The notes beneath the pieces are model-generated. The model was not told where the DNA came from and searched no databases. It worked only from the letters and a program-made list of their open reading frames with translations. Below are positions 1 to 64,000 of a stretch of 64,000 bases of DNA, piece after piece (within the stretch, counting starts at the first letter, position 1; each line of letters begins with the position of its first letter). The DNA comes from Kastovskya adunca ATA6-11-RM4. GTDB taxonomy: Bacteria; Cyanobacteriota; Cyanobacteriia; Cyanobacteriales; Coleofasciculaceae. The position numbers and the translations under genes are program-made. The stretch is from positions 62,001-126,000 of the forward strand of contig JAHHHJ010000009.1 of the NCBI GenBank assembly GCA_019359445.1. The letters are read 5' to 3'.

Positions 1-294
1 TATTTCCTGAATGTTTTGCCAGGAGGTGGGCGACAATTTATTAAATTTGTTCCACCTGTAACAAAACTTCTTGTTTCCTCCCAATCAGGAGATACAACGA
101 TTCGATTTGGCAGTAAGGCTCAGGCTTATATCAGCAAGCCAGGAAATCCTCAAGAAGTGAGTGCAGACATCTCTTGCCCAATTCAGCAATTATGGGCAGA
201 AAATCCCCACGAAAAACCAGTACGCTTGCGAGTTGATGTTTATGCCGCCTCTTCGCCTACGGAAAGTGCGCCAACCTTACCGAACTCGGCTTGA
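1..294 (+). CDS. C-terminal part of an unidentified protein, cut by the left edge
   Basis: The frame is open from the first base to a TGA at 292-294 and gives 97 residues with balanced composition (segments such as [17 protein letters not shown] and [14 protein letters not shown]). This looks like the end of a real protein whose start lies outside the window. The last residues overlap the 3' end of the convergent endonuclease V gene by 18 bp, and the final Ser/Pro/Ala stretch is less protein-like than the rest. No family was recognised. A TTG at 16 could serve as a start, but the upstream codons are equally open, so a partial gene is the better reading. Confidence 0.45.
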
Positions 295-945
295 GGCGAG
301 TTTGTCTGCCCAACGGGTGGTTTCGGGCAAGCGGTATTTAGGGGTGCAACACAGGACGTAATCAATCGCCGTTGGTAGGCTGATGCGATGACCGACGGAG
401 ATATAAAGTGGCTTAACACCTGTACGCGATCGCAATACTGCCCCAATGGTTTCTCCTTTATACCGTAGCGGTTGCCAATTGCCTTTTTCCTCCGCCAATT
501 CGTCATGTTTACCAACCAGCAAAGACTTGGCAACGCCAATTGTGGGCAGGTCTGCGAGTACTCCCAAATGGGACGCTATACCAAAGCGGCGAGGATGAGC
601 AATACCCTGACCGTCACAGAGAATTAAATCCGGTGTCGTTGCAACCTGTTCCAAGGCATCGACAATGGCGGGAATCTCTCGAAAAGAGAGGAATCCGGGA
701 ATATAGGGAAATGAGGTGGGGCGGCGAGCGATCGCTTGTTCCACTAGCTGCAACTCTGGAAAACTTAACACGGCAACTGCTGCCTTCGTCACCGCCCCTC
801 CTTCCTCAAATCCCACATCCACTCCCGCCACATACCGCACCTCTGGTAAGCGATCGCTAGTAATCACTTCCGGTTGCAATTGTTTTTGGACAATCGCCGC
901 ATCTTTTGGTGTGAGTGACCATTCGTGGCGTTGCTGAATTTCCAT
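277..945 (-). CDS. nfi: Endonuclease V (deoxyinosine 3' endonuclease)
   Basis: Cleaves the second phosphodiester bond 3' of deoxyinosine, starting repair of deaminated adenine. The 222 residues match the family length. The metal-binding acidic residues are visible: D43 in AGVDVGF, E90 in LSFREIPAI and D111 in [16 protein letters not shown], followed by H117. The C-terminal [16 protein letters not shown] is the family's usual ending. The ATG at 943-945 fits the family N-terminus. It stands alone, convergent with the gene entering from the left edge. Nothing appears damaged. Confidence 0.95.
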
Positions 946-1177
946 CCGTATTTAGCGCTAAGGCCCAAGAGAGACTTTAAACCGTAAAGGCGAGATCCCC
1001 AATTTTTAAAAAATTGAGGATCTGAAGGCACTAGCAGTGCAGATTTTTATTGAACCTGATCACAAAAAAAATCTATTACTAGTAATAGCAACAGCTATTA
1101 TTTACAGCTTATAGAGTGCCTTTAAAAAAGAGCGATGTCCTCTTACTCAAGAAACAATTTAAGCAGATGTTAAAAAA

Positions 1178-1206
1178 GGTAAAGGGTAAGCCTAGACTTA
1201 CCCTTT
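1178..1206 (-). terminator. Rho-independent terminator of the SLH protein gene
   Basis: A perfect 10-bp inverted repeat (AAAGGGTAAG at 1181-1190 and CTTACCCTTT at 1197-1206) encloses a 6-nt loop. On the minus strand the hairpin is followed within a few bases by a run of Ts (complement of 1171-1177). It lies 27 bp beyond the stop codon of the SLH gene. The rest of 946-1177 shows no gene. Confidence 0.8.
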
Positions 1207-1232
1207 AGTGTTAAAGAGATGCGATATCGCTA

Positions 1233-2792
1233 CTAACGGCGACCTCCGGGCGTCCGACCGCCTTCATCATTACTGCCGCCACGGGGTCGAGAGTTCCCCG
1301 GATCGCAACCTTCTGCACCGTTACCGATGCCTTGATTGCAGTTTTGCCGACGAGCGGGGTCGGGGCGATCGCCTTCTGTCTGTACCTCTGTCTGTGTTTC
1401 CGTTTGTGTTCCTGTCTGTGTCTGTGTTTCCGTAACAGTACCAGTAGTGACTTGTCCGGTACTCGCGTCTGTCACCACAACGTAGGGCGAGGAGATGGCT
1501 GTCACTTCTCCAGTACTCACTAAGGCTTGATAGATAAAGGCGGCGACTTCTGCCCTGGTAGCTACCGTAGTCAGGCTCAAAGACCTGACATTCGGGTAGT
1601 TCACCACTATACCCCGCTGGGTGGCAGCGGCAATGAGATTGCGGTAGCTAGTGGGAATGTTGGTAGCATCGCCATAAAACCCTAAAAGAGTTTCGCTAGA
1701 ACCATTGAAGGAATAATCTAGACCCTGAGTCAGCGCGACCATAATCTCTAGCCGCGTTAAGCCGCGATTGGGATTAAACTGAGTGCCGGATGTCCCGCTC
1801 AGAAAGCCCATCTGATACGCTTCCTGGATCGCACTGTATCCCCAGTAGCTGCTTGAGACATCCCGGAAGTTGATGGCGTTACGTTCTTTATTCTTCTCAA
1901 ACGCCTTGCGAATCATGGCGGCAAATTGCGCCCGTGTTACGGGTTCATTGGGACGGAAGCTACCATCAGGAAATCCTTCAATAATTTCCCGTGCCGCCAA
2001 TTCTGTAATAAAATTGCTTGCCCAGTAGCTGCTTGATACATCCGTAAAGCTGATGCTGGCACTGCTCTGCTGCATCATCCTGCTAGTAGCTGCCGCTGTT
2101 TGCTGTTGAGTGCTGCTACCCATAACAGCTTGAGCGCTTTGGCTGCTGCTACCCATAACAGCTTGAGCGCTTTGGCTGCTGCTACCCATAACAGCTTGAC
2201 TACTTTGGCTGCTGCTACCCATAACAGCTTGACTACTTTGGCTGCTGCTGCTACCTGTAACAGATTGAGTGGTTTGAGTTCTGCGGGTTGTCGTCTCTTG
2301 TCGGCGTGTGAGTTCCGTCGTTACCTGAGCGGTGATTGTCTCGCTCAATTCTTCATCCAGCTTGACTGTCGAACCCGTGGCGTCAGTGCGATAAGCCCAG
2401 AGTTGTTCCTCACTGGCTACAACTACCAACCAACCAGGAACTTGAGCTTGAGTACAAATTTCCTCTCCTAAACCGAGACAACCATCTGACCAGGTTTCTT
2501 GTTGAACTTTTACGATCGCTAGTTCGGAAAGTTGTTTGCCACTCTGCTCTTGCACGTTTTCTAAAACGGCTTTGGCGATCGCTTCTGGTAAGGACTGGAG
2601 AGTTTCTTCTAATGATTGACTTTGGGCAAGCTGGATCGGGGACTCAATACTACTTGCTTGTGTTGCCATCTCAGGCGCATCTGAAGACGGCGTAACGGAG
2701 GCGTTAAGCGCGAATGTCTCCAAAGGGGCGATCGCTAAACTAGCTGCCGCCAAAATGATTCCATAACGGGCAGCGAAAAATCTCTTATTCAT
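1233..2792 (-). CDS. Secreted SLH-domain protein with Ser/Gln-rich tandem repeats
   Basis: Probable cell-surface or periplasmic protein anchored through S-layer homology domains. The start is placed at the ATG at 2790-2792 because MNKRFFAARYGIILAAASLAIAP is a good signal peptide; the frame remains open 87 bp further upstream. After an N-terminal domain of unknown function comes a low-complexity repeat (AVMGSSSQSSQ-type units). Three SLH units follow: FTDVSSSYWA, then NFRDVSSSYWG, then a divergent third ending in TRAEVAAFIYQAL. The tail is Thr/Gln-rich, then Gly/Arg/Asp-rich (GGSNDEGGRTPGGRR). No porin barrel is visible. The function of the N-terminal region is unknown. Confidence 0.85.
   Translation of the reverse strand: MNKRFFAARYGIILAAASLAIAPLETFALNASVTPSSDAPEMATQASSIESPIQLAQSQSLEETLQSLPEAIAKAVLENVQEQSGKQLSELAIVKVQQETWSDGCLGLGEEICTQAQVPGWLVVVASEEQLWAYRTDATGSTVKLDEELSETITAQVTTELTRRQETTTRRTQTTQSVTGSSSSQSSQAVMGSSSQSSQAVMGSSSQSAQAVMGSSSQSAQAVMGSSTQQQTAAATSRMMQQSSASISFTDVSSSYWASNFITELAAREIIEGFPDGSFRPNEPVTRAQFAAMIRKAFEKNKERNAINFRDVSSSYWGYSAIQEAYQMGFLSGTSGTQFNPNRGLTRLEIMVALTQGLDYSFNGSSETLLGFYGDATNIPTSYRNLIAAATQRGIVVNYPNVRSLSLTTVATRAEVAAFIYQALVSTGEVTAISSPYVVVTDASTGQVTTGTVTETQTQTGTQTETQTEVQTEGDRPDPARRQNCNQGIGNGAEGCDPGNSRPRGGSNDEGGRTPGGRR
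2111..2242 (-). repeat. Four 33-bp tandem repeats inside the SLH gene
   Basis: Units at 2111-2143, 2144-2176, 2177-2209 and 2210-2242 each encode 11 residues of the AVMGSSSQSSQ/AVMGSSSQSAQ type. The first two and the last two units are near-identical pairs (gagcgctttgg versus gactactttgg), which suggests recent unit duplication. In-frame unit gain or loss would only change linker length. Confidence 0.9.
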
Positions 2793-3293
2793 AAACCTCA
2801 ATACCACTGCAAATCGTTCAACCTGACCTAGGGGATTAACCAAGGTTCCTTCCACCCATCTTTTCAGCAAAAATTTCACATTACCGGAAATAACATGAAG
2901 GTTATTTAAAGCTTTTCCCCTTCTTTTGCCGATTTTTCAATTTCTAGGTTAATTCCCCTACCTAGCCGCACCGACACAACTAATTTATGCCATCTCACCC
3001 CAATCTTAATCAGTAGGTTTACAGGCAATTATTTAATGGTTCGCTAAATGTTCCGTAAATTCCGACTCCCTACTGGAGTAACGAAAAAACTACGCTAGAA
3101 GCAGGTTGAGAGCTGGAGGTAAAGACTATATAAAAATTACTTGTTGAGAGAAAAAAGCTCAGAGTTTAATTCACAAATTTTCAGTAGTTCTTCGATTTTA
3201 AGGTTGTAGTTTTATCCATCATGACGGATGCCTTTAACTACAGGCATTGCTTTAGACAAATTAGATTTGATCAAAATCAGGGAAGAGTCAACG
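2793..3293. other. Gene-free divergent intergenic region
   Basis: About 500 bp separates the divergent SLH gene and the next secreted-protein gene. Apart from the promoter at 3106-3134 no structured element, hairpin or small gene was recognised. The part upstream of the SLH start is AT-rich and probably holds its promoter. Confidence 0.5.
3106..3134 (+). promoter_or_regulatory. Sigma-70-type promoter of the secreted unknown protein gene
   Basis: TTGAGA at 3106-3111 and TATAAA at 3129-3134 are separated by exactly 17 bp. This implies a 5' leader of about 150 nt before the ATG at 3294. The assignment rests on consensus match alone. Confidence 0.5.
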
Positions 3294-3953
3294 ATGAAGG
3301 TGCGACCGCTAGTGAATTTTGGAGTAAGTTTGGTGATGTTGAGCGCCGTTTCGCTACCAGCGCTAGCTCAAGTCCCTACAATCAACCAATCTGGTGCTGG
3401 AGAATCCAACCCGCAACGGGGATACGCCGCCTATACATCTCCAGCCGCTCTATTTCGCTCTTTAATTCCCTCCATTCAAGGCCAACTTCCTCAAGGTTTG
3501 GTCATGCGTTTACCCGGTGTCGTTCCCACCCAACTGAACAACGGGCTGAGATATCGCCCTGAAATTCAGACCTCTCCAGAATCAGGCTACTTTGCAGTCA
3601 AACTCACTGATCTAGATTGTCCCGAACCTGTAATGGGAGTGTGTGATGGAGGCACATTTTTTGTTGCCCATCACCATTTTGATTCCAGCGAGTTGCTGCA
3701 AGAAGGTCAACAAAATGGTACGAAACTTAACCTCGGTGGGGGAATTACCGGATTTTATCGGTCACACTCTCACCCCAATAAAGGTTTGATACGAAGAATG
3801 GTTTGGGAACAAGATGGACTGGTTTATGGGGTAGCCTCTCGGTCAATGTCACAACAGCAACTGATCAATGTTGCAGCATCGATGGCAAACAGTGTCCCCA
3901 TTTACGACGTTACCCCTGGTTTTGAGTTTTCTAGTATCAATACTGGGTTCTAA
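3294..3953 (+). CDS. Secreted protein of unknown function
   Basis: A 219-residue protein starting at the ATG at 3294, preceded by GGAAGA at 3281-3286. The N-terminus is a signal peptide (MKVRPLVNFGVSLVMLSAVSLPALA) with likely cleavage before QVPT. An upstream in-frame start at 3228 would bury the signal peptide. The mature part contains a compact domain with DCPEPVMGVCDGGTFFVAHHHF; the two cysteines may form a disulfide and the HHH is noticeable. I do not recognise the family. It is monocistronic, with its own promoter and terminator. Confidence 0.75.
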   Translation: MKVRPLVNFGVSLVMLSAVSLPALAQVPTINQSGAGESNPQRGYAAYTSPAALFRSLIPSIQGQLPQGLVMRLPGVVPTQLNNGLRYRPEIQTSPESGYFAVKLTDLDCPEPVMGVCDGGTFFVAHHHFDSSELLQEGQQNGTKLNLGGGITGFYRSHSHPNKGLIRRMVWEQDGLVYGVASRSMSQQQLINVAASMANSVPIYDVTPGFEFSSINTGF

Positions 3954-4006
3954 AAACCCTTGCCAATATTGGCAAAAAACAGATTTTCTCCTCCTTCAGT
4001 AGAGTG

Positions 4007-4040
4007 CCTCGGCTTAAGATTTTAAGTCGAGGTTTTTTTT
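4007..4040 (+). terminator. Rho-independent terminator
   Basis: CCTCGGCTTAA (4007-4017) pairs with TTAAGTCGAGG (4022-4032), with one G/T wobble, and is followed by eight Ts at 4033-4040. It terminates the secreted-protein gene. Its T tract runs into the stop codon of the convergent ispD. Confidence 0.85.
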
Positions 4041-4728
4041 ATGTATCGTCGAGGCGCTGACGGAGAATAAATTCAGCGATCGCTAAATCAACAGGTGTTG
4101 TCACTTTAAGATTCGTCTCTTCCCCTTCCACAATTTGCACCGATAACCCGCAGCGTTCAAACAACGCCGCATCATCCGTCACTTCCCAGCCTAAGTTGCG
4201 CCCTTTATCGTGACACTGCTGCAAAAGTTTCACCTCAAATCCCTGGGGAGTCTGGGCTGCCCATAGCTGTCGGCGATCGGGGGTAGATTGAATCACACCC
4301 GTTTTGTCCACCACTTTGATGGTGTCCTTCACAGGTACAGCGGCAATTAAACCCGGACATTCTTGCAATACAGAGGCACAGCGATCGAACAGAGCGGGCG
4401 TGGCTAAACATCTTGCCCCATCGTGAATCAACACCCGTTCTGCATCCTCAGGGAGGGCTTGCAAGCCGTTGTAAACCGATTCTTGGCGCGTTGTACCACC
4501 TGTAATAAACTGCACGGGTTTAGTCAGCGACAAACCAGCAATAATTTCCTTAAAGTCCGCAAAGTCGCCAGGTTGTCCGATAATGCCAATCCAAGCAATC
4601 TGAGCAGATGTCTCCGCCGCCGTCAACGTCCAAGCAAGCAACGGTTTACCGAGTAAGGTCAAAAGCAGCTTATTGCGACTACTTCCCATCCGTCGCCCCA
4701 TCCCTGCTGCTGGAATTAATAAATGCAT
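4039..4728 (-). CDS. ispD: 2-C-methyl-D-erythritol 4-phosphate cytidylyltransferase
   Basis: Third step of the MEP isoprenoid pathway: MEP plus CTP gives CDP-ME. The 229 residues match the family length. Visible signatures are the nucleotide-binding start PAAGMGRRMG...NKLLL (residues 6-24), the LIHDGARCLATPALFDR segment, AAVPVKDTIKVVD, AAQTPQGFEV and VTDDAALFERCG near the C-terminus. ispG of the same pathway lies at 43.8 kb. The gene stands alone between a terminator and a repeat-filled spacer. Confidence 0.95.
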   Translation of the reverse strand: MHLLIPAAGMGRRMGSSRNKLLLTLLGKPLLAWTLTAAETSAQIAWIGIIGQPGDFADFKEIIAGLSLTKPVQFITGGTTRQESVYNGLQALPEDAERVLIHDGARCLATPALFDRCASVLQECPGLIAAVPVKDTIKVVDKTGVIQSTPDRRQLWAAQTPQGFEVKLLQQCHDKGRNLGWEVTDDAALFERCGLSVQIVEGEETNLKVTTPVDLAIAEFILRQRLDDT

Positions 4729-4737
4729 GTTTTTTTT

Positions 4738-4975
4738 AGTCCTGAGTCGGTGAGTCCTGAGTCCTGAGTTTTGATGAGGAGATGGGGAGATGAGGAGAAT
4801 GTAGAGACAAGGGCATTCGCCTCTGGGAGCGGAGGAACACCCGGAGTAGGGGCACGGGAAGCCCGTAGCTCTACTGACGATGCCGTACCCCTACTGACCA
4901 ACTCTCTTCACCCTTCATACTTCATCCTTCATACTTCACCCTTCATACTTCATCCTTCACCCTTTCTCCCCGTTT
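4738..4975. repeat. Intergenic short-tandem-repeat array (modules A and inverted B)
   Basis: A stretch with GAGTCCT-type heptamers (about 4738-4770) is followed by a GA-rich segment and then by CTTCATA/CTTCACC heptamers (about 4906-4973). Between them is a GC-rich stretch (about 4820-4885) with CGGGAAGCCCG-like self-complementarity. It belongs to a family found in at least eight spacers of this window. The remainder of 4729-5053 holds no gene. Confidence 0.8.
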
Positions 4976-5053
4976 CTCTAATTCCTCGCCCCGAAATTGT
5001 GCGACTAGGTATATGTTCCCCTAAAATTAAGCTGAATATATAAGTCAATTGAG

Positions 5054-6016
5054 ATGAGAATACTAGCCCTTGTCCCTGGTGGAATTGGCGATCAAATTCA
5101 GTTCTTTCCGACCCTTGATGACCTAAAGCGGTTTTACCCAGGAGCCGACATTAATGTCATTGTGGAACCGCGAGCAAAGGGGGCGTATCGGGTTTGTAAG
5201 TCGGTCGATGAAGTTATAACGTTTGATTTTAAAGGACGTAACGGTTTAGCAGATTTTGGCAACTTGTTGGGGATTATGCGCGATCGCGAATGCGATGTTG
5301 CCCTAACTCTAGGAACTAGCTGGTCAACAGGGCTTTTGCTCTGGATGAGTGGTATTCCCACTCGTATTGGCTACTCGGCTGGCATTCGGGAGGGATTTTT
5401 TACGACCACGGTACCGCTAAAAACTGAGCAGTACGTGGGGCATATGTACCACGATTTACTGCAAGGATTGGGCATCAATTCCCCTTGCCCTGATTTGAGT
5501 GTGAGTGTTCCCAAACAAGACATTCAATGGGCAGACGGCGAGCAGCAACGTCCAGGCATTGCAGAGAGTGGCTACATTCTTATTTATGGCGGTGCTAGTC
5601 AACTGGCACAAGCCAAAGCGATGGACAACGTCTACCCGGCGGCTAAGTGGCAGCAAATTATTCAAGATATTCAGCAAAAACAGCCGGATATGCCGATTGT
5701 CTTGCTCCAGAACCCAGAGAATGCCGAGTTGATCGGACAGATAATGAGTGCTTGTCCAAGTCTAAAGGTAATATCTCCGCCGGATATTGGTAAGTTGGCA
5801 GCAATGATCGCAGGTGCCAATTTGCTGCTGTGTACGGATAGTGCGCCGATGCACTTAGCCGTGGCGGTGGGAACTTACACCATTGCCCTGTTTGGCCCAA
5901 CTGAGGCGAAAAAGCTCCTACCCAATAATGACAAATGTTTTGGATTGCAATCTCCTAGCCGTTGGATTGCAGACATTAAACCGGAGGACGTAATCGAGCA
6001 AATCTGGCGTGGCTAG
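5054..6016 (+). CDS. Glycosyltransferase family 9 (heptosyltransferase-like)
   Basis: 320 residues with the GT9 architecture of two Rossmann-like halves. The N-terminal MRILALVPGGIGDQIQFFPTL carries the GGIGD acceptor-side motif. The C-terminal LLLCTDSAPMHLAVAVGTYTIALFGPT is the nucleotide-sugar-side signature (D-S/T-G/A-P-x-H and FGPT). Family members transfer heptose or other sugars during lipopolysaccharide core or surface glycan synthesis. Cyanobacteria usually lack heptose in LPS, so the actual donor is unknown. Predicted cytoplasmic. No glycan cluster surrounds it. Confidence 0.85.
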   Translation: MRILALVPGGIGDQIQFFPTLDDLKRFYPGADINVIVEPRAKGAYRVCKSVDEVITFDFKGRNGLADFGNLLGIMRDRECDVALTLGTSWSTGLLLWMSGIPTRIGYSAGIREGFFTTTVPLKTEQYVGHMYHDLLQGLGINSPCPDLSVSVPKQDIQWADGEQQRPGIAESGYILIYGGASQLAQAKAMDNVYPAAKWQQIIQDIQQKQPDMPIVLLQNPENAELIGQIMSACPSLKVISPPDIGKLAAMIAGANLLLCTDSAPMHLAVAVGTYTIALFGPTEAKKLLPNNDKCFGLQSPSRWIADIKPEDVIEQIWRG

Positions 6017-6243
6017 ATGAGCGGTATTTTTCCAGTGCGATGGTGTCCTCAATGGGGAATCGGGTGATCTCGCTTCCCATTGAGGACTTGCTGCTCAACT
6101 TTCGGTATCGCGCCATCAGTGCAGTAACTGAATGCGTTGGGGACATTTTGTTGTTTTAGCTTGACGCCGGAAGCCCCACACGATAGTTGCAGGTGATTTT
6201 GAGGAAATCGCTACCATACAGAAATAGCGTTAAATAAAGTCTT

Positions 6244-6477
6244 ATGAGTCTGGAAAATTCTTCTCCCAATTCCCCCGAAGAGTTTGCCGTGAACTGCGCG
6301 GAAGCCTGTGTCAACGGCTGTATTTTGGGGGACAAATGCCCCAATCAAGAATATGCAACGGAGGCGTCAAAGTTCATTAGCGAAACGCCCTTGGACTCGA
6401 TGCTAGATATCGCGGAGAAAGCGCGCCTCAAAAAACTTACCGCTCCCCCACAATGGGTGATTCCTGACTTCCCGTAA
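6244..6477 (+). CDS. Small Cys-rich conserved-looking protein
   Basis: 77 residues from the ATG at 6244. Four cysteines (C18, C22, C26, C32: C-x3-C-x3-C-x5-C in NCAEACVNGCILGDKCP) are clustered. An amphipathic segment (SMLDIAEKARLKKL) and WVIPDFP follow. The cysteine spacing suggests a metal site or disulfides, but no function is known to me. No Shine-Dalgarno sequence is evident, which is common in cyanobacteria. It lies alone between the GT9 gene and a repeat spacer. Confidence 0.65.
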   Translation: MSLENSSPNSPEEFAVNCAEACVNGCILGDKCPNQEYATEASKFISETPLDSMLDIAEKARLKKLTAPPQWVIPDFP

Positions 6478-6496
6478 TCGGCGTCAGGCGCGATAG

Positions 6497-6547
6497 GGAT
6501 GGGTGAAGGATGAAGTATGAAATATGAAGTATGAAATATGAAGGAGG
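6497..6547 (+). repeat. Short heptamer repeat array (module B)
   Basis: Tandem GAAGTAT/GAAATAT-type heptamers fill the spacer between two convergent genes. Same family as the arrays at 13 kb, 34 kb and 35 kb. Confidence 0.75.
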
Positions 6548-6553
6548 AGAAAT

Positions 6554-8053
6554 TTAATCACCTCCCCCCATTCCTCCCATTCCTCCCATTCCTCCCATTC
6601 CTCCCATTCCTCCCGTTCCTCCCGTTGTTCCCCCTCCCATAGAGGAAAGACCCCACCCTAGTGCTAAAACTACTAGTCCAATCAAGGCTAAAACAATGCC
6701 TGTAATCAAAAATCCTGCGATCGCCCACATCCGTTGATGGCGTTTAAAATCCTTTATACTCTTCCAACGGCGGCTTTTCCATGCCCATTCGTTGCCTTTA
6801 ATCCCCAAAACCACTGACATAATCGGCCAGGTAGTTCCTAAGGTAAAAGGGATAGTCACCATACTCAGGTCAGCCCAGGAAATCAACCCAATCCATACTT
6901 GATTGGTTAAACACCAAAATCCGGGCAGAAAAAACGCTCCCCAGTTCCAGCCTTGAATCTCTTCCGGTACTTTTACCGAACTGTCAAATACTTGCCCCTG
7001 TCCGGATCTGTTGGTTAGTGTTTCAGAGAAGCCCGCCTGAGATTGAGTCACCACAGGCGGCTTGCGAGCTGCATGGCTGTAGAGTTGCGTTGGGGGAACG
7101 GTAGAGGTGCTATCTAGTTGTCGCAGTAGTTCGTCTGCTGACTGAAAGCGATCGATCGGTTGGGCGGCAAGTATGCGGTGCAGGATAGCATTGAAAGTTG
7201 GACTCAGATGGGGGAGATGCTGCTCCCAATCCCACTCCATTGTCTGCAAGTTGATCAGTTCCTGGGGCGGTTTGCCGCTGAGTGATACTAAGACGGTTAC
7301 ACCCAAGGCATATAAATCACTATGGGGAGCAGCAATGCCAAGACGCAGTTGTTCATCGGGTGCGTAGCCAATTTTCCCTAAGCGAGTCCCCCCACTAGAG
7401 CTTATGAAGGAAGAATCTGCCACCTGAGCGCCCGCTAGTGCCATTTGCTTGACGCCACCGAGGTCAATGAGTACCGGGAGATTGTCTTGAGCGCGACAGA
7501 TAATGTTATCGGGAGAAATATCCCTGTGAATAATGCCCAATGAGTGCAGGTAGCTCAACACGGGTAACAGTTGCCGCATTAGCTGGATAACTTCCGTTTC
7601 GCTGAAGGTGCGCCCCTTGGCAAGTCTCTCCTCTAATAGAGTTTGATAGGTTTTTCCTTCCACATAATCTTGGACTAAAAACAGGCGTCTCTCTTCTCGA
7701 AAAAATTCCCAGAAACGGGGAATCTGGGGAGAGACGAGTTTGTGAAGCATTTCCGCTTCCTGTTGAAATAGTTCCTCAGCTTTTTGTAGCGCAAAAGTGC
7801 CTTGATTGCTGGGGGTGAGTTCTTTGAGAACGACTAGCTCATTAAATCGTCCTGTATCTACTGCTAAGTAGGTTTTACCAAAGCCACCGTGTCCTAGAGG
7901 ATAGCGAATAATGTAGCGATCGCGTAATTTTGTTCCTGCCCTCAGCTCTGCATGGGAAGTGTTCAGCTCAGGCAAATCTGCTCCACAGCAAGAACAAAAG
8001 CGTGCATCAACAGGATTTTGCTGCCCGCAACCGCTGCAAGTGACTAACTTCAT
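6554..8053 (-). CDS. Serine/threonine protein kinase with N-terminal zinc ribbon and membrane tail
   Basis: 499 residues. A zinc ribbon (C6-x2-C9...C20-x2-C23 in CSGCGQQNPVDARFCSCCG) precedes a Hanks-type kinase domain (about 45-310): GHGGFGKTY P-loop, VVLKEL lysine, IIHRDISPDNII catalytic loop and LIDLGGVKQ, where DLG replaces DFG. A GWNWGAFFLPGFW membrane-associated domain with three to four hydrophobic segments follows. The protein ends in Gly-Met-Gly repeats. This layout is typical of cyanobacterial zinc-ribbon kinases, and the kinase core looks active. The substrate is unknown. It is monocistronic. Confidence 0.9.
   Translation of the reverse strand: MKLVTCSGCGQQNPVDARFCSCCGADLPELNTSHAELRAGTKLRDRYIIRYPLGHGGFGKTYLAVDTGRFNELVVLKELTPSNQGTFALQKAEELFQQEAEMLHKLVSPQIPRFWEFFREERRLFLVQDYVEGKTYQTLLEERLAKGRTFSETEVIQLMRQLLPVLSYLHSLGIIHRDISPDNIICRAQDNLPVLIDLGGVKQMALAGAQVADSSFISSSGGTRLGKIGYAPDEQLRLGIAAPHSDLYALGVTVLVSLSGKPPQELINLQTMEWDWEQHLPHLSPTFNAILHRILAAQPIDRFQSADELLRQLDSTSTVPPTQLYSHAARKPPVVTQSQAGFSETLTNRSGQGQVFDSSVKVPEEIQGWNWGAFFLPGFWCLTNQVWIGLISWADLSMVTIPFTLGTTWPIMSVVLGIKGNEWAWKSRRWKSIKDFKRHQRMWAIAGFLITGIVLALIGLVVLALGWGLSSMGGGTTGGTGGMGGMGGMGGMGGMGGGD
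6562..6625 (-). repeat. 9-bp tandem repeats encoding the GGM tail of the kinase
   Basis: Repeated CCTCCCATT units (a few degenerated to CCTCCCGTT) encode Gly-Gly-Met/Gly-Gly-Thr at the extreme C-terminus. The unit length is a multiple of three, so slippage keeps the frame. Confidence 0.8.
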
Positions 8054-8698
8054 GCCGCTATTCCCTCAGGGTGACATTTTATATTTATTCATGTCTACCT
8101 ACTTATAACTATTTTTTTAAGCGATCATCAACCACCCTGGTTATAAAAAAACATTCATGCCAGCCTTAGGGAGATTTATTGCCTAATAATATTAATTGCT
8201 CAAGCAGGATGAGAGTGATGTTTATGCTGATCATGATTCAGCTGCCCAGAAGTAATAATTAGCGGAAATAAGAGTTATCTAAAATGATTAACCTGTCATT
8301 TATAAACAAAGCAGGCTTTTGAGGAGATTAATTTATTTAATTTAACTGAAGAATTAGAGGCAATGGGTAGGAGGGAAAAACGTGATTTTTACAGCAGCTT
8401 GAATTTTGTTAATGTATCTACTGAAAGTATAGATATCAGCCTAAAAACCGTTCTAATAGTTGGCGAAGCACTATTTTGAGAACATTGGCTAAGGATTAAG
8501 AGAGCTTTTCAGGATAGCCTTAGCTTACAAGGCTACTTCAATGAAGTTTTCTCCGAATCTTACCAGGATGCAAAAGAATTAGCAGCAGATTCATCAGGTT
8601 GGCATTGGAAGCTTTCCCTGATAAATCTGCCTGCACTTTAAAAGAGATCCTCAACCCTAAATATTACTTGAGTAACAATGTGTTATGAGCGATCGCCT
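8054..8698. other. Gene-free region of about 650 bp
   Basis: AT-rich sequence between the divergent end of the kinase promoter region and the gap2 terminator. ORFs are all under 20 codons and without ribosome binding sites. No hairpin with a T tract and no tRNA-like fold was recognised. It may be decayed sequence. Confidence 0.4.
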
Positions 8699-8730
8699 CA
8701 AAAAAAACCTGGGAATTAACTCCCAGGTTT
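8699..8730 (-). terminator. Rho-independent terminator of gap2
   Basis: AAACCTGGGA (8705-8714) and TCCCAGGTTT (8721-8730) form a perfect 10-bp stem with a 6-nt loop. On the minus strand the stem runs into seven or more Ts. It sits 34 bp past the gap2 stop codon. Confidence 0.9.
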
Positions 8731-8764
8731 ATAGCTCAAGCTAAGTCAGGTTGAATAGTGATTC

Positions 8765-9775
8765 TTACTGCCAATTTTGAGCCATGATTTCTGCTAGATC
8801 GACAACCCGCTGAGAGTAACCCCACTCGTTGTCATACCAAGCAATAACTTTCACCATGTCGCCGCCCATCACCATCGTCAGGCTACCATCAACGATAGAA
8901 GAAGCATCGTGACCTCTGTAGTCAGAAGAAACGAGTTCTAAGTCGCTATATTCCAAAATACCTTTGAGTTCGCCTTCAGCCGCTTCTCTCAAGACTTGGT
9001 TGACTTGTTCGACGAGGGTAGTCTTCTCGACTTGAACCACCAAATCAACGACAGATACGTTGGGGGTGGGTACCCGCAAGGCGATACCATTTAGCTTGCC
9101 TTTCAGGTCGGGGATAACGAGAGCAACCGCTTGAGCTGCACCGGTGGAGGTCGGAACAATGTTCATTGCCGCCGCCCGGGCCCGACGCAGGTCACGGTGA
9201 CTGGCATCCAAGAGACGCTGGTCGCCCGTGTAGCTGTGGGTGGTGGTCATCGTTCCTTTGATAATATTGAATTTCTCATTCAATACTTTGGCAAAGGGAG
9301 CCAGACAGTTGGTGGTACAGCTGGCATTACTAACAATGTCATGCTTGTTGTGGTCGTATTGTTTATGGTTCACGCCCATAACAAAGGTGGCAATGTCTCC
9401 TTTGGCAGGAGCAGTAATCATTACTTTTTTGGCACCCGCTGCTATGTGCTTACCAGCTCCGTCTCTATCGCGGAAGACACCAGTGGCTTCAATCACCAAG
9501 TCAACGCCCCAAGAGTCCCAGGGCAAGTTCAGCGGGTTGCGATCCGATACACATTTGATAGTTTTACCGTTAACAATCAGTGAGTTGTCATCTGCACCGA
9601 TATCGGCATTCAGCTTGCCCAACATTGAATCGTATTTCAATAGATGAGCGTTGGTTGCAGGGTCAGAAGTGTCATTGATCCCTACGATATCTAATTGACT
9701 GTTTTCTCTGGTCAGCCAGCATCTCATGAAGTTGCGTCCGATGCGGCCGAACCCGTTGATCGCTACTCTAATCAC
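8765..9775 (-). CDS. gap2: Glyceraldehyde-3-phosphate dehydrogenase, Gap2 (Calvin-cycle type)
   Basis: 336 residues beginning with the NAD(P)-binding [20 protein letters not shown]. The catalytic cysteine lies in [12 protein letters not shown]. Further signatures are [24 protein letters not shown] and [15 protein letters not shown] at the C-terminus. Overall wording matches the plastid-like Gap2 isoform of cyanobacteria, which uses NADPH or NADH to reduce 1,3-bisphosphoglycerate in the Calvin cycle and works in gluconeogenesis. It has its own terminator. No linked pgk or CP12 is in view. Confidence 0.96.
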
Positions 9776-9878
9776 TGCGTCTTGCCCTCTGTTTTCAGCT
9801 CAGTAAACTCTTCATAATGACCCCAATCATATCGTAAAGACTGCTCATTTCTACCCAGTGATTTGCACTAACCTCTTC

Positions 9879-9925
9879 AAAAAGATTGAGGGGAGCGGGG
9901 AATAAACAGTCATTCAAGCCCCTCA
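9879..9925 (-). terminator. Possible terminator overlapping the nadD stop codon
   Basis: TGAGGGG (9888-9894 region) and CCCCTCA (9919-9925) can form a stem with a long loop. On the minus strand the stem is followed by ATCTTTTT. The long loop and short stem make this only a weak candidate. Confidence 0.3.
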
Positions 9926-10633
9926 GCAGTTATAAAGGTGGCAAGCAAGAATGTAGTCTCGAACCGTTTCGGGGACTAGGTGGCGAATTGATTTACCGTC
10001 ACGGCAGCGGGAGCGAATTAGGCTAGATGAAATTTCCACCGGGTGCATTTTCAGCAACTGCCAGCGTAGGGGGATGTTTTGGGTGGCTAGCTGCTGGGCG
10101 ATTTGGTGGCATTGAGCGTCCTGAGTTGGAGAGGTAAGTGTGTGTAGGTGAAGCCGCTGACGTTGGATTTGTTCTTTGATCGCTTGCTGCCATTTTTGAT
10201 CATCTTGCTGGGATGACATCGTTGTGGTGGTGAGGCGAGGGGCGACTAACCATTCACAGGCGGGGACGAGGCGATCGCGCTGATACCAGCGAGGCAATGT
10301 CTGAAAAGCATCAAACCCAATAATCCAATACCAATGGCGATCGCTAAACTTCTCCTGGAGGTCTAGCAGCGTCTCTATAGCATAATCAGGCTGGTTTTGG
10401 TGGGCGTTAGTCGGTGCAAGCACAAAGGCGCTTTGGGAGGCAATAGCACGAGAGAGCATTGCCTGACGCTGCTCAAAACGCTGCTCAGACGGCAATGATT
10501 TGTGGGGAGGATGGCGAGTTGGCACCCAAATCACTTGCTCTAGCTCTGCCTGAATCAAGGCAGTTTCCGCCATCAACAAATGTCCCCAGTGAATCGGATC
10601 GAAGGTGCCTCCGAAAATTGCCACATTCTGCAT
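9923..10633 (-). CDS. nadD: Nicotinate (nicotinamide) nucleotide adenylyltransferase
   Basis: Makes deamido-NAD from nicotinate mononucleotide and ATP. The N-terminal GGTFDPIHWGHLLMAE (residues 8-23) is the nucleotidyltransferase motif with the H-x-G-H pair, and ISSSLIRSR near residue 205 is the second ATP-binding signature. The 236 residues are slightly longer than many NadD proteins because of a Gln-rich insertion (QDDQKWQQAIKEQIQRQR). The gene is upstream of gap2 on the same strand, with a 147-bp gap. Confidence 0.88.
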   Translation of the reverse strand: MQNVAIFGGTFDPIHWGHLLMAETALIQAELEQVIWVPTRHPPHKSLPSEQRFEQRQAMLSRAIASQSAFVLAPTNAHQNQPDYAIETLLDLQEKFSDRHWYWIIGFDAFQTLPRWYQRDRLVPACEWLVAPRLTTTTMSSQQDDQKWQQAIKEQIQRQRLHLHTLTSPTQDAQCHQIAQQLATQNIPLRWQLLKMHPVEISSSLIRSRCRDGKSIRHLVPETVRDYILACHLYNC

Positions 10634-10762
10634 TTTAGGGACTAGGGGCTGGAGATTAAAAAGCGGGAGTTGGGGATGGGATCACTCTCTAGAGATTTCT
10701 GGTATTCTCAAAAGCCAGTAGGTACCTAATAATTTTATTTCTGGCAACCCAAAGTTAGCTCA

Positions 10763-12367
10763 ATGGCGATCGCAATTGATTTTGGCACAAGCAATACGGT
10801 AATTACTCGCTGGAATTTAGCAACCCAGCAGTCGGAAACACTACGCTTACCAGGGCTTTCTCAGCAACTGAGTCAAAATCCACCGCTGATTCCCAGTTTG
10901 CTCTACGTCGAAGATGCGAGTCAGGGTAAGGTGGTAGTTGGGCAAGCGGTGCGCGATCGCGGTTTGGATTTAACGTCTGAGCCACGATTCTTCCGTAGCT
11001 TCAAGCGGGGGATTGGTGCCGATATTCAGGGCTTTTTACCTGAACTTGATGGCACGATTGTCACCTTTGAGCAAGTGGGAAAATGGTTTCTCACGAGTTT
11101 AATTGAGCAGCTCAACAGCAATACCGCCAACGCTAGCGATTCACTAGTGTTAACGGTTCCCGTTGATAGCTTTGAAACCTACCGCCATTGGTTGACTGAT
11201 GTATGTAAATCCTTACCTGTTGAACAGGTGCGGATAGTTGATGAACCGACAGCCGCTGCTTTGGGCTATGGCATTGTTGAGGGGGAAACGTTACTGGTGG
11301 TTGACTTCGGCGGTGGAACGCTGGATTTGTCGCTGGTGAGATTAGACAATCTAGACTTAGACGCGGGTAACAAGCCGATGGGCTTTATCCTCAAATGGGG
11401 CGAGAAGCTACTCGGTGAAAGTTCTAAGCAAAAGGTGAAGACGGCTCGCGTGTTGGCAAAATCTGGGCAAAATTTGGGAGGCTCGGATATTGATCACTGG
11501 TTAGTTGATTACTTTGCCGAAACTCAAGCCATAATGCGATCGCCACTGACAATCCAACTTGCCGAACGGCTCAAAATTCAGTTGTCCTTGCAAGCTGAAG
11601 CCCAAGAAGCCTACTTTAATGACGAGACCTTTGAGAGTTACGAGCTAAAACTGACTCGCGATCGCTTTGAGACTATCCTCAGAGGACATCAGTTCTTTGA
11701 CAATCTTGATGAATCGATGACCCAGGTGTTGCAGCAAGCACGGCGACAGGGAATTGAGCGAGAAGATATTGATGCGGTGTTGTTGGTGGGTGGTACGGTA
11801 CAAATTCCCGCTGTTCAAAACTGGGTACAACAATACTTTGAGGCGGATAAAATTCGTTCACAAAAACCCTTTGAAGCGATCGCCCAAGGCGCACTACAAC
11901 TGGCTCAAGGAATTGAAGTTCAGGATTTCCTCTACCACAGCTACGGCATCCGCTATTGGGATAAGCGGCAAAAATGCCACAACTGGCACGCTCTAATTAA
12001 ATCTGGGCAACCTTACCCGATGAGCGATGGGGTGGAACTCTTCTTAGGAGCATCTGTGGAAAACCAACCCAGCATTGAGCTGATTATCGGGGAATTAGGC
12101 GCAGATACAGGCGGTACGGAAGTTTATTTTGATGGCGATCGCTTAGTGACTCGCAACCTCAGTGGTGGTCAAAGCGCCGTTAAACCCCTCAATGACCGTG
12201 ATGGTGCCAAAACCATCGCCACACTAAACCCACCCGGATTCCCTGGTAGCGATCGCATTAAGCTCCTGTTCTGGGTCGATGCTCAATGCTCCTTACGCAT
12301 CACGGTTGAAGATTTACTGACCAATCAAACCTTAGTGCAAAATCAGATTGTGGCTCAGTTGAGCTAG
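10763..12367 (+). CDS. Hsp70-family protein, short atypical DnaK-like
   Basis: 534 residues with an actin-like ATPase core. The phosphate-1 motif is IAIDFGTSNTVI (3-14), the connect-1 region is VRIVDEPTAAALGYG, phosphate 2 is LLVVDFGGGTLDLSLV and the adenosine motif is AVLLVGGTVQIPAV. The substrate-binding half is shorter than in DnaK, without the EEVD-type tail or a clear lid. Such proteins are common in cyanobacteria in addition to true DnaK paralogues. The client is unknown. The start MAIAIDFGTS is unambiguous. It is convergent with the L,D-transpeptidase gene. Confidence 0.88.
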   Translation: MAIAIDFGTSNTVITRWNLATQQSETLRLPGLSQQLSQNPPLIPSLLYVEDASQGKVVVGQAVRDRGLDLTSEPRFFRSFKRGIGADIQGFLPELDGTIVTFEQVGKWFLTSLIEQLNSNTANASDSLVLTVPVDSFETYRHWLTDVCKSLPVEQVRIVDEPTAAALGYGIVEGETLLVVDFGGGTLDLSLVRLDNLDLDAGNKPMGFILKWGEKLLGESSKQKVKTARVLAKSGQNLGGSDIDHWLVDYFAETQAIMRSPLTIQLAERLKIQLSLQAEAQEAYFNDETFESYELKLTRDRFETILRGHQFFDNLDESMTQVLQQARRQGIEREDIDAVLLVGGTVQIPAVQNWVQQYFEADKIRSQKPFEAIAQGALQLAQGIEVQDFLYHSYGIRYWDKRQKCHNWHALIKSGQPYPMSDGVELFLGASVENQPSIELIIGELGADTGGTEVYFDGDRLVTRNLSGGQSAVKPLNDRDGAKTIATLNPPGFPGSDRIKLLFWVDAQCSLRITVEDLLTNQTLVQNQIVAQLS

Positions 12368-12382
12368 CTAAAACATCAATTC

Positions 12383-12895
12383 TTATTTATGAATCACCAC
12401 AGGCGTTCCGACTGAAGCCCAGTTGAACAACCAAGCCGCATGATTGGGGGCGACATTTACGCAGCCGTGACTCATGGGTGTACCAAACTGACTGTGCCAG
12501 TATGCCCCATGAATGGCGTAACCGCGATGGTAGTACATTGTGTGAGGTACATCGGGGACATCATAACCAGGCCCCCGCATCCGGTTGGTGCGATGCTTTG
12601 ATTGAACCGTGAAAGTGCCAGGGCGTGTGGGAGTGCCGTTTTTGCCTGTAGACACAACGACCGCATAAATGGGGCTACCACCTTCCCAAGCAATCAAGCG
12701 CTGCTTTGAGATATCAACTTGAATCCAGCGGTCTTGGGAGTTTTGCAGCGTCACCATTTTCTGAGCGATTTGATCGCCCAGAGAACTGGCTAGAGAAGAT
12801 AAGGATAAGCTTCCTACAGAGATCGCAGCTAAGGCAACACTTACCAGTTGGGTTTTGTAATGCCGTAGCGGTTTGGTAGAAATGAGGCGTTTCAT
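12383..12895 (-). CDS. L,D-transpeptidase (YkuD domain), exported
   Basis: 170 residues with an N-terminal hydrophobic signal or anchor segment ([20 protein letters not shown]). The YkuD catalytic domain starts at [17 protein letters not shown]. It contains the [20 protein letters not shown] signature with the catalytic Cys in SHGCVN. It probably makes 3-3 peptidoglycan cross-links or attaches proteins in the periplasm. Only the catalytic domain is present; there is no LysM or peptidoglycan-binding module. Confidence 0.9.
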
Positions 12896-13050
12896 GGGTT
12901 TATTTTCTCCCCAAAAAAGTTTTCATAGCTTTTGGACTGAAAACCTCTCTTTAGCTCTGAGAATCTTTTAATTTTTAGAGTTTATAACACCAGCGTACCT
13001 CCTGAGAAATACTTTCTCGTTCTCGCTAAAGATAGCTGTTTTTTGGGAAA

Positions 13051-13205
13051 GGATGGAGTAGGGAAGAAAGGATGAAGTATGAAGGGTGAAGTATGAAGGG
13101 TGAAGTATGAAGGGTGAAGTATGAAAGGTGAAGTATGAAGGGTGAGTGTAGTTATCCCCTGCTCCCCTGCACCCCATCTCCCCTGCTCCTCAGCTCTCCT
13201 GCTCC
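13051..13205 (+). repeat. Intergenic tandem-repeat array (modules B then C)
   Basis: About ten GAAGTAT/GAAGGGT heptamers (13070-13145) are followed by a C-rich CCCCTGCTCCCCTGCACC-type stretch (about 13155-13205). The array fills most of the 317-bp spacer between the L,D-transpeptidase and eda genes. No gene was seen here. Confidence 0.85.
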
Positions 13206-13212
13206 CCATCCC

Positions 13213-13845
13213 CTAAGTAAGCTTGTGCATCAACGTCTTGGCTCGTTGAGAGATGGCTTCCCAATCTCCGTTGGCGATCGCTGCTTTAGTAAATAGATCG
13301 CCAGAAAGACCAACGGCGATCGCGCCAGCGGATAGAAACTCTGAGGCATTATCTACTGTGACGCCACCTGTGGGAATCAATGGGATTTGACCCAACGGGC
13401 CTTGCAGAGCTTTGATATAACTTGCTCCCCCCACTGCTTGAATCGGAAATACCTTGACGCAACTTGCCCCCGCATTCCAAGCCGTGACAATTTCCGTCGG
13501 AGAAAGGGCTCCAGGGATAATTGGGACTCCCGCCACCGCCGCCGTCGCGATTTGTTTGGGGTCTACGTGAGGAGTAAAAAGAAATTGCGCCCCAACATCA
13601 ATGGCTTGTTGGAGTTGCTCTGAGTTCATGAGCGTACCTGTGCCAATCGTACAGGTAGGCAGTTCTGAGCGTAGTTGTTTAATGAGTTCAGGAGCGCGAT
13701 CGCTATTCCATGTAATCTCAATCAGGCGTATTCCCCCTTTTGCAACCGCGTGAGCCATTTTTAAACCCATTTCTAACTCATAGGTGCGGATAACAGCGAT
13801 TGTCTGCTGTTTTCGCAATAATTCTAGCCATGATTGATGAGACAT
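13213..13845 (-). CDS. eda: 2-keto-3-deoxy-6-phosphogluconate aldolase / 4-hydroxy-2-oxoglutarate aldolase
   Basis: 210 residues, a TIM-barrel class I aldolase. The Schiff-base lysine lies in ASCVKVFPIQAVGG, the acid/base glutamate in RLIEITWNSD, and phosphate-binding glycines in PTGGVTVDN. It splits KDPG to pyruvate and glyceraldehyde 3-phosphate in the Entner-Doudoroff route, but may also act on hydroxyoxoglutarate. No edd is nearby. The stop is directly next to a repeat array. Confidence 0.92.
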   Translation of the reverse strand: MSHQSWLELLRKQQTIAVIRTYELEMGLKMAHAVAKGGIRLIEITWNSDRAPELIKQLRSELPTCTIGTGTLMNSEQLQQAIDVGAQFLFTPHVDPKQIATAAVAGVPIIPGALSPTEIVTAWNAGASCVKVFPIQAVGGASYIKALQGPLGQIPLIPTGGVTVDNASEFLSAGAIAVGLSGDLFTKAAIANGDWEAISQRAKTLMHKLT

Positions 13846-14019
13846 AGTTGAGAGCGATCGCGTTTGAACGTTACTAGAAAACAGCTTCTCAGTTGAGAAA
13901 TCACCTTGTCAAAATATATCTATCTACCAAAGTGAATCAGTCGATAGAAAGATGAGACAAACAAATTAAATTCCTAGCATGATTGCAAGTAGAAGATTAC
14001 TGGAGAAATTATTTAGTTT

Positions 14020-14925
14020 ATGGCTCTTTTAAAAATCAGAGATTACTATCCCAATTACAAAGACGAGATTTTCGGTGGCGATGACATCAAAGGAATGGAT
14101 GTTTATTCCAGCGTTAATAATGACAAAATCGGTACAGTTCATGATGCCCTAGTCGGAGACGATGGTCGTTTCCGTTACTTGGTAGTAGATACTGGATTTT
14201 GGGTCTTTGGTAAAAAAATATTGTTACCTGTGGGTCAGTGCAGAATTGACTACCAACAGAAGCGCGTTTACGCAACCCAACTGTCGAAAGAACAGGCAGA
14301 AAACCTGCCTGAATATCGCGACGATATGACGGTGGACTACGACTACGAAGAAAACGTCCGCAACATCTATCGCGCCCCTGCCGTGGGTGGTAGTGCAATG
14401 GGTACAGCGGCTACTGCTACTCAAGCCAACACTGCGGCTACTGGCTACACTGCAAATCAGGCAAGCTATACAGGTTATGACCGTAATACCTACGACTATG
14501 ACCGTGAGCCTCACCTGTATGACATGAATGAGCAGAATCATCAGACCCTCAAACTATATGAGGAGCGCTTAGTTGCTAACAAGCAGCGCCGCCAAGCTGG
14601 TAATGTCGTAATCGGCAAGCATGTCGAGACAGAAGTAGCTCGGACATCTGTTCCTGTAGAGAAGGAGCGAGTCGTAATTGAGCGTTCTAATCCTACTGGC
14701 GCTCGTAGCGTGGCTCCAGGTGAAGCTGATTTCCGGGAAGGGGAAGTTGCTCGCATGGAAGTGTACGAAGAAACGGCTGATATTCATAAGGAAGCTGTTG
14801 TGCGTGAAGAAGTCAACATCAGAAAAGAAGTTGACCGCGACACCGTTAATGCAGAAGAAACACTGCGTCGCGAAGAGCTAGACGTTGATGTTGATGGCAA
14901 TCCTGTTGTGCGGCGCGATCGGTAA
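14020..14925 (+). CDS. PRC-barrel and DUF2382 (YsnF/AvaK-type) stress protein, copy 1
   Basis: 301 residues. An N-terminal PRC-barrel-like domain (about 20-85: IKGMDVYSSVNNDKIGTVHDALV...RYLVVDTGFW) is followed by a low-complexity Ala/Thr/Tyr linker. A C-terminal DUF2382 domain (about 180-300) is rich in charged residues: LKLYEERLVANKQRRQAG and RTSVPVEKERVVIE. Members are linked to stress or akinete-type states in cyanobacteria, but their biochemistry is unknown. A related protein follows at 15064, separated by a terminator, so the two are probably expressed separately. Confidence 0.85.
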   Translation: MALLKIRDYYPNYKDEIFGGDDIKGMDVYSSVNNDKIGTVHDALVGDDGRFRYLVVDTGFWVFGKKILLPVGQCRIDYQQKRVYATQLSKEQAENLPEYRDDMTVDYDYEENVRNIYRAPAVGGSAMGTAATATQANTAATGYTANQASYTGYDRNTYDYDREPHLYDMNEQNHQTLKLYEERLVANKQRRQAGNVVIGKHVETEVARTSVPVEKERVVIERSNPTGARSVAPGEADFREGEVARMEVYEETADIHKEAVVREEVNIRKEVDRDTVNAEETLRREELDVDVDGNPVVRRDR

Positions 14926-15000
14926 TCTTTGCGATATACCTCGATAAGCTAAGTCTTCAAGAATGCTAAAGCATTGATTGAAGAATGAGCATAACAAGAT

Positions 15001-15036
15001 GGCAGGCAGGGCAGTTTTTGCTCTGCCTGTCCTTTT
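15001..15036 (+). terminator. Rho-independent terminator between the DUF2382 genes
   Basis: GGCAGGCAGGGCAG pairs imperfectly with CTCTGCCTGTCC around a TTTTTG loop, followed by TTTT at 15033-15036. It lies 75 bp beyond copy 1 and just ahead of the ribosome-binding AAAGGAG of copy 2. Confidence 0.7.
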
Positions 15037-15063
15037 AAATCGCTTGTAAAAAGGAGTAAAAAG

Positions 15064-15969
15064 ATGTCGTCTGTAAATGTTAATAAAACAAGCCGAATTA
15101 ATTCACTTTTAGACAAAGTTAGAACGAAACTGCAAGATTTTGAAGTAAAAAATCTGCAAGGTAAAACCCTAGGAACAGTTAGAAGTTTAAGAATCGATCC
15201 CGAACGCCACATTATCCTCATCGTCTCTCCGTTAAACCCGGAAGCAGGCGATGGTCGCTTTCAAGTCAACAGCAAGCATATCCAGAAAGTCGATCCGATG
15301 GCTCGTTCTTTGTTCATAGACACTGAGCGAGCAGATATTGAATACCTGCAACCACAAAACACTCCTGAAATCCAGTCAGCAAGTACATCAACACAGACAA
15401 TGACTCCCCCAACCCATTCTGAAGGCTCAGATTCACTACTTTCTCCCGAAACACCTGCTCCAAACAATGACTTACTGGAGGGAGAAAGCATCAACAACTT
15501 TGAGGACGAAAGTTTATCAGACGAGACAGAGTTGCCGAAAGTTGTAGAAGAAGAAATTATCCGTTTGTTAGAAGAAAAACTGGTTGTGAACCGCAGCAAA
15601 CGGAAAGTCGCCGAAGTTGTGGTGCGAAAAGAAATTGAAACCCGCATGGTAGAAGTCCCGGTGCGACGGGAAAAACTGATTGTCGAACAAATTGGTGACG
15701 ATCCTAAACAACTTGCAGAATTTGATTTAGGTGACGGGGAAATCACAGGGATTGATCTGAATAATCTCCCGAAATCAGAGACACAGACAGAGACTCGACC
15801 AACGGTTAGGGGGGAATTTGTTTCTCCCCAGGCTGTCAGCGACCTCTTAGAAGCGATCGCCACGCAACGAAACCACGGCTGCGCCAAGATCCGGATAGAA
15901 CTCGTACTGTCAGACCCAAAACATCAAGAAACCTATCAACAGATGTTTGACCGCTGCTCTCGCCGATAA
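15064..15969 (+). CDS. PRC-barrel and DUF2382 (YsnF/AvaK-type) stress protein, copy 2
   Basis: 301 residues, the same length as its upstream neighbour but clearly diverged. The N-terminal PRC-like part (about 25-95: VKNLQGKTLGTVRSLRIDPERHIILIV) is followed by a Ser/Thr/Pro-rich acidic linker. The DUF2382 core follows (IIRLLEEKLVVNRSKRKVAEVVVRKEIETRMVEVPVRREKL, described by its positions about 162-205). A C-terminal segment (QAVSDLLEAIATQRNHGCAKIRIEL) is absent from copy 1. A good RBS, AAGGAG, lies at 15050-15055. Confidence 0.82.
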   Translation: MSSVNVNKTSRINSLLDKVRTKLQDFEVKNLQGKTLGTVRSLRIDPERHIILIVSPLNPEAGDGRFQVNSKHIQKVDPMARSLFIDTERADIEYLQPQNTPEIQSASTSTQTMTPPTHSEGSDSLLSPETPAPNNDLLEGESINNFEDESLSDETELPKVVEEEIIRLLEEKLVVNRSKRKVAEVVVRKEIETRMVEVPVRREKLIVEQIGDDPKQLAEFDLGDGEITGIDLNNLPKSETQTETRPTVRGEFVSPQAVSDLLEAIATQRNHGCAKIRIELVLSDPKHQETYQQMFDRCSRR

Positions 15970-15980
15970 AGAGGAGTTTT

Positions 15981-16090
15981 TGGTTGTTAGTTGTTAGTTG
16001 TTAGCCAGCAATTTCCACAGCTCCTCTAATTTTTTTAGGTAAGCATCCAAGGTTTTCCTCCTCCAACAACTAACAACTAACAATCAACAA
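15981..16090. repeat. Foldback repeat of TTGTTAG heptamers
   Basis: TTGTTAG heptamers at 15983-16004 are mirrored by CTAACAA heptamers at 16065-16085, with a 60-bp spacer. The transcript could form an imperfect stem of about 20 bp. It fills the spacer after the DUF2382 pair. No coding potential. Confidence 0.75.
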
Positions 16091-16220
16091 TTGTTCCCCC
16101 GGCTCTCTCTACAAGCCCGTGAGACATCACAGGTCTGAACACAATTTGTCTAGATTAGGGGCATTGACCAGCAACTTGTTAGGATCGAAGTAAGTACTTC
16201 TTCCTTGTTTGCAAACCGTT

Positions 16221-16673
16221 ATGTCATCACCCTCAACTCCCTTACCAAATTCTCTTGCTCGGATTGTGGAGCGTTTCCAGCGGCGTAGTAACCCCAAACA
16301 ACGCTACGAGCAGCTTCTCTGGTATGCCAAGCGGCTAAAAGAAATGCCAGAAGCTGATAAAACTCTGGATAATAAGGTTCCCGGTTGCGTGTCCCAAGTC
16401 TTCCTTACTGCTAACTTGGAAGATGGCAAAGTGATCTATCAGGGCGATTCTGATGCTCAGTTAGTCAAAGGGTTAGTCGCCCTATTAATTGAAGGACTTA
16501 GTGGTTTGACCCCAGAGGAAATCATCCAAGTCCCTCCTGATTTTATTCAGGAAACGGGTTTAAACGTCAGCCTCACTCCCTCCCGTGCCAACGGCTTTTA
16601 TAACATTTTTCAGACTATGAAAAACAAGGCACTGGGTTATCAGTTGGGAACCTCTTCTCAAGCTCTCAGTTGA
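16221..16673 (+). CDS. sufE: SufE-family cysteine desulfurase sulfur acceptor
   Basis: 150 residues from the ATG at 16221; a TTG at 16209 is in frame but less likely. SufE accepts persulfide sulfur from SufS for Fe-S cluster assembly. The acceptor cysteine is in KVPGCVSQVFL (about residue 57). The segments YQGDSDAQLVKGLVALLIEGLSGLTPEEI and GLNVSLTPSRANGFYNIF match the family. No suf operon is adjacent. Confidence 0.93.
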   Translation: MSSPSTPLPNSLARIVERFQRRSNPKQRYEQLLWYAKRLKEMPEADKTLDNKVPGCVSQVFLTANLEDGKVIYQGDSDAQLVKGLVALLIEGLSGLTPEEIIQVPPDFIQETGLNVSLTPSRANGFYNIFQTMKNKALGYQLGTSSQALS

Positions 16674-16857
16674 AACTAAGGCTGAGTTAGTGAGTCAACC
16701 ATCAATTGGATCTTGAAAGACCACTAAGTAGGACATGTAAATATTATTGGTTTGTAGTGAGGGCTAAATTCTCAAAATAGGGTCTAAGCTCTGACTACGA
16801 AACAATCTTAAAAGTTTTACATGACAACACAAAGTTTGATTTATTTTCGCCTACTTA

Positions 16858-17871
16858 ATGAGAGCAATGAGCAATTTTAGCTTAAAAGCCCAGCCGGAAC
16901 GAGTGGCGATCCCTAAGCAGAGAATGCCCGTCATCGTAATTGCTGGCTTTTTGGGCAGCGGTAAAACGACGCTGCTCAACCACATTCTACAAAACCGCTC
17001 TGGTTTGAAAGTAGCGGTTTTGGTGAATGAATTTGGCGAGATAAATATTGATAGTCAACTATTAGTCTCTGTTGACGAAGACATGATGCAGCTCAGTAAT
17101 GGCTGCATTTGTTGCACGATTAATGCTGGATTAGTTGAGGCGATCTACAACGTACTGGAACGTAGAGAGTGCGTTGACTATCTGGTGATTGAAACGACAG
17201 GAGTTGCTGACCCACTCCCAATTATCACAACATTTTTGGGAACAAGATTGCGAGATTTGATCCGGCTAGATTCAATTTTGACAGTAGTGGATGCCCAGAC
17301 TTTCACACCCAGCCATTTTGATAGTGATGCCGCTTTCAATCAAATTGCTTATGGCGATGTCATTTTGCTCAATAAAATGGATTTGGCTTCCCCAACTCAA
17401 GTTAATGAACTAGAAGCCTATATCTGTAGTATTAAGCCTGGAGCAAGAATTTTGCCAACAGAATATGGCAGAGTTCCTCTCCCTTTAATTCTCGATGTGG
17501 GGCGCGATGAGTCAGCTCCTGAGAAATTGAGCGATCGCCTTCCCCATAACTCTCACCACCACGAGCCTTCAGAACACCTTGCCAATGATGGGTTTGTTTC
17601 CGTTTCCTTTCAAAGCGATCGCCCCTTGATCTTAGAAAAATTTCAAGCCTTCACCGATTGCCTTCCTGAAGAAGTTTTTCGCGCCAAAGGGGTTCTGTGG
17701 TTCCGCGAAAGTCGCTTGCGCCATATCTTTCAACTGAGCGGTAAACGCTGCGAATTTAAAACCGATTCCTGGCAACAAAAACCTAGCAACCAACTCGTTC
17801 TCATCGGACGCCATCTCAACGCGTCCCAACTGCAAGAGCAATTAGAGAACTGTTTAGAACCCGTTAGCTAA
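16858..17871 (+). CDS. COG0523 (CobW/ZNG-family) metal-chaperone GTPase
   Basis: 337 residues. Walker A is GFLGSGKTT (30-38), the metal-binding CxCC motif is NGCICCTI (about 82-87), Walker B-like ETTGVAD and the guanine-specific NKMD follow. A His-rich loop (HNSHHHEPSEH) separates the GTPase and C-terminal domains. Family members deliver zinc or cobalt to client enzymes. With a Fur regulator and a CxCxxC secreted protein nearby, zinc homeostasis is plausible, but the metal is not shown. ATG at 16867 is an alternative start. Confidence 0.9.
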   Translation: MRAMSNFSLKAQPERVAIPKQRMPVIVIAGFLGSGKTTLLNHILQNRSGLKVAVLVNEFGEINIDSQLLVSVDEDMMQLSNGCICCTINAGLVEAIYNVLERRECVDYLVIETTGVADPLPIITTFLGTRLRDLIRLDSILTVVDAQTFTPSHFDSDAAFNQIAYGDVILLNKMDLASPTQVNELEAYICSIKPGARILPTEYGRVPLPLILDVGRDESAPEKLSDRLPHNSHHHEPSEHLANDGFVSVSFQSDRPLILEKFQAFTDCLPEEVFRAKGVLWFRESRLRHIFQLSGKRCEFKTDSWQQKPSNQLVLIGRHLNASQLQEQLENCLEPVS

Positions 17872-18028
17872 CATAAGATTGGCTCCTAGCGATTGGAGAC
17901 AAAGAAACCATTCCAGAAACGCAGTAACGCCCCTACCCATTGGGTTCAATAATTTGCGTAAATCATGCATTCATCGGGAAAACTGAGGATTACCACAGAC
18001 TTTCCATAGCAATTTCACCCCCTCCTCC

Positions 18029-18042
18029 TGGGAACACTAAAT
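18029..18042 (+). promoter_or_regulatory. Shared upstream motif TGGGAACACTAAAT (copy 1)
   Basis: The same 14 bases recur at 18575-18588 and, with changes, at 62443-62456. Each copy is 50-90 bp upstream of a start codon. Meaning unknown; it may be part of a promoter, an operator or a repeat. Confidence 0.35.
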
Positions 18043-18113
18043 AAGAGTCAGATGCTGGTTTTGTATCTGCCTTAGTTTCAACCACCTTGCAAGTCAATCA
18101 GGAGACGGCGGCG

Positions 18114-18503
18114 ATGAAATTCAAGTTAGTTTTGCCCCTAATTTTGCTCTCAGGGCTGGCAATGTCAGCAACAGCTCTGGCTGAAGATGTTTTTGCCAAA
18201 TACAATCTGCGCGGAGGGATGACAAATGGAAGAACCGTTATTTATAACAATACGCCAGCCCCTACGAATGTCCGAGTCAGGTCAGTGGACATCGTTGTCA
18301 CTAATAGCGTTGGCAAACCTGTACCGGGTGCCCAAATTAAGGTATATACACCTGACAACAACACAACTCCCTGGATCACAGGAAATAGCAATATAAAAGG
18401 TACCTTTACTTTTACTCCAAATTCATCAAAATTGGGACTATGGTCGGCACGAGTGCAGAAGTCCCAAGACACCACCATTATTTACATCCCTATCCAAAAT
18501 TAA
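18114..18503 (+). CDS. Small secreted protein with Ig/CarboxypepD-like fold, unknown function
   Basis: 129 residues from the ATG at 18114, preceded by AGGAGA at 18100-18105. The signal peptide MKFKLVLPLILLSGLAMSATALA has likely cleavage before EDVF. The mature part is a single beta-rich domain (VDIVVTNSVGKPVPGAQIKVYTPDNNTTPW...TFTFTPNSS), the pattern of regulatory-like or invasin-like Ig folds. It is probably periplasmic or extracellular. No specific family assigned. Confidence 0.7.
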   Translation: MKFKLVLPLILLSGLAMSATALAEDVFAKYNLRGGMTNGRTVIYNNTPAPTNVRVRSVDIVVTNSVGKPVPGAQIKVYTPDNNTTPWITGNSNIKGTFTFTPNSSKLGLWSARVQKSQDTTIIYIPIQN

Positions 18504-18570
18504 AGACAAAAAACATCAGGAAGACTGCCAATAATGTCTGCTGCATACAATTTTCTGCCTAGAGAATAAT

Positions 18571-18591
18571 TGAATGGGAACACTAAATCAG
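18571..18591 (+). promoter_or_regulatory. Shared upstream motif TGAATGGGAACACTAAATCAG (copy 2, described to 20 nt)
   Basis: The core GGGAACACTAAAT is identical to copy 1. The longer context (TGAATGGGAA-y-ACTAAA-w-CAG) is nearly identical to a third copy at 62439, with two differences over 21 bases. It lies 59 bp upstream of the ATG at 18630. Confidence 0.4.
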
Positions 18592-18629
18592 CTAACCTGT
18601 CTGTTCAGACATGTTTCTAGGTCTGAGTG

Positions 18630-18998
18630 ATGAACAGATTGGCGTTATTTCTGCTTTCTAGTCCTACCGTTTTTGGCTCGATGCTGTCGATGTTCATGAT
18701 GGTCAGCCCCGCTCATGGGGCGGAACCCGTTCCTCAGGGGCAACAGAGCGTGTCCTGCCAACGCCCTCCCCAGATTAGTCAGTTGACCTGCGCTCGGATG
18801 TCGCAAGCAACGAGGGAAGTAGTTTTCACTGCCCCAACTGAGGAATCAACAGTTTCTCAAACTGAAGGTGATGCGGAATTGCCAATGCTGGAATTCACTG
18901 AAGAAGAAAGCGATAGGGCAGTAGCTTTATATGGTTGCGACTGCGTTGCTTGCCTCAACGCTGTCCGTCAGATGCGGGGTTTACCTCCCGTCAGCTAA
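18630..18998 (+). CDS. Small secreted protein with C-terminal CxCxxC motif
   Basis: 122 residues from the ATG at 18630; a GTG directly before it is also in frame. The signal peptide ends at SPAHGAEP. The mature region has CQRPPQISQLTC (two Cys) and an acidic middle. Its ending is ALYGCDCVACLNAVRQMRG, where the CDCVAC group looks like a soft-metal or zinc site. Sixteen bases separate its stop from the GTG of the WD40 gene, so the two are likely cotranscribed. Function unknown. Confidence 0.65.
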   Translation: MNRLALFLLSSPTVFGSMLSMFMMVSPAHGAEPVPQGQQSVSCQRPPQISQLTCARMSQATREVVFTAPTEESTVSQTEGDAELPMLEFTEEESDRAVALYGCDCVACLNAVRQMRGLPPVS

Positions 18999-19014
18999 GA
19001 GAGGACGTTAAGGC

Positions 19015-20085
19015 GTGTATGGTTTAGATACTGACGAACCTTTACTTGTAGAGGAATGGCAAGGAACGCTCGGTGATTATGTCACCGCGATCGCTTGGGC
19101 ATCAACGAGCAATTCTTTGGCTGCTAGTTCTGCGGCGGGAGAGGTGGTGTTGTGGACACCTGATGCCCTGATTGAGTTACAAACCAGTACTGAGCAAGCA
19201 ATAGACTGTCTGGGTATTTCCCCAGATGGGCAATTTCTGGTGGCGGGCGGCCAAAATGGACAGGTTAGAGTTTGGCACCTAGCCTCAAGGGAGGTGATAG
19301 CGGACGAAAGCTCTCTTCTCCCTGCTACCTCTAAACACTGGGTTGATCGGCTAGCTTGGAGTCCCAAGGCGAATCACTTAGCAGTTAGCTGCGGACGTTC
19401 GGTACAAGTGTGGGATACCCAGTCTCATCAAATCATTGCCACGCTGCCGTTTGAGGCATCGTCGGTACTAGGAATTTCTTGGCATCCAGAAGGGCAGTAC
19501 TTAGCAGTCTGTGGTCATCGTGGGGTCAAAATTTGGCATGCCCAAGATTGGGAGGAGCCGCCGTATATTCTAGATGTTCGCGCTGCCACTATAGCGATCG
19601 CCTGGTCGTTTGATGGCAAGTATCTAGCGGTGAGCAATATGGATCGCACCCTGATGGTGTTGGATTGGTACAACCCCAGTGATCCTTGGGTAATGCGAGG
19701 CTTTCCTGCCAAGATTCGTCAGCTTGCCTGGTCGCAGAAACTCACCACCGACAGCGGTGCGCCCCTCTTAGCGGCTTCCTGCGCGGCGAGTATTACGATT
19801 TGGGAAAAGCTGGAAGATGATCGGGCGGGCTGGGATACGCGGGTGCTAGAACTGCACGAAGATATTGTGCAAGCGATCGCCTTCCAACCTCATACCTTTG
19901 TGCTTGCCTCAGCCGCTGATGATGGTTATCTGTGTCTTTGGCAGTCAGCTCAGTCGGCTACACAAGTTTTCCCCGGTGCGTCGTCAGGATTTTCCTGCCT
20001 CGCTTGGCATCCCCAAGGTAATTACTTGGGCGCTGGTGGTCAAAATGGCGAGTTACTAATTTTGTCTCAATATACGGAGGCTTAA
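19015..20085 (+). CDS. WD40-repeat protein
   Basis: 356 residues; GTG start at 19015 with GAGAGG at 18998-19003. About seven WD repeats cover the whole length, as in CLGISPDGQFLVAGGQNGQVRVWHL, LGISWHPEGQYLAVCGHRGVKIWH and LAWHPQGNYLGAGGQNGELLIL. It should form one beta-propeller with no other domain. It is probably a cytoplasmic scaffold. Its position after the CxCxxC protein and the CobW GTPase suggests a role with them (inference). Confidence 0.85.
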   Translation: MYGLDTDEPLLVEEWQGTLGDYVTAIAWASTSNSLAASSAAGEVVLWTPDALIELQTSTEQAIDCLGISPDGQFLVAGGQNGQVRVWHLASREVIADESSLLPATSKHWVDRLAWSPKANHLAVSCGRSVQVWDTQSHQIIATLPFEASSVLGISWHPEGQYLAVCGHRGVKIWHAQDWEEPPYILDVRAATIAIAWSFDGKYLAVSNMDRTLMVLDWYNPSDPWVMRGFPAKIRQLAWSQKLTTDSGAPLLAASCAASITIWEKLEDDRAGWDTRVLELHEDIVQAIAFQPHTFVLASAADDGYLCLWQSAQSATQVFPGASSGFSCLAWHPQGNYLGAGGQNGELLILSQYTEA

Positions 20086-20173
20086 AACTTTAATGAAATC
20101 CATTAGTTGCGATAACATCTCAGTTATTTAACATTAAGTTTAATGTATTTGTTACCTAACTACTTAAAGTAAC

Positions 20174-20695
20174 TTAATGTAGTTGCCCACCATTCTCGCT
20201 ATGGGCGATCGCTCTTGAACAAGACCAATTACTTGGTAGTGCTGAAGGCCATCCCATCCGAATCGCTTCTGGACAGATGGTATGAATGGTTAGTTGACAG
20301 TCAATTAGTTGAAATCCTTCTTTTTCCACCTGTTTTATGCCTTGCTTCAAAATTGAGTCGTTTTTAAACTCAATTGTCTGGTTGCACTGAATACAAACTA
20401 GGTGGTGGTGATGATTTGGGAAGGGCTGATTGAGTTCGTAGTGTTTGTGTCCCTCTGCTAACTCTAGTTCTCGCAGAATTCCCATCCGAGCCATCAACTT
20501 GACACTTCGATAGATCGTAGACAAGCTAATGGGTTCTCCCCTCTGTTTTAGGACGTTGTAGAGTTCTTCTGCACTTAGATGACTTCCTCCTTGGAGGTTT
20601 TGAAAAACATGCAGAATTGTCTCCCGTTGCGGGGTCAAGCGCCAACCTTTGGAGTTGAGTTCGGCTTTGAGTGATGCGGCTGTATAAGGAGCCAT
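20174..20695 (-). CDS. fur: Fur-family ferric uptake regulator (FurA-like)
   Basis: 173 residues. The winged helix has GWRLTPQRETILHVF and ISLSTIYRSVKLMARMGILREL. The metal-binding dimerisation domain has GHKHYELN, NHHHHLVCIQCNQTIEFKND and LIDCQLTIHTIC. The resemblance is to cyanobacterial FurA rather than the zinc-sensing FurB. The first CxxC (CIQC) is intact. The usual second CxxC is replaced: the protein reads ICPEAIRMGWPS and continues for about 30 residues, with a later lone Cys (NWSCSRA). This could be a subfamily trait. It is convergent with the WD40 gene. Confidence 0.9.
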   Translation of the reverse strand: MAPYTAASLKAELNSKGWRLTPQRETILHVFQNLQGGSHLSAEELYNVLKQRGEPISLSTIYRSVKLMARMGILRELELAEGHKHYELNQPFPNHHHHLVCIQCNQTIEFKNDSILKQGIKQVEKEGFQLIDCQLTIHTICPEAIRMGWPSALPSNWSCSRAIAHSENGGQLH

Positions 20696-20716
20696 AGTAA
20701 CCCTCTAAAAAAAAGC

Positions 20717-20740
20717 CATTATCAATAATGATAGTTAATT
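20717..20740 (-). promoter_or_regulatory. Candidate Fur box upstream of fur
   Basis: CATTATCAATAATGATAG (20717-20734) resembles the hexameric GATAAT pattern of iron boxes. It lies 22 bp upstream of the fur start codon, consistent with autoregulation. The match is imperfect and the whole spacer is AT-rich. Confidence 0.35.
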
Positions 20741-20824
20741 GCGCCTCCTATTTGCAACAAAATTAGATAATTGACAATTAATCTCAGCCTGTTATTGAGA
20801 ATTGTTTCACCGTCAATTGGCAAA

Positions 20825-20974
20825 ATGGGGAGCAGGGGAGCAGGGGAGCAGGGGAGCAGGGGAGCAGGGGAGCAGGGGAGCCGAGGAGAACCAATAACCG
20901 AATTCACCCTTCATACTTCACCCTTCATACTTTCTCCCCTACTCAGGACTCAGGACTCAGGACTCAGGACTCAC
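20825..20974. repeat. Intergenic tandem-repeat array (modules C', B', A')
   Basis: Six or seven GGGGAGCAG nonamers (20827-20880) are followed by CTTCACC/CTTCATA heptamers (about 20903-20935) and then five ACTCAGG heptamers (20941-20974). This is the exact mirror order of the arrays at 33.9 kb and 34.9 kb. Confidence 0.9.
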
Positions 20975-21181
20975 TTCCTTCCCCATTCCCCAACTAAAAT
21001 GGTAGTAACACCTATTTTCATGATGATTTGAGTTGTAATGTTGCTCTTTTACTACTGGAAGTACTAGAACAAGACAAGCGATCGCAAATTTGTTTTGTCT
21101 CTTCTGCTCAAGAGTCATGTCAATACAGCCAAACCTGCCCACAAGGGTAGGGCTGTAAACCTCTTCTTTGCACAAGGTTAT

Positions 21182-22522
21182 ATGTCTAAACACGACTCCT
21201 TTTTGAGATGTTCTTTTTGCGGCAAATCTTCTGAGCAGGTTCGCAAACTAATTGCTGGCCCTGGCGTTTACATTTGTGATGAGTGTGTAGAACTGTGCAA
21301 CGAAATTTTAGATGAGGAACTGCTAGACTCAGCGAGCGACACGATGATCCAGACGCCGTCGCCCTCTGAGCAGTACGCCGCCTACACTAACCGCAAAAAA
21401 GCACGTCTTGGCAATCAAATTAAGAAGCCAACAGAAATCAAGCAAGCGCTAGACGACTATGTTATCGGTCAGCAGCAAGCAAAAAAAGTTTTGTCAGTGG
21501 CAGTATATAACCACTACAAGCGCCTAATGATGGAGCCAAGCGAGGCGGATAAAGAGACATTGGATGAAAATGTGCAATTGCAAAAGTCTAATATCCTACT
21601 AATTGGGCCTACGGGTTGCGGTAAGACGCTGTTGGCGCAGACTTTGGCAGAGTTGCTGGATGTGCCGTTTGCGATCGCTGACGCCACAACCCTCACCGAA
21701 GCGGGATATGTGGGGGATGATGTAGAAAATATTTTGCTGCGGCTGCTGCAAGTTGCCGATTTTGATATAGAAGCTGCCGAACAAGGCATTATCTATATTG
21801 ATGAAATTGATAAAATTGCTCGTAAAAGCGAAAACCCTTCGATTACACGCGATGTTTCTGGCGAAGGGGTGCAGCAGGCATTGTTGAAAATTTTAGAAGG
21901 AACAGTGGTGAGTGTCCCGCCCCAAGGTGGACGCAAGCACCCTTACCAGGAGTGCATCCAGATTGACACCAGCAAAATTCTGTTTGTCTGCGGTGGTGCA
22001 TTTGTCGGTTTAGACAAAGTCGTAGAACAGCGCACCGGGAAAAAATCTATCGGGTTTGTGCAGGGCGATGAAGCCCAAGCGAAACAGCCGTCAAGCGTTG
22101 ACCTCTGCAAGCACCTAGAACCGAATGATTTGATCAAGTTTGGGTTAATTCCCGAATTAATCGGTCGCTTGCCCATTGTGACAGCCGTAGAACCCCTTGA
22201 TGAAGACAGCCTGATTTCCATCCTTACAGAACCGCGCAATGCTCCGGTAAAGCAGTATCAAAAACTGTTGAAAATGGACGATGTGCGCTTAGAGTTTCAA
22301 GCCGATGCCTTACGCGCGATCGCCCAAGAAGCCTTTCGCCGCAAAACCGGAGCCAGAGCCTTACGTGCCATCCTGGAAGAACTAATGCTAGAGGTAATGT
22401 ACGAACTCCCCTCCCGCAAAGATGTCAAACTTTGCACAATCACCAAGGAAATGGTAGAAAAGCGCTCCACCGCCGAACTGCTGCTGCATCCCTCCTGGCG
22501 AACAAAGTCAGAATCGGCGTAG
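21182..22522 (+). CDS. clpX: ATP-dependent protease specificity subunit ClpX
   Basis: 446 residues from the ATG at 21182, where the family N-terminus starts; the open frame extends 87 bp upstream without similarity. The zinc-binding domain uses CSFCGK and CDECVELC. The AAA+ core has Walker A GPTGCGKT, Walker [12 protein letters not shown] and the sensor-2 [13 protein letters not shown]. It unfolds tagged substrates for ClpP. No clpP is adjacent, unlike many bacteria; the upstream region is a repeat array. Confidence 0.97.
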
Positions 22523-22523
22523 T

Positions 22524-22557
22524 TGTAGGGTGCGTTAGCGACAGCGTAACGCACCGC
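22524..22557 (+). repeat. REP palindrome upstream of the transposase
   Basis: GTAGGGTGCGTTA then GCGACAGCG then TAACGCACC: arms GGTGCGTTA (22529-22537) and TAACGCACC (22547-22555). It lies between clpX and the REP-associated transposase. Its partner, in inverted orientation, is at 23180-23212. Confidence 0.85.
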
Positions 22558-22618
22558 TTTGCTGAAGATGGTTGTGTTTGTGTGCCATCCTGAAAGCATC
22601 ACTCCTCGGCACAACCTC

Positions 22619-23170
22619 ATGCCTAACTATCGGAGACTCGCGGTTGCAGGCGGCACCTACTTCTTTACCCAAGTAACTTACCAGCGTCGCACTTGGTTGT
22701 GCAATGATATTGCTCGTGCTACTTTACGAGACGCGATTAATACGGTGCGTCAAACCTATCCGTTTTCAATCGATGCTTTCGTTCTCTTACCCGATCATCT
22801 CCACTGCATTTGGACTTTACCAGAGGGAGATAGCGACTATACCACGCGCTGGCGATTAATCAAAACACTTGTCACGAAACGCTGTGCAACTGAGCTGGCG
22901 CTTAATGCCAAGGTAACGGATTCACGCTCAAAACGTAAAGAAGGGAATCTTTGGCAGCGTCGATTTTGGGAACATCTGATTCGGGATGAGGTGGATTATG
23001 CTAGACATTGCCATTATATTCACTACAACCCAGTCAAACATGGCTTGTGCCAGACACCGATACAGTGGCGTTTTTCGAGCGTGCATCGATTTGTGGCGCA
23101 GGGAATTTATCCAGAAGACTGGGGAGTGCATCAGATGCCTGCTATACCAAGTCAGTGGGTGGGTGAGTAG
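22619..23170 (+). CDS. REP-associated tyrosine transposase (RAYT, Y1_Tnp)
   Basis: 183 residues from the ATG at 22619 (MPNYRRLAVAGGTYFFTQVT). The HUH-type motif is PDHLHCIW (H60-L-H62). The catalytic tyrosine is expected in HCHYIHYNPVKHGL (about 125-138). It also shows the family's GNLWQRRFWEH segment. Such single-copy relatives of IS200/IS605 transposases bind and process REP palindromes. Here it is flanked on both sides by inverted copies of one palindrome. The reading frame is intact. The open frame extends 60 bp further upstream, but that part encodes no family sequence. Confidence 0.9.
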   Translation: MPNYRRLAVAGGTYFFTQVTYQRRTWLCNDIARATLRDAINTVRQTYPFSIDAFVLLPDHLHCIWTLPEGDSDYTTRWRLIKTLVTKRCATELALNAKVTDSRSKRKEGNLWQRRFWEHLIRDEVDYARHCHYIHYNPVKHGLCQTPIQWRFSSVHRFVAQGIYPEDWGVHQMPAIPSQWVGE

Positions 23171-23179
23171 TTTTTTATT

Positions 23180-23212
23180 GGGTGCGTTACGCTTCGCTAA
23201 CGCACCCTACGG
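23180..23212 (-). repeat. REP palindrome downstream of the transposase, inverted
   Basis: Arms GGGTGCGTTA (23180-23189) and TAACGCACCC (23198-23207), then CTACGG. Read on the minus strand it repeats the upstream element almost base for base. It abuts the crtH stop codon. Confidence 0.88.
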
Positions 23213-24754
23213 TTACTCAATCCCTAAATCCACAGCGACGCGATGAGCGCAGGCAAATCCTGAAAACGCTACTGCATTCAATCCCTGTCCTGGAAATGTA
23301 CTATCGCCAACGCAGTAGAGTCGGGGGATAGACGTGCGGTTAAATGGCATCCCCAGCAACCCCATTAACTTGCGGCTGGGAATTGGGCCATAAGTTCCAT
23401 CCTCACGCCCTAGAAAGCGGCGATGAGTGCGAGGCGTGCCGACTTCTTGGTAGTCTTGGGCAGCAACTAAACCGGGAAATAGTTTCTCTAAGCGATCGCA
23501 TAACTTTGCCGCCGCCGCTTCCTTCTTTTCCTGGTACTCACTCGGCGACAAATCTTGCCAATCTTCAATCCAACTCGGCGTGAAGGTATGGATAATATGA
23601 TGTCCCGGCGGTGCTAAATCCGGATCGAGTAGTGTCGGAATTGAGACAAAAATCGTCCCTTCTGCCTCCTCCATTTTGTCCCACTCTTCTAGCAAAATGT
23701 GGTGACACTCTGTTCCCGGCGGTAATACCTCTGCCTTAACCCCCAAGTGCACACTCAAGAAGCTGGGGGATTTTTGGTAACGCTTGCGCCATTTCCGTTC
23801 CTTTGCAGGCATTGATTCGGCTGGTAATAATTTGTCGAAGGTATCCCAGCGAGTAGCATTGGAGACAATTCGCTTGGCTCGGTACTCTTCCCCTGTCGCC
23901 AGTTGCACGCCGACGGCTTTACCATTCTCCGTCAAAATCTTACTAACTCTGGCTTTATAGCGAATCTGACTCCCGGCTTTTTCCAGCCCTTCTGCCAACT
24001 TTTGGGCAATTTGTCCGACGCCACCCTTGGGGTAATTGATGCCGCCGTAATGGCGATCGGAGAAGACCATCCCGGCATTGATCATCGGTGTCCGATCCGC
24101 AGGTACCACTGACCAGCAGTAGCACTCCATATCGATAAACTTCAGTAGCTGCGGATCGGTAATGTGCTTACGCGCAATATCCCCCGCATTCTGCGGCAAG
24201 TACTTCACCAATCCCAAACAAGCGAAGGGATGCTGGAAAAACACCCGCATTAGATATCCGGGTTCCTCCAAAGACAGCAACTCCATCGCATTCAAGCAAT
24301 TAAATACCGTCCAGCACTCATCGTAAAACTTACGAATTCCTTCTCGCTCGTGAGGGAAATAGGCGGTTAGTTCTTGCAAAAACTTCTCATAATCTTTGTG
24401 AACTTTTAGCTCTAACCCTTGGGGAAGGTGATAGTGAATTTGTACTGGATCGGGAATGGTTTCCACACTGACATTCACCGCATCCAGCGCCCTAGTGAGC
24501 AAGTTGGTGGTGCCTTGGCTGCCAAAGCCAAAAATCATCGACGCCCCAACATCAAAGCGGTAGCCCTCGCGCTCGAAGTAACCTGCACTCCCACCAGGAA
24601 TCAGATACCGCTCCAGAACCAAGACATTTGCACCTTTGGCAGCAAGCTGAGTTGCCGTCACTAGTCCCCCAATCCCGGAACCAATGACAATGACATCAAA
24701 CTCAGATGCTTTGAAGCGATCGCGCTGCTGAGAGGTCGTAGAAGTCGCCGTCAT
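23213..24754 (-). CDS. crtH: Carotenoid cis-trans isomerase (prolycopene isomerase)
   Basis: 513 residues from the ATG at 24752-24754, next to the family start; the frame stays open 102 bp upstream. The FAD-binding motif is [36 protein letters not shown] (about 21-55). The C-terminal GLYCVGDS-like segment reads [30 protein letters not shown]. Other signatures are [22 protein letters not shown] and [19 protein letters not shown]. It converts prolycopene to all-trans lycopene in the plant-type carotenoid pathway. Monocistronic. Confidence 0.93.
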
Positions 24755-25097
24755 AAAGTCAGTAAACTTACAGAATTGCCTGGATTTATAGTTTAGCTGG
24801 GATTGGCTGGCGACTGGCAAAACACAACGGACGATTAATAAATTCCCACTCAACACTCAATCAAAAAAAAAGCGGGGGCCAACTGGCGATCGCCTGCCGG
24901 TCCCACCTGCTGATCCTTAATGAGAGGAGAACACTGAAAATAACTATAGACTTATTGATAACTCTTGTCAACATAAATGCAAGTATTTTTCAATAGCCTG
25001 GGTAACTGAGCAAGATGATGTTTGACAAACACCAACAGGGACAGCAGGAAGGAAGTATGATGATTCAGGTTTTTGAGCAAGCATTCCCGATCTTTTT
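24755..25097. other. Spacer between crtH and upp
   Basis: This region holds the divergent promoters. A segment near 24870-24920 contains nine As followed by GCGGGGGCC and a HIP1 site, with no clear terminator. From 25015 a short ORF runs into the upp start (see separate entry). Nothing else was recognised. Confidence 0.4.
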
Positions 25098-25101
25098 ATG
25101 A
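25057..25101 (+). CDS. Possible short upstream ORF overlapping the upp start
   Basis: ATG at 25057 (or 25060) follows AGGAAGGA at 25046-25053. It encodes 14 residues (MMIQVFEQAFPIFL) and stops at TGA 25099-25101, overlapping the upp ATG in ATGA. The frame is open from an ATG at 25015. upp itself lacks a visible ribosome binding site, so coupled translation is possible. This may equally be chance. Confidence 0.3.
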   Translation: MMIQVFEQAFPIFL

Positions 25102-25754
25102 GTCTGCAACTGCGTGTTTATGTTCCTGAGCATCCACTCATCAAGCACTGGCTGGGTGTTGCCCGTGATGCTGGTACCCCATCCGTCTTGTTCAGGAGCG
25201 CTATGACAGAATTGGGACGCTGGCTGACTTATGAGGCAGTTCGTAACAACTGGTTTCCCACAGAAGAGATTCAGGTGCAGACACCGCTTGCTCCTTGCCT
25301 AGCAACCGTCATTAACCCAGAAGTTCCGGTAGCCGTAGTGCCAATTCTGCGGGCGGGACTAGCATTGCTTGAGGGTGCCCAGAGTTTGCTCCCCCTAGCG
25401 TCTATTTACCATCTGGGTTTAAAGAGGAATGAAGAAACCCTAGAAGCAAGCTGTTACTTAAATAAGCTTCCAGAGCAGTTTGCTCCTCAGACACGGGTGT
25501 TGATTCCAGAACCGATGCTGGCAACAGGGGGTTCGATTATGATGGCGATGTCGGAACTGACAAATCGAGGGGTCGATCCGGCACTGGTGCGGATCGTCTC
25601 GGTAGTGTCAGCGCCTCCAGCATTGCAAAAGCTAGGTGCAGCTTATCCCAGCTTAAATATTTACACCGCCATGATTGACGAAGGGTTAAATGCCCAAGGG
25701 TTTATCGTCCCAGGGTTAGGAGATGCAGGCGATCGCGCCTTTGGCACCTTCTAA
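25098..25754 (+). CDS. upp: Uracil phosphoribosyltransferase
   Basis: 218 residues. It salvages uracil with PRPP to UMP. The family start LRVYVPEHPLIKHWLGVARD is present. The PRPP-binding loop is EPMLATGGSIMMAM (Glu replaces the usual Asp at its first position), and the uracil-binding FIVPGLGDAGDRAFGTF closes the protein. The start overlaps the stop of a tiny upstream ORF by four bases. No pyrimidine operon partner is next to it; carB is at 39 kb. Confidence 0.93.
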   Translation: MSLQLRVYVPEHPLIKHWLGVARDAGTPSVLFRSAMTELGRWLTYEAVRNNWFPTEEIQVQTPLAPCLATVINPEVPVAVVPILRAGLALLEGAQSLLPLASIYHLGLKRNEETLEASCYLNKLPEQFAPQTRVLIPEPMLATGGSIMMAMSELTNRGVDPALVRIVSVVSAPPALQKLGAAYPSLNIYTAMIDEGLNAQGFIVPGLGDAGDRAFGTF

Positions 25755-25890
25755 ACCCGCTGATCAACGTTACAAGTTGCATCCTAAACAGTTGAAGTTG
25801 GCGGCGATCAGATGACTTCAACTCATTGGTCATCGGGGTCATCAACCGCTAATCTTGAGAAAAAGCTACGTTGAGAACAGAAGGTTTAAG

Positions 25891-26238
25891 ATGAGTCAGC
25901 GCGAGGGTTTTTCAAGTGGATTTCTAGCTGGAGCCATAGTTGGCAGTCTAGTTGGCGGGGCGATCGGGGCGCTGATTGCTTCCGGACGTGGCAATGACGA
26001 CACAGAGACGGGTGAAGAGCCATTACTCAAAAAGCAGCGTCGTTCAGAAGCCAAAGCCCTGAGAGGAAAACGGCGTCAGCTCAATGCCGAAGAAAGTATT
26101 GAAGTTGCACGTCGCAGCTTAGAAGATAAAATCGCCCAACTCAATAGCACCATCGATGAGGTTCGGACGCAGTTAGGGACAGTAAATGGTAACGTTGCGG
26201 AAATAGAGTCAGAGCAGTCACCCAGGCAAGAGCTGTAG
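25891..26238 (+). CDS. Small membrane-anchored coiled-coil protein
   Basis: 115 residues from the ATG at 25891 (AGAAGG at 25880-25885). A glycine-zipper transmembrane segment (GFLAGAIVGSLVGGAIGALIASG) is followed by a basic stretch and a predicted coiled coil (ARRSLEDKIAQLNSTIDEVRTQLGTVNGNVAEIE). The pattern is YtxH-like, but I cannot name the family firmly. The frame is open 36 bp upstream. Confidence 0.7.
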   Translation: MSQREGFSSGFLAGAIVGSLVGGAIGALIASGRGNDDTETGEEPLLKKQRRSEAKALRGKRRQLNAEESIEVARRSLEDKIAQLNSTIDEVRTQLGTVNGNVAEIESEQSPRQEL

Positions 26239-26374
26239 AATTTCCTCTAGTCTCAAGTGCAAGTACTTTAGTATTGGTACGGTTTCTCGTAAACCGGAAG
26301 GCGGTGATATCCGTTAAACTTACTTCAAGGATTCATCCTTAAATAAAAATTACTTCAAGGAAATTTGTTTGATT

Positions 26375-26635
26375 ATGAGTGCTACAGAGCTGCTAACCGA
26401 CAGTCTCGCTAATTTTCTTCAGATCTATCTGATACTAATCTTTGTACGGATTTTGCTCACCTGGTTCCAAGGAATCAACTGGATGAGCCAGATTGCTGCA
26501 TTTTTAAGCCCGATTACTGATCCTTACCTGAACATTTTTCGGTCATTCATTCCCCCACTGGGCGGATTAGACTTATCTCCAATTTTGGCGATTATCGTGC
26601 TGCAAGTAGTTACAGGACTCTTTGCTAGCCTCTAG
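26375..26635 (+). CDS. YggT-family membrane protein
   Basis: 86 residues from the ATG at 26375 (TTG at 26369 in frame). Two hydrophobic segments (FLQIYLILIFVRILLTWF and LSPILAIIVLQVVTGLFASL) flank the conserved AFLSPITDPYLNIFRSFIPPLGGLDLSP, the YggT hallmark. In cyanobacteria and plastids such proteins (YlmG-like) affect nucleoid or thylakoid organisation and cytochrome b6 haem assembly. The role here is inferred from family only. Confidence 0.88.
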   Translation: MSATELLTDSLANFLQIYLILIFVRILLTWFQGINWMSQIAAFLSPITDPYLNIFRSFIPPLGGLDLSPILAIIVLQVVTGLFASL

Positions 26636-26668
26636 CGAACTACACACCCTTAGAAGCTCTCGATTAAT

Positions 26669-26709
26669 GGAGAAACGGTTACTGGCTAAAGCGCCAGTAA
26701 AATTTCTCC
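26669..26709. terminator. Bidirectional terminator between convergent genes
   Basis: Outer arms GGAGAAA (26669-26675) and TTTCTCC (26703-26709) enclose inner arms TTACTGGC (26679-26686) and GCCAGTAA (26693-26700). The hairpin is centred between the YggT gene and the convergent gene ending at 26717, so it can serve both. Confidence 0.65.
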
Positions 26710-26716
26710 TTCCACT

Positions 26717-27154
26717 TTAGCGACGTACTCTGCCTGTAAAACCAGAGGCTTTAAATTGTTCAAGTTTTAACGGAGTCGCCATACTAGTCGGCACCGTAAT
26801 TCTTAGATCAAAATCACTGACACCGGGAGGGACTTCATCAATTGAACCTAAGCGGGTGCGGTTTTGCAGGACGGGGTTATTGTTCGCGTCGTAAATGCGC
26901 CCAAAGATATCGGCATTAACAACCGGTTTGCCAGAAGTGTTCTCGGCTTTGCCTGTAACAAGGAAGCAATCTGCCGCTCTTCCGGAACCACCACCAGGTA
27001 TCACTGTCCCTTCTGCCAATTCTGGAGGACATTCATGATAATCCAGGTCAAATAGTTCAATTTGGGTTAGAGCAAAAGCTTCAGGGGAAAATACCCAACT
27101 GGCAAGCCAGAATGCACAAGAAATTGTAATGACAGCTAAGGCTCGAAGTCGCAT
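26717..27154 (-). CDS. Secreted protein with FxLYD/Ig-like domain, unknown function
   Basis: 145 residues. The N-terminal signal (ALAVITISCAFWLASWVFSPEAFALT) precedes a domain that reads CFLVTGKAENTSGKPVVNADIFGRIYDANNNPVLQNRTRLGSIDEVPPGVSDFDLRI, positions about 62-118. This is the usual FxLYD pattern: a beta-sandwich with an N-x-S/T-G-K motif. Two cysteines (YHEC and DCFL) could form a disulfide. Probably periplasmic. Cellular role unknown. Confidence 0.7.
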   Translation of the reverse strand: MRLRALAVITISCAFWLASWVFSPEAFALTQIELFDLDYHECPPELAEGTVIPGGGSGRAADCFLVTGKAENTSGKPVVNADIFGRIYDANNNPVLQNRTRLGSIDEVPPGVSDFDLRITVPTSMATPLKLEQFKASGFTGRVRR

Positions 27155-27377
27155 TTCTTTGCACCGTTATATTTCTATTGATGTGCTGATTTCCAATCCT
27201 CAGCTTACCTCAATGTCGGCAGTAGGCTCCCCCCATGATCTTTGACTCTAGGACTTCGCTGCTCTGCAAAAGCTAGCTAAGTCTGAGGATGGGGAATGTT
27301 TTCGGTATACAGGTTATTCTGAATAATTATCAGACCTTGCCACGGGATTGGTGAAAGTGAAACTTTCCTGACGTGCC

Positions 27378-28016
27378 ATGACTCCAGCTAAGATTGCAGC
27401 CGCTTTGCAAACAGCCTTTCTTGAATGTGAGGCGGCTTTTTGTTCTCTGAATGAAATGCAGAAACAAATTTTGTTGAGTGTTGTCACTGAAGTCTTAATG
27501 GGGGAGATAGGGGGCGAAATGAGTATTACAGATCCCAACATAGATGCAGACAATCCCCTCAATGATCTCTCATTAGAGCAACGACAAGCCTTGCTCCAGT
27601 TTATTAGGGAACAGGAAAGTCAAGACCGTCCTTGGAAAATCAAGTTGCTGAATGACTGGTTGCACGACCGCGATTCGGGAACCGTGCAGTTTATTCGCGA
27701 TCTTTATGGCCCTCAATGGCTGAATCGCATTAAACCCACCCATATTGCCCAGTTATTTGAGCAAGCCAAGTCAGCTTCGGCACTCAAACTCAATATTGGC
27801 GATCGCATTGAAGTCTCCAACGCCTTATGGGAGTGGGTACAAGAAGATGGCCCCTGTAGTCGGGAATGGTTTCCCTGTGAGGTTATTGCCCTTTCTCAGC
27901 ACTCTGATAATGATGCCACCTACAGCAACGCCATCGTCCGTTTTGATAACGGCATGGAATTTGAGATTCAAGGGCTTTATCAGTGGAATCGCTATAATTG
28001 GCGTTGGTCTGATTAG
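27378..28016 (+). CDS. Conserved-looking cytoplasmic protein, unknown function
   Basis: 212 residues with no signal peptide or membrane span. The N-terminal third is helical (AALQTAFLECEAAFCSLNEMQKQILL). A central segment (WKIKLLNDWLHDRDSGTVQFIRDLYGPQWLNRIKP) and a C-terminal beta-rich part (IGDRIEVSNALWEWVQEDGPCSREWFPCEVI...YNWRWSD) follow. Well-formed protein composition and codon use support a real gene. I do not recognise the family. Its last four bases overlap the end of the convergent aroE. Confidence 0.7.
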   Translation: MTPAKIAAALQTAFLECEAAFCSLNEMQKQILLSVVTEVLMGEIGGEMSITDPNIDADNPLNDLSLEQRQALLQFIREQESQDRPWKIKLLNDWLHDRDSGTVQFIRDLYGPQWLNRIKPTHIAQLFEQAKSASALKLNIGDRIEVSNALWEWVQEDGPCSREWFPCEVIALSQHSDNDATYSNAIVRFDNGMEFEIQGLYQWNRYNWRWSD

Positions 28017-28882
28017 GGCAATAAGCCCAGGTGCTGTTTCAGGGAGTGACGCATCACCTCTACAGGTGGGTTTTGTCCTGTCCAGATTTTAAAGGCAGCG
28101 ACTCCTTGCTGCACGAGCATTTCTAAACCATCAATGGCGATCGCGCCCTGTTCTTGAGCCTGACGCAAAAACTGGGTGGGATTGGGAGTGTAAATTAGGT
28201 CGTAGGCGATCGCCTCTGACGGCAGTTTCCCGATTAAAGCAGCATCCAACGGTGACGCTTCGACATGGGGAGACATGCCCACAGGGGTGGCGTTGACAAC
28301 TAGCTTGGCTTGCGGGAGGAGATGGGGAAGCTCACAAGAGTGATGAATAGATAGTGCCGCTTTTAGAGAGGAATTTGCCCAACGTTGCTGGAATTGCTGA
28401 AGTTTTTGCCGATCGCGCCCGACAACGCGAATTTCCCTACAGCCGAGTTCAGCACAGCCCACAACCACTGCACGGGCGGCACCCCCATTTCCTAAAATCA
28501 AGGGGGTAATTTGTCGCCAATCCCAGTCATAAGCTTTTAGGGGGGCAACAAATCCTTCAACATCGGTATTTGTGCCACTCCAACCGTTATCGGTGCGCCA
28601 GACAGTGTTGACGGCTCCAACCCCCTTTGCCACATCAGACACATCCGATAAGAAGGGCAAAATGGCTTGTTTGTGGGGAATAGTGATGCTAAAGCCCACT
28701 AAACCAATAGCTTCAAAACCAGCGATCGCCCTAGCTAAATCTGCCGCTTTTACAGGTAAGGGAAGATAGACATAGTCCAAGGCTAATTGCGCGATCGCGG
28801 CATTGTGCATTAGGGGCGAGAGAGAATGCTCAACGGGGTCGCCAATAACGCCTAGTAGTTTCGTTGTACCTATAATTAGCAT
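28013..28882 (-). CDS. aroE: Shikimate dehydrogenase
   Basis: NADPH-dependent reduction of 3-dehydroshikimate in aromatic amino acid synthesis. 289 residues from the ATG at 28880-28882, which begins the family's [24 protein letters not shown] (SLSP substrate motif); 12 upstream codons are open. Other motifs are [11 protein letters not shown] with the catalytic Lys, GTNTDVEGF, the nucleotide loop [12 protein letters not shown] and a late DMVY-like [12 protein letters not shown]. It shares the pathway with the DAHP synthase at 45.2-46.0 kb, but no attenuator leader was seen here. Confidence 0.94.
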
Positions 28883-29028
28883 CCTTAAAGCATAAAGCGA
28901 TCGCGGCAACTTTATCATTTCTCTATTCAGTATTTATACAGAATTAATGTCAGGGCTTTAGAAATTAAAATTGAAACAAATTCAGCAAATATAGCTGAAA
29001 AATTTCCGCTCTCAGGCATATTTTCAGC

Positions 29029-31728
29029 ATGAACTTGGTCAATGATTCCACGCTGCTCAAGCTGTTTGTCGAACATTCTCCGGCGGCTATTGCCATGTTC
29101 GACCGGGAGATGCGCTATCTATTGGTGAGTCGTCGGTGGCTAACGGATCGGGGTTTTGAACACCAGGACTTAGTTGGGCGTTCGTATTACGAGTTTGGCT
29201 GTGGAGATTTAGAGCAAGACTCTTTAAGGCTGAAACGGTGTTTAGCGGGAAGTAGCGAAACTTGGGAAGTGCATGAGCCTAATGAGAATGGCGTGATGGA
29301 GTGGATGAAGTGGGAAGTTTCACCCTGGATAGATAGTCAGGGGGAAATTGGCGGTGTGATGATGATGCGATCGCCACTACCCTTCAGGAATGCCGAGGGA
29401 GAATGTAGCAGCGCGGCGCGATCGCCTGATGCTGAGGTGGCGATCGCGACCAGTACTTTTGTTAGCAACACCAGCTTTGAAGAACGTTTGCGGACAGTCA
29501 TTCAGAGTGCGCCCATCACCCTATTTGTCTTAGATTGTCAAGGCAAAATCACCTTACTCGAAGGAACGGCGACAGAGGCTTTAGGACTCGAAGCGGATGC
29601 AACTGTAGGACATTCAGTATTTGAGGTGTGTCAGCATTTCCCCCTGATGCTGGACGATGTGCATTCTGCGATGGCGGGGGAAGCGTTGACCTCTTTGATG
29701 GAAATTGGCGAGTTGACCTTTAAGATCCATTATTCGCCTCTGTGCGGCTTCGACAATGGGGTAACGGAGGTGATTGTTGTAGCGACCGACATCAGTGAAC
29801 GTCGGCAAGCTGAGGAGGCGCTACGAGAAAGCGCCATACTACGCCAAAGCGAAGCTAAAAATCTTGCCCTCCTCAATGCCATCCCCGATGCAATCTTTCG
29901 CCTTCACCGCGATGGAACCTACCTGGAGATGCGGACAGACGCCAAGAAAGAGCTATTTGCCCCTCTCAGTCAACAAATTGGGGAAAACATCTACGACATA
30001 TTACCGAAAGATGTTGCCGAGCAGCAGATGCATTATGTCCATCAAGCCCTGCAAACTGGGGAAACGCAGATCTTTGAGTACGGGCTAGTGGTAGAGGGCG
30101 AACAGCATGATTATGAAGCGCGGCTGGTGATGAATGGGCAAGATGAAGTACTAGCGATCGTCCGAGACATTACCGAGCGGAAAAAAGTTGAGCGCTTGAA
30201 AAATGAATTTGTCTCTATCGTCAGCCACGAATTAAGAACTCCCCTCACATCCGTGCAAGGTTCTTTGAGTCTGATTGCTGGGGGAGTTGGGGGCGTGATT
30301 CCCCCAGAAGCGAAAGCACTGGTTGATATTGCTTACAAAAATAGCGAACGCTTGATTTTGCTGATCAATGACATTTTAGATATTGAGAAAATCAAGTCCG
30401 GGCAAATGGACTTCCATCTCAATCCTCTGGAAGTCGTTCCCCTGGTAGAGCAAGCCATTGAAGTCAATCGGGCTTATGCCGAACAGTTTGGCGTGAAGTT
30501 ATTAGTAGAGCCTGCTTCTAATGAACTGAAGGTGAATGTAGACCGCGATCGCCTGATGCAAGTCTTGACCAATCTCCTCTCTAACGCCATCAAATTCTCT
30601 CCCTCTAACGAGACAGTGACAATTTGTGTTTCCCGTTATGGGGAATGGGGGAATCAGGAAACCATGTCCCTACCCCCAAAAAATCAGGACTCAGCACTCT
30701 CTTGCCCCTTTATCCGTATCGCCATCCTTGATAATGGTTCTGGCATTCCGGCAGAATTTCAGTCGCAAATTTTTGAAAAATTTGCCCAAGCCGATGCCTC
30801 AGATACGCGACGACAGGCAGGAACGGGCTTGGGTTTAAGTATTTGTAAAGCGATCATCGACAAACTCGGCGGACACATCGGTTTTGAAAGTCGAATAAAT
30901 GGGGGGACAACCTTCTATTTCGATTTACCGGAGTGGAAGGTTGCGGCACACTCACCATTGCCAATATCTGCAATTAGCCCCAGCCCCAGGATCTCTGTCC
31001 AACCTCGGATTTTGGTTTGTGAAGACGACCCTGATATTGCCACACTACTCAGCTTGATTTTGCAGCAAGGCGACTTTGCCACCGACATCGCCTATGATGC
31101 TGCACAAGCCAAGCAGCTACTGACAAAAAATCGTTATGCGGCAATGACTGTAGATTTGGCGCTTCCCGATCAAAGTGGGATTTCTTTAGTTCGCGAACTG
31201 CGAGAGCAAGAAAGCACCCAGCGATTACCGATTATTGTGGTTTCTGCCAAAGCTCAGCAAGGGAGGGAAGAACTTAGAGGCGGTGGCTTTGCTGTAATTG
31301 ACTGGTTGGATAAACCCATCGACCAAGAGCGATTAATGGCAGCAGTTAGACAGGCGTTTATAACGCCAGCAGGTAGGAAGCCCCAAATCCTGCATGTTGA
31401 AGATGACCCGGATTTAACGCAAGTCATCTTTGCAATTTTGTCTAATCTGGTGGAAATTGACACGGCTGCCAATCTCCAAGAAGCCAAACAAAAACTGCAA
31501 CAAAAAAGCTTTGATTTAGTTATTCTTGACCTAAGTTTGCCCGATGGTTCTGGGTTGGAGTTGTTACCGTACCTAAACAGTCAGTCTCAATTTCCGATCC
31601 CGGTGCTAGTTTTCTCGGCAAAAGAAGTCAGCATGGAGTCGGCTAACCAGGTAGCGGCTGCCCTGGTTAAGTCCCGCACCTCAAATCAGCAATTGCTCGA
31701 TACCATTCGTTCTTTGATCGACTCGTGA
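29029..31728 (+). CDS. Hybrid sensor histidine kinase: PAS-PAS-PAS-HisKA-HATPase-REC-REC
   Basis: 899 residues, no membrane span, so cytoplasmic. Three PAS modules (about 10-120, 155-260, 280-380) precede HisKA with FVSIVSHELRTPLTSVQG (H-box). The ATPase has N-box LTNLLSNAIKFS, DNGSGIP and GTGLGLSICK. Two receiver domains follow (about 660-775 and 785-895), with EDDPD...VDLALPD and EDDPDL...LDLSLPDGSG. First gene of a three-gene signalling operon. Sensed signal unknown; no haem or bilin Cys is evident in the PAS domains. Confidence 0.92.
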   Translation: MNLVNDSTLLKLFVEHSPAAIAMFDREMRYLLVSRRWLTDRGFEHQDLVGRSYYEFGCGDLEQDSLRLKRCLAGSSETWEVHEPNENGVMEWMKWEVSPWIDSQGEIGGVMMMRSPLPFRNAEGECSSAARSPDAEVAIATSTFVSNTSFEERLRTVIQSAPITLFVLDCQGKITLLEGTATEALGLEADATVGHSVFEVCQHFPLMLDDVHSAMAGEALTSLMEIGELTFKIHYSPLCGFDNGVTEVIVVATDISERRQAEEALRESAILRQSEAKNLALLNAIPDAIFRLHRDGTYLEMRTDAKKELFAPLSQQIGENIYDILPKDVAEQQMHYVHQALQTGETQIFEYGLVVEGEQHDYEARLVMNGQDEVLAIVRDITERKKVERLKNEFVSIVSHELRTPLTSVQGSLSLIAGGVGGVIPPEAKALVDIAYKNSERLILLINDILDIEKIKSGQMDFHLNPLEVVPLVEQAIEVNRAYAEQFGVKLLVEPASNELKVNVDRDRLMQVLTNLLSNAIKFSPSNETVTICVSRYGEWGNQETMSLPPKNQDSALSCPFIRIAILDNGSGIPAEFQSQIFEKFAQADASDTRRQAGTGLGLSICKAIIDKLGGHIGFESRINGGTTFYFDLPEWKVAAHSPLPISAISPSPRISVQPRILVCEDDPDIATLLSLILQQGDFATDIAYDAAQAKQLLTKNRYAAMTVDLALPDQSGISLVRELREQESTQRLPIIVVSAKAQQGREELRGGGFAVIDWLDKPIDQERLMAAVRQAFITPAGRKPQILHVEDDPDLTQVIFAILSNLVEIDTAANLQEAKQKLQQKSFDLVILDLSLPDGSGLELLPYLNSQSQFPIPVLVFSAKEVSMESANQVAAALVKSRTSNQQLLDTIRSLIDS

Positions 31729-31832
31729 CATACAGACATAGAGGGAGTCTATGTATCCACACAATAAATCAAAGATTATGGAGTGGGGCTAATGCTCTTT
31801 TTAAACTCCCTCAGCAAGTTAAACATAACTTT

Positions 31833-32222
31833 ATGGCACCTCCTCTGACTCGTATCCTGTTTGTGGAAGATGACCCTGATATCCAGACGGTAGCTAGTTT
31901 GGGGCTGCAAGCGGTTGGGGGGTTCACGGTGAAAATTTGTTCGTCTGGAAAAGAAGCAATTCAAGAAGCCCCCCTATTTGCACCTGAGCTGATTCTGCTT
32001 GATGTCATGATGCCGGGGATGGATGGAATCACTACCCTCAAAGCGCTACGGGAATTGCCGTCAGGGGTCAATACCCCAGTTATTTTCTTGACTGCTAAAG
32101 TCCAAACTCATGAAGTGGCGTACTACAAGCAACTTGGTGTGCTGGATGTCATTGCTAAGCCCTTCGACCCAATGACTCTCTCGACAACCATCAATCAGAT
32201 CTGGTTGAAGTATCATGGCTGA
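31833..32222 (+). CDS. Single-domain response regulator (CheY-like)
   Basis: 129 residues from the ATG at 31833 (MAPPLTRILFVEDDPDIQTV). A GTG at 31725 overlapping the kinase stop is in frame, but those 36 codons have no REC similarity. The acidic pocket is EDD, the phospho-acceptor is in LILLDVMMPGMDG, and the conserved Thr and Lys are in IFLTAKVQ and VIAKPFDP. There is no output domain. The last eight bases overlap the next gene. It probably shuttles phosphate between the kinase and the Hpt-containing cyclase. Confidence 0.9.
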   Translation: MAPPLTRILFVEDDPDIQTVASLGLQAVGGFTVKICSSGKEAIQEAPLFAPELILLDVMMPGMDGITTLKALRELPSGVNTPVIFLTAKVQTHEVAYYKQLGVLDVIAKPFDPMTLSTTINQIWLKYHG

Positions 32223-33912
32223 GACACTTAAGGATGTTCAAGAACAGCTCGATAATTTACGTCAGAGATATACCCAGCATCTCCCAGAGCGGGTTGAGCA
32301 AGTTGCCGCGACGTGGAATCAATGGTTGCAAGGTCAGCAGACAGCATCAGAGGAAGAGGCTATTAGTTATGTTTCGACGCTGCACCACCTGACTCATCGA
32401 TTGGCGGGTTCAAGTGCGACCTTTGGCTGCAATCAGGTCTATGATGCAGCACGGACAATGGAGATGTTTTGTAAGTCGATCTTGGAAGGAAGCAAAGTAC
32501 TAACGACCCAACAGCAAGTTGAGATGGGTAGTTTGCTGGCGACATTAAGGAGTGCCGCGATCGCCCAGCTAGCCAGCGTTGACAAGGTAGACTTTCCTGA
32601 GTTGCCCTTGACACAACCAGAGTACCCTCAAATTATTGAATCGGTGAGCGAATCCCATGATCGGCTAATTTTTTTGGTGGAAGATGACCTGGAGTTGGCT
32701 CAAGATTTGGCATTACAAATAAGCTGCTTTGGGTATCGGGTTCAATCTTTTAGCGAGTTTAGTGAGTTTGAGAAGGCACTGGCTCAAACAACCCCAGCGG
32801 CGGCGATTGTGGATGTGGTCTTTCCTGAAGAAAAGCTTGCCGGTCCCAAAACGATCGCGGCAATTCAGCAGGCGCGAGAGCAACCATTGCCTGTGTTGTT
32901 TATCTCCTGTCGCAGTGACTTGATGGCTCGCTTGCAGGCAGTACGCGCAGGAGGACAGGCGTATTTTTCCAAACCGATCGAGGTGGGAGAGTTAATTGAC
33001 GCCCTCGATCACTTAACGGCTCGGAAAACGACAGAGCCATACCGCATTTTAGCGATCGAAGATGATGCTTCTTTAGCTGCCTACTATGCGTTGACGTTGC
33101 AAAAGGCGGGAATGGTGGTGGATGTGGTCACCGATCCCTTGGAAGTGATGTTGCCGTTGATTGAGTTTCGCCCTGACCTGATTTTGATGGATATGTATAT
33201 GCCCGGTTGCGATGGTTTGGAATTGGCAGCGCTAATTCGCCAACAACCTGCCTATGTGGGAATACCGATTGTATTTCTTTCTAGAGAAACGGATTTTAAT
33301 AAACAGCTAACGGCGATCGCTTTGGGAGGAGATGATTTTCTCACTAAACCGATTCACCCCCACCATCTGATTGCGTCCATTATTCCCAGAGTGCAGCGGT
33401 CGCGTTTGTTGCGATCGCTAATGGTCTGCGATAGCCTGACAGGTTTGCTTAACCACACCGCAGTTAAGGAGCAATTGAGTACCGAGGTAAAACGGGCTAG
33501 CCGACAGCAAACTCCCCTGGCATTTGCCATGATTGATATTGATGGCTTTAAAAATGTCAACGACAACTACGGTCATCTCACAGGCGATCGCGTTCTCAAA
33601 AGCCTCTCACGTCTGTTGCAGCAGCGTCTGCGCTCCACTGATATCAAGGGTCGTTACGGAGGAGAAGAATTTGCGATTATTCTCCCTAATACCGATGGTG
33701 CCAATGCCTTGGAGATTCTCGATCAAATGCGCTCAGACTTCGCCCAAGTGCGACAACAAGCAGAAGGCACAGAGTTCTCTGTCACCTTTAGCTGTGGTAT
33801 CGCCACCTTCTCCAACTATACTGATGCGACTCAACTCAATGAAGCCGCAGACAGGGCACTGTACGAAGCTAAAAACCAAGGACGAAATCGGGTAGTGCTG
33901 GGGGAAGTGTGA
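32215..33912 (+). CDS. Hpt-REC-REC-GGDEF diguanylate cyclase
   Basis: 565 residues. The N-terminal Hpt domain (about 1-115) carries LHHLTHRLAGSSATFG with the phosphorylatable His. REC1 (about 145-255, VEDD...IVDVVFPEE, YFSKPI) and REC2 (about 278-395, IEDD...LILMDMYMPGCDG, FLTKPI) follow. The GGDEF domain (about 405-565) has an intact GGEEF and an RSTD five residues before it, matching the inhibitory c-di-GMP site (RxxD). It should be an active, product-inhibited c-di-GMP synthase at the end of the phosphorelay. The start overlaps the upstream gene by eight bases. Confidence 0.93.
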   Translation: MAETLKDVQEQLDNLRQRYTQHLPERVEQVAATWNQWLQGQQTASEEEAISYVSTLHHLTHRLAGSSATFGCNQVYDAARTMEMFCKSILEGSKVLTTQQQVEMGSLLATLRSAAIAQLASVDKVDFPELPLTQPEYPQIIESVSESHDRLIFLVEDDLELAQDLALQISCFGYRVQSFSEFSEFEKALAQTTPAAAIVDVVFPEEKLAGPKTIAAIQQAREQPLPVLFISCRSDLMARLQAVRAGGQAYFSKPIEVGELIDALDHLTARKTTEPYRILAIEDDASLAAYYALTLQKAGMVVDVVTDPLEVMLPLIEFRPDLILMDMYMPGCDGLELAALIRQQPAYVGIPIVFLSRETDFNKQLTAIALGGDDFLTKPIHPHHLIASIIPRVQRSRLLRSLMVCDSLTGLLNHTAVKEQLSTEVKRASRQQTPLAFAMIDIDGFKNVNDNYGHLTGDRVLKSLSRLLQQRLRSTDIKGRYGGEEFAIILPNTDGANALEILDQMRSDFAQVRQQAEGTEFSVTFSCGIATFSNYTDATQLNEAADRALYEAKNQGRNRVVLGEV

Positions 33913-33913
33913 G

Positions 33914-34076
33914 GATAGTCCTGAGTCCTGAGTTCTGAGTCCTGAGTAGGGGAGAAAGTATGAAGTATGAAGTGTGAAGTATGAAGTATGAAATAGGCGA
34001 TTGGAGTAATGGCTAATCGTCGTCAATTTTTCTCTCCCCTGCACCCCTGCACCCCTGCTCCCCTGCTCCCCATCAC
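33914..34076 (+). repeat. Intergenic tandem-repeat array (modules A, B, C)
   Basis: GAGTCCT/GAGTTCT heptamers (33918-33947), then GAAGTAT/GAAGTGT heptamers (33957-33992), then CCCCTGCACCCCTGCTCC-type repeats (34035-34075). The array occupies the whole spacer before rsmE. Confidence 0.9.
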
Positions 34077-34104
34077 CTCGACTTACCGACTAAATAAATA
34101 ACAA

Positions 34105-34848
34105 ATGACTAATAATTTACAGCGATTAGTTATTGAACCGACGCAGCAGCGAGATCGGGAGATTTTTTTGACGACCTCGCAGCAGCATTATTTGGGGCGG
34201 GTGTTGCGGCTAAAGGAAGGCGATCGCTTTATTGCGATGGATGGGAAAGGGCAGTGGCTGCTGGCTTGTTTGGATGCGACACTCACCCAAGCACGCGTGA
34301 TTGAAGTAGTTGCGGTGGAGACAGAGTTACCTGTGGCGGTGACGCTGGTGGTGGCTTTGCCGAAGGGGAATGGTTTTGATCAGGTGGTGACTCAGGCGAC
34401 GGAGTTGGGGGTGAGTTGTTTCGTGCCTGTAATTAGCGATCGCACGTTGCTCAAACCCAGCCCTCGCAAGCTTGAACGCTGGCAGCGCCTTGCTCAAGAA
34501 GCAGCGGAACAATCGGAACGGCAAGTTGTGCCCACAATTTTGGAACCTGTTGATTTTCGGCACTACCTGGTAGGATTGAACGCCACCAATACTGAGAACA
34601 TCCAACAATATATTTGTGTGGCGCGAAATCAGGCGGCAATGCATCTTCAAACAGCCTTGAATGCTACCCGTAGCCCCTCAATTGCGCTCGCAATCGGCCC
34701 AGAGGGGGGATGGACAGCAGAGGAAGTAGAAATGGCGATCGCGGCAGGCTTCCAAAGCGTTTCTCTAGGACAACGCATCCTCCGCGCTGTCACTGCCCCG
34801 ATTGTTGCACTTTCTTTAGCTGCTGCTGTAATTGAAGGATATTCCTGA
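34105..34848 (+). CDS. rsmE: 16S rRNA (uracil-1498-N3)-methyltransferase
   Basis: 247 residues. The N-terminal PUA-like domain (LQRLVIEPTQ...HYLGRVLRLKEGDRF) is followed by a SPOUT methyltransferase domain. Signatures are VVALPKGNGFDQVVTQATELGV, the SAM-knot IALAIGPEGGWTAEEVE and LGQRILRAVTAPIVAL. It methylates U1498 of 16S rRNA in the decoding region. It sits between two repeat arrays and is probably monocistronic. Confidence 0.94.
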   Translation: MTNNLQRLVIEPTQQRDREIFLTTSQQHYLGRVLRLKEGDRFIAMDGKGQWLLACLDATLTQARVIEVVAVETELPVAVTLVVALPKGNGFDQVVTQATELGVSCFVPVISDRTLLKPSPRKLERWQRLAQEAAEQSERQVVPTILEPVDFRHYLVGLNATNTENIQQYICVARNQAAMHLQTALNATRSPSIALAIGPEGGWTAEEVEMAIAAGFQSVSLGQRILRAVTAPIVALSLAAAVIEGYS

Positions 34849-35085
34849 GTGCTGAGTCCTGAGTGCTGAGTCCTGAGTAAAGAAGAAAGTATGAAGGGTG
34901 AAGTATGAAGGGTGAAGTATGAAGTATGAAGTATGAAGTATGAAGTATGAAGGGTAAGAGGTTCTCCTCTGCTCCTCTGCTCCTCTGCTCCTCTGCTCCT
35001 CTGCACCCCTGCTCCCCTGCTCCCCCGCACCCCCGCTCCCCCGCACCCCTGCTCCCCTGCTCCCCCGCTCCCCCATCACCCCATT
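34849..35085 (+). repeat. Longest intergenic tandem-repeat array (modules A, B, C)
   Basis: GAGTGCT/GAGTCCT heptamers (34848-34877), about ten GAAGTAT/GAAGGGT heptamers (34887-34952), then C-rich nonamers CTCCTCTGC and CCCCTGCTC/CCCCCGCAC (34966-35080). It completely fills the rsmE to TPR-gene spacer and extends to within four bases of the next start codon. That start must therefore rely on a ribosome-binding context inside the repeat. Confidence 0.9.
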
Positions 35086-35088
35086 CCC

Positions 35089-36183
35089 ATGATTGAGCAA
35101 GTTGCCGACGCATTTAAGCGCGAAGATTACAAAACGGCTGCCCGCCTCCTGAAGCAGCTTGTAAAGGAGGAACCCAAAAACTTTTGGGTACGATTTTATG
35201 TGGGTCGTCTTCATGAAGCCACAGGTAAGCTAGACGAGGCAGAAGCGGTTTACCGAAAGCTACTGCAAGGGACAACTAATCCGAAGATCATGTCGCAAGC
35301 GCGTCAGGGACTAGCACGCTTAGAAGCGATGGAACAAGAACAGCGCCAACAAGCGCTGACTCAAGCAACGGCTGACCCTAACAGTGGAGAACCGGGTGTT
35401 TTGGTACTAGAACCAATCGCCTCGGAACATAGAGCGATCGCGGCTCAACAGTTTGCCCGGATCATGAAGCTAGACCCCTACACGGCGCGGCTACAACTGC
35501 CTAGTCGCGGTTGGCGTCTCTATCGTACGGGAGCGATCGGAGAGCTGCAATTCTATACAAAGACGCTGCAACAAGCCGAGATTCCTTGCTTTTGCACTGC
35601 CTTGAGCGCTATTCAAAACATCAATGTCTTCAGTGTCAGTTATTTCAACAACGTCGTACCTCAAGCCAGTGTTGTTTGCCAAAATGACCAGGGTCAACTG
35701 GGAGGGCTAACCTTTAACTGGTCAGAAGTAACAGCACGGGTAGAAGGGCTTGTACCGATTTTTGAAGCCGTTTTAGACCAAGATGCCCGTCGTAAATTAC
35801 TCCGGAAGACAAAAACCCTAGATTATGTCCAGTTTTGCGACCTGCATTTACCAGCGCGAAATAGTATCCTCCGCTTATGCGATCGCCATTACCAGTTTCA
35901 GCAAGGCATTGCTTTTTCCTCACAACAAGAAGCTGTCCAACCGATCGCTCAGGCGACAACGAGAATAAATTGGAACAACTTACTAGATTTCCTCAGCCAG
36001 CAACTCCCCCAAACCCCAAGAAGCTCTGATTTCACTATCTTTGCCGAAACCGCTGTTGACTTTGCCGAAATGCTAAGTCATCTCCCTTCTCATATCAACT
36101 TATCTCGCCGAGAAGACACCCCTAAAGATTCCGTCTGGGATTCAGCTTTTCAGTTATACAGCGGGTTAGTTTTCTTGAAGTAG
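35089..36183 (+). CDS. TPR-containing cytoplasmic protein, unknown function
   Basis: 364 residues. The N-terminus has two TPR-like helix pairs (AFKREDYKTAARLLKQLVKEEPKNFWVRFYVGRLHEATGKLDEAEAVYRKLL, about 8-62). After a Gln-rich linker comes a domain of about 240 residues (YTARLQLPSRGWRLYRTGAIGELQFY...LDYVQFCDLHLPARNSILRLCDRHYQF). It resembles proteins often annotated as TPR-domain proteins in cyanobacteria, without known activity. ATG at 35089 directly follows a repeat array. Confidence 0.75.
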   Translation: MIEQVADAFKREDYKTAARLLKQLVKEEPKNFWVRFYVGRLHEATGKLDEAEAVYRKLLQGTTNPKIMSQARQGLARLEAMEQEQRQQALTQATADPNSGEPGVLVLEPIASEHRAIAAQQFARIMKLDPYTARLQLPSRGWRLYRTGAIGELQFYTKTLQQAEIPCFCTALSAIQNINVFSVSYFNNVVPQASVVCQNDQGQLGGLTFNWSEVTARVEGLVPIFEAVLDQDARRKLLRKTKTLDYVQFCDLHLPARNSILRLCDRHYQFQQGIAFSSQQEAVQPIAQATTRINWNNLLDFLSQQLPQTPRSSDFTIFAETAVDFAEMLSHLPSHINLSRREDTPKDSVWDSAFQLYSGLVFLK

Positions 36184-36263
36184 CGATACGCGCTTTTCGG
36201 GCTTGGGTGAGAGAGCAACAGCGTGGGTGAGGATTAGAGCAAGAGTGAAGCTATTATTTCCTC

Positions 36264-36299
36264 AAAAAAACCTGCCATCGACAGCTATCGGCGGCAGGT
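36264..36299 (-). terminator. Rho-independent terminator of sir
   Basis: On the minus strand ACCTGCCGCCGATAG folds on CTGTCGATGGCAGGT with one small asymmetry, followed by seven Ts (complement of 36264-36270). It lies 21 bp beyond the sir stop. Confidence 0.88.
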
Positions 36300-36320
36300 G
36301 TGGATTTAGACTGAAATTGA

Positions 36321-38300
36321 TTAGGCGTCAGCTTGACTGTTTAACAACGCTTCTAAAGCTTCTGTTGCTAGATCAGTCATGGAGCGACCTTGCTTTGATG
36401 CAGCAGATTTCACGCGTTCGTAGAGTTCGTCACGAACACCAATGCGGTAGCGTGTTTTACCTGTAGTTTTTATTGTGCTTGATGCCGTGGGAGGGATGAC
36501 CTCATTCACTAAGCCTGTATCAGATTGAGAGTCAACGGAAGGAGACTCGTAGGTGATGGTGAATTCGCGGATGGCATCTAAACCAACGCGATCGCAAAAA
36601 TCTCCAAAACTTTCACCCGCATTTTTTTCTTGCTTAAAGAAGGTAAAAATAGGTGCCAGGAAAGTTTCCAGCTCATGAATCGGCATCCGATCCACATAGG
36701 TTTGTGCCAAACGGGTCTGATTTGGAGAACCTCCGAGCCAAACTTGGTAAGTATCCGGTGCACTACCCACAAACCCTAACTCTGCCATGTAAGGTCTGGC
36801 GCAACCATTCGGACATCCGGTCATCCGCACGGCGAAATACTCGTTCTGTAAGCCGAGTTGATCTAGCAGTTCCCGAATCCGCTTGAGTATTCCAGGGGCG
36901 GCTCGTTCTGACTCAGCGATCGCCAAGCCACAGGTTGGGAGGGCTGGGCAAGCCATTGAATAGCGTACTAATGGCTCAATGCCCTCTGGAGAGATTTGGA
37001 TGCCGTGCTGGTCAAGCAGACGCTCAATTGCTAGCTGCTGCTCTGGCTCAATCTCGTAAATGATGATGTTGTGGTTCGCCGTGAGCCGCATTGGGAAAGC
37101 AAACTGCTGAGTAATTTCCCGCAAAGCACTTTTTAGGCGGAAGGTGCCTTCATCTTGTACTCGACCATTTTCAATGGAAAGCCCCAGGAACAGTTTCCCG
37201 TCTCCTTGCTCGTTCCACCCCAAGTAATCGTGGTACTTGAAAGACGGTAAGGGTTTGTAAGAGGCGATCGCTTTACCGAAGTATTCTTCAACTTTCGCCT
37301 TGAACTTCTCAACGCCCCAATCGTTGAGCAGGTACTTCATCCGCGCATGACGCCGATTGGCGCGATCTCCATAATCCCGTTGCGTCGCCAGAATCGCCTT
37401 CAGCAAGTCGTAAACATCCGCTTTATCGACATAGCCAATGGCATCAGCCATGCGAGCAAAGGTCTCTTCTTTATTATGGGTACGCCCTAAACCACCACCC
37501 GCGAGAACATTAAATCCTTGGAGTTCGCCTTGGTCATTTGTGATCACCACCAAGCTGACATCTTGAGTATAGATATCAATTGAGTTGTCTCCCGGAACGG
37601 TTACAGCACACTTAAACTTCCGAGGCATGTAATGTTTCCCGTAGAGTGGCTCCTCTTTGTCCGGGATATTGGTGCCGTTGGTATCCCGCAGTCGGGCTGC
37701 TTTGATCTCTGGATCTTCTTCAGCACTGATGGCTTTTTCGCCATCTAGCCAAAGCTCATAATAAGCGCCTGTCTGAGGGGTCAATAGGTCGGCAATTTTG
37801 TTGGCGTATTCCCAGGCATACTGATACTCAACAGCGCTTTTGTAAGGAGCAGGGGGAGCCATGACATTGCGGTTCAAGTCGCCGCAAGCGCCCAAGGTTG
37901 ACCCCATGTTGCGGATAATTGAGGCGATCGCTTCTTTTAAGTTCTGCTTCAGGATGCCGTGAATCTGAAAGCCTTGACGCGTAGTCACGCGGAGGGTCTT
38001 GTTACCGTACTCCTCAGATAACTGATCGAGGGCAAGATACAACTCCGGTGGCAGAAACCCCCCTGGAGAACGAGTCCGCAGCATAAACTGGTAGTCTTTC
38101 TCCTGCCCTTTGACCCGATTATCCCGGTTATCTTGTTGATAAGACCCGTGAAACTTAAGAATTTGCAGGGCATCTTCTGAGAAATGCGTCGTGTCTTGCT
38201 GCAGCTCAGTTGCCACCGGTTCGCGCAAGTAATTACTACGTTCTTTGATTCCTTCTACCTTGGAAGTTTTGCGGACTGGGGAAGTCTGAGTATTAACCAT
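36321..38300 (-). CDS. sir: Ferredoxin-dependent sulfite reductase with RHH-like C-terminal tail
   Basis: Reduces sulfite to sulfide with six electrons from ferredoxin. 659 residues: two ferrite-reductase-like halves, [15 protein letters not shown] for substrate binding, and the 4Fe-4S/sirohaem cysteines in [13 protein letters not shown] and [13 protein letters not shown]. The final 50 residues are unusual for the enzyme core. [37 protein letters not shown] (about 618-654) has the strand-helix-helix pattern of ribbon-helix-helix DNA-binding or dimerisation domains. It is joined by a Ser/Thr linker. Whether this is shared by relatives is not known to me. Confidence 0.94.
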
Positions 38301-38852
38301 TTGAGCTACAAGTCTGAACGGGTAAACGCTATTTCCGGTAAATCGGTCGGAAAAGGTGTGAATATATTTATCCTAATACTAGTTTCCCTGAGCTTGGCGA
38401 TCGCGTGCGAAATCCTAAGACAAACTCAACAATCACGCCAGTCAAAAGGGGGCTAGGGAGGTATTAAGACCTATTGATATTAATGAAAAAAGGACAGACA
38501 GATTGCCTGCCCTACCAGCCTAGGAATTTTTTGAGATTAGAACATCTTACTTGTGAAGTACCTCAGCTTGTTTCGACAACTGCGGCTGACAAGGACGGTT
38601 TTATTCGTCTTTTGGTGCCGCTTCCTTCGCTGTATGTCAACTTGAGGAGTTGCTGTAGCGACGGTAGCGATCGCGTTTGTACGGGGTTAAGTAGGTGTAA
38701 GACGCTACAGATATTTTCCTGGCTTCCCCTTTTTTAAGCCCTATTGGGGAGGAGCTATGTGTAGCCTCTTCAAAGGGAAATGGTATTTCAACAATTGTCT
38801 TTGTCGGCGCTAGAAATGCCTCTACAAGCCGCGATCCTCACTTCTAGTGTGC
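38301..38852. other. Gene-free region between carB and sir
   Basis: 552 bp that should contain the sir promoter and the end of the carB transcript. A plus-strand frame at 38474-38737 exists but has a poor protein pattern and no ribosome binding site. No hairpin with a T tract was found after carB, and no NtcA-type GTA-N8-TAC site was seen. Confidence 0.4.
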
Positions 38853-41800
38853 TTAATCGTAGATATAGTCTTGCAATGCCTTCACATCCAGAGGTTCTGA
38901 TTGCAAGGAGCGAATTGCTGCTGCCGTTGCTTTTGCACCAGCAATAGTGGTGATGATGGGGATTTTGTAAGCCAAGGCAGTCCGACGAATTAAGCGTCCA
39001 TCTGCTTGTGCCTCTTCCCCAGATGGCGTATTGACAATTAGCTGAATTTGCTTGTTTTTAATCGCATCTAGCACATGAGGACGCCCTTCGTGGAGTTTTA
39101 ACACCAGTTGAACCTCGATTCCGTGTTCTTTCAGGACTTTTCGGGTGCCTTCCGTGGCAATAATGCCAAAGCCTAGTTCGACAAAGTCTTTGACCACGGA
39201 GACAACTGCCTGTTTATCCCGGTCACTTGTGGAGACAAACACGGTACCCGATAAGGGTAGACGCTGACCTGCCCCTAATTCCGCTTTGGCAAAAGCTTTG
39301 CCAAAATCAGTATCAATGCCCATCACTTCCCCAGTGGAGCGCATTTCCGGGCCAAGGATGGTGTCTGTTCCCGCGAATTTTTCAAAGGGCAGCACGGCTT
39401 CTTTGACGGCAATATGACGAGGGCTTGGCTCTTTCGTAAAGTCCAAGGACTCCAGAGTTTTCCCAGACATGACGAGGGAAGCAATTCCAGCTAAGGGGAC
39501 ACCAACTGCCTTGGAGACAAAGGGCACGGTACGAGAGGCTCTGGGGTTAGCTTCGATGATGTAGACTGTTTCACCCTGAACGGCGTACTGAATATTCATC
39601 AGCCCAATGACGCCAAGTTTCTTTGCCAGTTGCTGGGTGGCGGTGCGGATGGTTTCTAGGGCGGCGGGAGCAAGGGAGGTGTGGGGAATGGAACAGGCGG
39701 AGTCACCGGAGTGGATACCTGCTTGTTCGATATGTTCCATGAGACCACCGATGACGACTCTGCCCGTATGATCGGCGATCGCATCCACATCCACTTCAAC
39801 GGCATTTTCCAGGAATTTGTCAATTAGAATCGGATGATCTGGCTCGACTTGGACGGCATAGGTCATATAGCGCTCCAACTCCGTATCCGAGTAGACGATT
39901 TCCATGGCTCGTCCCCCTAAGACGTAGGAAGGACGCACCATCACGGGATAACCAATCCGTTGGGCAATCTCCAAGGCTTCGCCGTAGCTGCGGGCAATCC
40001 CGTTAGGAGGTTGCTGGATATCCAGTTGGCGCAAAATCTTCTCGAATCGCTCCCGGTCTTCCGCCGTATCAATAGAATCGGGAGATGTCCCCCAGATTTT
40101 AGTGGCGAGTCCTGATCGTTGATTGTTGAGGAATGTTTGCAGGGGAACAGCCAGTTTTAGTGGAGTTTGTCCGCCGAATTGGATGATGATCCCTTCGGGA
40201 TTTTCTTCTTCGATGATGTTGAGCACATCTTCTTTGGTGAGGGGTTCAAAGTAGAGGCGATCGCTAGTGTCATAATCAGTGGAAACGGTTTCAGGATTTG
40301 AGTTGACCATAATCGTCTCAAATCCTTCTTTCCGCAAGGCATAGGAAGCATGACAGCAGCAGTAATCAAACTCAATGCCTTGTCCAATTCGGATTGGCCC
40401 TCCTCCTAAAATCATCACCTTGCGTTTATCAGACGGGATCAGCTCCGATTCTGACTCGTAGGTAGAGTAGTAGTAAGGGGTAAATGCCTCAAATTCTGCC
40501 GCACAGGTATCTACCACTTTGTAAGCGGGTACAATGCCGAGTTGTTTGCGATAGTCTCGCACTTCATCTTCTGTCGTTTTAGTAGCAAAGGCAATTTGGC
40601 GATCGCTAAATCCTTGCTGCTTTACCTGCCATAGTTGTTCTTTGGTCAACTTTTCCAAAGAAGTTTGTTTGAGGAAATTTTCGGTCTGTAATAGTTCCTG
40701 CAGCTTGTCCAAAAACCACAAATCGATCCCCGTAAGTTCGTAGACTTCTTCCACCGTCATCCCCAGCTTCAAAGCATGACGAATGGTAAAGATCCGCTCT
40801 GGGTGGGGAGTACGTAAACCTGAGCGTACTTGCTCTAAAGAGGGAAGTTTTTCTTTGCGATCGCATCCCCAACCGGAACGACCTATTTCCAGCGATCTCA
40901 GTGCTTTCTGGAAGGATTCTTGGAAGGTACGCCCAATCGCCATTGCTTCCCCAACTGACTTCATCTGGGTAGTCAGTACCGCCTCAGCACCGGGAAACTT
41001 CTCAAAAGTAAAACGGGGAACTTTCGTTACTACATAGTCAATGGTTGGCTCAAAAGATGCTGGGGTTTTCTTGGTGATGTCATTGGGAATTTCATCTAGG
41101 GTGTAACCGACTGCAAGTTTGGCAGCAAATTTAGCAATGGGAAAACCAGTTGCTTTTGAGGCTAAAGCAGAACTGCGGGAGACGCGGGGATTCATTTCAA
41201 TCACCACCACTTCCCCATTCACCGGATTAACCGCAAATTGAATATTCGATCCCCCGGTTTCTACCCCAATCTCGCGGATGATCTGAATCGAGTAATCCCG
41301 CAGGCGTTGGTACTCCTTATCCGTCAACGTCTGCGCTGGAGCAACTGTAATCGAGTCGCCTGTATGGATTCCCATCGGGTCAATGTTTTCAATTGAGCAG
41401 ATGATCACAACGTTATCAGCCAAGTCACGCATCACCTCCAGCTCATACTCTTTCCAGCCGAGAAGCGATTGCTCTACTAATATTTGAGATACAGGGCTAG
41501 CTTCTAAACCGCCCAGTGCCATCTCCTCGTATTCCTCCTGGTTGTAGGCAATACCGCCGCCACTGCCACCCATGGTATAAGCAGGGCGAATAATCAGGGG
41601 ATAAGTGCCAATTTCTTGGGCAATTGTCTTCGCCTCATCCAAATTACTCACAATCCCTGAAGGACAGGTTGCCACACCAATCCGCGCCATAGCTTCTTTG
41701 AAAAGCTGACGATCCTCAGCCATTTCAATGGCGGCTAAGTCTGCCCCAATCAGAGCAACGCCGTATTTTTTCAGAACCCCATTTTTTGCTAGGGTGACAG

Positions 41801-42095
41801 CAATATTTAAAGCCGTCTGACCCCCCATAGTAGGCAAGAGGGCGTCCGGGCGTTCTTTGTCAATCACCTTCTCTACAATTTCCGGCGTTAGCGGCTCAAT
41901 GTAGGTGCGATCGGCAATTTCCGGATCGGTCATGATGCTAGCTGGGTTGGAGTTCACTAGCACCACTTCGTAACCTTCTTCTCGAAGTGCCTTACAAGCC
42001 TGAGTGCCTGAGTAGTCAAATTCGCAGGCTTGTCCAATTACAATTGGACCAGAACCCAGAAGCAGAATTTTATGGAGATCGTCGCGGCGAGGCAT
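38853..42095 (-). CDS. carB: Carbamoyl-phosphate synthase large subunit
   Basis: 1080 residues, full length. Makes carbamoyl phosphate for arginine and pyrimidines with CarA. The two homologous ATP-grasp halves are visible: N-terminal [27 protein letters not shown], and the repeat [28 protein letters not shown] about residue 558. ATP-grasp signatures include [20 protein letters not shown] and [17 protein letters not shown]. The last 140 residues form the MGS-like allosteric domain ([33 protein letters not shown]). carA is not in the window. Confidence 0.97.
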
Positions 42096-42326
42096 GTTTA
42101 GTTCGTCCGTCGTTGCGTTAGATTTTTTAAGTCCAGATTATTTTAAGGGCTTGCACTACTCTTATTTTGTTGCCGTTTTATCCAGATTCAGTGACTTGAG
42201 GGAAAATCGCCCTGCCTTGAAAGTCCACTAGTCTAGATCGAGAATAGCTTTCATCGAATGTTTGTTAGTGAAAGCTGATGGGAGTCTTGCTTCTGATACC
42301 TTCAGACATCACCTTAATCTCGCCCA

Positions 42327-42872
42327 TCAAGCCAATAATTCATCCACTGCCACACTAAAACCTGGTAAGACAAATACAGTGTTGCTCGTTTCGCCCCTAG
42401 TGAATAATAGTCTTTGCCGATCAGTAATGACCACAATCCAGCCACTATCCGGCAGAACGAACCAGACTTCTTGACCACCCGATTGCAAATATTCGTTCGC
42501 CTTAGCAAATACTTCCTCTGCTAAGTCTGTTGAATAGACAATCTCAGCAATCAGCAGGAAACTCTGAGGCAAAACAGCCGCCTCGCCAAACTCTGCTAGC
42601 AATTCGGGAGTGAGATAAGCAACATCAGGACGACGACCTTGTTTATTGGTACGACAAGGGGCTTCTGTGTAAACTACTCCTCCTTGGCGAGTAGAGTTCA
42701 GGTAGTTTCTCCAGTGAAAGTACAAATTGCCTTGAATCCGACCATGCTTGAGTGTCATTCCCTGCTTCTCCACCAATTGCCCATCCACCCATTCCATACC
42801 GTCAGGAGGATTGAGCATCCAGTCTTCTAAGGAAAAGATTTCTGATATTTGGGGAGCGATAGAAACTAGCAT
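42327..42872 (-). CDS. Uma2-family protein (DUF820, PD-(D/E)XK nuclease fold), copy 1
   Basis: 181 residues. It has the family's start ISEIFSLEDWMLNPPDGMEWVDGQLVEK, RPDVAYLTPE (the RPD catalytic segment) and IAEIVYSTDLAEEVFAKANEYLQSGGQEVWFVLPD. The motif positions expected for PD-(D/E)XK metal ligands are present; where most family members read ..EV.S, this one reads AEIVYS. Uma2 proteins are highly multiplied in cyanobacteria. Some are linked to transposons, but their function is undemonstrated. Confidence 0.85.
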   Translation of the reverse strand: MLVSIAPQISEIFSLEDWMLNPPDGMEWVDGQLVEKQGMTLKHGRIQGNLYFHWRNYLNSTRQGGVVYTEAPCRTNKQGRRPDVAYLTPELLAEFGEAAVLPQSFLLIAEIVYSTDLAEEVFAKANEYLQSGGQEVWFVLPDSGWIVVITDRQRLLFTRGETSNTVFVLPGFSVAVDELLA

Positions 42873-42948
42873 TGCTTTTTTGTGGCAGGGCTTATTTCTA
42901 TTATGACGTTGTGGGGCGATCGCCTGAACTTTTGTTCTCTGAGCGCTT

Positions 42949-43584
42949 TTACTGTTTTATCTGGCTTCTCACCCAAGAGCGAAAGGAACGAATTAAACTC
43001 GTTTCTCCCATCGTTTTCTTGAGTTCCAAAAACCGCATCACCTCAGACGGTGTCAACAACGGCAAAGCCTCAGAACGTTCTCTAAGCTGATACTCTTTCC
43101 CTACCAATCGATAGATAGTCAAAGCGCAAGCATCATAGCGCCAAACCTCCGGTACTCCTAAAGCGGCATAGATAGCCATGCGATTAATTGAACTGCTGGT
43201 AATATCAATCTCTATCGCTAAATCGGGCGGTGGGTCTTGGTTAAGGTCGATTTGCTCTTTATGGCGCACCAAGCGTTCATTCTGAATGTAGAAACAACTA
43301 TCTGGTTCTAGTCCTTTCACCAAGTCTTCTCTACTACAGGTACGAGAACCAAGACCACGAATTTCTATATTCAGTTCTTCCGTTAGCGCATCCACAAATC
43401 GACTAATGATGTACTTATAACTTTCATGAGGGTCTAACGGTACCATAATTTCCAGCAACCCCTGGTTGTAAGTGAGGCGCGTTCCCGGCTGGGACTCCAT
43501 TTCTACAACCAACCGCTGATAAGTTTCCCAGCTAATATCCTTGAGTAAGACTCGGTTGACAATCTGGGTTAAGGTTGTTGTCAT
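42949..43584 (-). CDS. Uma2-family protein (DUF820), copy 2
   Basis: 211 residues. Family features: WETYQRLVVEMESQPGTRLTYNQGLLEIMVPLDPHE, SRTCSREDLVKGLEPDSCFYI, PPDLAIEIDITSSSINRMAIYAALGVPEVWRYD. The E-x-D (IEID) and later glutamate suit a PD-(D/E)XK site. It is distantly related to copy 1, which lies 76 bp downstream on the same strand. They are not recent duplicates of each other. Confidence 0.87.
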   Translation of the reverse strand: MTTTLTQIVNRVLLKDISWETYQRLVVEMESQPGTRLTYNQGLLEIMVPLDPHESYKYIISRFVDALTEELNIEIRGLGSRTCSREDLVKGLEPDSCFYIQNERLVRHKEQIDLNQDPPPDLAIEIDITSSSINRMAIYAALGVPEVWRYDACALTIYRLVGKEYQLRERSEALPLLTPSEVMRFLELKKTMGETSLIRSFRSWVRSQIKQ

Positions 43585-43721
43585 AGGACATCCCTTGCTT
43601 AAGTGAGCGTTAATTTTGAAGCGGTGCCTTTGGTGAAGGATAAACCACTGACAGTGACAAATTGGACAGATTTCAAAGCTTCTAGTCCAGTCATAATTCT
43701 CTTTCCTATAGCAGTTGAATA

Positions 43722-43750
43722 AATAAAAGACTGCATCAGCGATGCAGTCC
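43722..43750 (-). terminator. Rho-independent terminator of ispG
   Basis: GACTGCATC (43729-43737) and GATGCAGTC (43741-43749) form a 9-bp stem with a 3-nt loop. On the minus strand it is followed by TTTTATTTATT. It lies 28 bp past the ispG stop. Confidence 0.88.
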
Positions 43751-43777
43751 TTCCCTCCTAATGGCTAATCTTGCTTG

Positions 43778-45001
43778 TTAAGGATCGACCCAGCGATCGT
43801 CAGCTTTGATTAAATTAATCAACTCCTCAACGCCCTGAGACTCTGGTACCTTCTTGATTTCTTCTCTACCGCGATACAAAGAGATGAAACCGGGCTGCTT
43901 CCCAACATAACCATAGTCTGCATCTGCCATCTCACCGGGGCCATTGACGATACAACCCATCACAGCAATATCCAAACCTGTCAGGTGCTTAGTGGCTTCC
44001 CGGACTTCGTGTAGCACATCTTCTAAATTAAACAATGTGCGACCGCAAGACGGACAGGCGACGTATTCCACCATCGTCTTCCGCAGTCCTAGGGCTTGCA
44101 AAATGCTGTAGCAGACGGGAATTTCTTTTTCGGGGGCTTCGGTGAGGGAGACGCGGATAGTATCGCCAATGCCATCCGCTAGCAATGTCGCAATTCCAGC
44201 CGTAGACTTAATCCGTCCGTATTCCCCATCACCCGCTTCGGTGACACCGAGGTGCAAGGGGTAGTCCATCCCCAACTCATCCATGCGTCGCACCATCAGG
44301 CGATAAGCGGCTAGCATCACGGGGACTCGTGAGGCTTTGAGGGAGATAACGAGGTTGCGGAAGTCTAGGGATTCGCAGATGCGAATAAATTCCAGGGCAG
44401 ATTCTACCATTCCTTCGGGAGTGTCGCCGTAGGTAAATAGCATCCGTTCAGCAAGGGAACCGTGATTGACGCCGATTCGCATCGCCTTACCCTGATCGCG
44501 CAAAGAAACCACGAGAGGTTCTAAGGTTTCGCGAATTTTTGACCCAATTTCCTCAAATTCTGCCGGGGTGTATTCAGTTCTGTCAGCTTTTGGCTTTTCA
44601 AAAACATATAAGCCTGGATTAATCCGCACTTTATCAACGTGCTTGGCAACTTCCAGGGCTATTTTCAAGCCGTTGTGATGCACGTCAGCAACTAACGGTA
44701 CCGCTTGGTAAGTTTGGGCTAATTTCTGCTTAATTTCCGCTAAAGCCTTGGCATGAGCCATGCTGGGCACGGTGACGCGGACTATTTCGCAGCCAATCTC
44801 GTGCAGGCGACGAATTCCGGCAACAGATCCCTCGATATCCAGGGTATCTTCGTTAATCATCGACTGCACGACCACTGGATGACCACCGCCGATGGTAACG
44901 TTGCTAACTTTCACCGGGCGAGTTTGGCGGCGATTAATCGTTGTATCAACAGGAGGTTGAGTAGAAGCAGCTTTGGGCGTTGGAAGCGTTTGCATATACA
45001 C
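43778..45001 (-). CDS. ispG: 4-hydroxy-3-methylbut-2-en-1-yl diphosphate synthase (ferredoxin)
   Basis: MEP-pathway Fe-S enzyme turning MEcPP into HMBPP. 407 residues. The start of the TIM barrel is [26 protein letters not shown], followed by [25 protein letters not shown] and [14 protein letters not shown]. The 4Fe-4S ligands are in CPSCGRTLF and [20 protein letters not shown]. The compact, single-TIM form is that of bacteria using ferredoxin or flavodoxin. A start two codons downstream (44995) is equally possible. Confidence 0.95.
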
Positions 45002-45171
45002 AGAACTGAATTTCTGAGCGTGAGAGTATTTAGTATTTTTCTCTATTCTCTCCTCTCAGAGTGCCACAGGTGGGGCGAGTTTGGGTTAAGGGGGGAGAAA
45101 GGAGAATCTGTTTATCAAAAAGTGGAGTTTTGGGGGAGCTATAAAACCCCCAGCAAATCAAATATCTCACC

Positions 45172-46032
45172 TCAAGATACAACAGCTAGCTGAGGCAACT
45201 TATGAATTTCAGGGATAATGCGCCCTACTGCTGCGGCTAAGGGTCGCAAGCCATGAACCAAATCCACCATATCTTCTAAAGACAACGCCTGACGCGCATC
45301 GGAGACTGATTGTTCTGGTTCTGGGTGACATTCGATAATTAAGCCATCCGCACCACAAGCAATGGCAGCTTTTGCTAGGGGTGCTACTAGTTCCCGTTTA
45401 CCAACAGCGTGGGAAGGATCGACAATGACGGGTAAGTGGGTAATTTGCTTGAGGGCGGCTACTGCACCCAAATCCAGCACGTTACGGGTATAAGGATCGA
45501 AGCTGCGAATACCTCGTTCACACAGCACTACATCAGGATTTCCGTGGCTCAAAATGTACTCGGCTGCCATCACAAACTCTTCAATGGTTGAGGCAAGTCC
45601 CCGCTTTAGCAAGATAGGCTTTCCAGCACTTCCTAAAGCTTTCAGCAAGTCGAAGTTTTGCATGTTGCGACTACCGACTTGTAGCATATCGGCATGGGCA
45701 GCGATGTCTTCAATTTGCCCAATCGACATTACCTCCGTCACGACAGGAATATTGTGACGCTCTTTGACGGCGGCTAAAATTTCTAGTCCTTCTAGTCCCA
45801 TTCCCTGGAAGGCGTAGGGAGATGTCCGAGGTTTGAAAACGCCACCCCGCAGCGCTTGAACGGGTGCGTGCTTGAGCTGAGTGGCAACGGTTTCCATTTG
45901 TTCTCGATTCTCGACGGTACAGGGCCCGCCAATGATGGCAAGTTCTGTCCCTCCGATGGCGATATCTTTGGATAATTGAACGACTGTTTTGTGTTCGGGG
46001 TGAGATTGGCTGGCAAGTTTGGCGTTTAACAT
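45172..46032 (-). CDS. aroF: 3-deoxy-7-phosphoheptulonate (DAHP) synthase, type I-beta
   Basis: First step of the shikimate pathway: phosphoenolpyruvate plus erythrose 4-phosphate gives DAHP. 286 residues, lacking an ACT or chorismate-mutase extension; about 30 residues precede the barrel. Signatures: IIGGPCTVENREQM, LRGGVFKPRTSPYAFQG, LQVGSRNMQNFDLLKALG, LLKRGLASTIEEF, VDPSHAVGKRE and DGLIIECHPEPE. The start follows an AAGGA at about 46040-46044. About 300 nt upstream carry two leader-peptide attenuators, so transcription is probably governed by aromatic amino acid supply. Gene symbols for this family vary (aroF, aroG, aroA). Confidence 0.95.
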   Translation of the reverse strand: MLNAKLASQSHPEHKTVVQLSKDIAIGGTELAIIGGPCTVENREQMETVATQLKHAPVQALRGGVFKPRTSPYAFQGMGLEGLEILAAVKERHNIPVVTEVMSIGQIEDIAAHADMLQVGSRNMQNFDLLKALGSAGKPILLKRGLASTIEEFVMAAEYILSHGNPDVVLCERGIRSFDPYTRNVLDLGAVAALKQITHLPVIVDPSHAVGKRELVAPLAKAAIACGADGLIIECHPEPEQSVSDARQALSLEDMVDLVHGLRPLAAAVGRIIPEIHKLPQLAVVS

Positions 46033-46066
46033 TGGTGAGATTCCTTAGAAAAAAAGTGGGGGGGGG

Positions 46067-46101
46067 AAATAAAAAACCCGGTTCCCTTGCGGGTTCCGGG
46101 T
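46067..46101 (-). terminator. Gene-proximal attenuator terminator of the DAHP synthase leader
   Basis: The minus-strand RNA reads ACCCGG-AA-CCC, a GCAA tetraloop, then GGG-AA-CCGGGU. The outer 6-bp and inner 3-bp helices flank an AA/AA internal loop. The stem is followed by UUUUUUAUUU. It lies 26 nt after the proximal leader-peptide stop and 34 nt before the aroF start. Its 5' arm (with the adjoining AA) is fully complementary to the end of the leader ORF. Confidence 0.88.
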
Positions 46102-46127
46102 TGAAGTGCTGCATCGCAAGACTTTAC

Positions 46128-46193
46128 TTACCCGGAAGTAATTCGGGGCCAAAAGTAAAAGCTGTAAAAGTAGCTACTGGGAGCAGTTGTCAT
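46128..46193 (-). CDS. Proximal aromatic-rich leader peptide (21 aa) of the DAHP synthase attenuator
   Basis: Starts ATG at 46191-46193 and ends TAA at 46128-46130. Codons 8-15 encode YFYSFYFW, seven aromatic residues out of eight. Six further codons (PRITSG) lead to the stop. The RNA of the last codons (UUCCGGGU, complement of 46130-46137) is perfectly complementary to ACCCGGAA at the terminator's 5' side. This is the arrangement of ribosome-mediated attenuators. No strong Shine-Dalgarno sequence is visible. Too short for ordinary gene finders. Confidence 0.88.
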   Translation of the reverse strand: MTTAPSSYFYSFYFWPRITSG

Positions 46194-46223
46194 GAGTGCA
46201 GTTTCTTAGAGAGTAATGTGCCT

Positions 46224-46260
46224 TAAAAAAACAAAAGACCGCAGATTTTGTTCTGCGGTC
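46224..46260 (-). terminator. Distal attenuator terminator of the DAHP synthase leader
   Basis: GACCGCAGA and TCTGCGGTC (46237-46245 and 46252-46260) form a perfect 9-bp stem. On the minus strand it is followed by UUUUGUUUUUUU. It lies 26 nt after the distal leader ORF and upstream of the proximal leader ORF. Without antitermination it would stop transcripts before the second module. Confidence 0.9.
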
Positions 46261-46286
46261 CACCGGGTCTCCATGCAAAGCTGGAT

Positions 46287-46343
46287 TCACTGCCGGTGAA
46301 CCTGGGTAAACCAATAATAAAAGTAGTAGCTGCGGTTAAACAT
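46287..46343 (-). CDS. Distal aromatic-rich leader peptide (18 aa) of the DAHP synthase attenuator
   Basis: Starts ATG at 46341-46343 and ends TGA at 46287-46289. Codons 6-12 encode YYFYYWF without interruption. Six codons (TQVHRQ) precede the stop, exactly as in the proximal module. GGUUCACCGG in the end of the ORF (complement of 46293-46302) pairs over ten bases with CCGGUGGACC (46257-46266), which covers the first four bases of the terminator stem. The aromatic-rich content, geometry and terminator together make chance unlikely. Confidence 0.9.
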   Translation of the reverse strand: MFNRSYYFYYWFTQVHRQ

Positions 46344-46390
46344 TATTTGCGCCCAGAAGAATACTTGGCTAAATCTTGCTAATGCGCCTA

Positions 46391-46420
46391 ACACTAACAA
46401 GCTTTATAGGAAGAAGTCAA
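46391..46420 (-). promoter_or_regulatory. Weak candidate promoter of the aroF leader transcript
   Basis: TTGACT (complement of 46415-46420) and TAGTGT (complement of 46391-46396) with 18 bp between. It would start the RNA some 40-50 nt before the distal leader ORF. The -10 match is poor (three of six), so this is tentative. Confidence 0.25.
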
Positions 46421-46465
46421 CACCTATTGAGGTAAATTGCCAGATGGGTTAGGTATATCTTCAAT

Positions 46466-46867
46466 TCATGACAATTGTGGCTTGGGTACGAGGTTTTTGG
46501 CGGCAATTTGCTTACCAAAGGCATCACAGATTAATGGCCCCGTCAGACAAGTAACAACGACGTAGACCATAATCGCGTTAAATAACCCGACGGTAATTAG
46601 ATTGGATTGCTGGGCAAACAGGGCAATTACTAGCACTAACCCAGCGCGAGACATGGTTAGCCCAAACATGACCATTGCATCGGCAAAGGTGTAACTGAAG
46701 ACTTGACTTGCCACCCAAGCGGCGAAAAACTTCGCTCCCACTGCCCCGATAATTACAGCGATCGCTACTCCTAAATTCTCTGGATTAGTCACTAAAATCC
46801 GGGGATTGCACAGCACCCCAACAGAAATCAAAAAGGCGGGGATAAATAAGCTATTGCCCACCAGCAC
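46466..46867 (-). pseudogene. Remnant of a cation:proton antiporter (CPA family)
   Basis: 133 residues resembling the second half of a Na+/H+ exchanger membrane domain: LVGNSLFIPAFLISVGVLCNPRIL, VGAKFFAAW and MVMFGLTMSRAGLVLVIALFAQQSNLI. Complete proteins have about 12 membrane segments and often cytosolic domains. Here only four or five segments remain. An in-frame TGA lies directly before the GTG at 46865-46867, and the preceding sequence does not continue the homology. This is probably a deletion remnant, with no sign of the N-terminal half in the window. Confidence 0.7.
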
Positions 46868-47082
46868 TCAGGTAAAGAATTCCGGGTAGGCATTAAAGCC
46901 GAATTTATAGCGGGTTCTTCCTTGCCTAAAATACAGGCTAGGCGGAGCTAAAAACCCATCCCCAAACCCCGGATTGGGAGGCATCATCCGTTTTTTTTAT
47001 TGATAGGTTCCTATCAAATAACAGCAGAAATTGATTTTTTATTACCCATGATTTTATACATTAAAACTTCACAAGTTTGATT

Positions 47083-47586
47083 TTAACAATCATCGTTTCT
47101 AATACTTCCATCCGGCATGATTGTATTGCAAAACTTAGCACTACTCAGATCAGAGCCATTTAAATGAGCATGATTTAAGTCTGCCTTCCGCAGGTTAGCC
47201 CAATTTAAATGAGCGTGGGTTAAATCTGCATTGTTCAAATTTGCCCCCCCTAAATGACTGTGTTCAAGAATGGCTCCTTGAAGATTGGCATTAAACAGGT
47301 CTGCCTTAATTAAGCTAGCTCTCCGCAGGTTAGCACCCCGTAAGTCTGCTCCCTCCAGAATGGCTCCATTGAGAACGGCTCGACGCAGATTTGCTTTCGT
47401 TAAATTAGCGCGATGAAGATTTACTTTAGTCAAATTTGCTTCAAATAAGTTCGCTTTGCAGAGATTTACATTGAATAAGTTAGCTCTGCTTAAGTTAACT
47501 TTCTCTAAATTGACCTTTCTTAAATTGATTTCGTGAAAATCTCGTTCGCCTAACAAATAACGCCGTTTGAGTTCGTCAATATCCAT
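47083..47586 (-). CDS. Pentapeptide-repeat protein
   Basis: 167 residues. After a short N-terminal helix (MDIDELKRRYLLGERDF) nearly the whole chain consists of A(N/D)LXX-type pentapeptides, such as ANLFNVNLCKANLFEANLTKVNL and ADLRGANLRRASLIKADLF. About 25 units predict a right-handed quadrilateral beta-helix of six or so coils. Cytoplasmic, no signal peptide. Function of most cyanobacterial members is unknown. Confidence 0.9.
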   Translation of the reverse strand: MDIDELKRRYLLGERDFHEINLRKVNLEKVNLSRANLFNVNLCKANLFEANLTKVNLHRANLTKANLRRAVLNGAILEGADLRGANLRRASLIKADLFNANLQGAILEHSHLGGANLNNADLTHAHLNWANLRKADLNHAHLNGSDLSSAKFCNTIMPDGSIRNDDC

Positions 47587-47978
47587 AGCAATTGTCTCTT
47601 TAAACTACAGAACCCTACTGTTAAAACTTTAAATCGTTTTCTAAAAAGGGGAGACTGTCTTGAGAGCTAGTCTTGAGTGCTGAGGGAGTTGGAAAGCAGG
47701 AAAGCGACCCAAGTTTATCGATCCTCGGTTGGCATCTCAAGAGCGGTGAAACTCAATAAATCGCCAAAGGTTGTCGGTGTGGGGTTTGACGCTGTTTAAC
47801 CCTACCTACCCGAAAAGATTTTTTAGTCAACCAGGGAGCAACTCAATCATTCATTCCTGCATCATCACCCGCCAATTTACCCAGTCCCTAGGATGATTGT
47901 GCCTAGGGGTTCTCTATCAGTGCCAAAAACGTCTAGAGTGAAATGATAATCGTCCGGTCACAGTAAAGGGTACAAGCA
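47587..47978. other. Spacer upstream of proS
   Basis: 392 bp between divergent genes. A CCCTAGG...CCTAGGG inverted repeat (about 47885-47908, 9-nt loop) lies some 70 bp before the proS start without a T tract. A 17-codon ORF at 47892 contains no proline run, so no attenuator like that of aroF is evident. Nothing else was recognised. Confidence 0.35.
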
Positions 47979-49787
47979 ATGCGACTGTCTCAGATGCTCT
48001 TCGTCACACTTCGGGAAGATCCAGCTGAAGCAGAAATTCCCAGCCACAAACTTCTCCTACGCGCCGGTTATATTCGTCGCATTGGTAGCGGTATTTATGC
48101 TTACTTGCCCCTGATGTGGCGGGTGCTCAAAAAAGTTTCTCAGATCGTGCGGGAAGAAATGGACGCCACCGGGGCGCAAGAATGTCTGCTCCCCCAGCTA
48201 CAACCGGCTGAGTTGTGGCGCGAATCCGGTCGTTGGGATACCTATACCCAGGCGGAGGGGATTATGTTCGCCTTCCAAGACCGCCAAGAGCGGGAGTTGG
48301 GACTAGGGCCTACCCATGAAGAGGTAATAACCGCGATCGCCAAGGACACGATCCGCTCCTACCGCCAGCTTCCAGTGTGTTTGTATCAGATACAAAGCAA
48401 ATTTCGCGATGAAATTCGCCCCCGGTTTGGGCTGATGCGAGGGCGGGAATTCATCATGAAAGACGCCTACTCCTTCGATAGGGATGAAGAGGGTCTGAAG
48501 AAAACCTACGAGGATATGTATCAGGCTTACAGCAATATCCTGCGGCGAAGTGGGTTAGCTTTTCGCGCCGTCGAAGCCGATTCTGGGGCAATTGGTGGCT
48601 CCGGTTCCCATGAATTTATGATTCTGGCAGAAGCTGGGGAAGATGAGGTGCTCTACACCGATGATCAGAAGTATGCTGCCAATGTGGAAAAAGCAGTTTC
48701 CTTACCAGCGGATGTGGAGCAGTCGCGATTTACAACCTATGAAAAACGGGAAACCCCCGATAGCGAGACGATTGAAAAGCTTTGCCGAATCCTCCGGTGT
48801 TCGCCAACAAATGTGGTGAAAAATGTCTTGTATCAAGCGGTGTATGACACAAATATCACTGTACTGGTACTAGTCAGCCTCCGGGGCGATCAGGAGGTGA
48901 ATGAGGTGAAGCTGCAAAATGAACTGGCGAAGTTAGCCAGTCAGTACAATGCCAAAACCCTGATCTCTTTAGAGATTCCCGCCGCCGCTTTGCAGCAACT
49001 CTGGGCGTCTAAGCCCCTCCCTCTGGGATATATTGCGCCGGATCTGGCAGACGACTACATTAGTCCGAGCAAGAATGTCGCCCCTCGCTTTGTCCGCTTG
49101 GTGGACAAAACAGCGGTGGAGTTGAAAAATTTCGTTACAGGTGCAGGTGAAGTTGGGTATCACTTTGTCGGGGCAAATTGGGGAGAGGACTTCTCCCAGC
49201 CACAAAACGTAGTCGATGTGCGAAAAGCCACAAAGGGCGATCGCTCTCTCCACGACGCTAACCAGAAGCTGACAACAGCTCGCGGAATTGAAGTGGGGCA
49301 TATCTTCCAGTTGGGAACCAAGTATTCCCAAGCCATGAATGCCACCTACACCAGCGAACAAGGCGAGGAACTGCCTATCTACATGGGCTGCTACGGGGTC
49401 GGGGTATCCCGATTAGCACAAGCGGCGGTGGAGCAGTCCTACGACAAAAACGGGATAATTTGGCCCGTGGCGATCGCGCCTTATCAGGTAATTATCTCTG
49501 TCCCCAATGTTGGCGATCGCGAGCAAATAGCAGCGGCCCAAGAGCTTTACAATCAGCTCAATCAAATGGGAATTGAAACCCTCCTTGATGACCGCGACGA
49601 ACGCGCGGGAGTAAAGTTTAAAGACGCTGACTTGATTGGGATTCCTTACCGAATTGTTACGGGGCGATCGCTCAAAAACGGCAAAGTAGAAATCGTAGAA
49701 CGTGCCACTGGCAAAGCTCACGAAATTTCTCTCCAGGACGTGCCAAGCACCCTGAAAACATGGATTGACAATGCACTGATCGCCTAA
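47979..49787 (+). CDS. proS: Prolyl-tRNA synthetase
   Basis: 602 residues, bacterial class II ProRS. Motif 1 region: [32 protein letters not shown]. Motif 2: [27 protein letters not shown]. Motif 3: [17 protein letters not shown]. The insertion editing domain (about 225-400, with [12 protein letters not shown] in the YbaK-like pattern) is present. The C-terminal anticodon-binding domain follows ([17 protein letters not shown]...[26 protein letters not shown]). Confidence 0.96.
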
Positions 49788-49865
49788 AGATCATCTAGTA
49801 CTGTTGAATTGAAGCCTCAATTAGCCATGCTGCCTTGAACCGTTAGCCATTAGCCAATCCCCGTA

Positions 49866-50684
49866 ATGGAATTCCTCACTATCTTCCTCTCTGGATTACT
49901 CGCCCTCATTGCCCCTGTCGGGTTCGTTGCCGATCGCGTCATTGAAAATGCTTTGCGCTCTCGGTTTGAGAACATCGAACAGTTGCAAGTCCGCGTTGAT
50001 AATGCCCCTAGTTATCAACTTCTGCAAGGCAAAGTAGAGCGGGTGCGGGTGGCGGGGCGGGGAGTCCATCTCACGCCAGACCTGCGCCTAGCGGTTTTGG
50101 AACTGGAAACTGACCCGATTAACCTAGATCTACAATCTCTGCGGCAAGGTCGCCAACAATCGGCTACCGCCGCATTTCGGCAACCTATACAAGCAGGCGT
50201 GCGTCTAGTCTTAACTCAAGAGGATATCAACCAAGCCATTCAATCTCCAGCGATTGCTGCGCGACTCAAACAAGTTACCAGCCGCATCATATCGGTGCCA
50301 GAGGAACGGTTTGAATTACGCAACTCCCAAGTGGAACTGCTAGGTGATAATCGATTACGGTTTCAGGTGCAATTAGTGCAAGACAACGCCGAACCTGTTA
50401 GTCTCAGTCTTGAGTCGGGTATCGGCATTGTATCGGGGCGGAGCATCCAGCTAATAGAGCCAGTTGCATCCGTCAATGGCACCGCCTTACCACCGCAGTT
50501 GGTAGCGGGGTTTGCCGCCGGAGCGGGTAACCGCTTCAATCTCCGTAGCTTGGAGGAGGCAGGCATCGCGGCACGAATTCTAGACTTGGATATTACCGAC
50601 AATCAGTTAGAAATTGCCGCGTTTGTTCGTGCCGACGCCGCCAGAGCATCTACCGCCAGCCCTGAGGTTAAGCTGGAGCCATAA
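49866..50684 (+). CDS. DUF2993 (LmeA-like) lipid-binding protein
   Basis: 272 residues. An N-terminal hydrophobic segment (MEFLTIFLSGLLALIAPVG) probably anchors or exports it. The body matches DUF2993: ADRVIENALRSRFENIEQLQVRVDNAPSYQLLQGKVERVRVAGRGV and VLTQEDINQAIQSPAIAARLKQV. Related proteins are predicted elongated lipid-binding folds in the periplasm. Ends with a Thr/Ala-rich tail. It lies 81 bp after proS and 78 bp before the GerMN gene. Confidence 0.82.
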   Translation: MEFLTIFLSGLLALIAPVGFVADRVIENALRSRFENIEQLQVRVDNAPSYQLLQGKVERVRVAGRGVHLTPDLRLAVLELETDPINLDLQSLRQGRQQSATAAFRQPIQAGVRLVLTQEDINQAIQSPAIAARLKQVTSRIISVPEERFELRNSQVELLGDNRLRFQVQLVQDNAEPVSLSLESGIGIVSGRSIQLIEPVASVNGTALPPQLVAGFAAGAGNRFNLRSLEEAGIAARILDLDITDNQLEIAAFVRADAARASTASPEVKLEP

Positions 50685-50762
50685 AGAGTCACCTCAACTG
50701 TCGTTATTTCGTGAAACTTCCCCAGGTTCAGTTGGGTCTAGTTCTCACAGGAGGTTTTGAAA

Positions 50763-51374
50763 ATGCAAGAGCAAGACAAGATTCGTCGCATTCCCGTTGG
50801 TGTTGTTGCCGGACTAACTGCTGCTTTACTCGCCGCCGGGGGGGGTGGTGCTTGGTGGGCATGGAATTCCCTCAACTCTTCAACGGCCCCACCGTCAGCG
50901 CCAACGGTTTCTCCGTCACCGCCAGCAACATCCCAGGCGACTGAAACAACAGCTCAGATTTACTGGCTGAGTGATTCGGGTAACGAAATTCAGGTAGTTC
51001 CTAGTACGATTACCTTGGAGGAAACCTCTGACCAGCCTAGTGAGATCCTGGAAGTGGCGGTCAAACGTTTGTTAGCCGGCCCAGTTAACCCCGCCAATAC
51101 AACAACTATTCCCCAAGGAACTCAGCTTCGCAGTCTCACGGTTGAATCAGACGGAGTGCATGTCGATTTATCAGAAGAATTTACAACTGGGGGCGGTAGT
51201 GCTTCTATGACGGGGCGTTTGGCACAAGTACTTTACACCGCGACCAGTTTAGACCCTGCGACTAAAGTTTGGTTTGATGTGGAGGGACAACCCTTGGAGG
51301 TCTTGGGCGGTGAAGGGTTAGTAATTGACCAACCCATGACGCGCAAAAACTTTGAGGAAAACTTTCAGCTTTAG
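50763..51374 (+). CDS. GerMN-domain membrane-anchored protein
   Basis: 203 residues from the ATG at 50763, eight bases after a perfect AGGAGG. One transmembrane segment (IPVGVVAGLTAALLAAGGGGAWWAW) is followed by a Pro/Ser-rich linker. The GerMN domain follows (about 65-180: IYWLSDSGNEIQVVPSTITLEE...AVKRLLAGPVNPANTTTIPQGTQLRSLTVESDGVHVDLSEEF). The domain sits outside the cytoplasmic membrane. It may help peptidoglycan or envelope assembly, but this is not established in cyanobacteria. Confidence 0.87.
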   Translation: MQEQDKIRRIPVGVVAGLTAALLAAGGGGAWWAWNSLNSSTAPPSAPTVSPSPPATSQATETTAQIYWLSDSGNEIQVVPSTITLEETSDQPSEILEVAVKRLLAGPVNPANTTTIPQGTQLRSLTVESDGVHVDLSEEFTTGGGSASMTGRLAQVLYTATSLDPATKVWFDVEGQPLEVLGGEGLVIDQPMTRKNFEENFQL

Positions 51375-51460
51375 GTAATGAGTTTTTAACTCGTAAAGGG
51401 ATGAGTTTTGGGAATGAAAATGTTGAGTGGAAAATGTCTTTAGTTTAAACCTCAACACTT

Positions 51461-51829
51461 TCATCCCTTATTAGCTAGGCTAAAGTCACGGAAGTGACGG
51501 GCTTGCTCCTCAATGCGAGTGGCAAGGCGATCGCAAACTAAGTTGCATAGCTCAAAGATCAGCTGATCTTCCACTTTGTAATAAGCCGATGTGCCTTCAC
51601 TTCGGCGGCTGAGAATACCCGCTTGCAGCATCACCTTCAAGTGCTTCGAGACATTGGCTTGAGACGTTTCTGTTGCCTCAACCAACTCTTGCACGCATTT
51701 TTCGCCCTCGCGCAGCAAGTTTAAAATGCGTAGGCGCATCGGTTCACTTAAAATACTGAAGTATTCAGCGACTTGTTGCACAACTTCCTGAGGTACAGGA
51801 CTGACGATTTGGATTTGTTGCATCGACAT
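51461..51829 (-). CDS. ArsR/SmtB-type winged-helix regulator
   Basis: 122 residues. The helix-turn-helix is ATETSQANVSKHLKVMLQAGILSRRSEGTSAYYKV, and the first helices are YFSILSEPMRLRILNLLREGEKCVQELV. The alpha-3 metal site ELCVCD of SmtB/ArsR is replaced by EKCVQELV with one Cys. The alpha-5 ligands are not obvious either, so classical metal sensing is uncertain. No metal transporter is adjacent; its target is unknown. The gene lies 60 bp downstream of accB on the same strand. Confidence 0.9.
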   Translation of the reverse strand: MSMQQIQIVSPVPQEVVQQVAEYFSILSEPMRLRILNLLREGEKCVQELVEATETSQANVSKHLKVMLQAGILSRRSEGTSAYYKVEDQLIFELCNLVCDRLATRIEEQARHFRDFSLANKG

Positions 51830-51889
51830 AATCCGAAATGAGCGCGATCCCCAAATTTTAGCAGCTATTGCTTTGATGACATAGCGCCC

Positions 51890-52405
51890 TTATTGAGCCG
51901 GATTAATTCGCAGCAGTGGTTGTCCGTACTCCACGGGTTCGCCGTTCTCTACTAAAACTTCCATCACCTGCCCTGAAATTTCCGCTTCGATTTCGTTCAT
52001 CAACTTCATTGCTTCAATGATGCAAACCGTTTGACCGTTGCGGATGCGATCGCCTACTTCTACAAACGGCGGCTCATCAGGGGCAGGGGAGCGATAAAAG
52101 GTTCCTACCATGGGAGATTTGACTTCCTCCCATTTAGAATCTACGGGAGGCGAGGTCGAGGTGCCTCGAACGGCAGGTTCAGGAATTAGGGAACCCACCG
52201 CTGGTATTGCCGCTACAGAGGAAGGCGTCGCCGTGATTTCAGCGGCGGCATTCCCGGCACTCACTGGTGTTGAGCTAGGGGGACTTGGCAGAACGCCCTT
52301 GCGGACTGTCAATTCAAAATCAGCACTTTTTAAGGTCAATTCCGCGATGTCAGTTTGAGCGATCGCAGCGAGTAATTCACGCAGTTGGTTAAAGTCTAAT
52401 GGCAC
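51890..52405 (-). CDS. accB: Biotin carboxyl carrier protein of acetyl-CoA carboxylase
   Basis: 171 residues. The N-terminal helical domain (LRELLAAIAQTDIAELTLKSADFELTVRKG) is followed by a Pro/Ser/Ala linker. The biotinyl domain carries CIIEAMKLMNEIEAE with the biotinylated Lys at about residue 134. It supplies malonyl-CoA for fatty acid synthesis. It lies 131 bp downstream of efp on the same strand, an arrangement common in cyanobacteria and other bacteria. Confidence 0.95.
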   Translation of the reverse strand: MPLDFNQLRELLAAIAQTDIAELTLKSADFELTVRKGVLPSPPSSTPVSAGNAAAEITATPSSVAAIPAVGSLIPEPAVRGTSTSPPVDSKWEEVKSPMVGTFYRSPAPDEPPFVEVGDRIRNGQTVCIIEAMKLMNEIEAEISGQVMEVLVENGEPVEYGQPLLRINPAQ

Positions 52406-52536
52406 GGGCTTATCAGGGGCTAGGAGCTAGGAGGATTTTGAGTTTTGAGTTATGAGTTTTGAGTTCAGACTAACTATGACTCAAGATCTCACACCCAATA
52501 CCCCCTACCCAATACGTCTTGTTTAGTCACAAAAGT

Positions 52537-53094
52537 TTACTCACGACCCAGGTAAGAGTCGCTGCGGGTATCAATTTTAATGCGTTCGCCGATAGAGATA
52601 AATAGCGGCACCATCACTTGGGCACCTGTGGAGAGGGTAGCAGGTTTTGTCCCACCTGTAGCCGTATCGCCTTTAACGCCAGGGTCAGTTTCCGTGACTT
52701 CTAGCACCACGGTGTTCGGAAGTTCAACTTCCATCACCTGGTCTCCCCAGGTAACAACGTTAACTTCCATCCCTTCTGTGATGTACTTGACGCGATCGCC
52801 AATCTGGTCTGTACTGAGGCTCGATTCCTCAAAGGTTTCCATATCCATAAAGATCAACCGATCCAGCTCTTTATAGGTATGCTGCATCGTGCGCTTTTCT
52901 AAATTGGCTTGGGGCACCGTTTCCCCAGCTCGGAAGGTTCGTTCGACAACACTTCCCGTCTGCACGTTTTTGAGCTTGGTACGCACAAAGGCTGATCCTT
53001 TTCCTGGCTTAACGTGAAGGAATTCCACCACGCGCCATACGTTTCCATCTAACTCAATCGTGACACCGGTGCGAAAGTCGTTACTAGAAATCAT
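52537..53094 (-). CDS. efp: Translation elongation factor P
   Basis: 185 residues from the ATG at 53092-53094 ([17 protein letters not shown]); 11 open codons lie upstream. It relieves ribosome stalling at polyproline. The loop [17 protein letters not shown] carries the tip residue K32. The family's [21 protein letters not shown] closes the protein. Three OB-like domains are of normal length. No epmA-type modifying gene is in the window. Confidence 0.95.
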
Positions 53095-53314
53095 GAAATG
53101 TCTTTCAAAGGGCAGAACAATCGGCAACTTATTTTACCGCTGTTACGGTTCGTCATTCGTCATTAACGCGCTGAATCTTCGCAATTAATATTTCAGACAC
53201 CCAACCAACGGTAGGCAAAGTGACGGACAGCTATATGGGAAGATAAATATTGAAGTTTTCAGGCAGTTGAGAGGACTCAACCACCATTGGTGCGAAGCCT
53301 TCCAAAGATTATTT

Positions 53315-54466
53315 ATGCGTCATTCAAAAGTTTTTTTGCTCAACGGGTACAAACGATTAATCAAGACCAGCCTTTTAGCCCTGTTGCTAGTTACGCTTTC
53401 AGTGGGCTTGAGCGGGGCGTGGTGGGACTTGGGAGGTAGCCAAGATGCCCGTGAAAGCCGATTGCCCGTAGGAAACGCCATCACCGATGGACAAGCCTTA
53501 TTGCGGTATGCCTTACCGATCAAAAACCAGCCGATCCGGGATGTGCAAGAGAGTTTGGAAGATATTTCCGATAAACTGCGGGGCAAGCGATGGAATCCCA
53601 TCAACGGGGATATTAGCAAAGCCGCCGTCATTTTGAGAACTCGTGCTGACAAAATTCTCGTTGATATCCCACAAGCCAAGCAACCCCAAGCCGAAGCGCT
53701 GATTGCTGAGCTATCTAATGGTCTTGACGATCTTCGCGCCGCCGTTGAAGAAGAAGATAAAGAAAAAACCTTGATTGAGCGTGGTAAACTCCTCAGCCAA
53801 GTTGGCGAACTCGAAGAGTTGATGCTCGATGAGTTTCCCTTTGAAGTGCCCTCAGAATATAGCAACTTGCCCCAACTCAAAGGTCGTGCAACGGTAGAGA
53901 TGACCACCGAGAAGGGTAAAGTTACGATGGTAGTTGATGGCTACAGCGCTCCTGTCACCGCCGGAAACTTCGTCGATTTGGTACAGCGTGGATTTTACGA
54001 CAACCTAGAGTTTATTCGTGCCGAAGACTTCTATGTCCTGCAAACCGGAGACCCCGCCGGAGCTGAGGAAGGATTTATTGACCCCCAAACGGGTGAATAT
54101 CGGGCGATTCCCCTAGAAGTGTTAGTTAGAGGTGACTCTAAGCCAATTTATGGCATTACCTTAGAAGAGGCTGGGCGTTACCGAGATCAGCCTGTACTGC
54201 CCTTTAGTGCCTACGGTGCTCTAGCCATGGCACGTCCTGGAGATGATGTCAATGGCGGGTCATCTCAGTTCTTCTTCTTCCTGTTTGAACCCGAACTAAC
54301 TCCAGCCGGACTTAACCTCTTAGATGGGCGCTATACCATCTTTGGTTACGTGGTTGATGGTAAAGAAGTTTTAGGCAAGCTTAAAGAAGGGGACGTTATT
54401 GAAGCAATGAAAGTCAAGAAAGGCGCTGAGAACTTGGTCGAGCCACAAGTTGCCTCTAAGGCGTAA
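53315..54466 (+). CDS. TLP40/CYP38-type peptidyl-prolyl cis-trans isomerase, exported
   Basis: 383 residues from the ATG at 53315 (16 further codons are open upstream). A signal segment (TSLLALLLVTLSVGLSGAWW) targets it to the periplasm or thylakoid lumen. An N-terminal helical bundle (about 70-190, leucine-rich) precedes a cyclophilin domain (about 200-370: VTMVVDGYSAPVTAGNFVDLVQRGFYDNLEF...GGSSQFFFFLFEPE). This domain order is that of chloroplast CYP38, needed for photosystem II assembly, and of its cyanobacterial homologues. Isomerase residues are partly altered, as in CYP38. Divergent from efp. Confidence 0.9.
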   Translation: MRHSKVFLLNGYKRLIKTSLLALLLVTLSVGLSGAWWDLGGSQDARESRLPVGNAITDGQALLRYALPIKNQPIRDVQESLEDISDKLRGKRWNPINGDISKAAVILRTRADKILVDIPQAKQPQAEALIAELSNGLDDLRAAVEEEDKEKTLIERGKLLSQVGELEELMLDEFPFEVPSEYSNLPQLKGRATVEMTTEKGKVTMVVDGYSAPVTAGNFVDLVQRGFYDNLEFIRAEDFYVLQTGDPAGAEEGFIDPQTGEYRAIPLEVLVRGDSKPIYGITLEEAGRYRDQPVLPFSAYGALAMARPGDDVNGGSSQFFFFLFEPELTPAGLNLLDGRYTIFGYVVDGKEVLGKLKEGDVIEAMKVKKGAENLVEPQVASKA

Positions 54467-54539
54467 ATCTCGTCAGGCTGGTGCGATGAAGCAGAAGCCT
54501 AAATTATGGGGTTTGGGAATTACCTCACCGTGGACTTCG

Positions 54540-54735
54540 GCGTCAGCGCGGTTCCTGAGCACTTCGACCCTTCGGCAAACTCAGGGCAACGCAAGACTTC
54601 GGCGTGACCCTTCGGCAAGACTTCGGCGTGACCCTTCGGCAAGCTCAGGGCGGAGACGCTCAGTGTTCACTGAGGCTTCTCGAAGTGTCGAACGCTCAGT
54701 GTTCCACTTGCCGAAGGGCAGTCGAACACTTTAGT
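54540..54735. repeat. Complex intergenic repeat of CTTCGGC-type units
   Basis: The units ACCCTTCGGCAA and GACTTCGGCGTG recur several times in tandem (54566-54650). They are followed by partly inverted copies (GCTTCTCGAAGTGTCGAA, CTTGCCGAAGGGCAGTCGAAC). The segment can fold extensively. It carries a spurious open frame over 54450-54734. It fills the spacer before the next gene. Confidence 0.75.
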
Positions 54736-54812
54736 CCGGTGAGGATGTCAAACTATTAGATAGGGATAACTCTAGACTCAGAACTTCTCACACCTCAGGT
54801 CAGTTGATTTTC

Positions 54813-55148
54813 ATGCCTATTATTGATGTTCTCCTGGTAATCACCCTGGCAACCCTGGCAGTCTTATGGCTGCGTCGTGGCATCCAAACCCCACAGCAAC
54901 AAATTGAGAGCGCCTACACTCGGCAACAATTGGAGGAGGCATTTTACCGACTCCTTAAAGAGGAAAATAGCTGCATTTCTCTAATTCAACTGGCAGCCGC
55001 CTCCAGAATTGATGTGCAGCAGGCGCGACAGTACCTAGAGCAACAAGTCAAAATGCTGGGTGCCGTCCCGGAAGTGGATGCTGATGGCGATACATTTTAC
55101 CGATTCCCAAAACTGCATCGCCGCTCTGCTTCTGACAAACTAGCTTAA
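54813..55148 (+). CDS. Small membrane-anchored winged-helix-like protein
   Basis: 111 residues from the ATG at 54813. One N-terminal transmembrane helix (PIIDVLLVITLATLAVLWL) is followed by a short linker. A compact domain (QQLEEAFYRLLKEENSCISLIQLAAASRIDVQQARQYLEQQVKML...DTFYRF) has the helix pattern of a winged helix. Conserved-looking, role unknown. It lies 117 bp upstream of thiL. Confidence 0.72.
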   Translation: MPIIDVLLVITLATLAVLWLRRGIQTPQQQIESAYTRQQLEEAFYRLLKEENSCISLIQLAAASRIDVQQARQYLEQQVKMLGAVPEVDADGDTFYRFPKLHRRSASDKLA

Positions 55149-55149
55149 A

Positions 55150-55260
55150 AAGTGTGAAGTGTGAAGTATGAAGTATGAAGGGAATAGGAGCTACTTGCTA
55201 ATTTTCGTAGGATGTGTTAGGCGCAGCCGTAACGCGTCAAACATCCTTCATACTTCCTTA
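55150..55260 (+). repeat. Short module-B repeats and a diverged REP palindrome
   Basis: GAAGTGT/GAAGTAT heptamers (55156-55181) are followed by a REP-like element at 55207-55246. GTAGGATGTGTTAG, GCGCAGC, CGTAACGCG and CAAACATCC resemble the palindromes flanking the RAYT gene, with outer arms GGATGT/ACATCC. A final CTTCATACTTCC piece ends just before thiL. Confidence 0.75.
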
Positions 55261-55265
55261 CTTAG

Positions 55266-56273
55266 ATGGTCGAACAATTAGTTAAAGAAATTGGCGAACA
55301 AGGTCTGTTGGCGCGGTTGCAGCGTTTTTGTCCGGCGGAAATTGTTGGGGATGATGCGGCGGTTATCTCCTACCAGGAACCCGGACAATCGTTAGTTGTA
55401 ACAACCGATGTGCTGGTGGATGGTGTGCATTTTAGCGATCGCACTACCAGCCCTGAAGATGCCGGGTGGCGAGCCGCTGCTGCCAATTTGTCGGATTTAG
55501 CCGCCATGGGAGCCTCCCCTCTCGGCATTACCGTTGGCTTAGGCGTCACGGGTGACACTACAGTCAGTTGGGTTGAGCAAATCTACCAGGGACTCAGTGA
55601 TTGCGTAAACCATTACAATACCGACATTGTTGGCGGTGATGTTTGCCGCTCTCCAGTCAATACCCTCGCCATTACCGCCTTCGGTCAAGTTTCCCCTCAG
55701 CACACCCTCCGCCGCTCTGCGGCTCAACCTGGAGAGGCAATTGTCGTCACAGGTGTTCATGGTGCCTCGCGCTCAGGCTTAGAACTGCTGCTCAATCCCG
55801 AACTTGGGCAACATCTTAGCGATACCGAGAGAAGAGAACTGATTCAAGCCCATCAGCGACCTAAACCCCGCCTAGATGTACTCCCAATTCTTTGGAAAGT
55901 AATAGAATTTCAACCCTCAATCTCCCCTGCTGGAATGGATAGTAGCGATGGCTTAGCTGATGCCGTTCTCCAAATCTGTCGCGCTAGTGGTGTTGGAGCA
56001 GAACTAGATTATAGTTCGCTACCTTTCCCCCCAGCTTTGAAGCAGCTAGTGTCCTCCCAAACAGCATTAGAGTGGGTGTTGTATGGTGGCGAAGACTTTG
56101 AACTGGTGCTTTGTCTTCCCCCATTGCTTGCAGAGGCATTAGTCGCCCAGTTAGGCGGAGCTTCTGCTATTGTCGGCACAATTACCACGGGTACAGATGT
56201 CCGGCTGCGTGATGCTTCTGGTGTCTATCCCGATGAGATACTGTCCCTGCGCCGGGGATTTCAACATTTTTAA
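55266..56273 (+). CDS. thiL: Thiamine-monophosphate kinase
   Basis: 335 residues. Phosphorylates thiamine monophosphate to the active diphosphate. The AIRS-like fold shows GDDAAVI near residue 29, TTDVLVDGVHFS, AAANLSDLAAMGASPLGITVGLG, DIVGGDVCRSP, VVTGVHGASRSGLELL, MDSSDGLADAVLQICRASGVGAEL and LYGGEDFELVLCLPP. All are metal and ATP signatures in order. The start follows a repeat element within five bases. Confidence 0.94.
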   Translation: MVEQLVKEIGEQGLLARLQRFCPAEIVGDDAAVISYQEPGQSLVVTTDVLVDGVHFSDRTTSPEDAGWRAAAANLSDLAAMGASPLGITVGLGVTGDTTVSWVEQIYQGLSDCVNHYNTDIVGGDVCRSPVNTLAITAFGQVSPQHTLRRSAAQPGEAIVVTGVHGASRSGLELLLNPELGQHLSDTERRELIQAHQRPKPRLDVLPILWKVIEFQPSISPAGMDSSDGLADAVLQICRASGVGAELDYSSLPFPPALKQLVSSQTALEWVLYGGEDFELVLCLPPLLAEALVAQLGGASAIVGTITTGTDVRLRDASGVYPDEILSLRRGFQHF

Positions 56274-56394
56274 AAGAAAAGCGCCGCATTAACTGTTGTT
56301 TACTTCCTCTTTACCTTAGTTGGGTAGACTTTTTAATCATTAATCAATAGTTGCAATATCGTGGCTGATTGATACCTTGAAGCAAATTTTTCAC

Positions 56395-56423
56395 GCTCTT
56401 GCCACAGGCAGAGCATTTTTTTT
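56395..56423 (+). terminator. Rho-independent terminator
   Basis: GCTCTTGCC and GGCAGAGC form a stem (one bulged T) with an ACA loop, followed by eight Ts. It lies 122 bp after thiL and about 30 bp before the next gene. Confidence 0.7.
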
Positions 56424-56453
56424 GCCCCTACGCCACGACAGAAAACCTAGAGC

Positions 56454-56669
56454 ATGAATGAAAGGGTATTGAAGCAAGCCCAAGCGTGGGGATTTATTTG
56501 TAAAGAGATAGCTCCAAGTGATTGGCAAATTTTACCCCCACAAAGAACGGAACGATGGAGCTTGAAGCTTTTTGATGACAAGTGGTTGTTAATTGTGGGT
56601 GAGGTTCCCCAGATTAGTTTGCATCCTTATGAAGCGCTTGAATTTTTAGAGCGACGACGTTTCAGGTAA
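56454..56669 (+). CDS. Small conserved-looking protein, unknown function
   Basis: 71 residues (MNERVLKQAQAWGFICKEIAPSDWQIL...HPYEALEFLERRRFR). It is soluble, has one Cys and three Trp, and carries a basic tail. Good protein pattern throughout. No family recognised. The MITE-like element at 56681 begins 12 bp after its stop. Confidence 0.6.
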   Translation: MNERVLKQAQAWGFICKEIAPSDWQILPPQRTERWSLKLFDDKWLLIVGEVPQISLHPYEALEFLERRRFR

Positions 56670-56680
56670 GCAATAATTTT

Positions 56681-56774
56681 TAGGACTTACGCACTGTAGA
56701 GGTGAAAGCGCGATCGCTTCGTAGGGCCATGGCAGTGCCATTCCCTGAAGAGAGTGAGTCTTGCGTAAGTCCTA
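56681..56774. mobile_element. 94-bp MITE-like element
   Basis: Perfect 13-bp terminal inverted repeats TAGGACTTACGCA (56681-56693) and TGCGTAAGTCCTA (56762-56774). The outermost TA at each end could be a TA target duplication, as made by IS630/Tc1-type transposases. The interior holds a HIP1 site and a CCATGGCAGTGCCATTCCC stretch but no ORF. No matching transposase is in the window. Confidence 0.7.
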
Positions 56775-56895
56775 TTGGTAAATTAGATGTGTGACAGATT
56801 TAGGCAATCAAGCATCGAGTCTTAAAGCGCCGGATTATTGCATTCAGCTACTTATCCTCGCTGAGGAGTCTTTCGTTAAACAATCTGGGGGAGAT

Positions 56896-57192
56896 ATGAC
56901 ATTAGATGAATTTACACAACTGATAGAAAAACAGGAAAAATGTCCTGAGTCTCTGTCAAAGGCATTGCAGGCATTATGGTACGACAAACAAGGAGATTGG
57001 CACAAAGCCCATCAAGTTGTGCAAAATGCCAACGATACTAACAGTGCCTGGGTTCACGCCTACCTGCATCGAAAAGAAGGCGACCTCAGCAATGCTCGTT
57101 ACTGGTATAAGCGCACTGGACAGCCAGAGTTTGAAGCTGAACTGAACCAGGAATGGGAGCAGATTACTAGACAGTTGCTAAGCAAGAGCTAA
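56896..57192 (+). CDS. Small helical (TPR-like) protein, unknown function
   Basis: 98 residues from the ATG at 56896, chosen because GGGGGAGA ends three bases before it. An in-frame GTG at 56791 would add 35 less convincing codons starting near the MITE. The helices MTLDEFTQLIEKQEKCPESLSKALQALWYDKQGDWHKAHQVVQ and WVHAYLHRKEGDLSNARYWYKRTG look like a TPR/SEL1-type pair. Family not recognised. Confidence 0.65.
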   Translation: MTLDEFTQLIEKQEKCPESLSKALQALWYDKQGDWHKAHQVVQNANDTNSAWVHAYLHRKEGDLSNARYWYKRTGQPEFEAELNQEWEQITRQLLSKS

Positions 57193-57392
57193 TACAAAAC
57201 GTTCTGGCGATCAATTCTGAGGCTTCAGAAACCTGTAGAGACATATAGCATTCCTACAACTTTTAATTCTTGCCTCAGTCTCTAGGCTTACTTCTAAAGA
57301 TAATCTGCAATTCCTTCAAGAGATAGAGCCTTTAGTTGCAGGAATTTGGCTAAATAATAAATATCAATAAAAAAGTTTGGTTAGATAAAACT

Positions 57393-57665
57393 ATGAATAT
57401 TCTTGCTTGGATTGTACTAGGACTGATTGCTGGAGCGATCGCCAAAGCGATTTATCCTGGTTCTCAAGGCGGCGGCATTCTAGGAACCATGTTGTTAGGG
57501 ATTATTGGTGCATTCGTCGGGGGTACCGTGGCAACACTTCTATCAACAGGTCAATTAGCCTTCACTGCAACAACCCTGAGTATACCGGGGATTTTAGTAG
57601 CGATTCTTGGAGCGATTCTTGCCATCTTCATCTGGCAATCCTTGACTCATCGCCGTTCCATCTAA
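57393..57665 (+). CDS. GlsB/YeaQ/YmgE-family stress-associated membrane protein
   Basis: 90 residues, three hydrophobic segments. The family start MNILAWIVLGLIAGAIAKAIYPGSQGGGILGTMLLGIIGAFVGGTV is a glycine-rich transglycosylase-associated-protein pattern. It ends with FIWQSLTHRRS. Cytoplasmic membrane; often stress-induced in bacteria. Has its own terminator. Confidence 0.92.
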   Translation: MNILAWIVLGLIAGAIAKAIYPGSQGGGILGTMLLGIIGAFVGGTVATLLSTGQLAFTATTLSIPGILVAILGAILAIFIWQSLTHRRSI

Positions 57666-57696
57666 GTCATCCCGATAAAAGTCAAATAATCTGAAG

Positions 57697-57720
57697 AGTC
57701 GGGCACTGTGCCCGACTTTT
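57697..57720 (+). terminator. Rho-independent terminator of the GlsB-family gene
   Basis: AGTCGGGCA and TGCCCGACT form a 9-bp stem with a 3-nt loop, followed by TTTT and further A/T bases. It lies 31 bp past the stop codon. Confidence 0.88.
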
Positions 57721-57837
57721 AGACATTTCCCAGAATTTTTTTAGTAGAGAAACAAGTACTTTTTACTCCTGAATTAAAATTTTAAACAAGAAAATTAATT
57801 GTAATTAAACTAATTAAGAATGAGGTGGTGAACTTTT

Positions 57838-58005
57838 GTGTCAGATAGAGCTTTTAAAAATCCGAAGGTTCAGAAAGAGTTGAAACGGTTATGGGGTGGA
57901 GGAAATGTGCCACCTCTGACTCCTGAGCAAATTGAGCTATCCCTTAAGCTGTGGCAAAAGATTAAGGTACGTCGGCAGATTGAACCAAACAGGAATCAAG
58001 AATAG
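57838..58005 (+). CDS. Very small basic protein (55 aa), unknown
   Basis: GTG at 57838 follows GAGGTGG at 57822-57828, a fair ribosome binding site. The TAG is at 58003-58005. The product (SDRAFKNPKVQKELKRLWGG, then NVPPLTPEQIELSLKLWQKI and a basic tail) has two amphipathic helices around a Gly/Pro turn. It is clearly protein-like and followed by a good terminator. Too short for many gene finders. Confidence 0.6.
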   Translation: MSDRAFKNPKVQKELKRLWGGGNVPPLTPEQIELSLKLWQKIKVRRQIEPNRNQE

Positions 58006-58050
58006 CTGGACAGAACTTTAGGTAATTTAACTGTTGAAGCCCTCCCTTAG

Positions 58051-58076
58051 CCCTCCTTTCCATAAAGGAGGGTTTT
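58051..58076 (+). terminator. Rho-independent terminator
   Basis: CCCTCCTTT, loop CCAT, AAAGGAGGG, then TTTTG. It lies 45 bp after the 55-codon gene and supports that gene being transcribed. Confidence 0.8.
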
Positions 58077-58141
58077 GCATAAGTCCTGATCATCCTAATA
58101 TTGGTAATACCAAAAGGGGAAAAAATTGCAGCACCGAGAAC

Positions 58142-59779
58142 TTAGATAAGCTTACTATCGCCCACCCGTAACCAGCGATAACCATAGCCCTCTAGCTCAA
58201 CACTGTGGCAATTGTCTTCAATTTTCTGATAGTCCTGGTCTTCTAATAAATCAATTAGATGTTGGGCATCAACGTCACTTAGGTCTAGCTCTACCGTACA
58301 AGCTTTGCTAGACAAATTGTGTAGAGCCATGACAACGCTACCCTTCCATTCACAACGGTGAGCAAAGACATGCTCGTTGTGCGTCTCAATCACCTGCCAA
58401 TTTCCCCAACCAAATTCTGGACAGTTTTTGCGGGTGCGAATTGCCCTCTCCATCCAGTTGAGAAACGATTCTGGGTTACGACGTTGCATTTCCACATTCA
58501 AATTTCTATACCCATACTCCCCTTCTTTAATTACAGGTCTTACCACTTTGTCAGGGTCTGCGGTTGAGAAACCGGCGTTCTTTTCATCTGACCACTGCAT
58601 CGGCGTGCGAACGCTGTTACGTTCTGGTAAAGACAAGTCGTCACCCATACCGATTTCTTCCCCATAACGTAGAACTGGGGTACCGGGTAACGTCAACATC
58701 ACGCTATAAGCTAGTCGGAGACGACGCTCATCTCCGTTGAGTAGGGGCGACATCCGGCGACGGATACCGCGATTGTAAATCCACATCTTCTCCTTATCTG
58801 GAGCAAACGCCTTAGCAATTTCATCTCGCTCTGCTTGCGAGAGCTTATCCAACGACAACTCATCATGGTTGCGAACAAAATGCCCCCACTGTCCAGTTTG
58901 AGGAATGTCAGGGGGTGCCTTCAGTGCTGCGATAATCGGCTGGGCTTGCTCCCGCGCTAACCCCAAAATTAGATTTTGGTTAGCCAAGAAGTGGAACAGC
59001 ATATGTAGTTTGTTCCCATCGCCAAAATATTGAGGAACTTTATCTACCGCCACGTTAGCTTCTGCCAGAATAATCGCATCGCCCCGCCGCCAGGAAAGGA
59101 AGTTTCGCATTTCCTTGAGGTATTCGTAAGGGTCCTCACTGCTGTCAGTTCCCGTCAACTCAATCAAAAACGGCGCAGCATCAAGCCGGAATCCAGATAC
59201 TCCCAGCTCCAGCCAAAAGCCCATGACTTTTTCAATTTCTTCTTGGACTGCTGGGTTGGTTATATTTAAGTCTGCTTGGTGTTCGTAGAAGCGGTGATAG
59301 TAATACTCTTCAGCTTTCTCGTCGTAAGTCCAAGTTGATTCTTGGACGCCAGGAAAGACAATGCCTTCTTCTGCATTAGCAGGCTTTTTCTTCGACCAAA
59401 GATAAAAATCTCGGTACTTGGAGTTTTTGTCCTCCCGTGCGGCTTGAAACCAACGATGCTTAATGGAGGTATGGTTCACTACGAGATCAATGATTACCCG
59501 CAGACCCCGTTCTTTAGCTTGGCGCGTAAACTCTACGAAATCTCCCAAGCTTCCCAAACGCTCATCGACGCTGTAGTAATCCATCACGTCGTAGCCATCA
59601 TCGTGGTTAGGCGATGGGTAAAACGGCTGCAGCCATATACAGGTCACTCCTAGCCCTGCAATGTAATCCAATCGTTGCGTTAACCCCTCAAAGTCGCCAA
59701 TGCCATCACCATTGCCGTCCATGAAGATTTCAACATCAAGGCAGTAAATGATGGCGTTTTTGTACCACAAATCAAGCAT
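58142..59779 (-). CDS. GH13 alpha-amylase-family enzyme, trehalose-synthase-like
   Basis: 545 residues. The start LWYKNAIIYCLDVEIFMDGNGDGIGDFEGLTQRLDYIAGLGVTCIWLQPFYPSPNHDDGYDV (residues 4-65) resembles GH13 subfamily 16. The catalytic residues are the nucleophile Asp in GVSGFRLDAAPF, the Glu in AIILAEANVAV and the Asp in HFVRNHDELS. A C-terminal beta-sandwich follows. Likely activities are maltose-trehalose interconversion or alpha-glucan hydrolysis; no maltokinase domain or glgE/treY/treZ neighbour helps decide. No signal peptide, so cytoplasmic. Confidence 0.88.
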   Translation of the reverse strand: MLDLWYKNAIIYCLDVEIFMDGNGDGIGDFEGLTQRLDYIAGLGVTCIWLQPFYPSPNHDDGYDVMDYYSVDERLGSLGDFVEFTRQAKERGLRVIIDLVVNHTSIKHRWFQAAREDKNSKYRDFYLWSKKKPANAEEGIVFPGVQESTWTYDEKAEEYYYHRFYEHQADLNITNPAVQEEIEKVMGFWLELGVSGFRLDAAPFLIELTGTDSSEDPYEYLKEMRNFLSWRRGDAIILAEANVAVDKVPQYFGDGNKLHMLFHFLANQNLILGLAREQAQPIIAALKAPPDIPQTGQWGHFVRNHDELSLDKLSQAERDEIAKAFAPDKEKMWIYNRGIRRRMSPLLNGDERRLRLAYSVMLTLPGTPVLRYGEEIGMGDDLSLPERNSVRTPMQWSDEKNAGFSTADPDKVVRPVIKEGEYGYRNLNVEMQRRNPESFLNWMERAIRTRKNCPEFGWGNWQVIETHNEHVFAHRCEWKGSVVMALHNLSSKACTVELDLSDVDAQHLIDLLEDQDYQKIEDNCHSVELEGYGYRWLRVGDSKLI

Positions 59780-60183
59780 GGGTCTTATTAATTATTGTTT
59801 TCAGCAGTTGGTTTTTCGTTGTTCTTAACGAGGGTATCTGAGTTTTTGCCAATTAGCAGATAACCTGATGTTCAACAGAATTTTAGGCAATGGTGCCTGA
59901 TTTGAGAGGATGGCTACGGGTTAAGAACTTGCGCTTTAGGTTAGTAGAAAAATTTGCCTCGCTAGCTTAATGAAACAGAGTAAAAGTTAAAAAACTTCTA
60001 CTCTGTTGTTAAATTTCATCCCATGATAGAACTTAGCGAAGAACATTAAGCCGATTATATATTCTCCTTTTTGTTAAATTCTTACGTCCTTCTTAGGGAG
60101 GAAAGTTGTTAATTTTTTAAGAGTTCTATCAATGTTCTTTGAGGCTGCACTGATGGCGAACAACTGACCGCTGATGGAATAAA
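59780..60183. other. Gene-free region of about 400 bp
   Basis: AT-rich spacer between two minus-strand genes. A hairpin AGAGTAAAAGTT / AACTTCTACTCT (about 59978-60005, one mismatch) is the only structure noted; its role is unclear. No tRNA-like or protein-like segment was recognised. Confidence 0.4.
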
Positions 60184-61239
60184 CTACTGCGATGCCGGGG
60201 CATTCAACATGTTTACTGGGATCACCTGCACGTTTAAATCAATGGGTCTTTCTAGTTTTTGTTCTAAAAAGTCTCGCACTGAAGCGACTTGTTGCTCAGA
60301 AATTGAATCCCAGGGGGCTGCTACTTCCATTTCTACAGACAGCTTATCTCCGTTCGGTTGCACTCTCACAGAACGGATGTCTGTCTGGGAAAAGGTGACA
60401 GTTTGGCGTCGCACTAGCACTTCAACACTGCGACGAACATTTTCCTTTAGTAAGAGATTTCTCAAGGAAAATCCTAAAGGTAAGCCGAGCAACGACAGTA
60501 CAACAATGGAGACAGTTAGTCCGCCTTTGGCGCGGGCTGGTGTACCGTAACGCTGGCACAAAAACACTAGCCCGCCACTGAATATGATGCCTGAGAGATT
60601 AGTCAGAAAGAGCAGGGTTGCCCCAATCGTGACTTGCTGAGAATTGAACGCTATGCCAATACCAATCACGCTTAGGGGAGGCGCAAGGGCAACAGCGATC
60701 GCTACTCCTGGAAGAGCATCAGCAATGCTGCGACGGGTACGGGCAAAGGAACCCGCCGCCCCGGCTGCAACCGCTACTCCCAAATCCATCAACGTTGGGT
60801 TTACCCGCGCGATTATTTCTGGACTAAAGCTTCTTAATCCCACCAGTTTCGCGATCGCTACGGCGGTAACAACTGTCACGATGCAGCCAATCAGCAGCGT
60901 TAAGCTAGAACGCCTCAGTAGCCGCCGATTTGCCACCACCATGGCGTAGGCAATACCTGTAATTGGGCCAATTAGGGGAGCGATAATCATCGCGCCAATG
61001 ATCGTTGCTGCACTCCCGGTTAGAAGTCCTAATGTTGAGATCGCGCCCGAAAGCGTTAGCAAGACAAAGAAGTTTAAGGAAGGAACTGAGGCTTTCCAAA
61101 GACTGCGATTTAAGCTGGTAATCGTTATTGGTTTGTCCTGCAACCAACGCCAATTCCCACTATCACTGTTCCATACTTCAGTAATTTGCTTCTTACCCCA
61201 GACAATTTTTTTCTGGAGGGAATACCACATTGATGCCAA
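60184..61239 (-). CDS. DUF389 (TIGR00341-type) membrane protein
   Basis: 351 residues with six to seven hydrophobic segments. The family signature is LSGAISTLGLLTGSAATIIGAMIIAPLIGPITGIAYAMV (about 60-98). Other segments are VAAGAAGSFARTRRSIADALPGVAIAVALAPPLSVIGIGIAF and a soluble C-terminal domain of about 90 residues. Function unknown; the two repeated G-A-M/I-x-x-A-P-x motifs suggest a transporter-like fold (inference). Confidence 0.88.
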   Translation of the reverse strand: MASMWYSLQKKIVWGKKQITEVWNSDSGNWRWLQDKPITITSLNRSLWKASVPSLNFFVLLTLSGAISTLGLLTGSAATIIGAMIIAPLIGPITGIAYAMVVANRRLLRRSSLTLLIGCIVTVVTAVAIAKLVGLRSFSPEIIARVNPTLMDLGVAVAAGAAGSFARTRRSIADALPGVAIAVALAPPLSVIGIGIAFNSQQVTIGATLLFLTNLSGIIFSGGLVFLCQRYGTPARAKGGLTVSIVVLSLLGLPLGFSLRNLLLKENVRRSVEVLVRRQTVTFSQTDIRSVRVQPNGDKLSVEMEVAAPWDSISEQQVASVRDFLEQKLERPIDLNVQVIPVNMLNAPASQ

Positions 61240-61445
61240 CCTGCGAAATTTTTTGACTAATACAGATTAAACAATAGTAATAATCACTCCGAGTCTGCAT
61301 GTAGATAGACTTATATGAATTAGGAGAGCGATCGCCGATTGGCAATATTGAAGTCAACCCTCTACTCTACCAACGTTAAAGCAGTAAAGTTAAAAAATAG
61401 AAAGGCTCCCTACTTACTTAGGGACATTGTTCAAAGAGAAGCATT

Positions 61446-62237
61446 ATGGGAAGCGAAACGATTGTTCTTTTATCGAGCCGAGAAATTGAAAAAATGCGTT
61501 GTGCAGGACGTTTAGCGGCTGAACTCCTCCACCACCTTGAAAAAATGGTGCAGCCGGGAATAAGTACCCTAGAGCTAAACGATGAAGCCGAAAGCTGGAC
61601 GCGATCGCATGGAGCCAAAAGCGCTCCCCTCGGCTATCATGGCTTTCCCAAGTCCATCTGCACTAGCGTTAATGAAGTCGTTTGTCACGGCATCCCCAAT
61701 GCCAAGCAGGTTCTTAAAGAGGGTGACATCATCAATATTGATGTCACGCCGACTCTTGACGGCTACCACGGCGATACCTCAAAAACATTCTTTGTTGGCA
61801 CCCCCTCCCCAAGCGCCAAAAAACTTGTGGAAATCACGGAAGAGTGCTTAAGAAGAGGGATTGCCCAAGTCAAGCCAGGGGCACGTATTGGCGATATTGG
61901 CGCAGAAATTCAGGAATATGCCGAATCTCAAGGCTTTTCGGTGGTGCGCGACTTTGTTGGACATGGCGTTAGCAATGTTTTCCACACCGCACCCCAAATT
62001 CCCCACTACGGAACACGGGGTAAAGGGAAGCGCTTACGTTCCGGCATGGTGTTTACAATTGAGCCGATGATCAATGAAGGCACCTGGGAAGTCGAAGTGC
62101 TTGCCGACAAGTGGACAGCGGTTACAAAAGACCGCAAACTTTCTGCCCAGTTTGAGCATACGATCGCTGTCACTGACTCTGGTGTAGAGCTGCTCACCCT
62201 CCGGGAAGAAGAAGCTCATTTACAATTTGCCTCGTAG
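61446..62237 (+). CDS. map: Methionine aminopeptidase, type I
   Basis: 263 residues. Removes the initiator methionine. The start IVLLSSREIEKMRCAGRLAAELL is followed by YHGFPKSICTSVNEVVCHGIP. The dinuclear metal ligands are visible in DIINIDVTPTLDGYHGDTSKTF (two Asp), VGHGVS (His), FTIEPM (Glu) and AQFEHTIAV (Glu). No N-terminal SH3-type extension. Cyanobacteria usually carry several map paralogues; this one is monocistronic. Confidence 0.95.
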   Translation: MGSETIVLLSSREIEKMRCAGRLAAELLHHLEKMVQPGISTLELNDEAESWTRSHGAKSAPLGYHGFPKSICTSVNEVVCHGIPNAKQVLKEGDIINIDVTPTLDGYHGDTSKTFFVGTPSPSAKKLVEITEECLRRGIAQVKPGARIGDIGAEIQEYAESQGFSVVRDFVGHGVSNVFHTAPQIPHYGTRGKGKRLRSGMVFTIEPMINEGTWEVEVLADKWTAVTKDRKLSAQFEHTIAVTDSGVELLTLREEEAHLQFAS

Positions 62238-62239
62238 TT

Positions 62240-62414
62240 AGGGGATGGGGTGCAGGGGTGCGGGGGTGCAGGGGTGCAGGGGAGCGGGGGTGCAGGGGTG
62301 CAGGGGAGCGGGGGTGCAGAGGAGATGAGGCGATGAGGCGATGAGGAAAACTGATAACCTCCTTCACCCTTCATACTTCACCCTTCATACTTCATCCTTC
62401 CTTCACCCTTTCTT
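62240..62414. repeat. Intergenic tandem-repeat array (modules C' and B')
   Basis: GGGGTGCAG/GGGGAGCGG nonamers (62247-62320), a GATGAGGC stretch, then CTTCACC/CTTCATA heptamers (62362-62410). It has the same mirrored orientation as the array at 20.8 kb. It covers most of the spacer before the PAS sensor gene. Confidence 0.88.
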
Positions 62415-62438
62415 CGTCTAATGTTGAGATTGATGGGT

Positions 62439-62459
62439 TGAATGGGAATACTAAAACAG
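62439..62459 (+). promoter_or_regulatory. Shared upstream motif (copy 3)
   Basis: TGAATGGGAATACTAAAACA plus G differs at two positions from the copy at 18571-18591. It lies 55 bp upstream of the PAS gene start, nearly the same distance as copy 2 from its gene (59 bp). Confidence 0.4.
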
Positions 62460-62493
62460 TTATTTACATCTCAGTTTTAGGGGATGATTGAAT

Positions 62494-64000
62494 ATGTGCT
62501 CTCAAGATGCCAATTCTGGCGATCGCGTCAATTATCATCAGTGGACAGGGGCAGAGCATTTTTTTAATCTTTCCCTAGATTTGTTGTGTATAGCTGGTCT
62601 AGATAGCTACTTTAAGCGGTTGAACCCAGCCTGGGAAAAGATGCTGGGTTATACCCAGGAGGAACTGTTAGCCAAACCGTTTATTGAGTTTGTTCACCCG
62701 GAAGACCGAGACGCCACCCTCCTTGAAGTCCAAAAGCTCGCAGCAGGTCTAGACATAACGTCGTTTGAGAACCGCTACCGCTGCCAAGACGGCTCCTACA
62801 AATGGCTGCGGTGGACAGCGGCTCCCTCTCTAGGAGAAAACTTAGTGTATGCCGTAGCGCGAGAGATTACAGAGCCTCAACACAATGAGCAAGTCATTGG
62901 CACCAACGTCCTTTGCTTAGAGGAGCAATCCCAACAAGCCAAGCAACAATCGGGAGACACCATTTCAGAAGGGAAGAAATGGCGCAGAAAATTTGATAAT
63001 CGCTTAAAAAATGACGAATTTTGTAGGGAAATGCCTTCTATTCCCTCAGTATTCCATACAAGCAGAGAAGTTACAAATTTTATTAAAGTTGCTGAAGATA
63101 TTATTGAGCGCCAGCAAACAGAAACAGCCCTGAAACTGGCAAATGAAACCTTAGAAATACGGGTCGAAGAACGGACTGCCGAACTCAAACAGGCAATCAC
63201 GCAACTAGAAGCCCAAATGGCGGTTAGCGAAGCCGACCGCAGGGAACGTCAGCGAGCCGAGGCGGCTTTATTCCAGGAACGAGAATTTTTAAAGGCGCTA
63301 CTCAATAACCTGGAAGATGGCATTGTCGCTTGTGATGCCAAGGGAGATTTAACTCTTTTTAATCGGGCAACACGCGAGTTTCATGGGCTACCGGAACAAC
63401 CTCTACCACCGTCAGCCTGGGCAGAACACTTTAGCTTATATCTGCCTGATGGCAAGACCCTGATGCAAAGAGAGGACATTCCTTTGTTTCGAGCGTTTGG
63501 CGGGGAAATGGTGCGGGAGCTAGAAATGATTATTGCCCCAACCCAGGGGAAGCGGCGTACTCTCTTGGCGAGTGGACAGGCAATTTTTGATGCAGAAGGA
63601 AACAAACTAGGTGCCGTGGCTGCTATGCATGATATTACAGACCGAAAACAAGCAGAGGAAGCTCTACGAGAAAGTGAGTCGCGGCTCAATAGCATTTTGA
63701 ATTCTCTCAAAGATGTGGTCTGGTCTGTCGGCTTGACGGCAACTGGCGGCTTCAAAGTGCTGTATTTGAACCCAGCCACAGAAACGATTTATGGACGACC
63801 TTGCCAAGACTTTTTTGACGACGCCGACCTGTGGATTGAGGTAATCCATCCACAAGACCGCGATCGCGTCCTTAAGCATAACCAACAATATCCAGACATC
63901 AGTAGCAGTGAAATTGAGTATCGAATTATCCGCTCTGACGGTGAAGTGCGCTGGCTTCAAGACCGCAGTTGGCTGATTTATGACGAGACGGGGCAAGTTC
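62494..64000 (+). CDS. Multi-PAS sensor protein, N-terminal part, cut by the right edge
   Basis: The frame is open from the ATG at 62494 to the end (502 codons). PAS 1 (about 22-130: [36 protein letters not shown]) ends in the PAC-like [13 protein letters not shown] coiled-coil linker follows ([23 protein letters not shown], about 215-255). PAS 2 (about 262-385: [32 protein letters not shown]) and PAS 3 (from about 392: [13 protein letters not shown]...[18 protein letters not shown]) come next. The output, most likely a histidine kinase or GGDEF domain, lies outside the window. No membrane span seen. Confidence 0.85.

Follow-up and report, generated by a model that had tools for sequence, protein, structure and literature searches.

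The trp and pheA genes of enterobacteria are controlled by leader-peptide attenuators, and this classical, ribosome-mediated form of attenuation needs a ribosome that keeps pace with RNA polymerase. A comparative survey of attenuation was reportedly made by Lopatovskaya and coworkers in 2010 (cited in PMC4833913). Tandem attenuators have been described in the leader of Salmonella mgtCBR, where the signals are ATP and proline and the stem-loops are unlike intrinsic terminators, and in 2012 they were termed a singular example (PMC3641672). For a DAHP synthase gene, the uORFC-13-1 motif provides a predicted single uORF upstream of Acholeplasma aroF, seen only in Acholeplasma and in unassigned environmental sequences (PMC8632094). 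No account of a cyanobacterial aroF attenuator, or of a conserved tandem pair, was found in the open-access literature, subscription papers being outside the scope.

The aroF leader of Kastovskya adunca ATA6-11-RM4, contained in the 64,000-nucleotide stretch of DNA analysed here (the window), belongs to trp/pheA-type attenuation as a broadly conserved variant in which two modules with the same signal follow one another. The principle is ordinary and the form is new; translation, stalling, termination and response are inferred. With trp and pheA it shares a short ORF rich in end-product codons and a ribosome-controlled choice between antiterminator and terminator. It differs from them in its place before a cyanobacterial aroF, in having two complete modules in series with mixed Phe/Tyr/Trp runs and in the antiterminator 5′ arm, which lies within the last leader codons, and the sequences are unrelated. 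The likeness to mgtCBR consists in two leader ORFs in one leader before the gene, each affecting transcription (here by inference). The mgtCBR attenuators respond to different signals, whereas the two aroF modules share their aromatic signals, with a separate intrinsic terminator for each. The Acholeplasma motif likewise places a predicted uORF with Phe codons beside a terminator before a DAHP synthase gene, but it has a single uORF against the two modules of the cyanobacterial leader.

Very probably, aroF is controlled by two ribosome-mediated (leader-peptide) transcription attenuators placed one after the other. The ORFs, terminators, antiterminators, their geometry and conservation and the single promoter can be read from the DNA itself, while translation, stalling, termination in vivo, the response to amino acids and its multiplication are inferred, there being no expression data. 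The sequence-only reading had proposed two complete leader-peptide attenuators in tandem, and this proposal is supported by conserved aromatic codons, covarying antiterminators, conserved terminators, a shared promoter and near-exclusive linkage to AroF. The order on the minus strand is one promoter, the distal module, the proximal module and aroF:

46391 to 46420, minus strand: promoter, TTGACT at 46420-46415 and TAGTGT at 46396-46391, with TG upstream of the −10 (conserved consensus)
46287 to 46343, minus strand: distal leader ORF, MFNRSYYFYYWFTQVHRQ and stop (read from the sequence, with conservation in relatives)
46128 to 46193, minus strand: proximal leader ORF, MTTAPSSYFYSFYFWPRITSG and stop (read from the sequence, with conservation in relatives)
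45172 to 46032, minus strand: aroF, encoding a type I-beta DAHP synthase of 286 aa (PF00793, E 6e-78)

The two aromatic-rich ORFs read exactly as first noted, with 18 codons in the distal (46343-46287) and 21 codons in the proximal one (46193-46128), and in each of them six codons follow the last aromatic codon before the stop is reached. The distance from stop to hairpin, given earlier as exactly 26 nt, is 25-26 nt in both modules of the window; because it varies among relatives, the agreement is a coincidence in the Kastovskya strain, and 26 nt was ruled out as a conserved ruler. Two such aromatic mini-ORFs are expected by chance in 0.03% of shuffles that keep the leader composition. Conservation across relatives is far stronger evidence than this statistic.

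Transcription is predicted to start near 46384. In an alignment of 80 loci the consensus TTGAC...TGnTAnnnT was found upstream of the distal ORF, and no other conserved promoter-like element was found in the leader. Only about 30 nt lie between the distal U tract and the proximal start codon in the window, a gap too short to house another promoter and leader, so that transcripts at the proximal module have passed the distal terminator. Upstream of the promoter, an ORF at 46466-46867 (minus strand) resembles the C-terminal part of a membrane transporter and is possibly truncated.

AroF orthologs were drawn from relatives and from named public genomes, and their upstream DNA was read; this set of ~100 loci holds many close relatives, and some genomes are present twice. 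Both modules were found upstream of ~95 of the ~100 public orthologs with usable upstream sequence, and both peptides in nearly all orthologs with at least 70% identity and intact upstream DNA. The organisms include Nostoc, Anabaena, Calothrix, Scytonema, Microcoleus, Hydrococcus, Leptolyngbya, Oculatella and Stenomitos. Conservation of aromatic mini-ORFs and terminators upstream of cyanobacterial aroF had been suggested as a check, and it was borne out by these counts. In nearly all AroF orthologs the distal peptide follows the consensus M...SYFYFWF..VHRE and the proximal peptide MTYFSSWFYGFYFWPRxSSG, each followed by the stop.

A covariance model for each module was run over 291 genomes drawn evenly across the phylum. 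Matches to the distal model were obtained in 28 genomes, one per genome, and strong full-length matches to the proximal model in 27. A short AroF (at least 71% identity) is present in 28 of the 291 genomes, with none between 71% and 56%; both modules precede it in 26, the distal alone in G048 and the proximal alone in G183. Outside the AroF genomes the distal model was matched once, in G083 (L124, C48:72000-75500), directly before a decayed aroF fragment. There the proximal module and the gene start are missing, the distal terminator has decayed and no intact short AroF is found; this locus is a natural loss event. The wider set adds L021 (from G042) and L102 with the proximal module only, and L065, where only the proximal module is visible but a contig end is near. 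Such single-module relatives (G048, G183, G042) could be taken to mean that only one module regulates and the other is a vestige or spare copy. We give this little credence, since 26 of 28 genomes, from many families, retain both modules under constraint on codons and pairing, and a vestige should decay as the distal terminator beside the broken aroF of G083 did. Weak matches of the proximal model in small distant genomes within the phylum were set aside; most cover the terminator end alone, and all have marginal E-values. At L131 (G213:C1:729000-731400, ~1310-1475) the proximal stop is apparently shifted by two bases and the leader frame runs into the terminator, which is either a natural variant or a sequencing error.

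The claim that the codon runs match the end products of the pathway agrees with the wider set, as Phe, Tyr and Trp codons are all present in every module (81 distal, 76 proximal). The mean F/Y/W content is 3.1/2.5/1.2 per distal and 3.6/2.8/1.9 per proximal module. A Tyr-heavy distal run had been contrasted with a mixed Phe/Tyr proximal one; the distal run is indeed Tyr-heavy in this strain, but the means of the relatives do not repeat it. Separate sensing by amino acid identity, which had been inferred from the contrast, is unsupported and was rejected, all three aromatic codon sets being present in each module. Where codons of the aromatic cores depart from the consensus, 71% of distal and 88% of proximal cells are still aromatic, and the share expected for random single changes is 16-19% (binomial p of 3e-4 for distal and 2e-4 for proximal, each distinct single-base variant counted once). 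On this comparison the leader codons qualify as being under selection to stay aromatic. First positions of the aromatic codons are almost fixed as T, and second and third positions are variable. UUU makes up ~85% of the Phe codons in leader ORFs of all loci, 30% in aroF genes and 70% in the long ORFs of the window.

Tryptophan is found at −8 in 77 of 81 distal peptides and at −7 in 71 of 76 proximal ones. Position-specific residues of this kind would suit arrest peptides, in which the nascent chain stalls on a free aromatic compound and not on uncharged tRNA. We find this distinctly unlikely, as F, Y and W interchange at many core positions and the conserved C-terminal residues are accounted for by RNA pairing. 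That pairing involves the following elements in the distal module:

46293 to 46302, minus strand: distal antiterminator 5′ arm GGUUCACCGG, within the last leader codons (covarying helix, fold)
46257 to 46266, minus strand: distal antiterminator 3′ arm CCGGUGGACC, overlapping the terminator base by ~5 nt (covarying helix, fold)
46226 to 46261, minus strand: distal intrinsic terminator, GGACCGCAG...CUGCGGUC and U tract (−17.3 kcal/mol, z −5.95)

The distal antiterminator is formed by GGUUCACCGGG, within the last codons, and its partner CCCGGUGAACC, which precedes the terminator. The alignment supports this as a helix of 11 pairs, with 94% of 550 cells paired and double-sided changes in 29 cells against a shuffled mean of 5.7 (0/500 shuffles), and in the window it folds at −22.8 kcal/mol. 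The terminator is conserved, its basal pair changing from A-U to G-C in 10 of 50 sequences. It is overlapped by the antiterminator only at the basal 4-5 nt, and six antiterminator pairs are compatible with the full terminator in the equilibrium fold of the window. A local hairpin, GUUCAC...GUGAAU, is 92% paired without covariation, and a pairing of the start region with the region after the stop showed a weak effect in the distal module (z −2.6, 33 divergent loci).

The corresponding elements of the proximal module include one further helix, H1:

46189 to 46201, minus strand: H1 5′ arm CTGCACTCATGAC, around the start codon (partner-permutation energies)
46109 to 46122, minus strand: H1 3′ arm GTCTTGCGATGCAG, just after the stop codon (partner-permutation energies)
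46130 to 46137, minus strand: proximal antiterminator 5′ arm UUCCGGGU, last codons and stop (pairing in the alignment, fold)
46094 to 46101, minus strand: proximal antiterminator 3′ arm ACCCGGAA, also the terminator 5′ arm (pairing in the alignment, fold)
46067 to 46102, minus strand: proximal intrinsic terminator, AACCCGG...CCGGGUU and U tract (−17.3 kcal/mol, z −4.07; conserved)

A rho-independent terminator with a U tract had been assigned to each module, and both are real hairpins of −17.3 kcal/mol. A simple terminator scan listed the distal one only; the proximal one was missed because its stem has an internal loop. The proximal antiterminator pairs GUUCCGGG with CCCGGAAC, the latter doubling as the 5′ arm of the terminator. 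In the alignment 93% of its cells are paired and its covariation is modest (4 double-sided cells against 1.0 shuffled, 6/500), and its fold in the window is −16.7 kcal/mol. For H1 the mean own-partner energy is −14.8 kcal/mol against −11.5 kcal/mol for permuted partners (z −7.1, 33 divergent loci), and by this measure H1 is a third, coevolving helix. Since the antiterminator 5′ arm lies inside it, the two could form together only as a pseudoknot. By inference, H1 may be what keeps polymerase from reading past an untranslated proximal leader, a role that a protector (1:2) hairpin has in trp/pheA-type attenuation.

Peptide conservation over wide distances could also point to functional microproteins, with the terminators being incidental. 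This is very improbable, since the N-terminal parts are variable, the C-terminal parts track the antiterminator pairing and terminator and antiterminator compete in each module. Terminators before amino acid genes are likewise shared by T-box, TRAP and riboswitch leaders, so that a protein or metabolite might bind the RNA and the ORFs might be due to chance. No Rfam covariance model reached its gathering threshold in the window, and what is conserved is the codons together with the sequences complementary to them; a leader of this type can scarcely be credited. Two leader-peptide attenuators remain the preferred reading.

The antiterminator arms of the two modules are unrelated in sequence, yet their spacing from the aromatic or Trp codon is conserved. 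Of 81 distal modules, 76 have the start of the arm 9 nt after the Trp codon; among 70 proximal ones, the offset from the final aromatic codon is 11 nt in 61. The conserved ruler is the distance from this codon to the arm. With the arm starting 9-11 nt past the codon, a stalled ribosome would leave the arm free and a ribosome at the stop codon would mask it. A footprint model, in which the ribosome was assumed to cover 16 nt from the first P-site base, was applied to those modules with arms that could be placed (79 distal, 47 proximal), with pairing evaluated at the emergence of the 5′ terminator arm. In both modules the predicted antiterminator pairing is 0.97 for early stalls in the aromatic run and drops to 0 past its end. 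Proximal pairing is still 0.96 when the last Trp codon occupies the A site, and it is 0 at and beyond the point four codons short of the stop; distal pairing is down to 0.82 when Trp occupies the A site, to 0.47 at the next codon and to 0 at and beyond the point five codons short of the stop. At equilibrium, the model lets the proximal terminator win even with a stalled ribosome (antiterminator 0.3). As the complete terminator wins, the proximal choice must be kinetic, and the choice of fold is kinetic in known attenuators. For an untranslated distal leader the predicted read-through is 0.96, which differs from classical superattenuation.

The proposed course of events is as follows. RNA polymerase would start at the single conserved promoter upstream of the distal module. 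With charged tRNA-Phe, tRNA-Tyr and tRNA-Trp plentiful, the ribosome would reach the leader stop and cover the 5′ arm, the terminator would fold and transcription would end. Scarcity of any of the three would stall the ribosome in the aromatic run, and the free 5′ arm would pair with the terminator base and allow read-through. The proximal module would repeat the same test before aroF, and the output would be set roughly by multiplying the two read-through probabilities, which would steepen the response and keep leakage low.

The genome also encodes a long DAHP synthase paralog of 352 aa (L129, G000:C24, 168-1226, minus strand) with an N-terminal ferredoxin-like domain, PF18152. No PF18152 was found in the AroF of the window, which has the DAHP synthase domain alone, and no aromatic leader was found upstream of the long paralog or of sampled long paralogs of relatives. 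The leader thus belongs to the short AroF without the regulatory domain and the long paralog shows the opposite, that is, RNA control goes with the domain-less isozyme. Feedback inhibition through PF18152 is here an inference from related enzymes. In the same genome no aromatic leader ORF was found upstream of the chorismate-binding (trpE-like), pheA and tyrA genes, and a genome search for runs of four F/Y codons plus Trp returned 13 sites, the distal leader being the one recognised leader ORF among them.

Tentatively, and with more doubt than confidence, we suggest an ancient two-stage cascade in which one aromatic tRNA signal is read twice and the two readings are multiplied, and which takes the place of the allosteric control missing from the short DAHP synthase. 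H1 would make an untranslated proximal leader terminate, an untranslated distal leader would not, and the pair would thus sense translation initiation as well as the supply of amino acids. If the series arrangement is true, classical ribosome-mediated attenuation would be a long-conserved mechanism in cyanobacteria, and the leader would be a natural test case for the keeping of two identical-signal switches in series, with single-module relatives as controls. Control of DAHP synthase would appear to be split, the long form by a protein domain and the short form by RNA, and metabolic engineering of aromatics in cyanobacteria would gain an unrecognised control point.

Weak full-length cross-matches between the module models were observed for the distal modules of L095 (proximal model, E 3e-5), L109 and L094 and for the proximal module of L131 (distal model, E 0.005). 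They hint at an old duplication of the modules; the shared aromatic run and U tract may explain them instead. Downstream of aroF on the same strand, the gene at 43778-45001 is ispG-like by eye (isoprenoid pathway), and with ~170 nt between the two, attenuation could affect this gene too.
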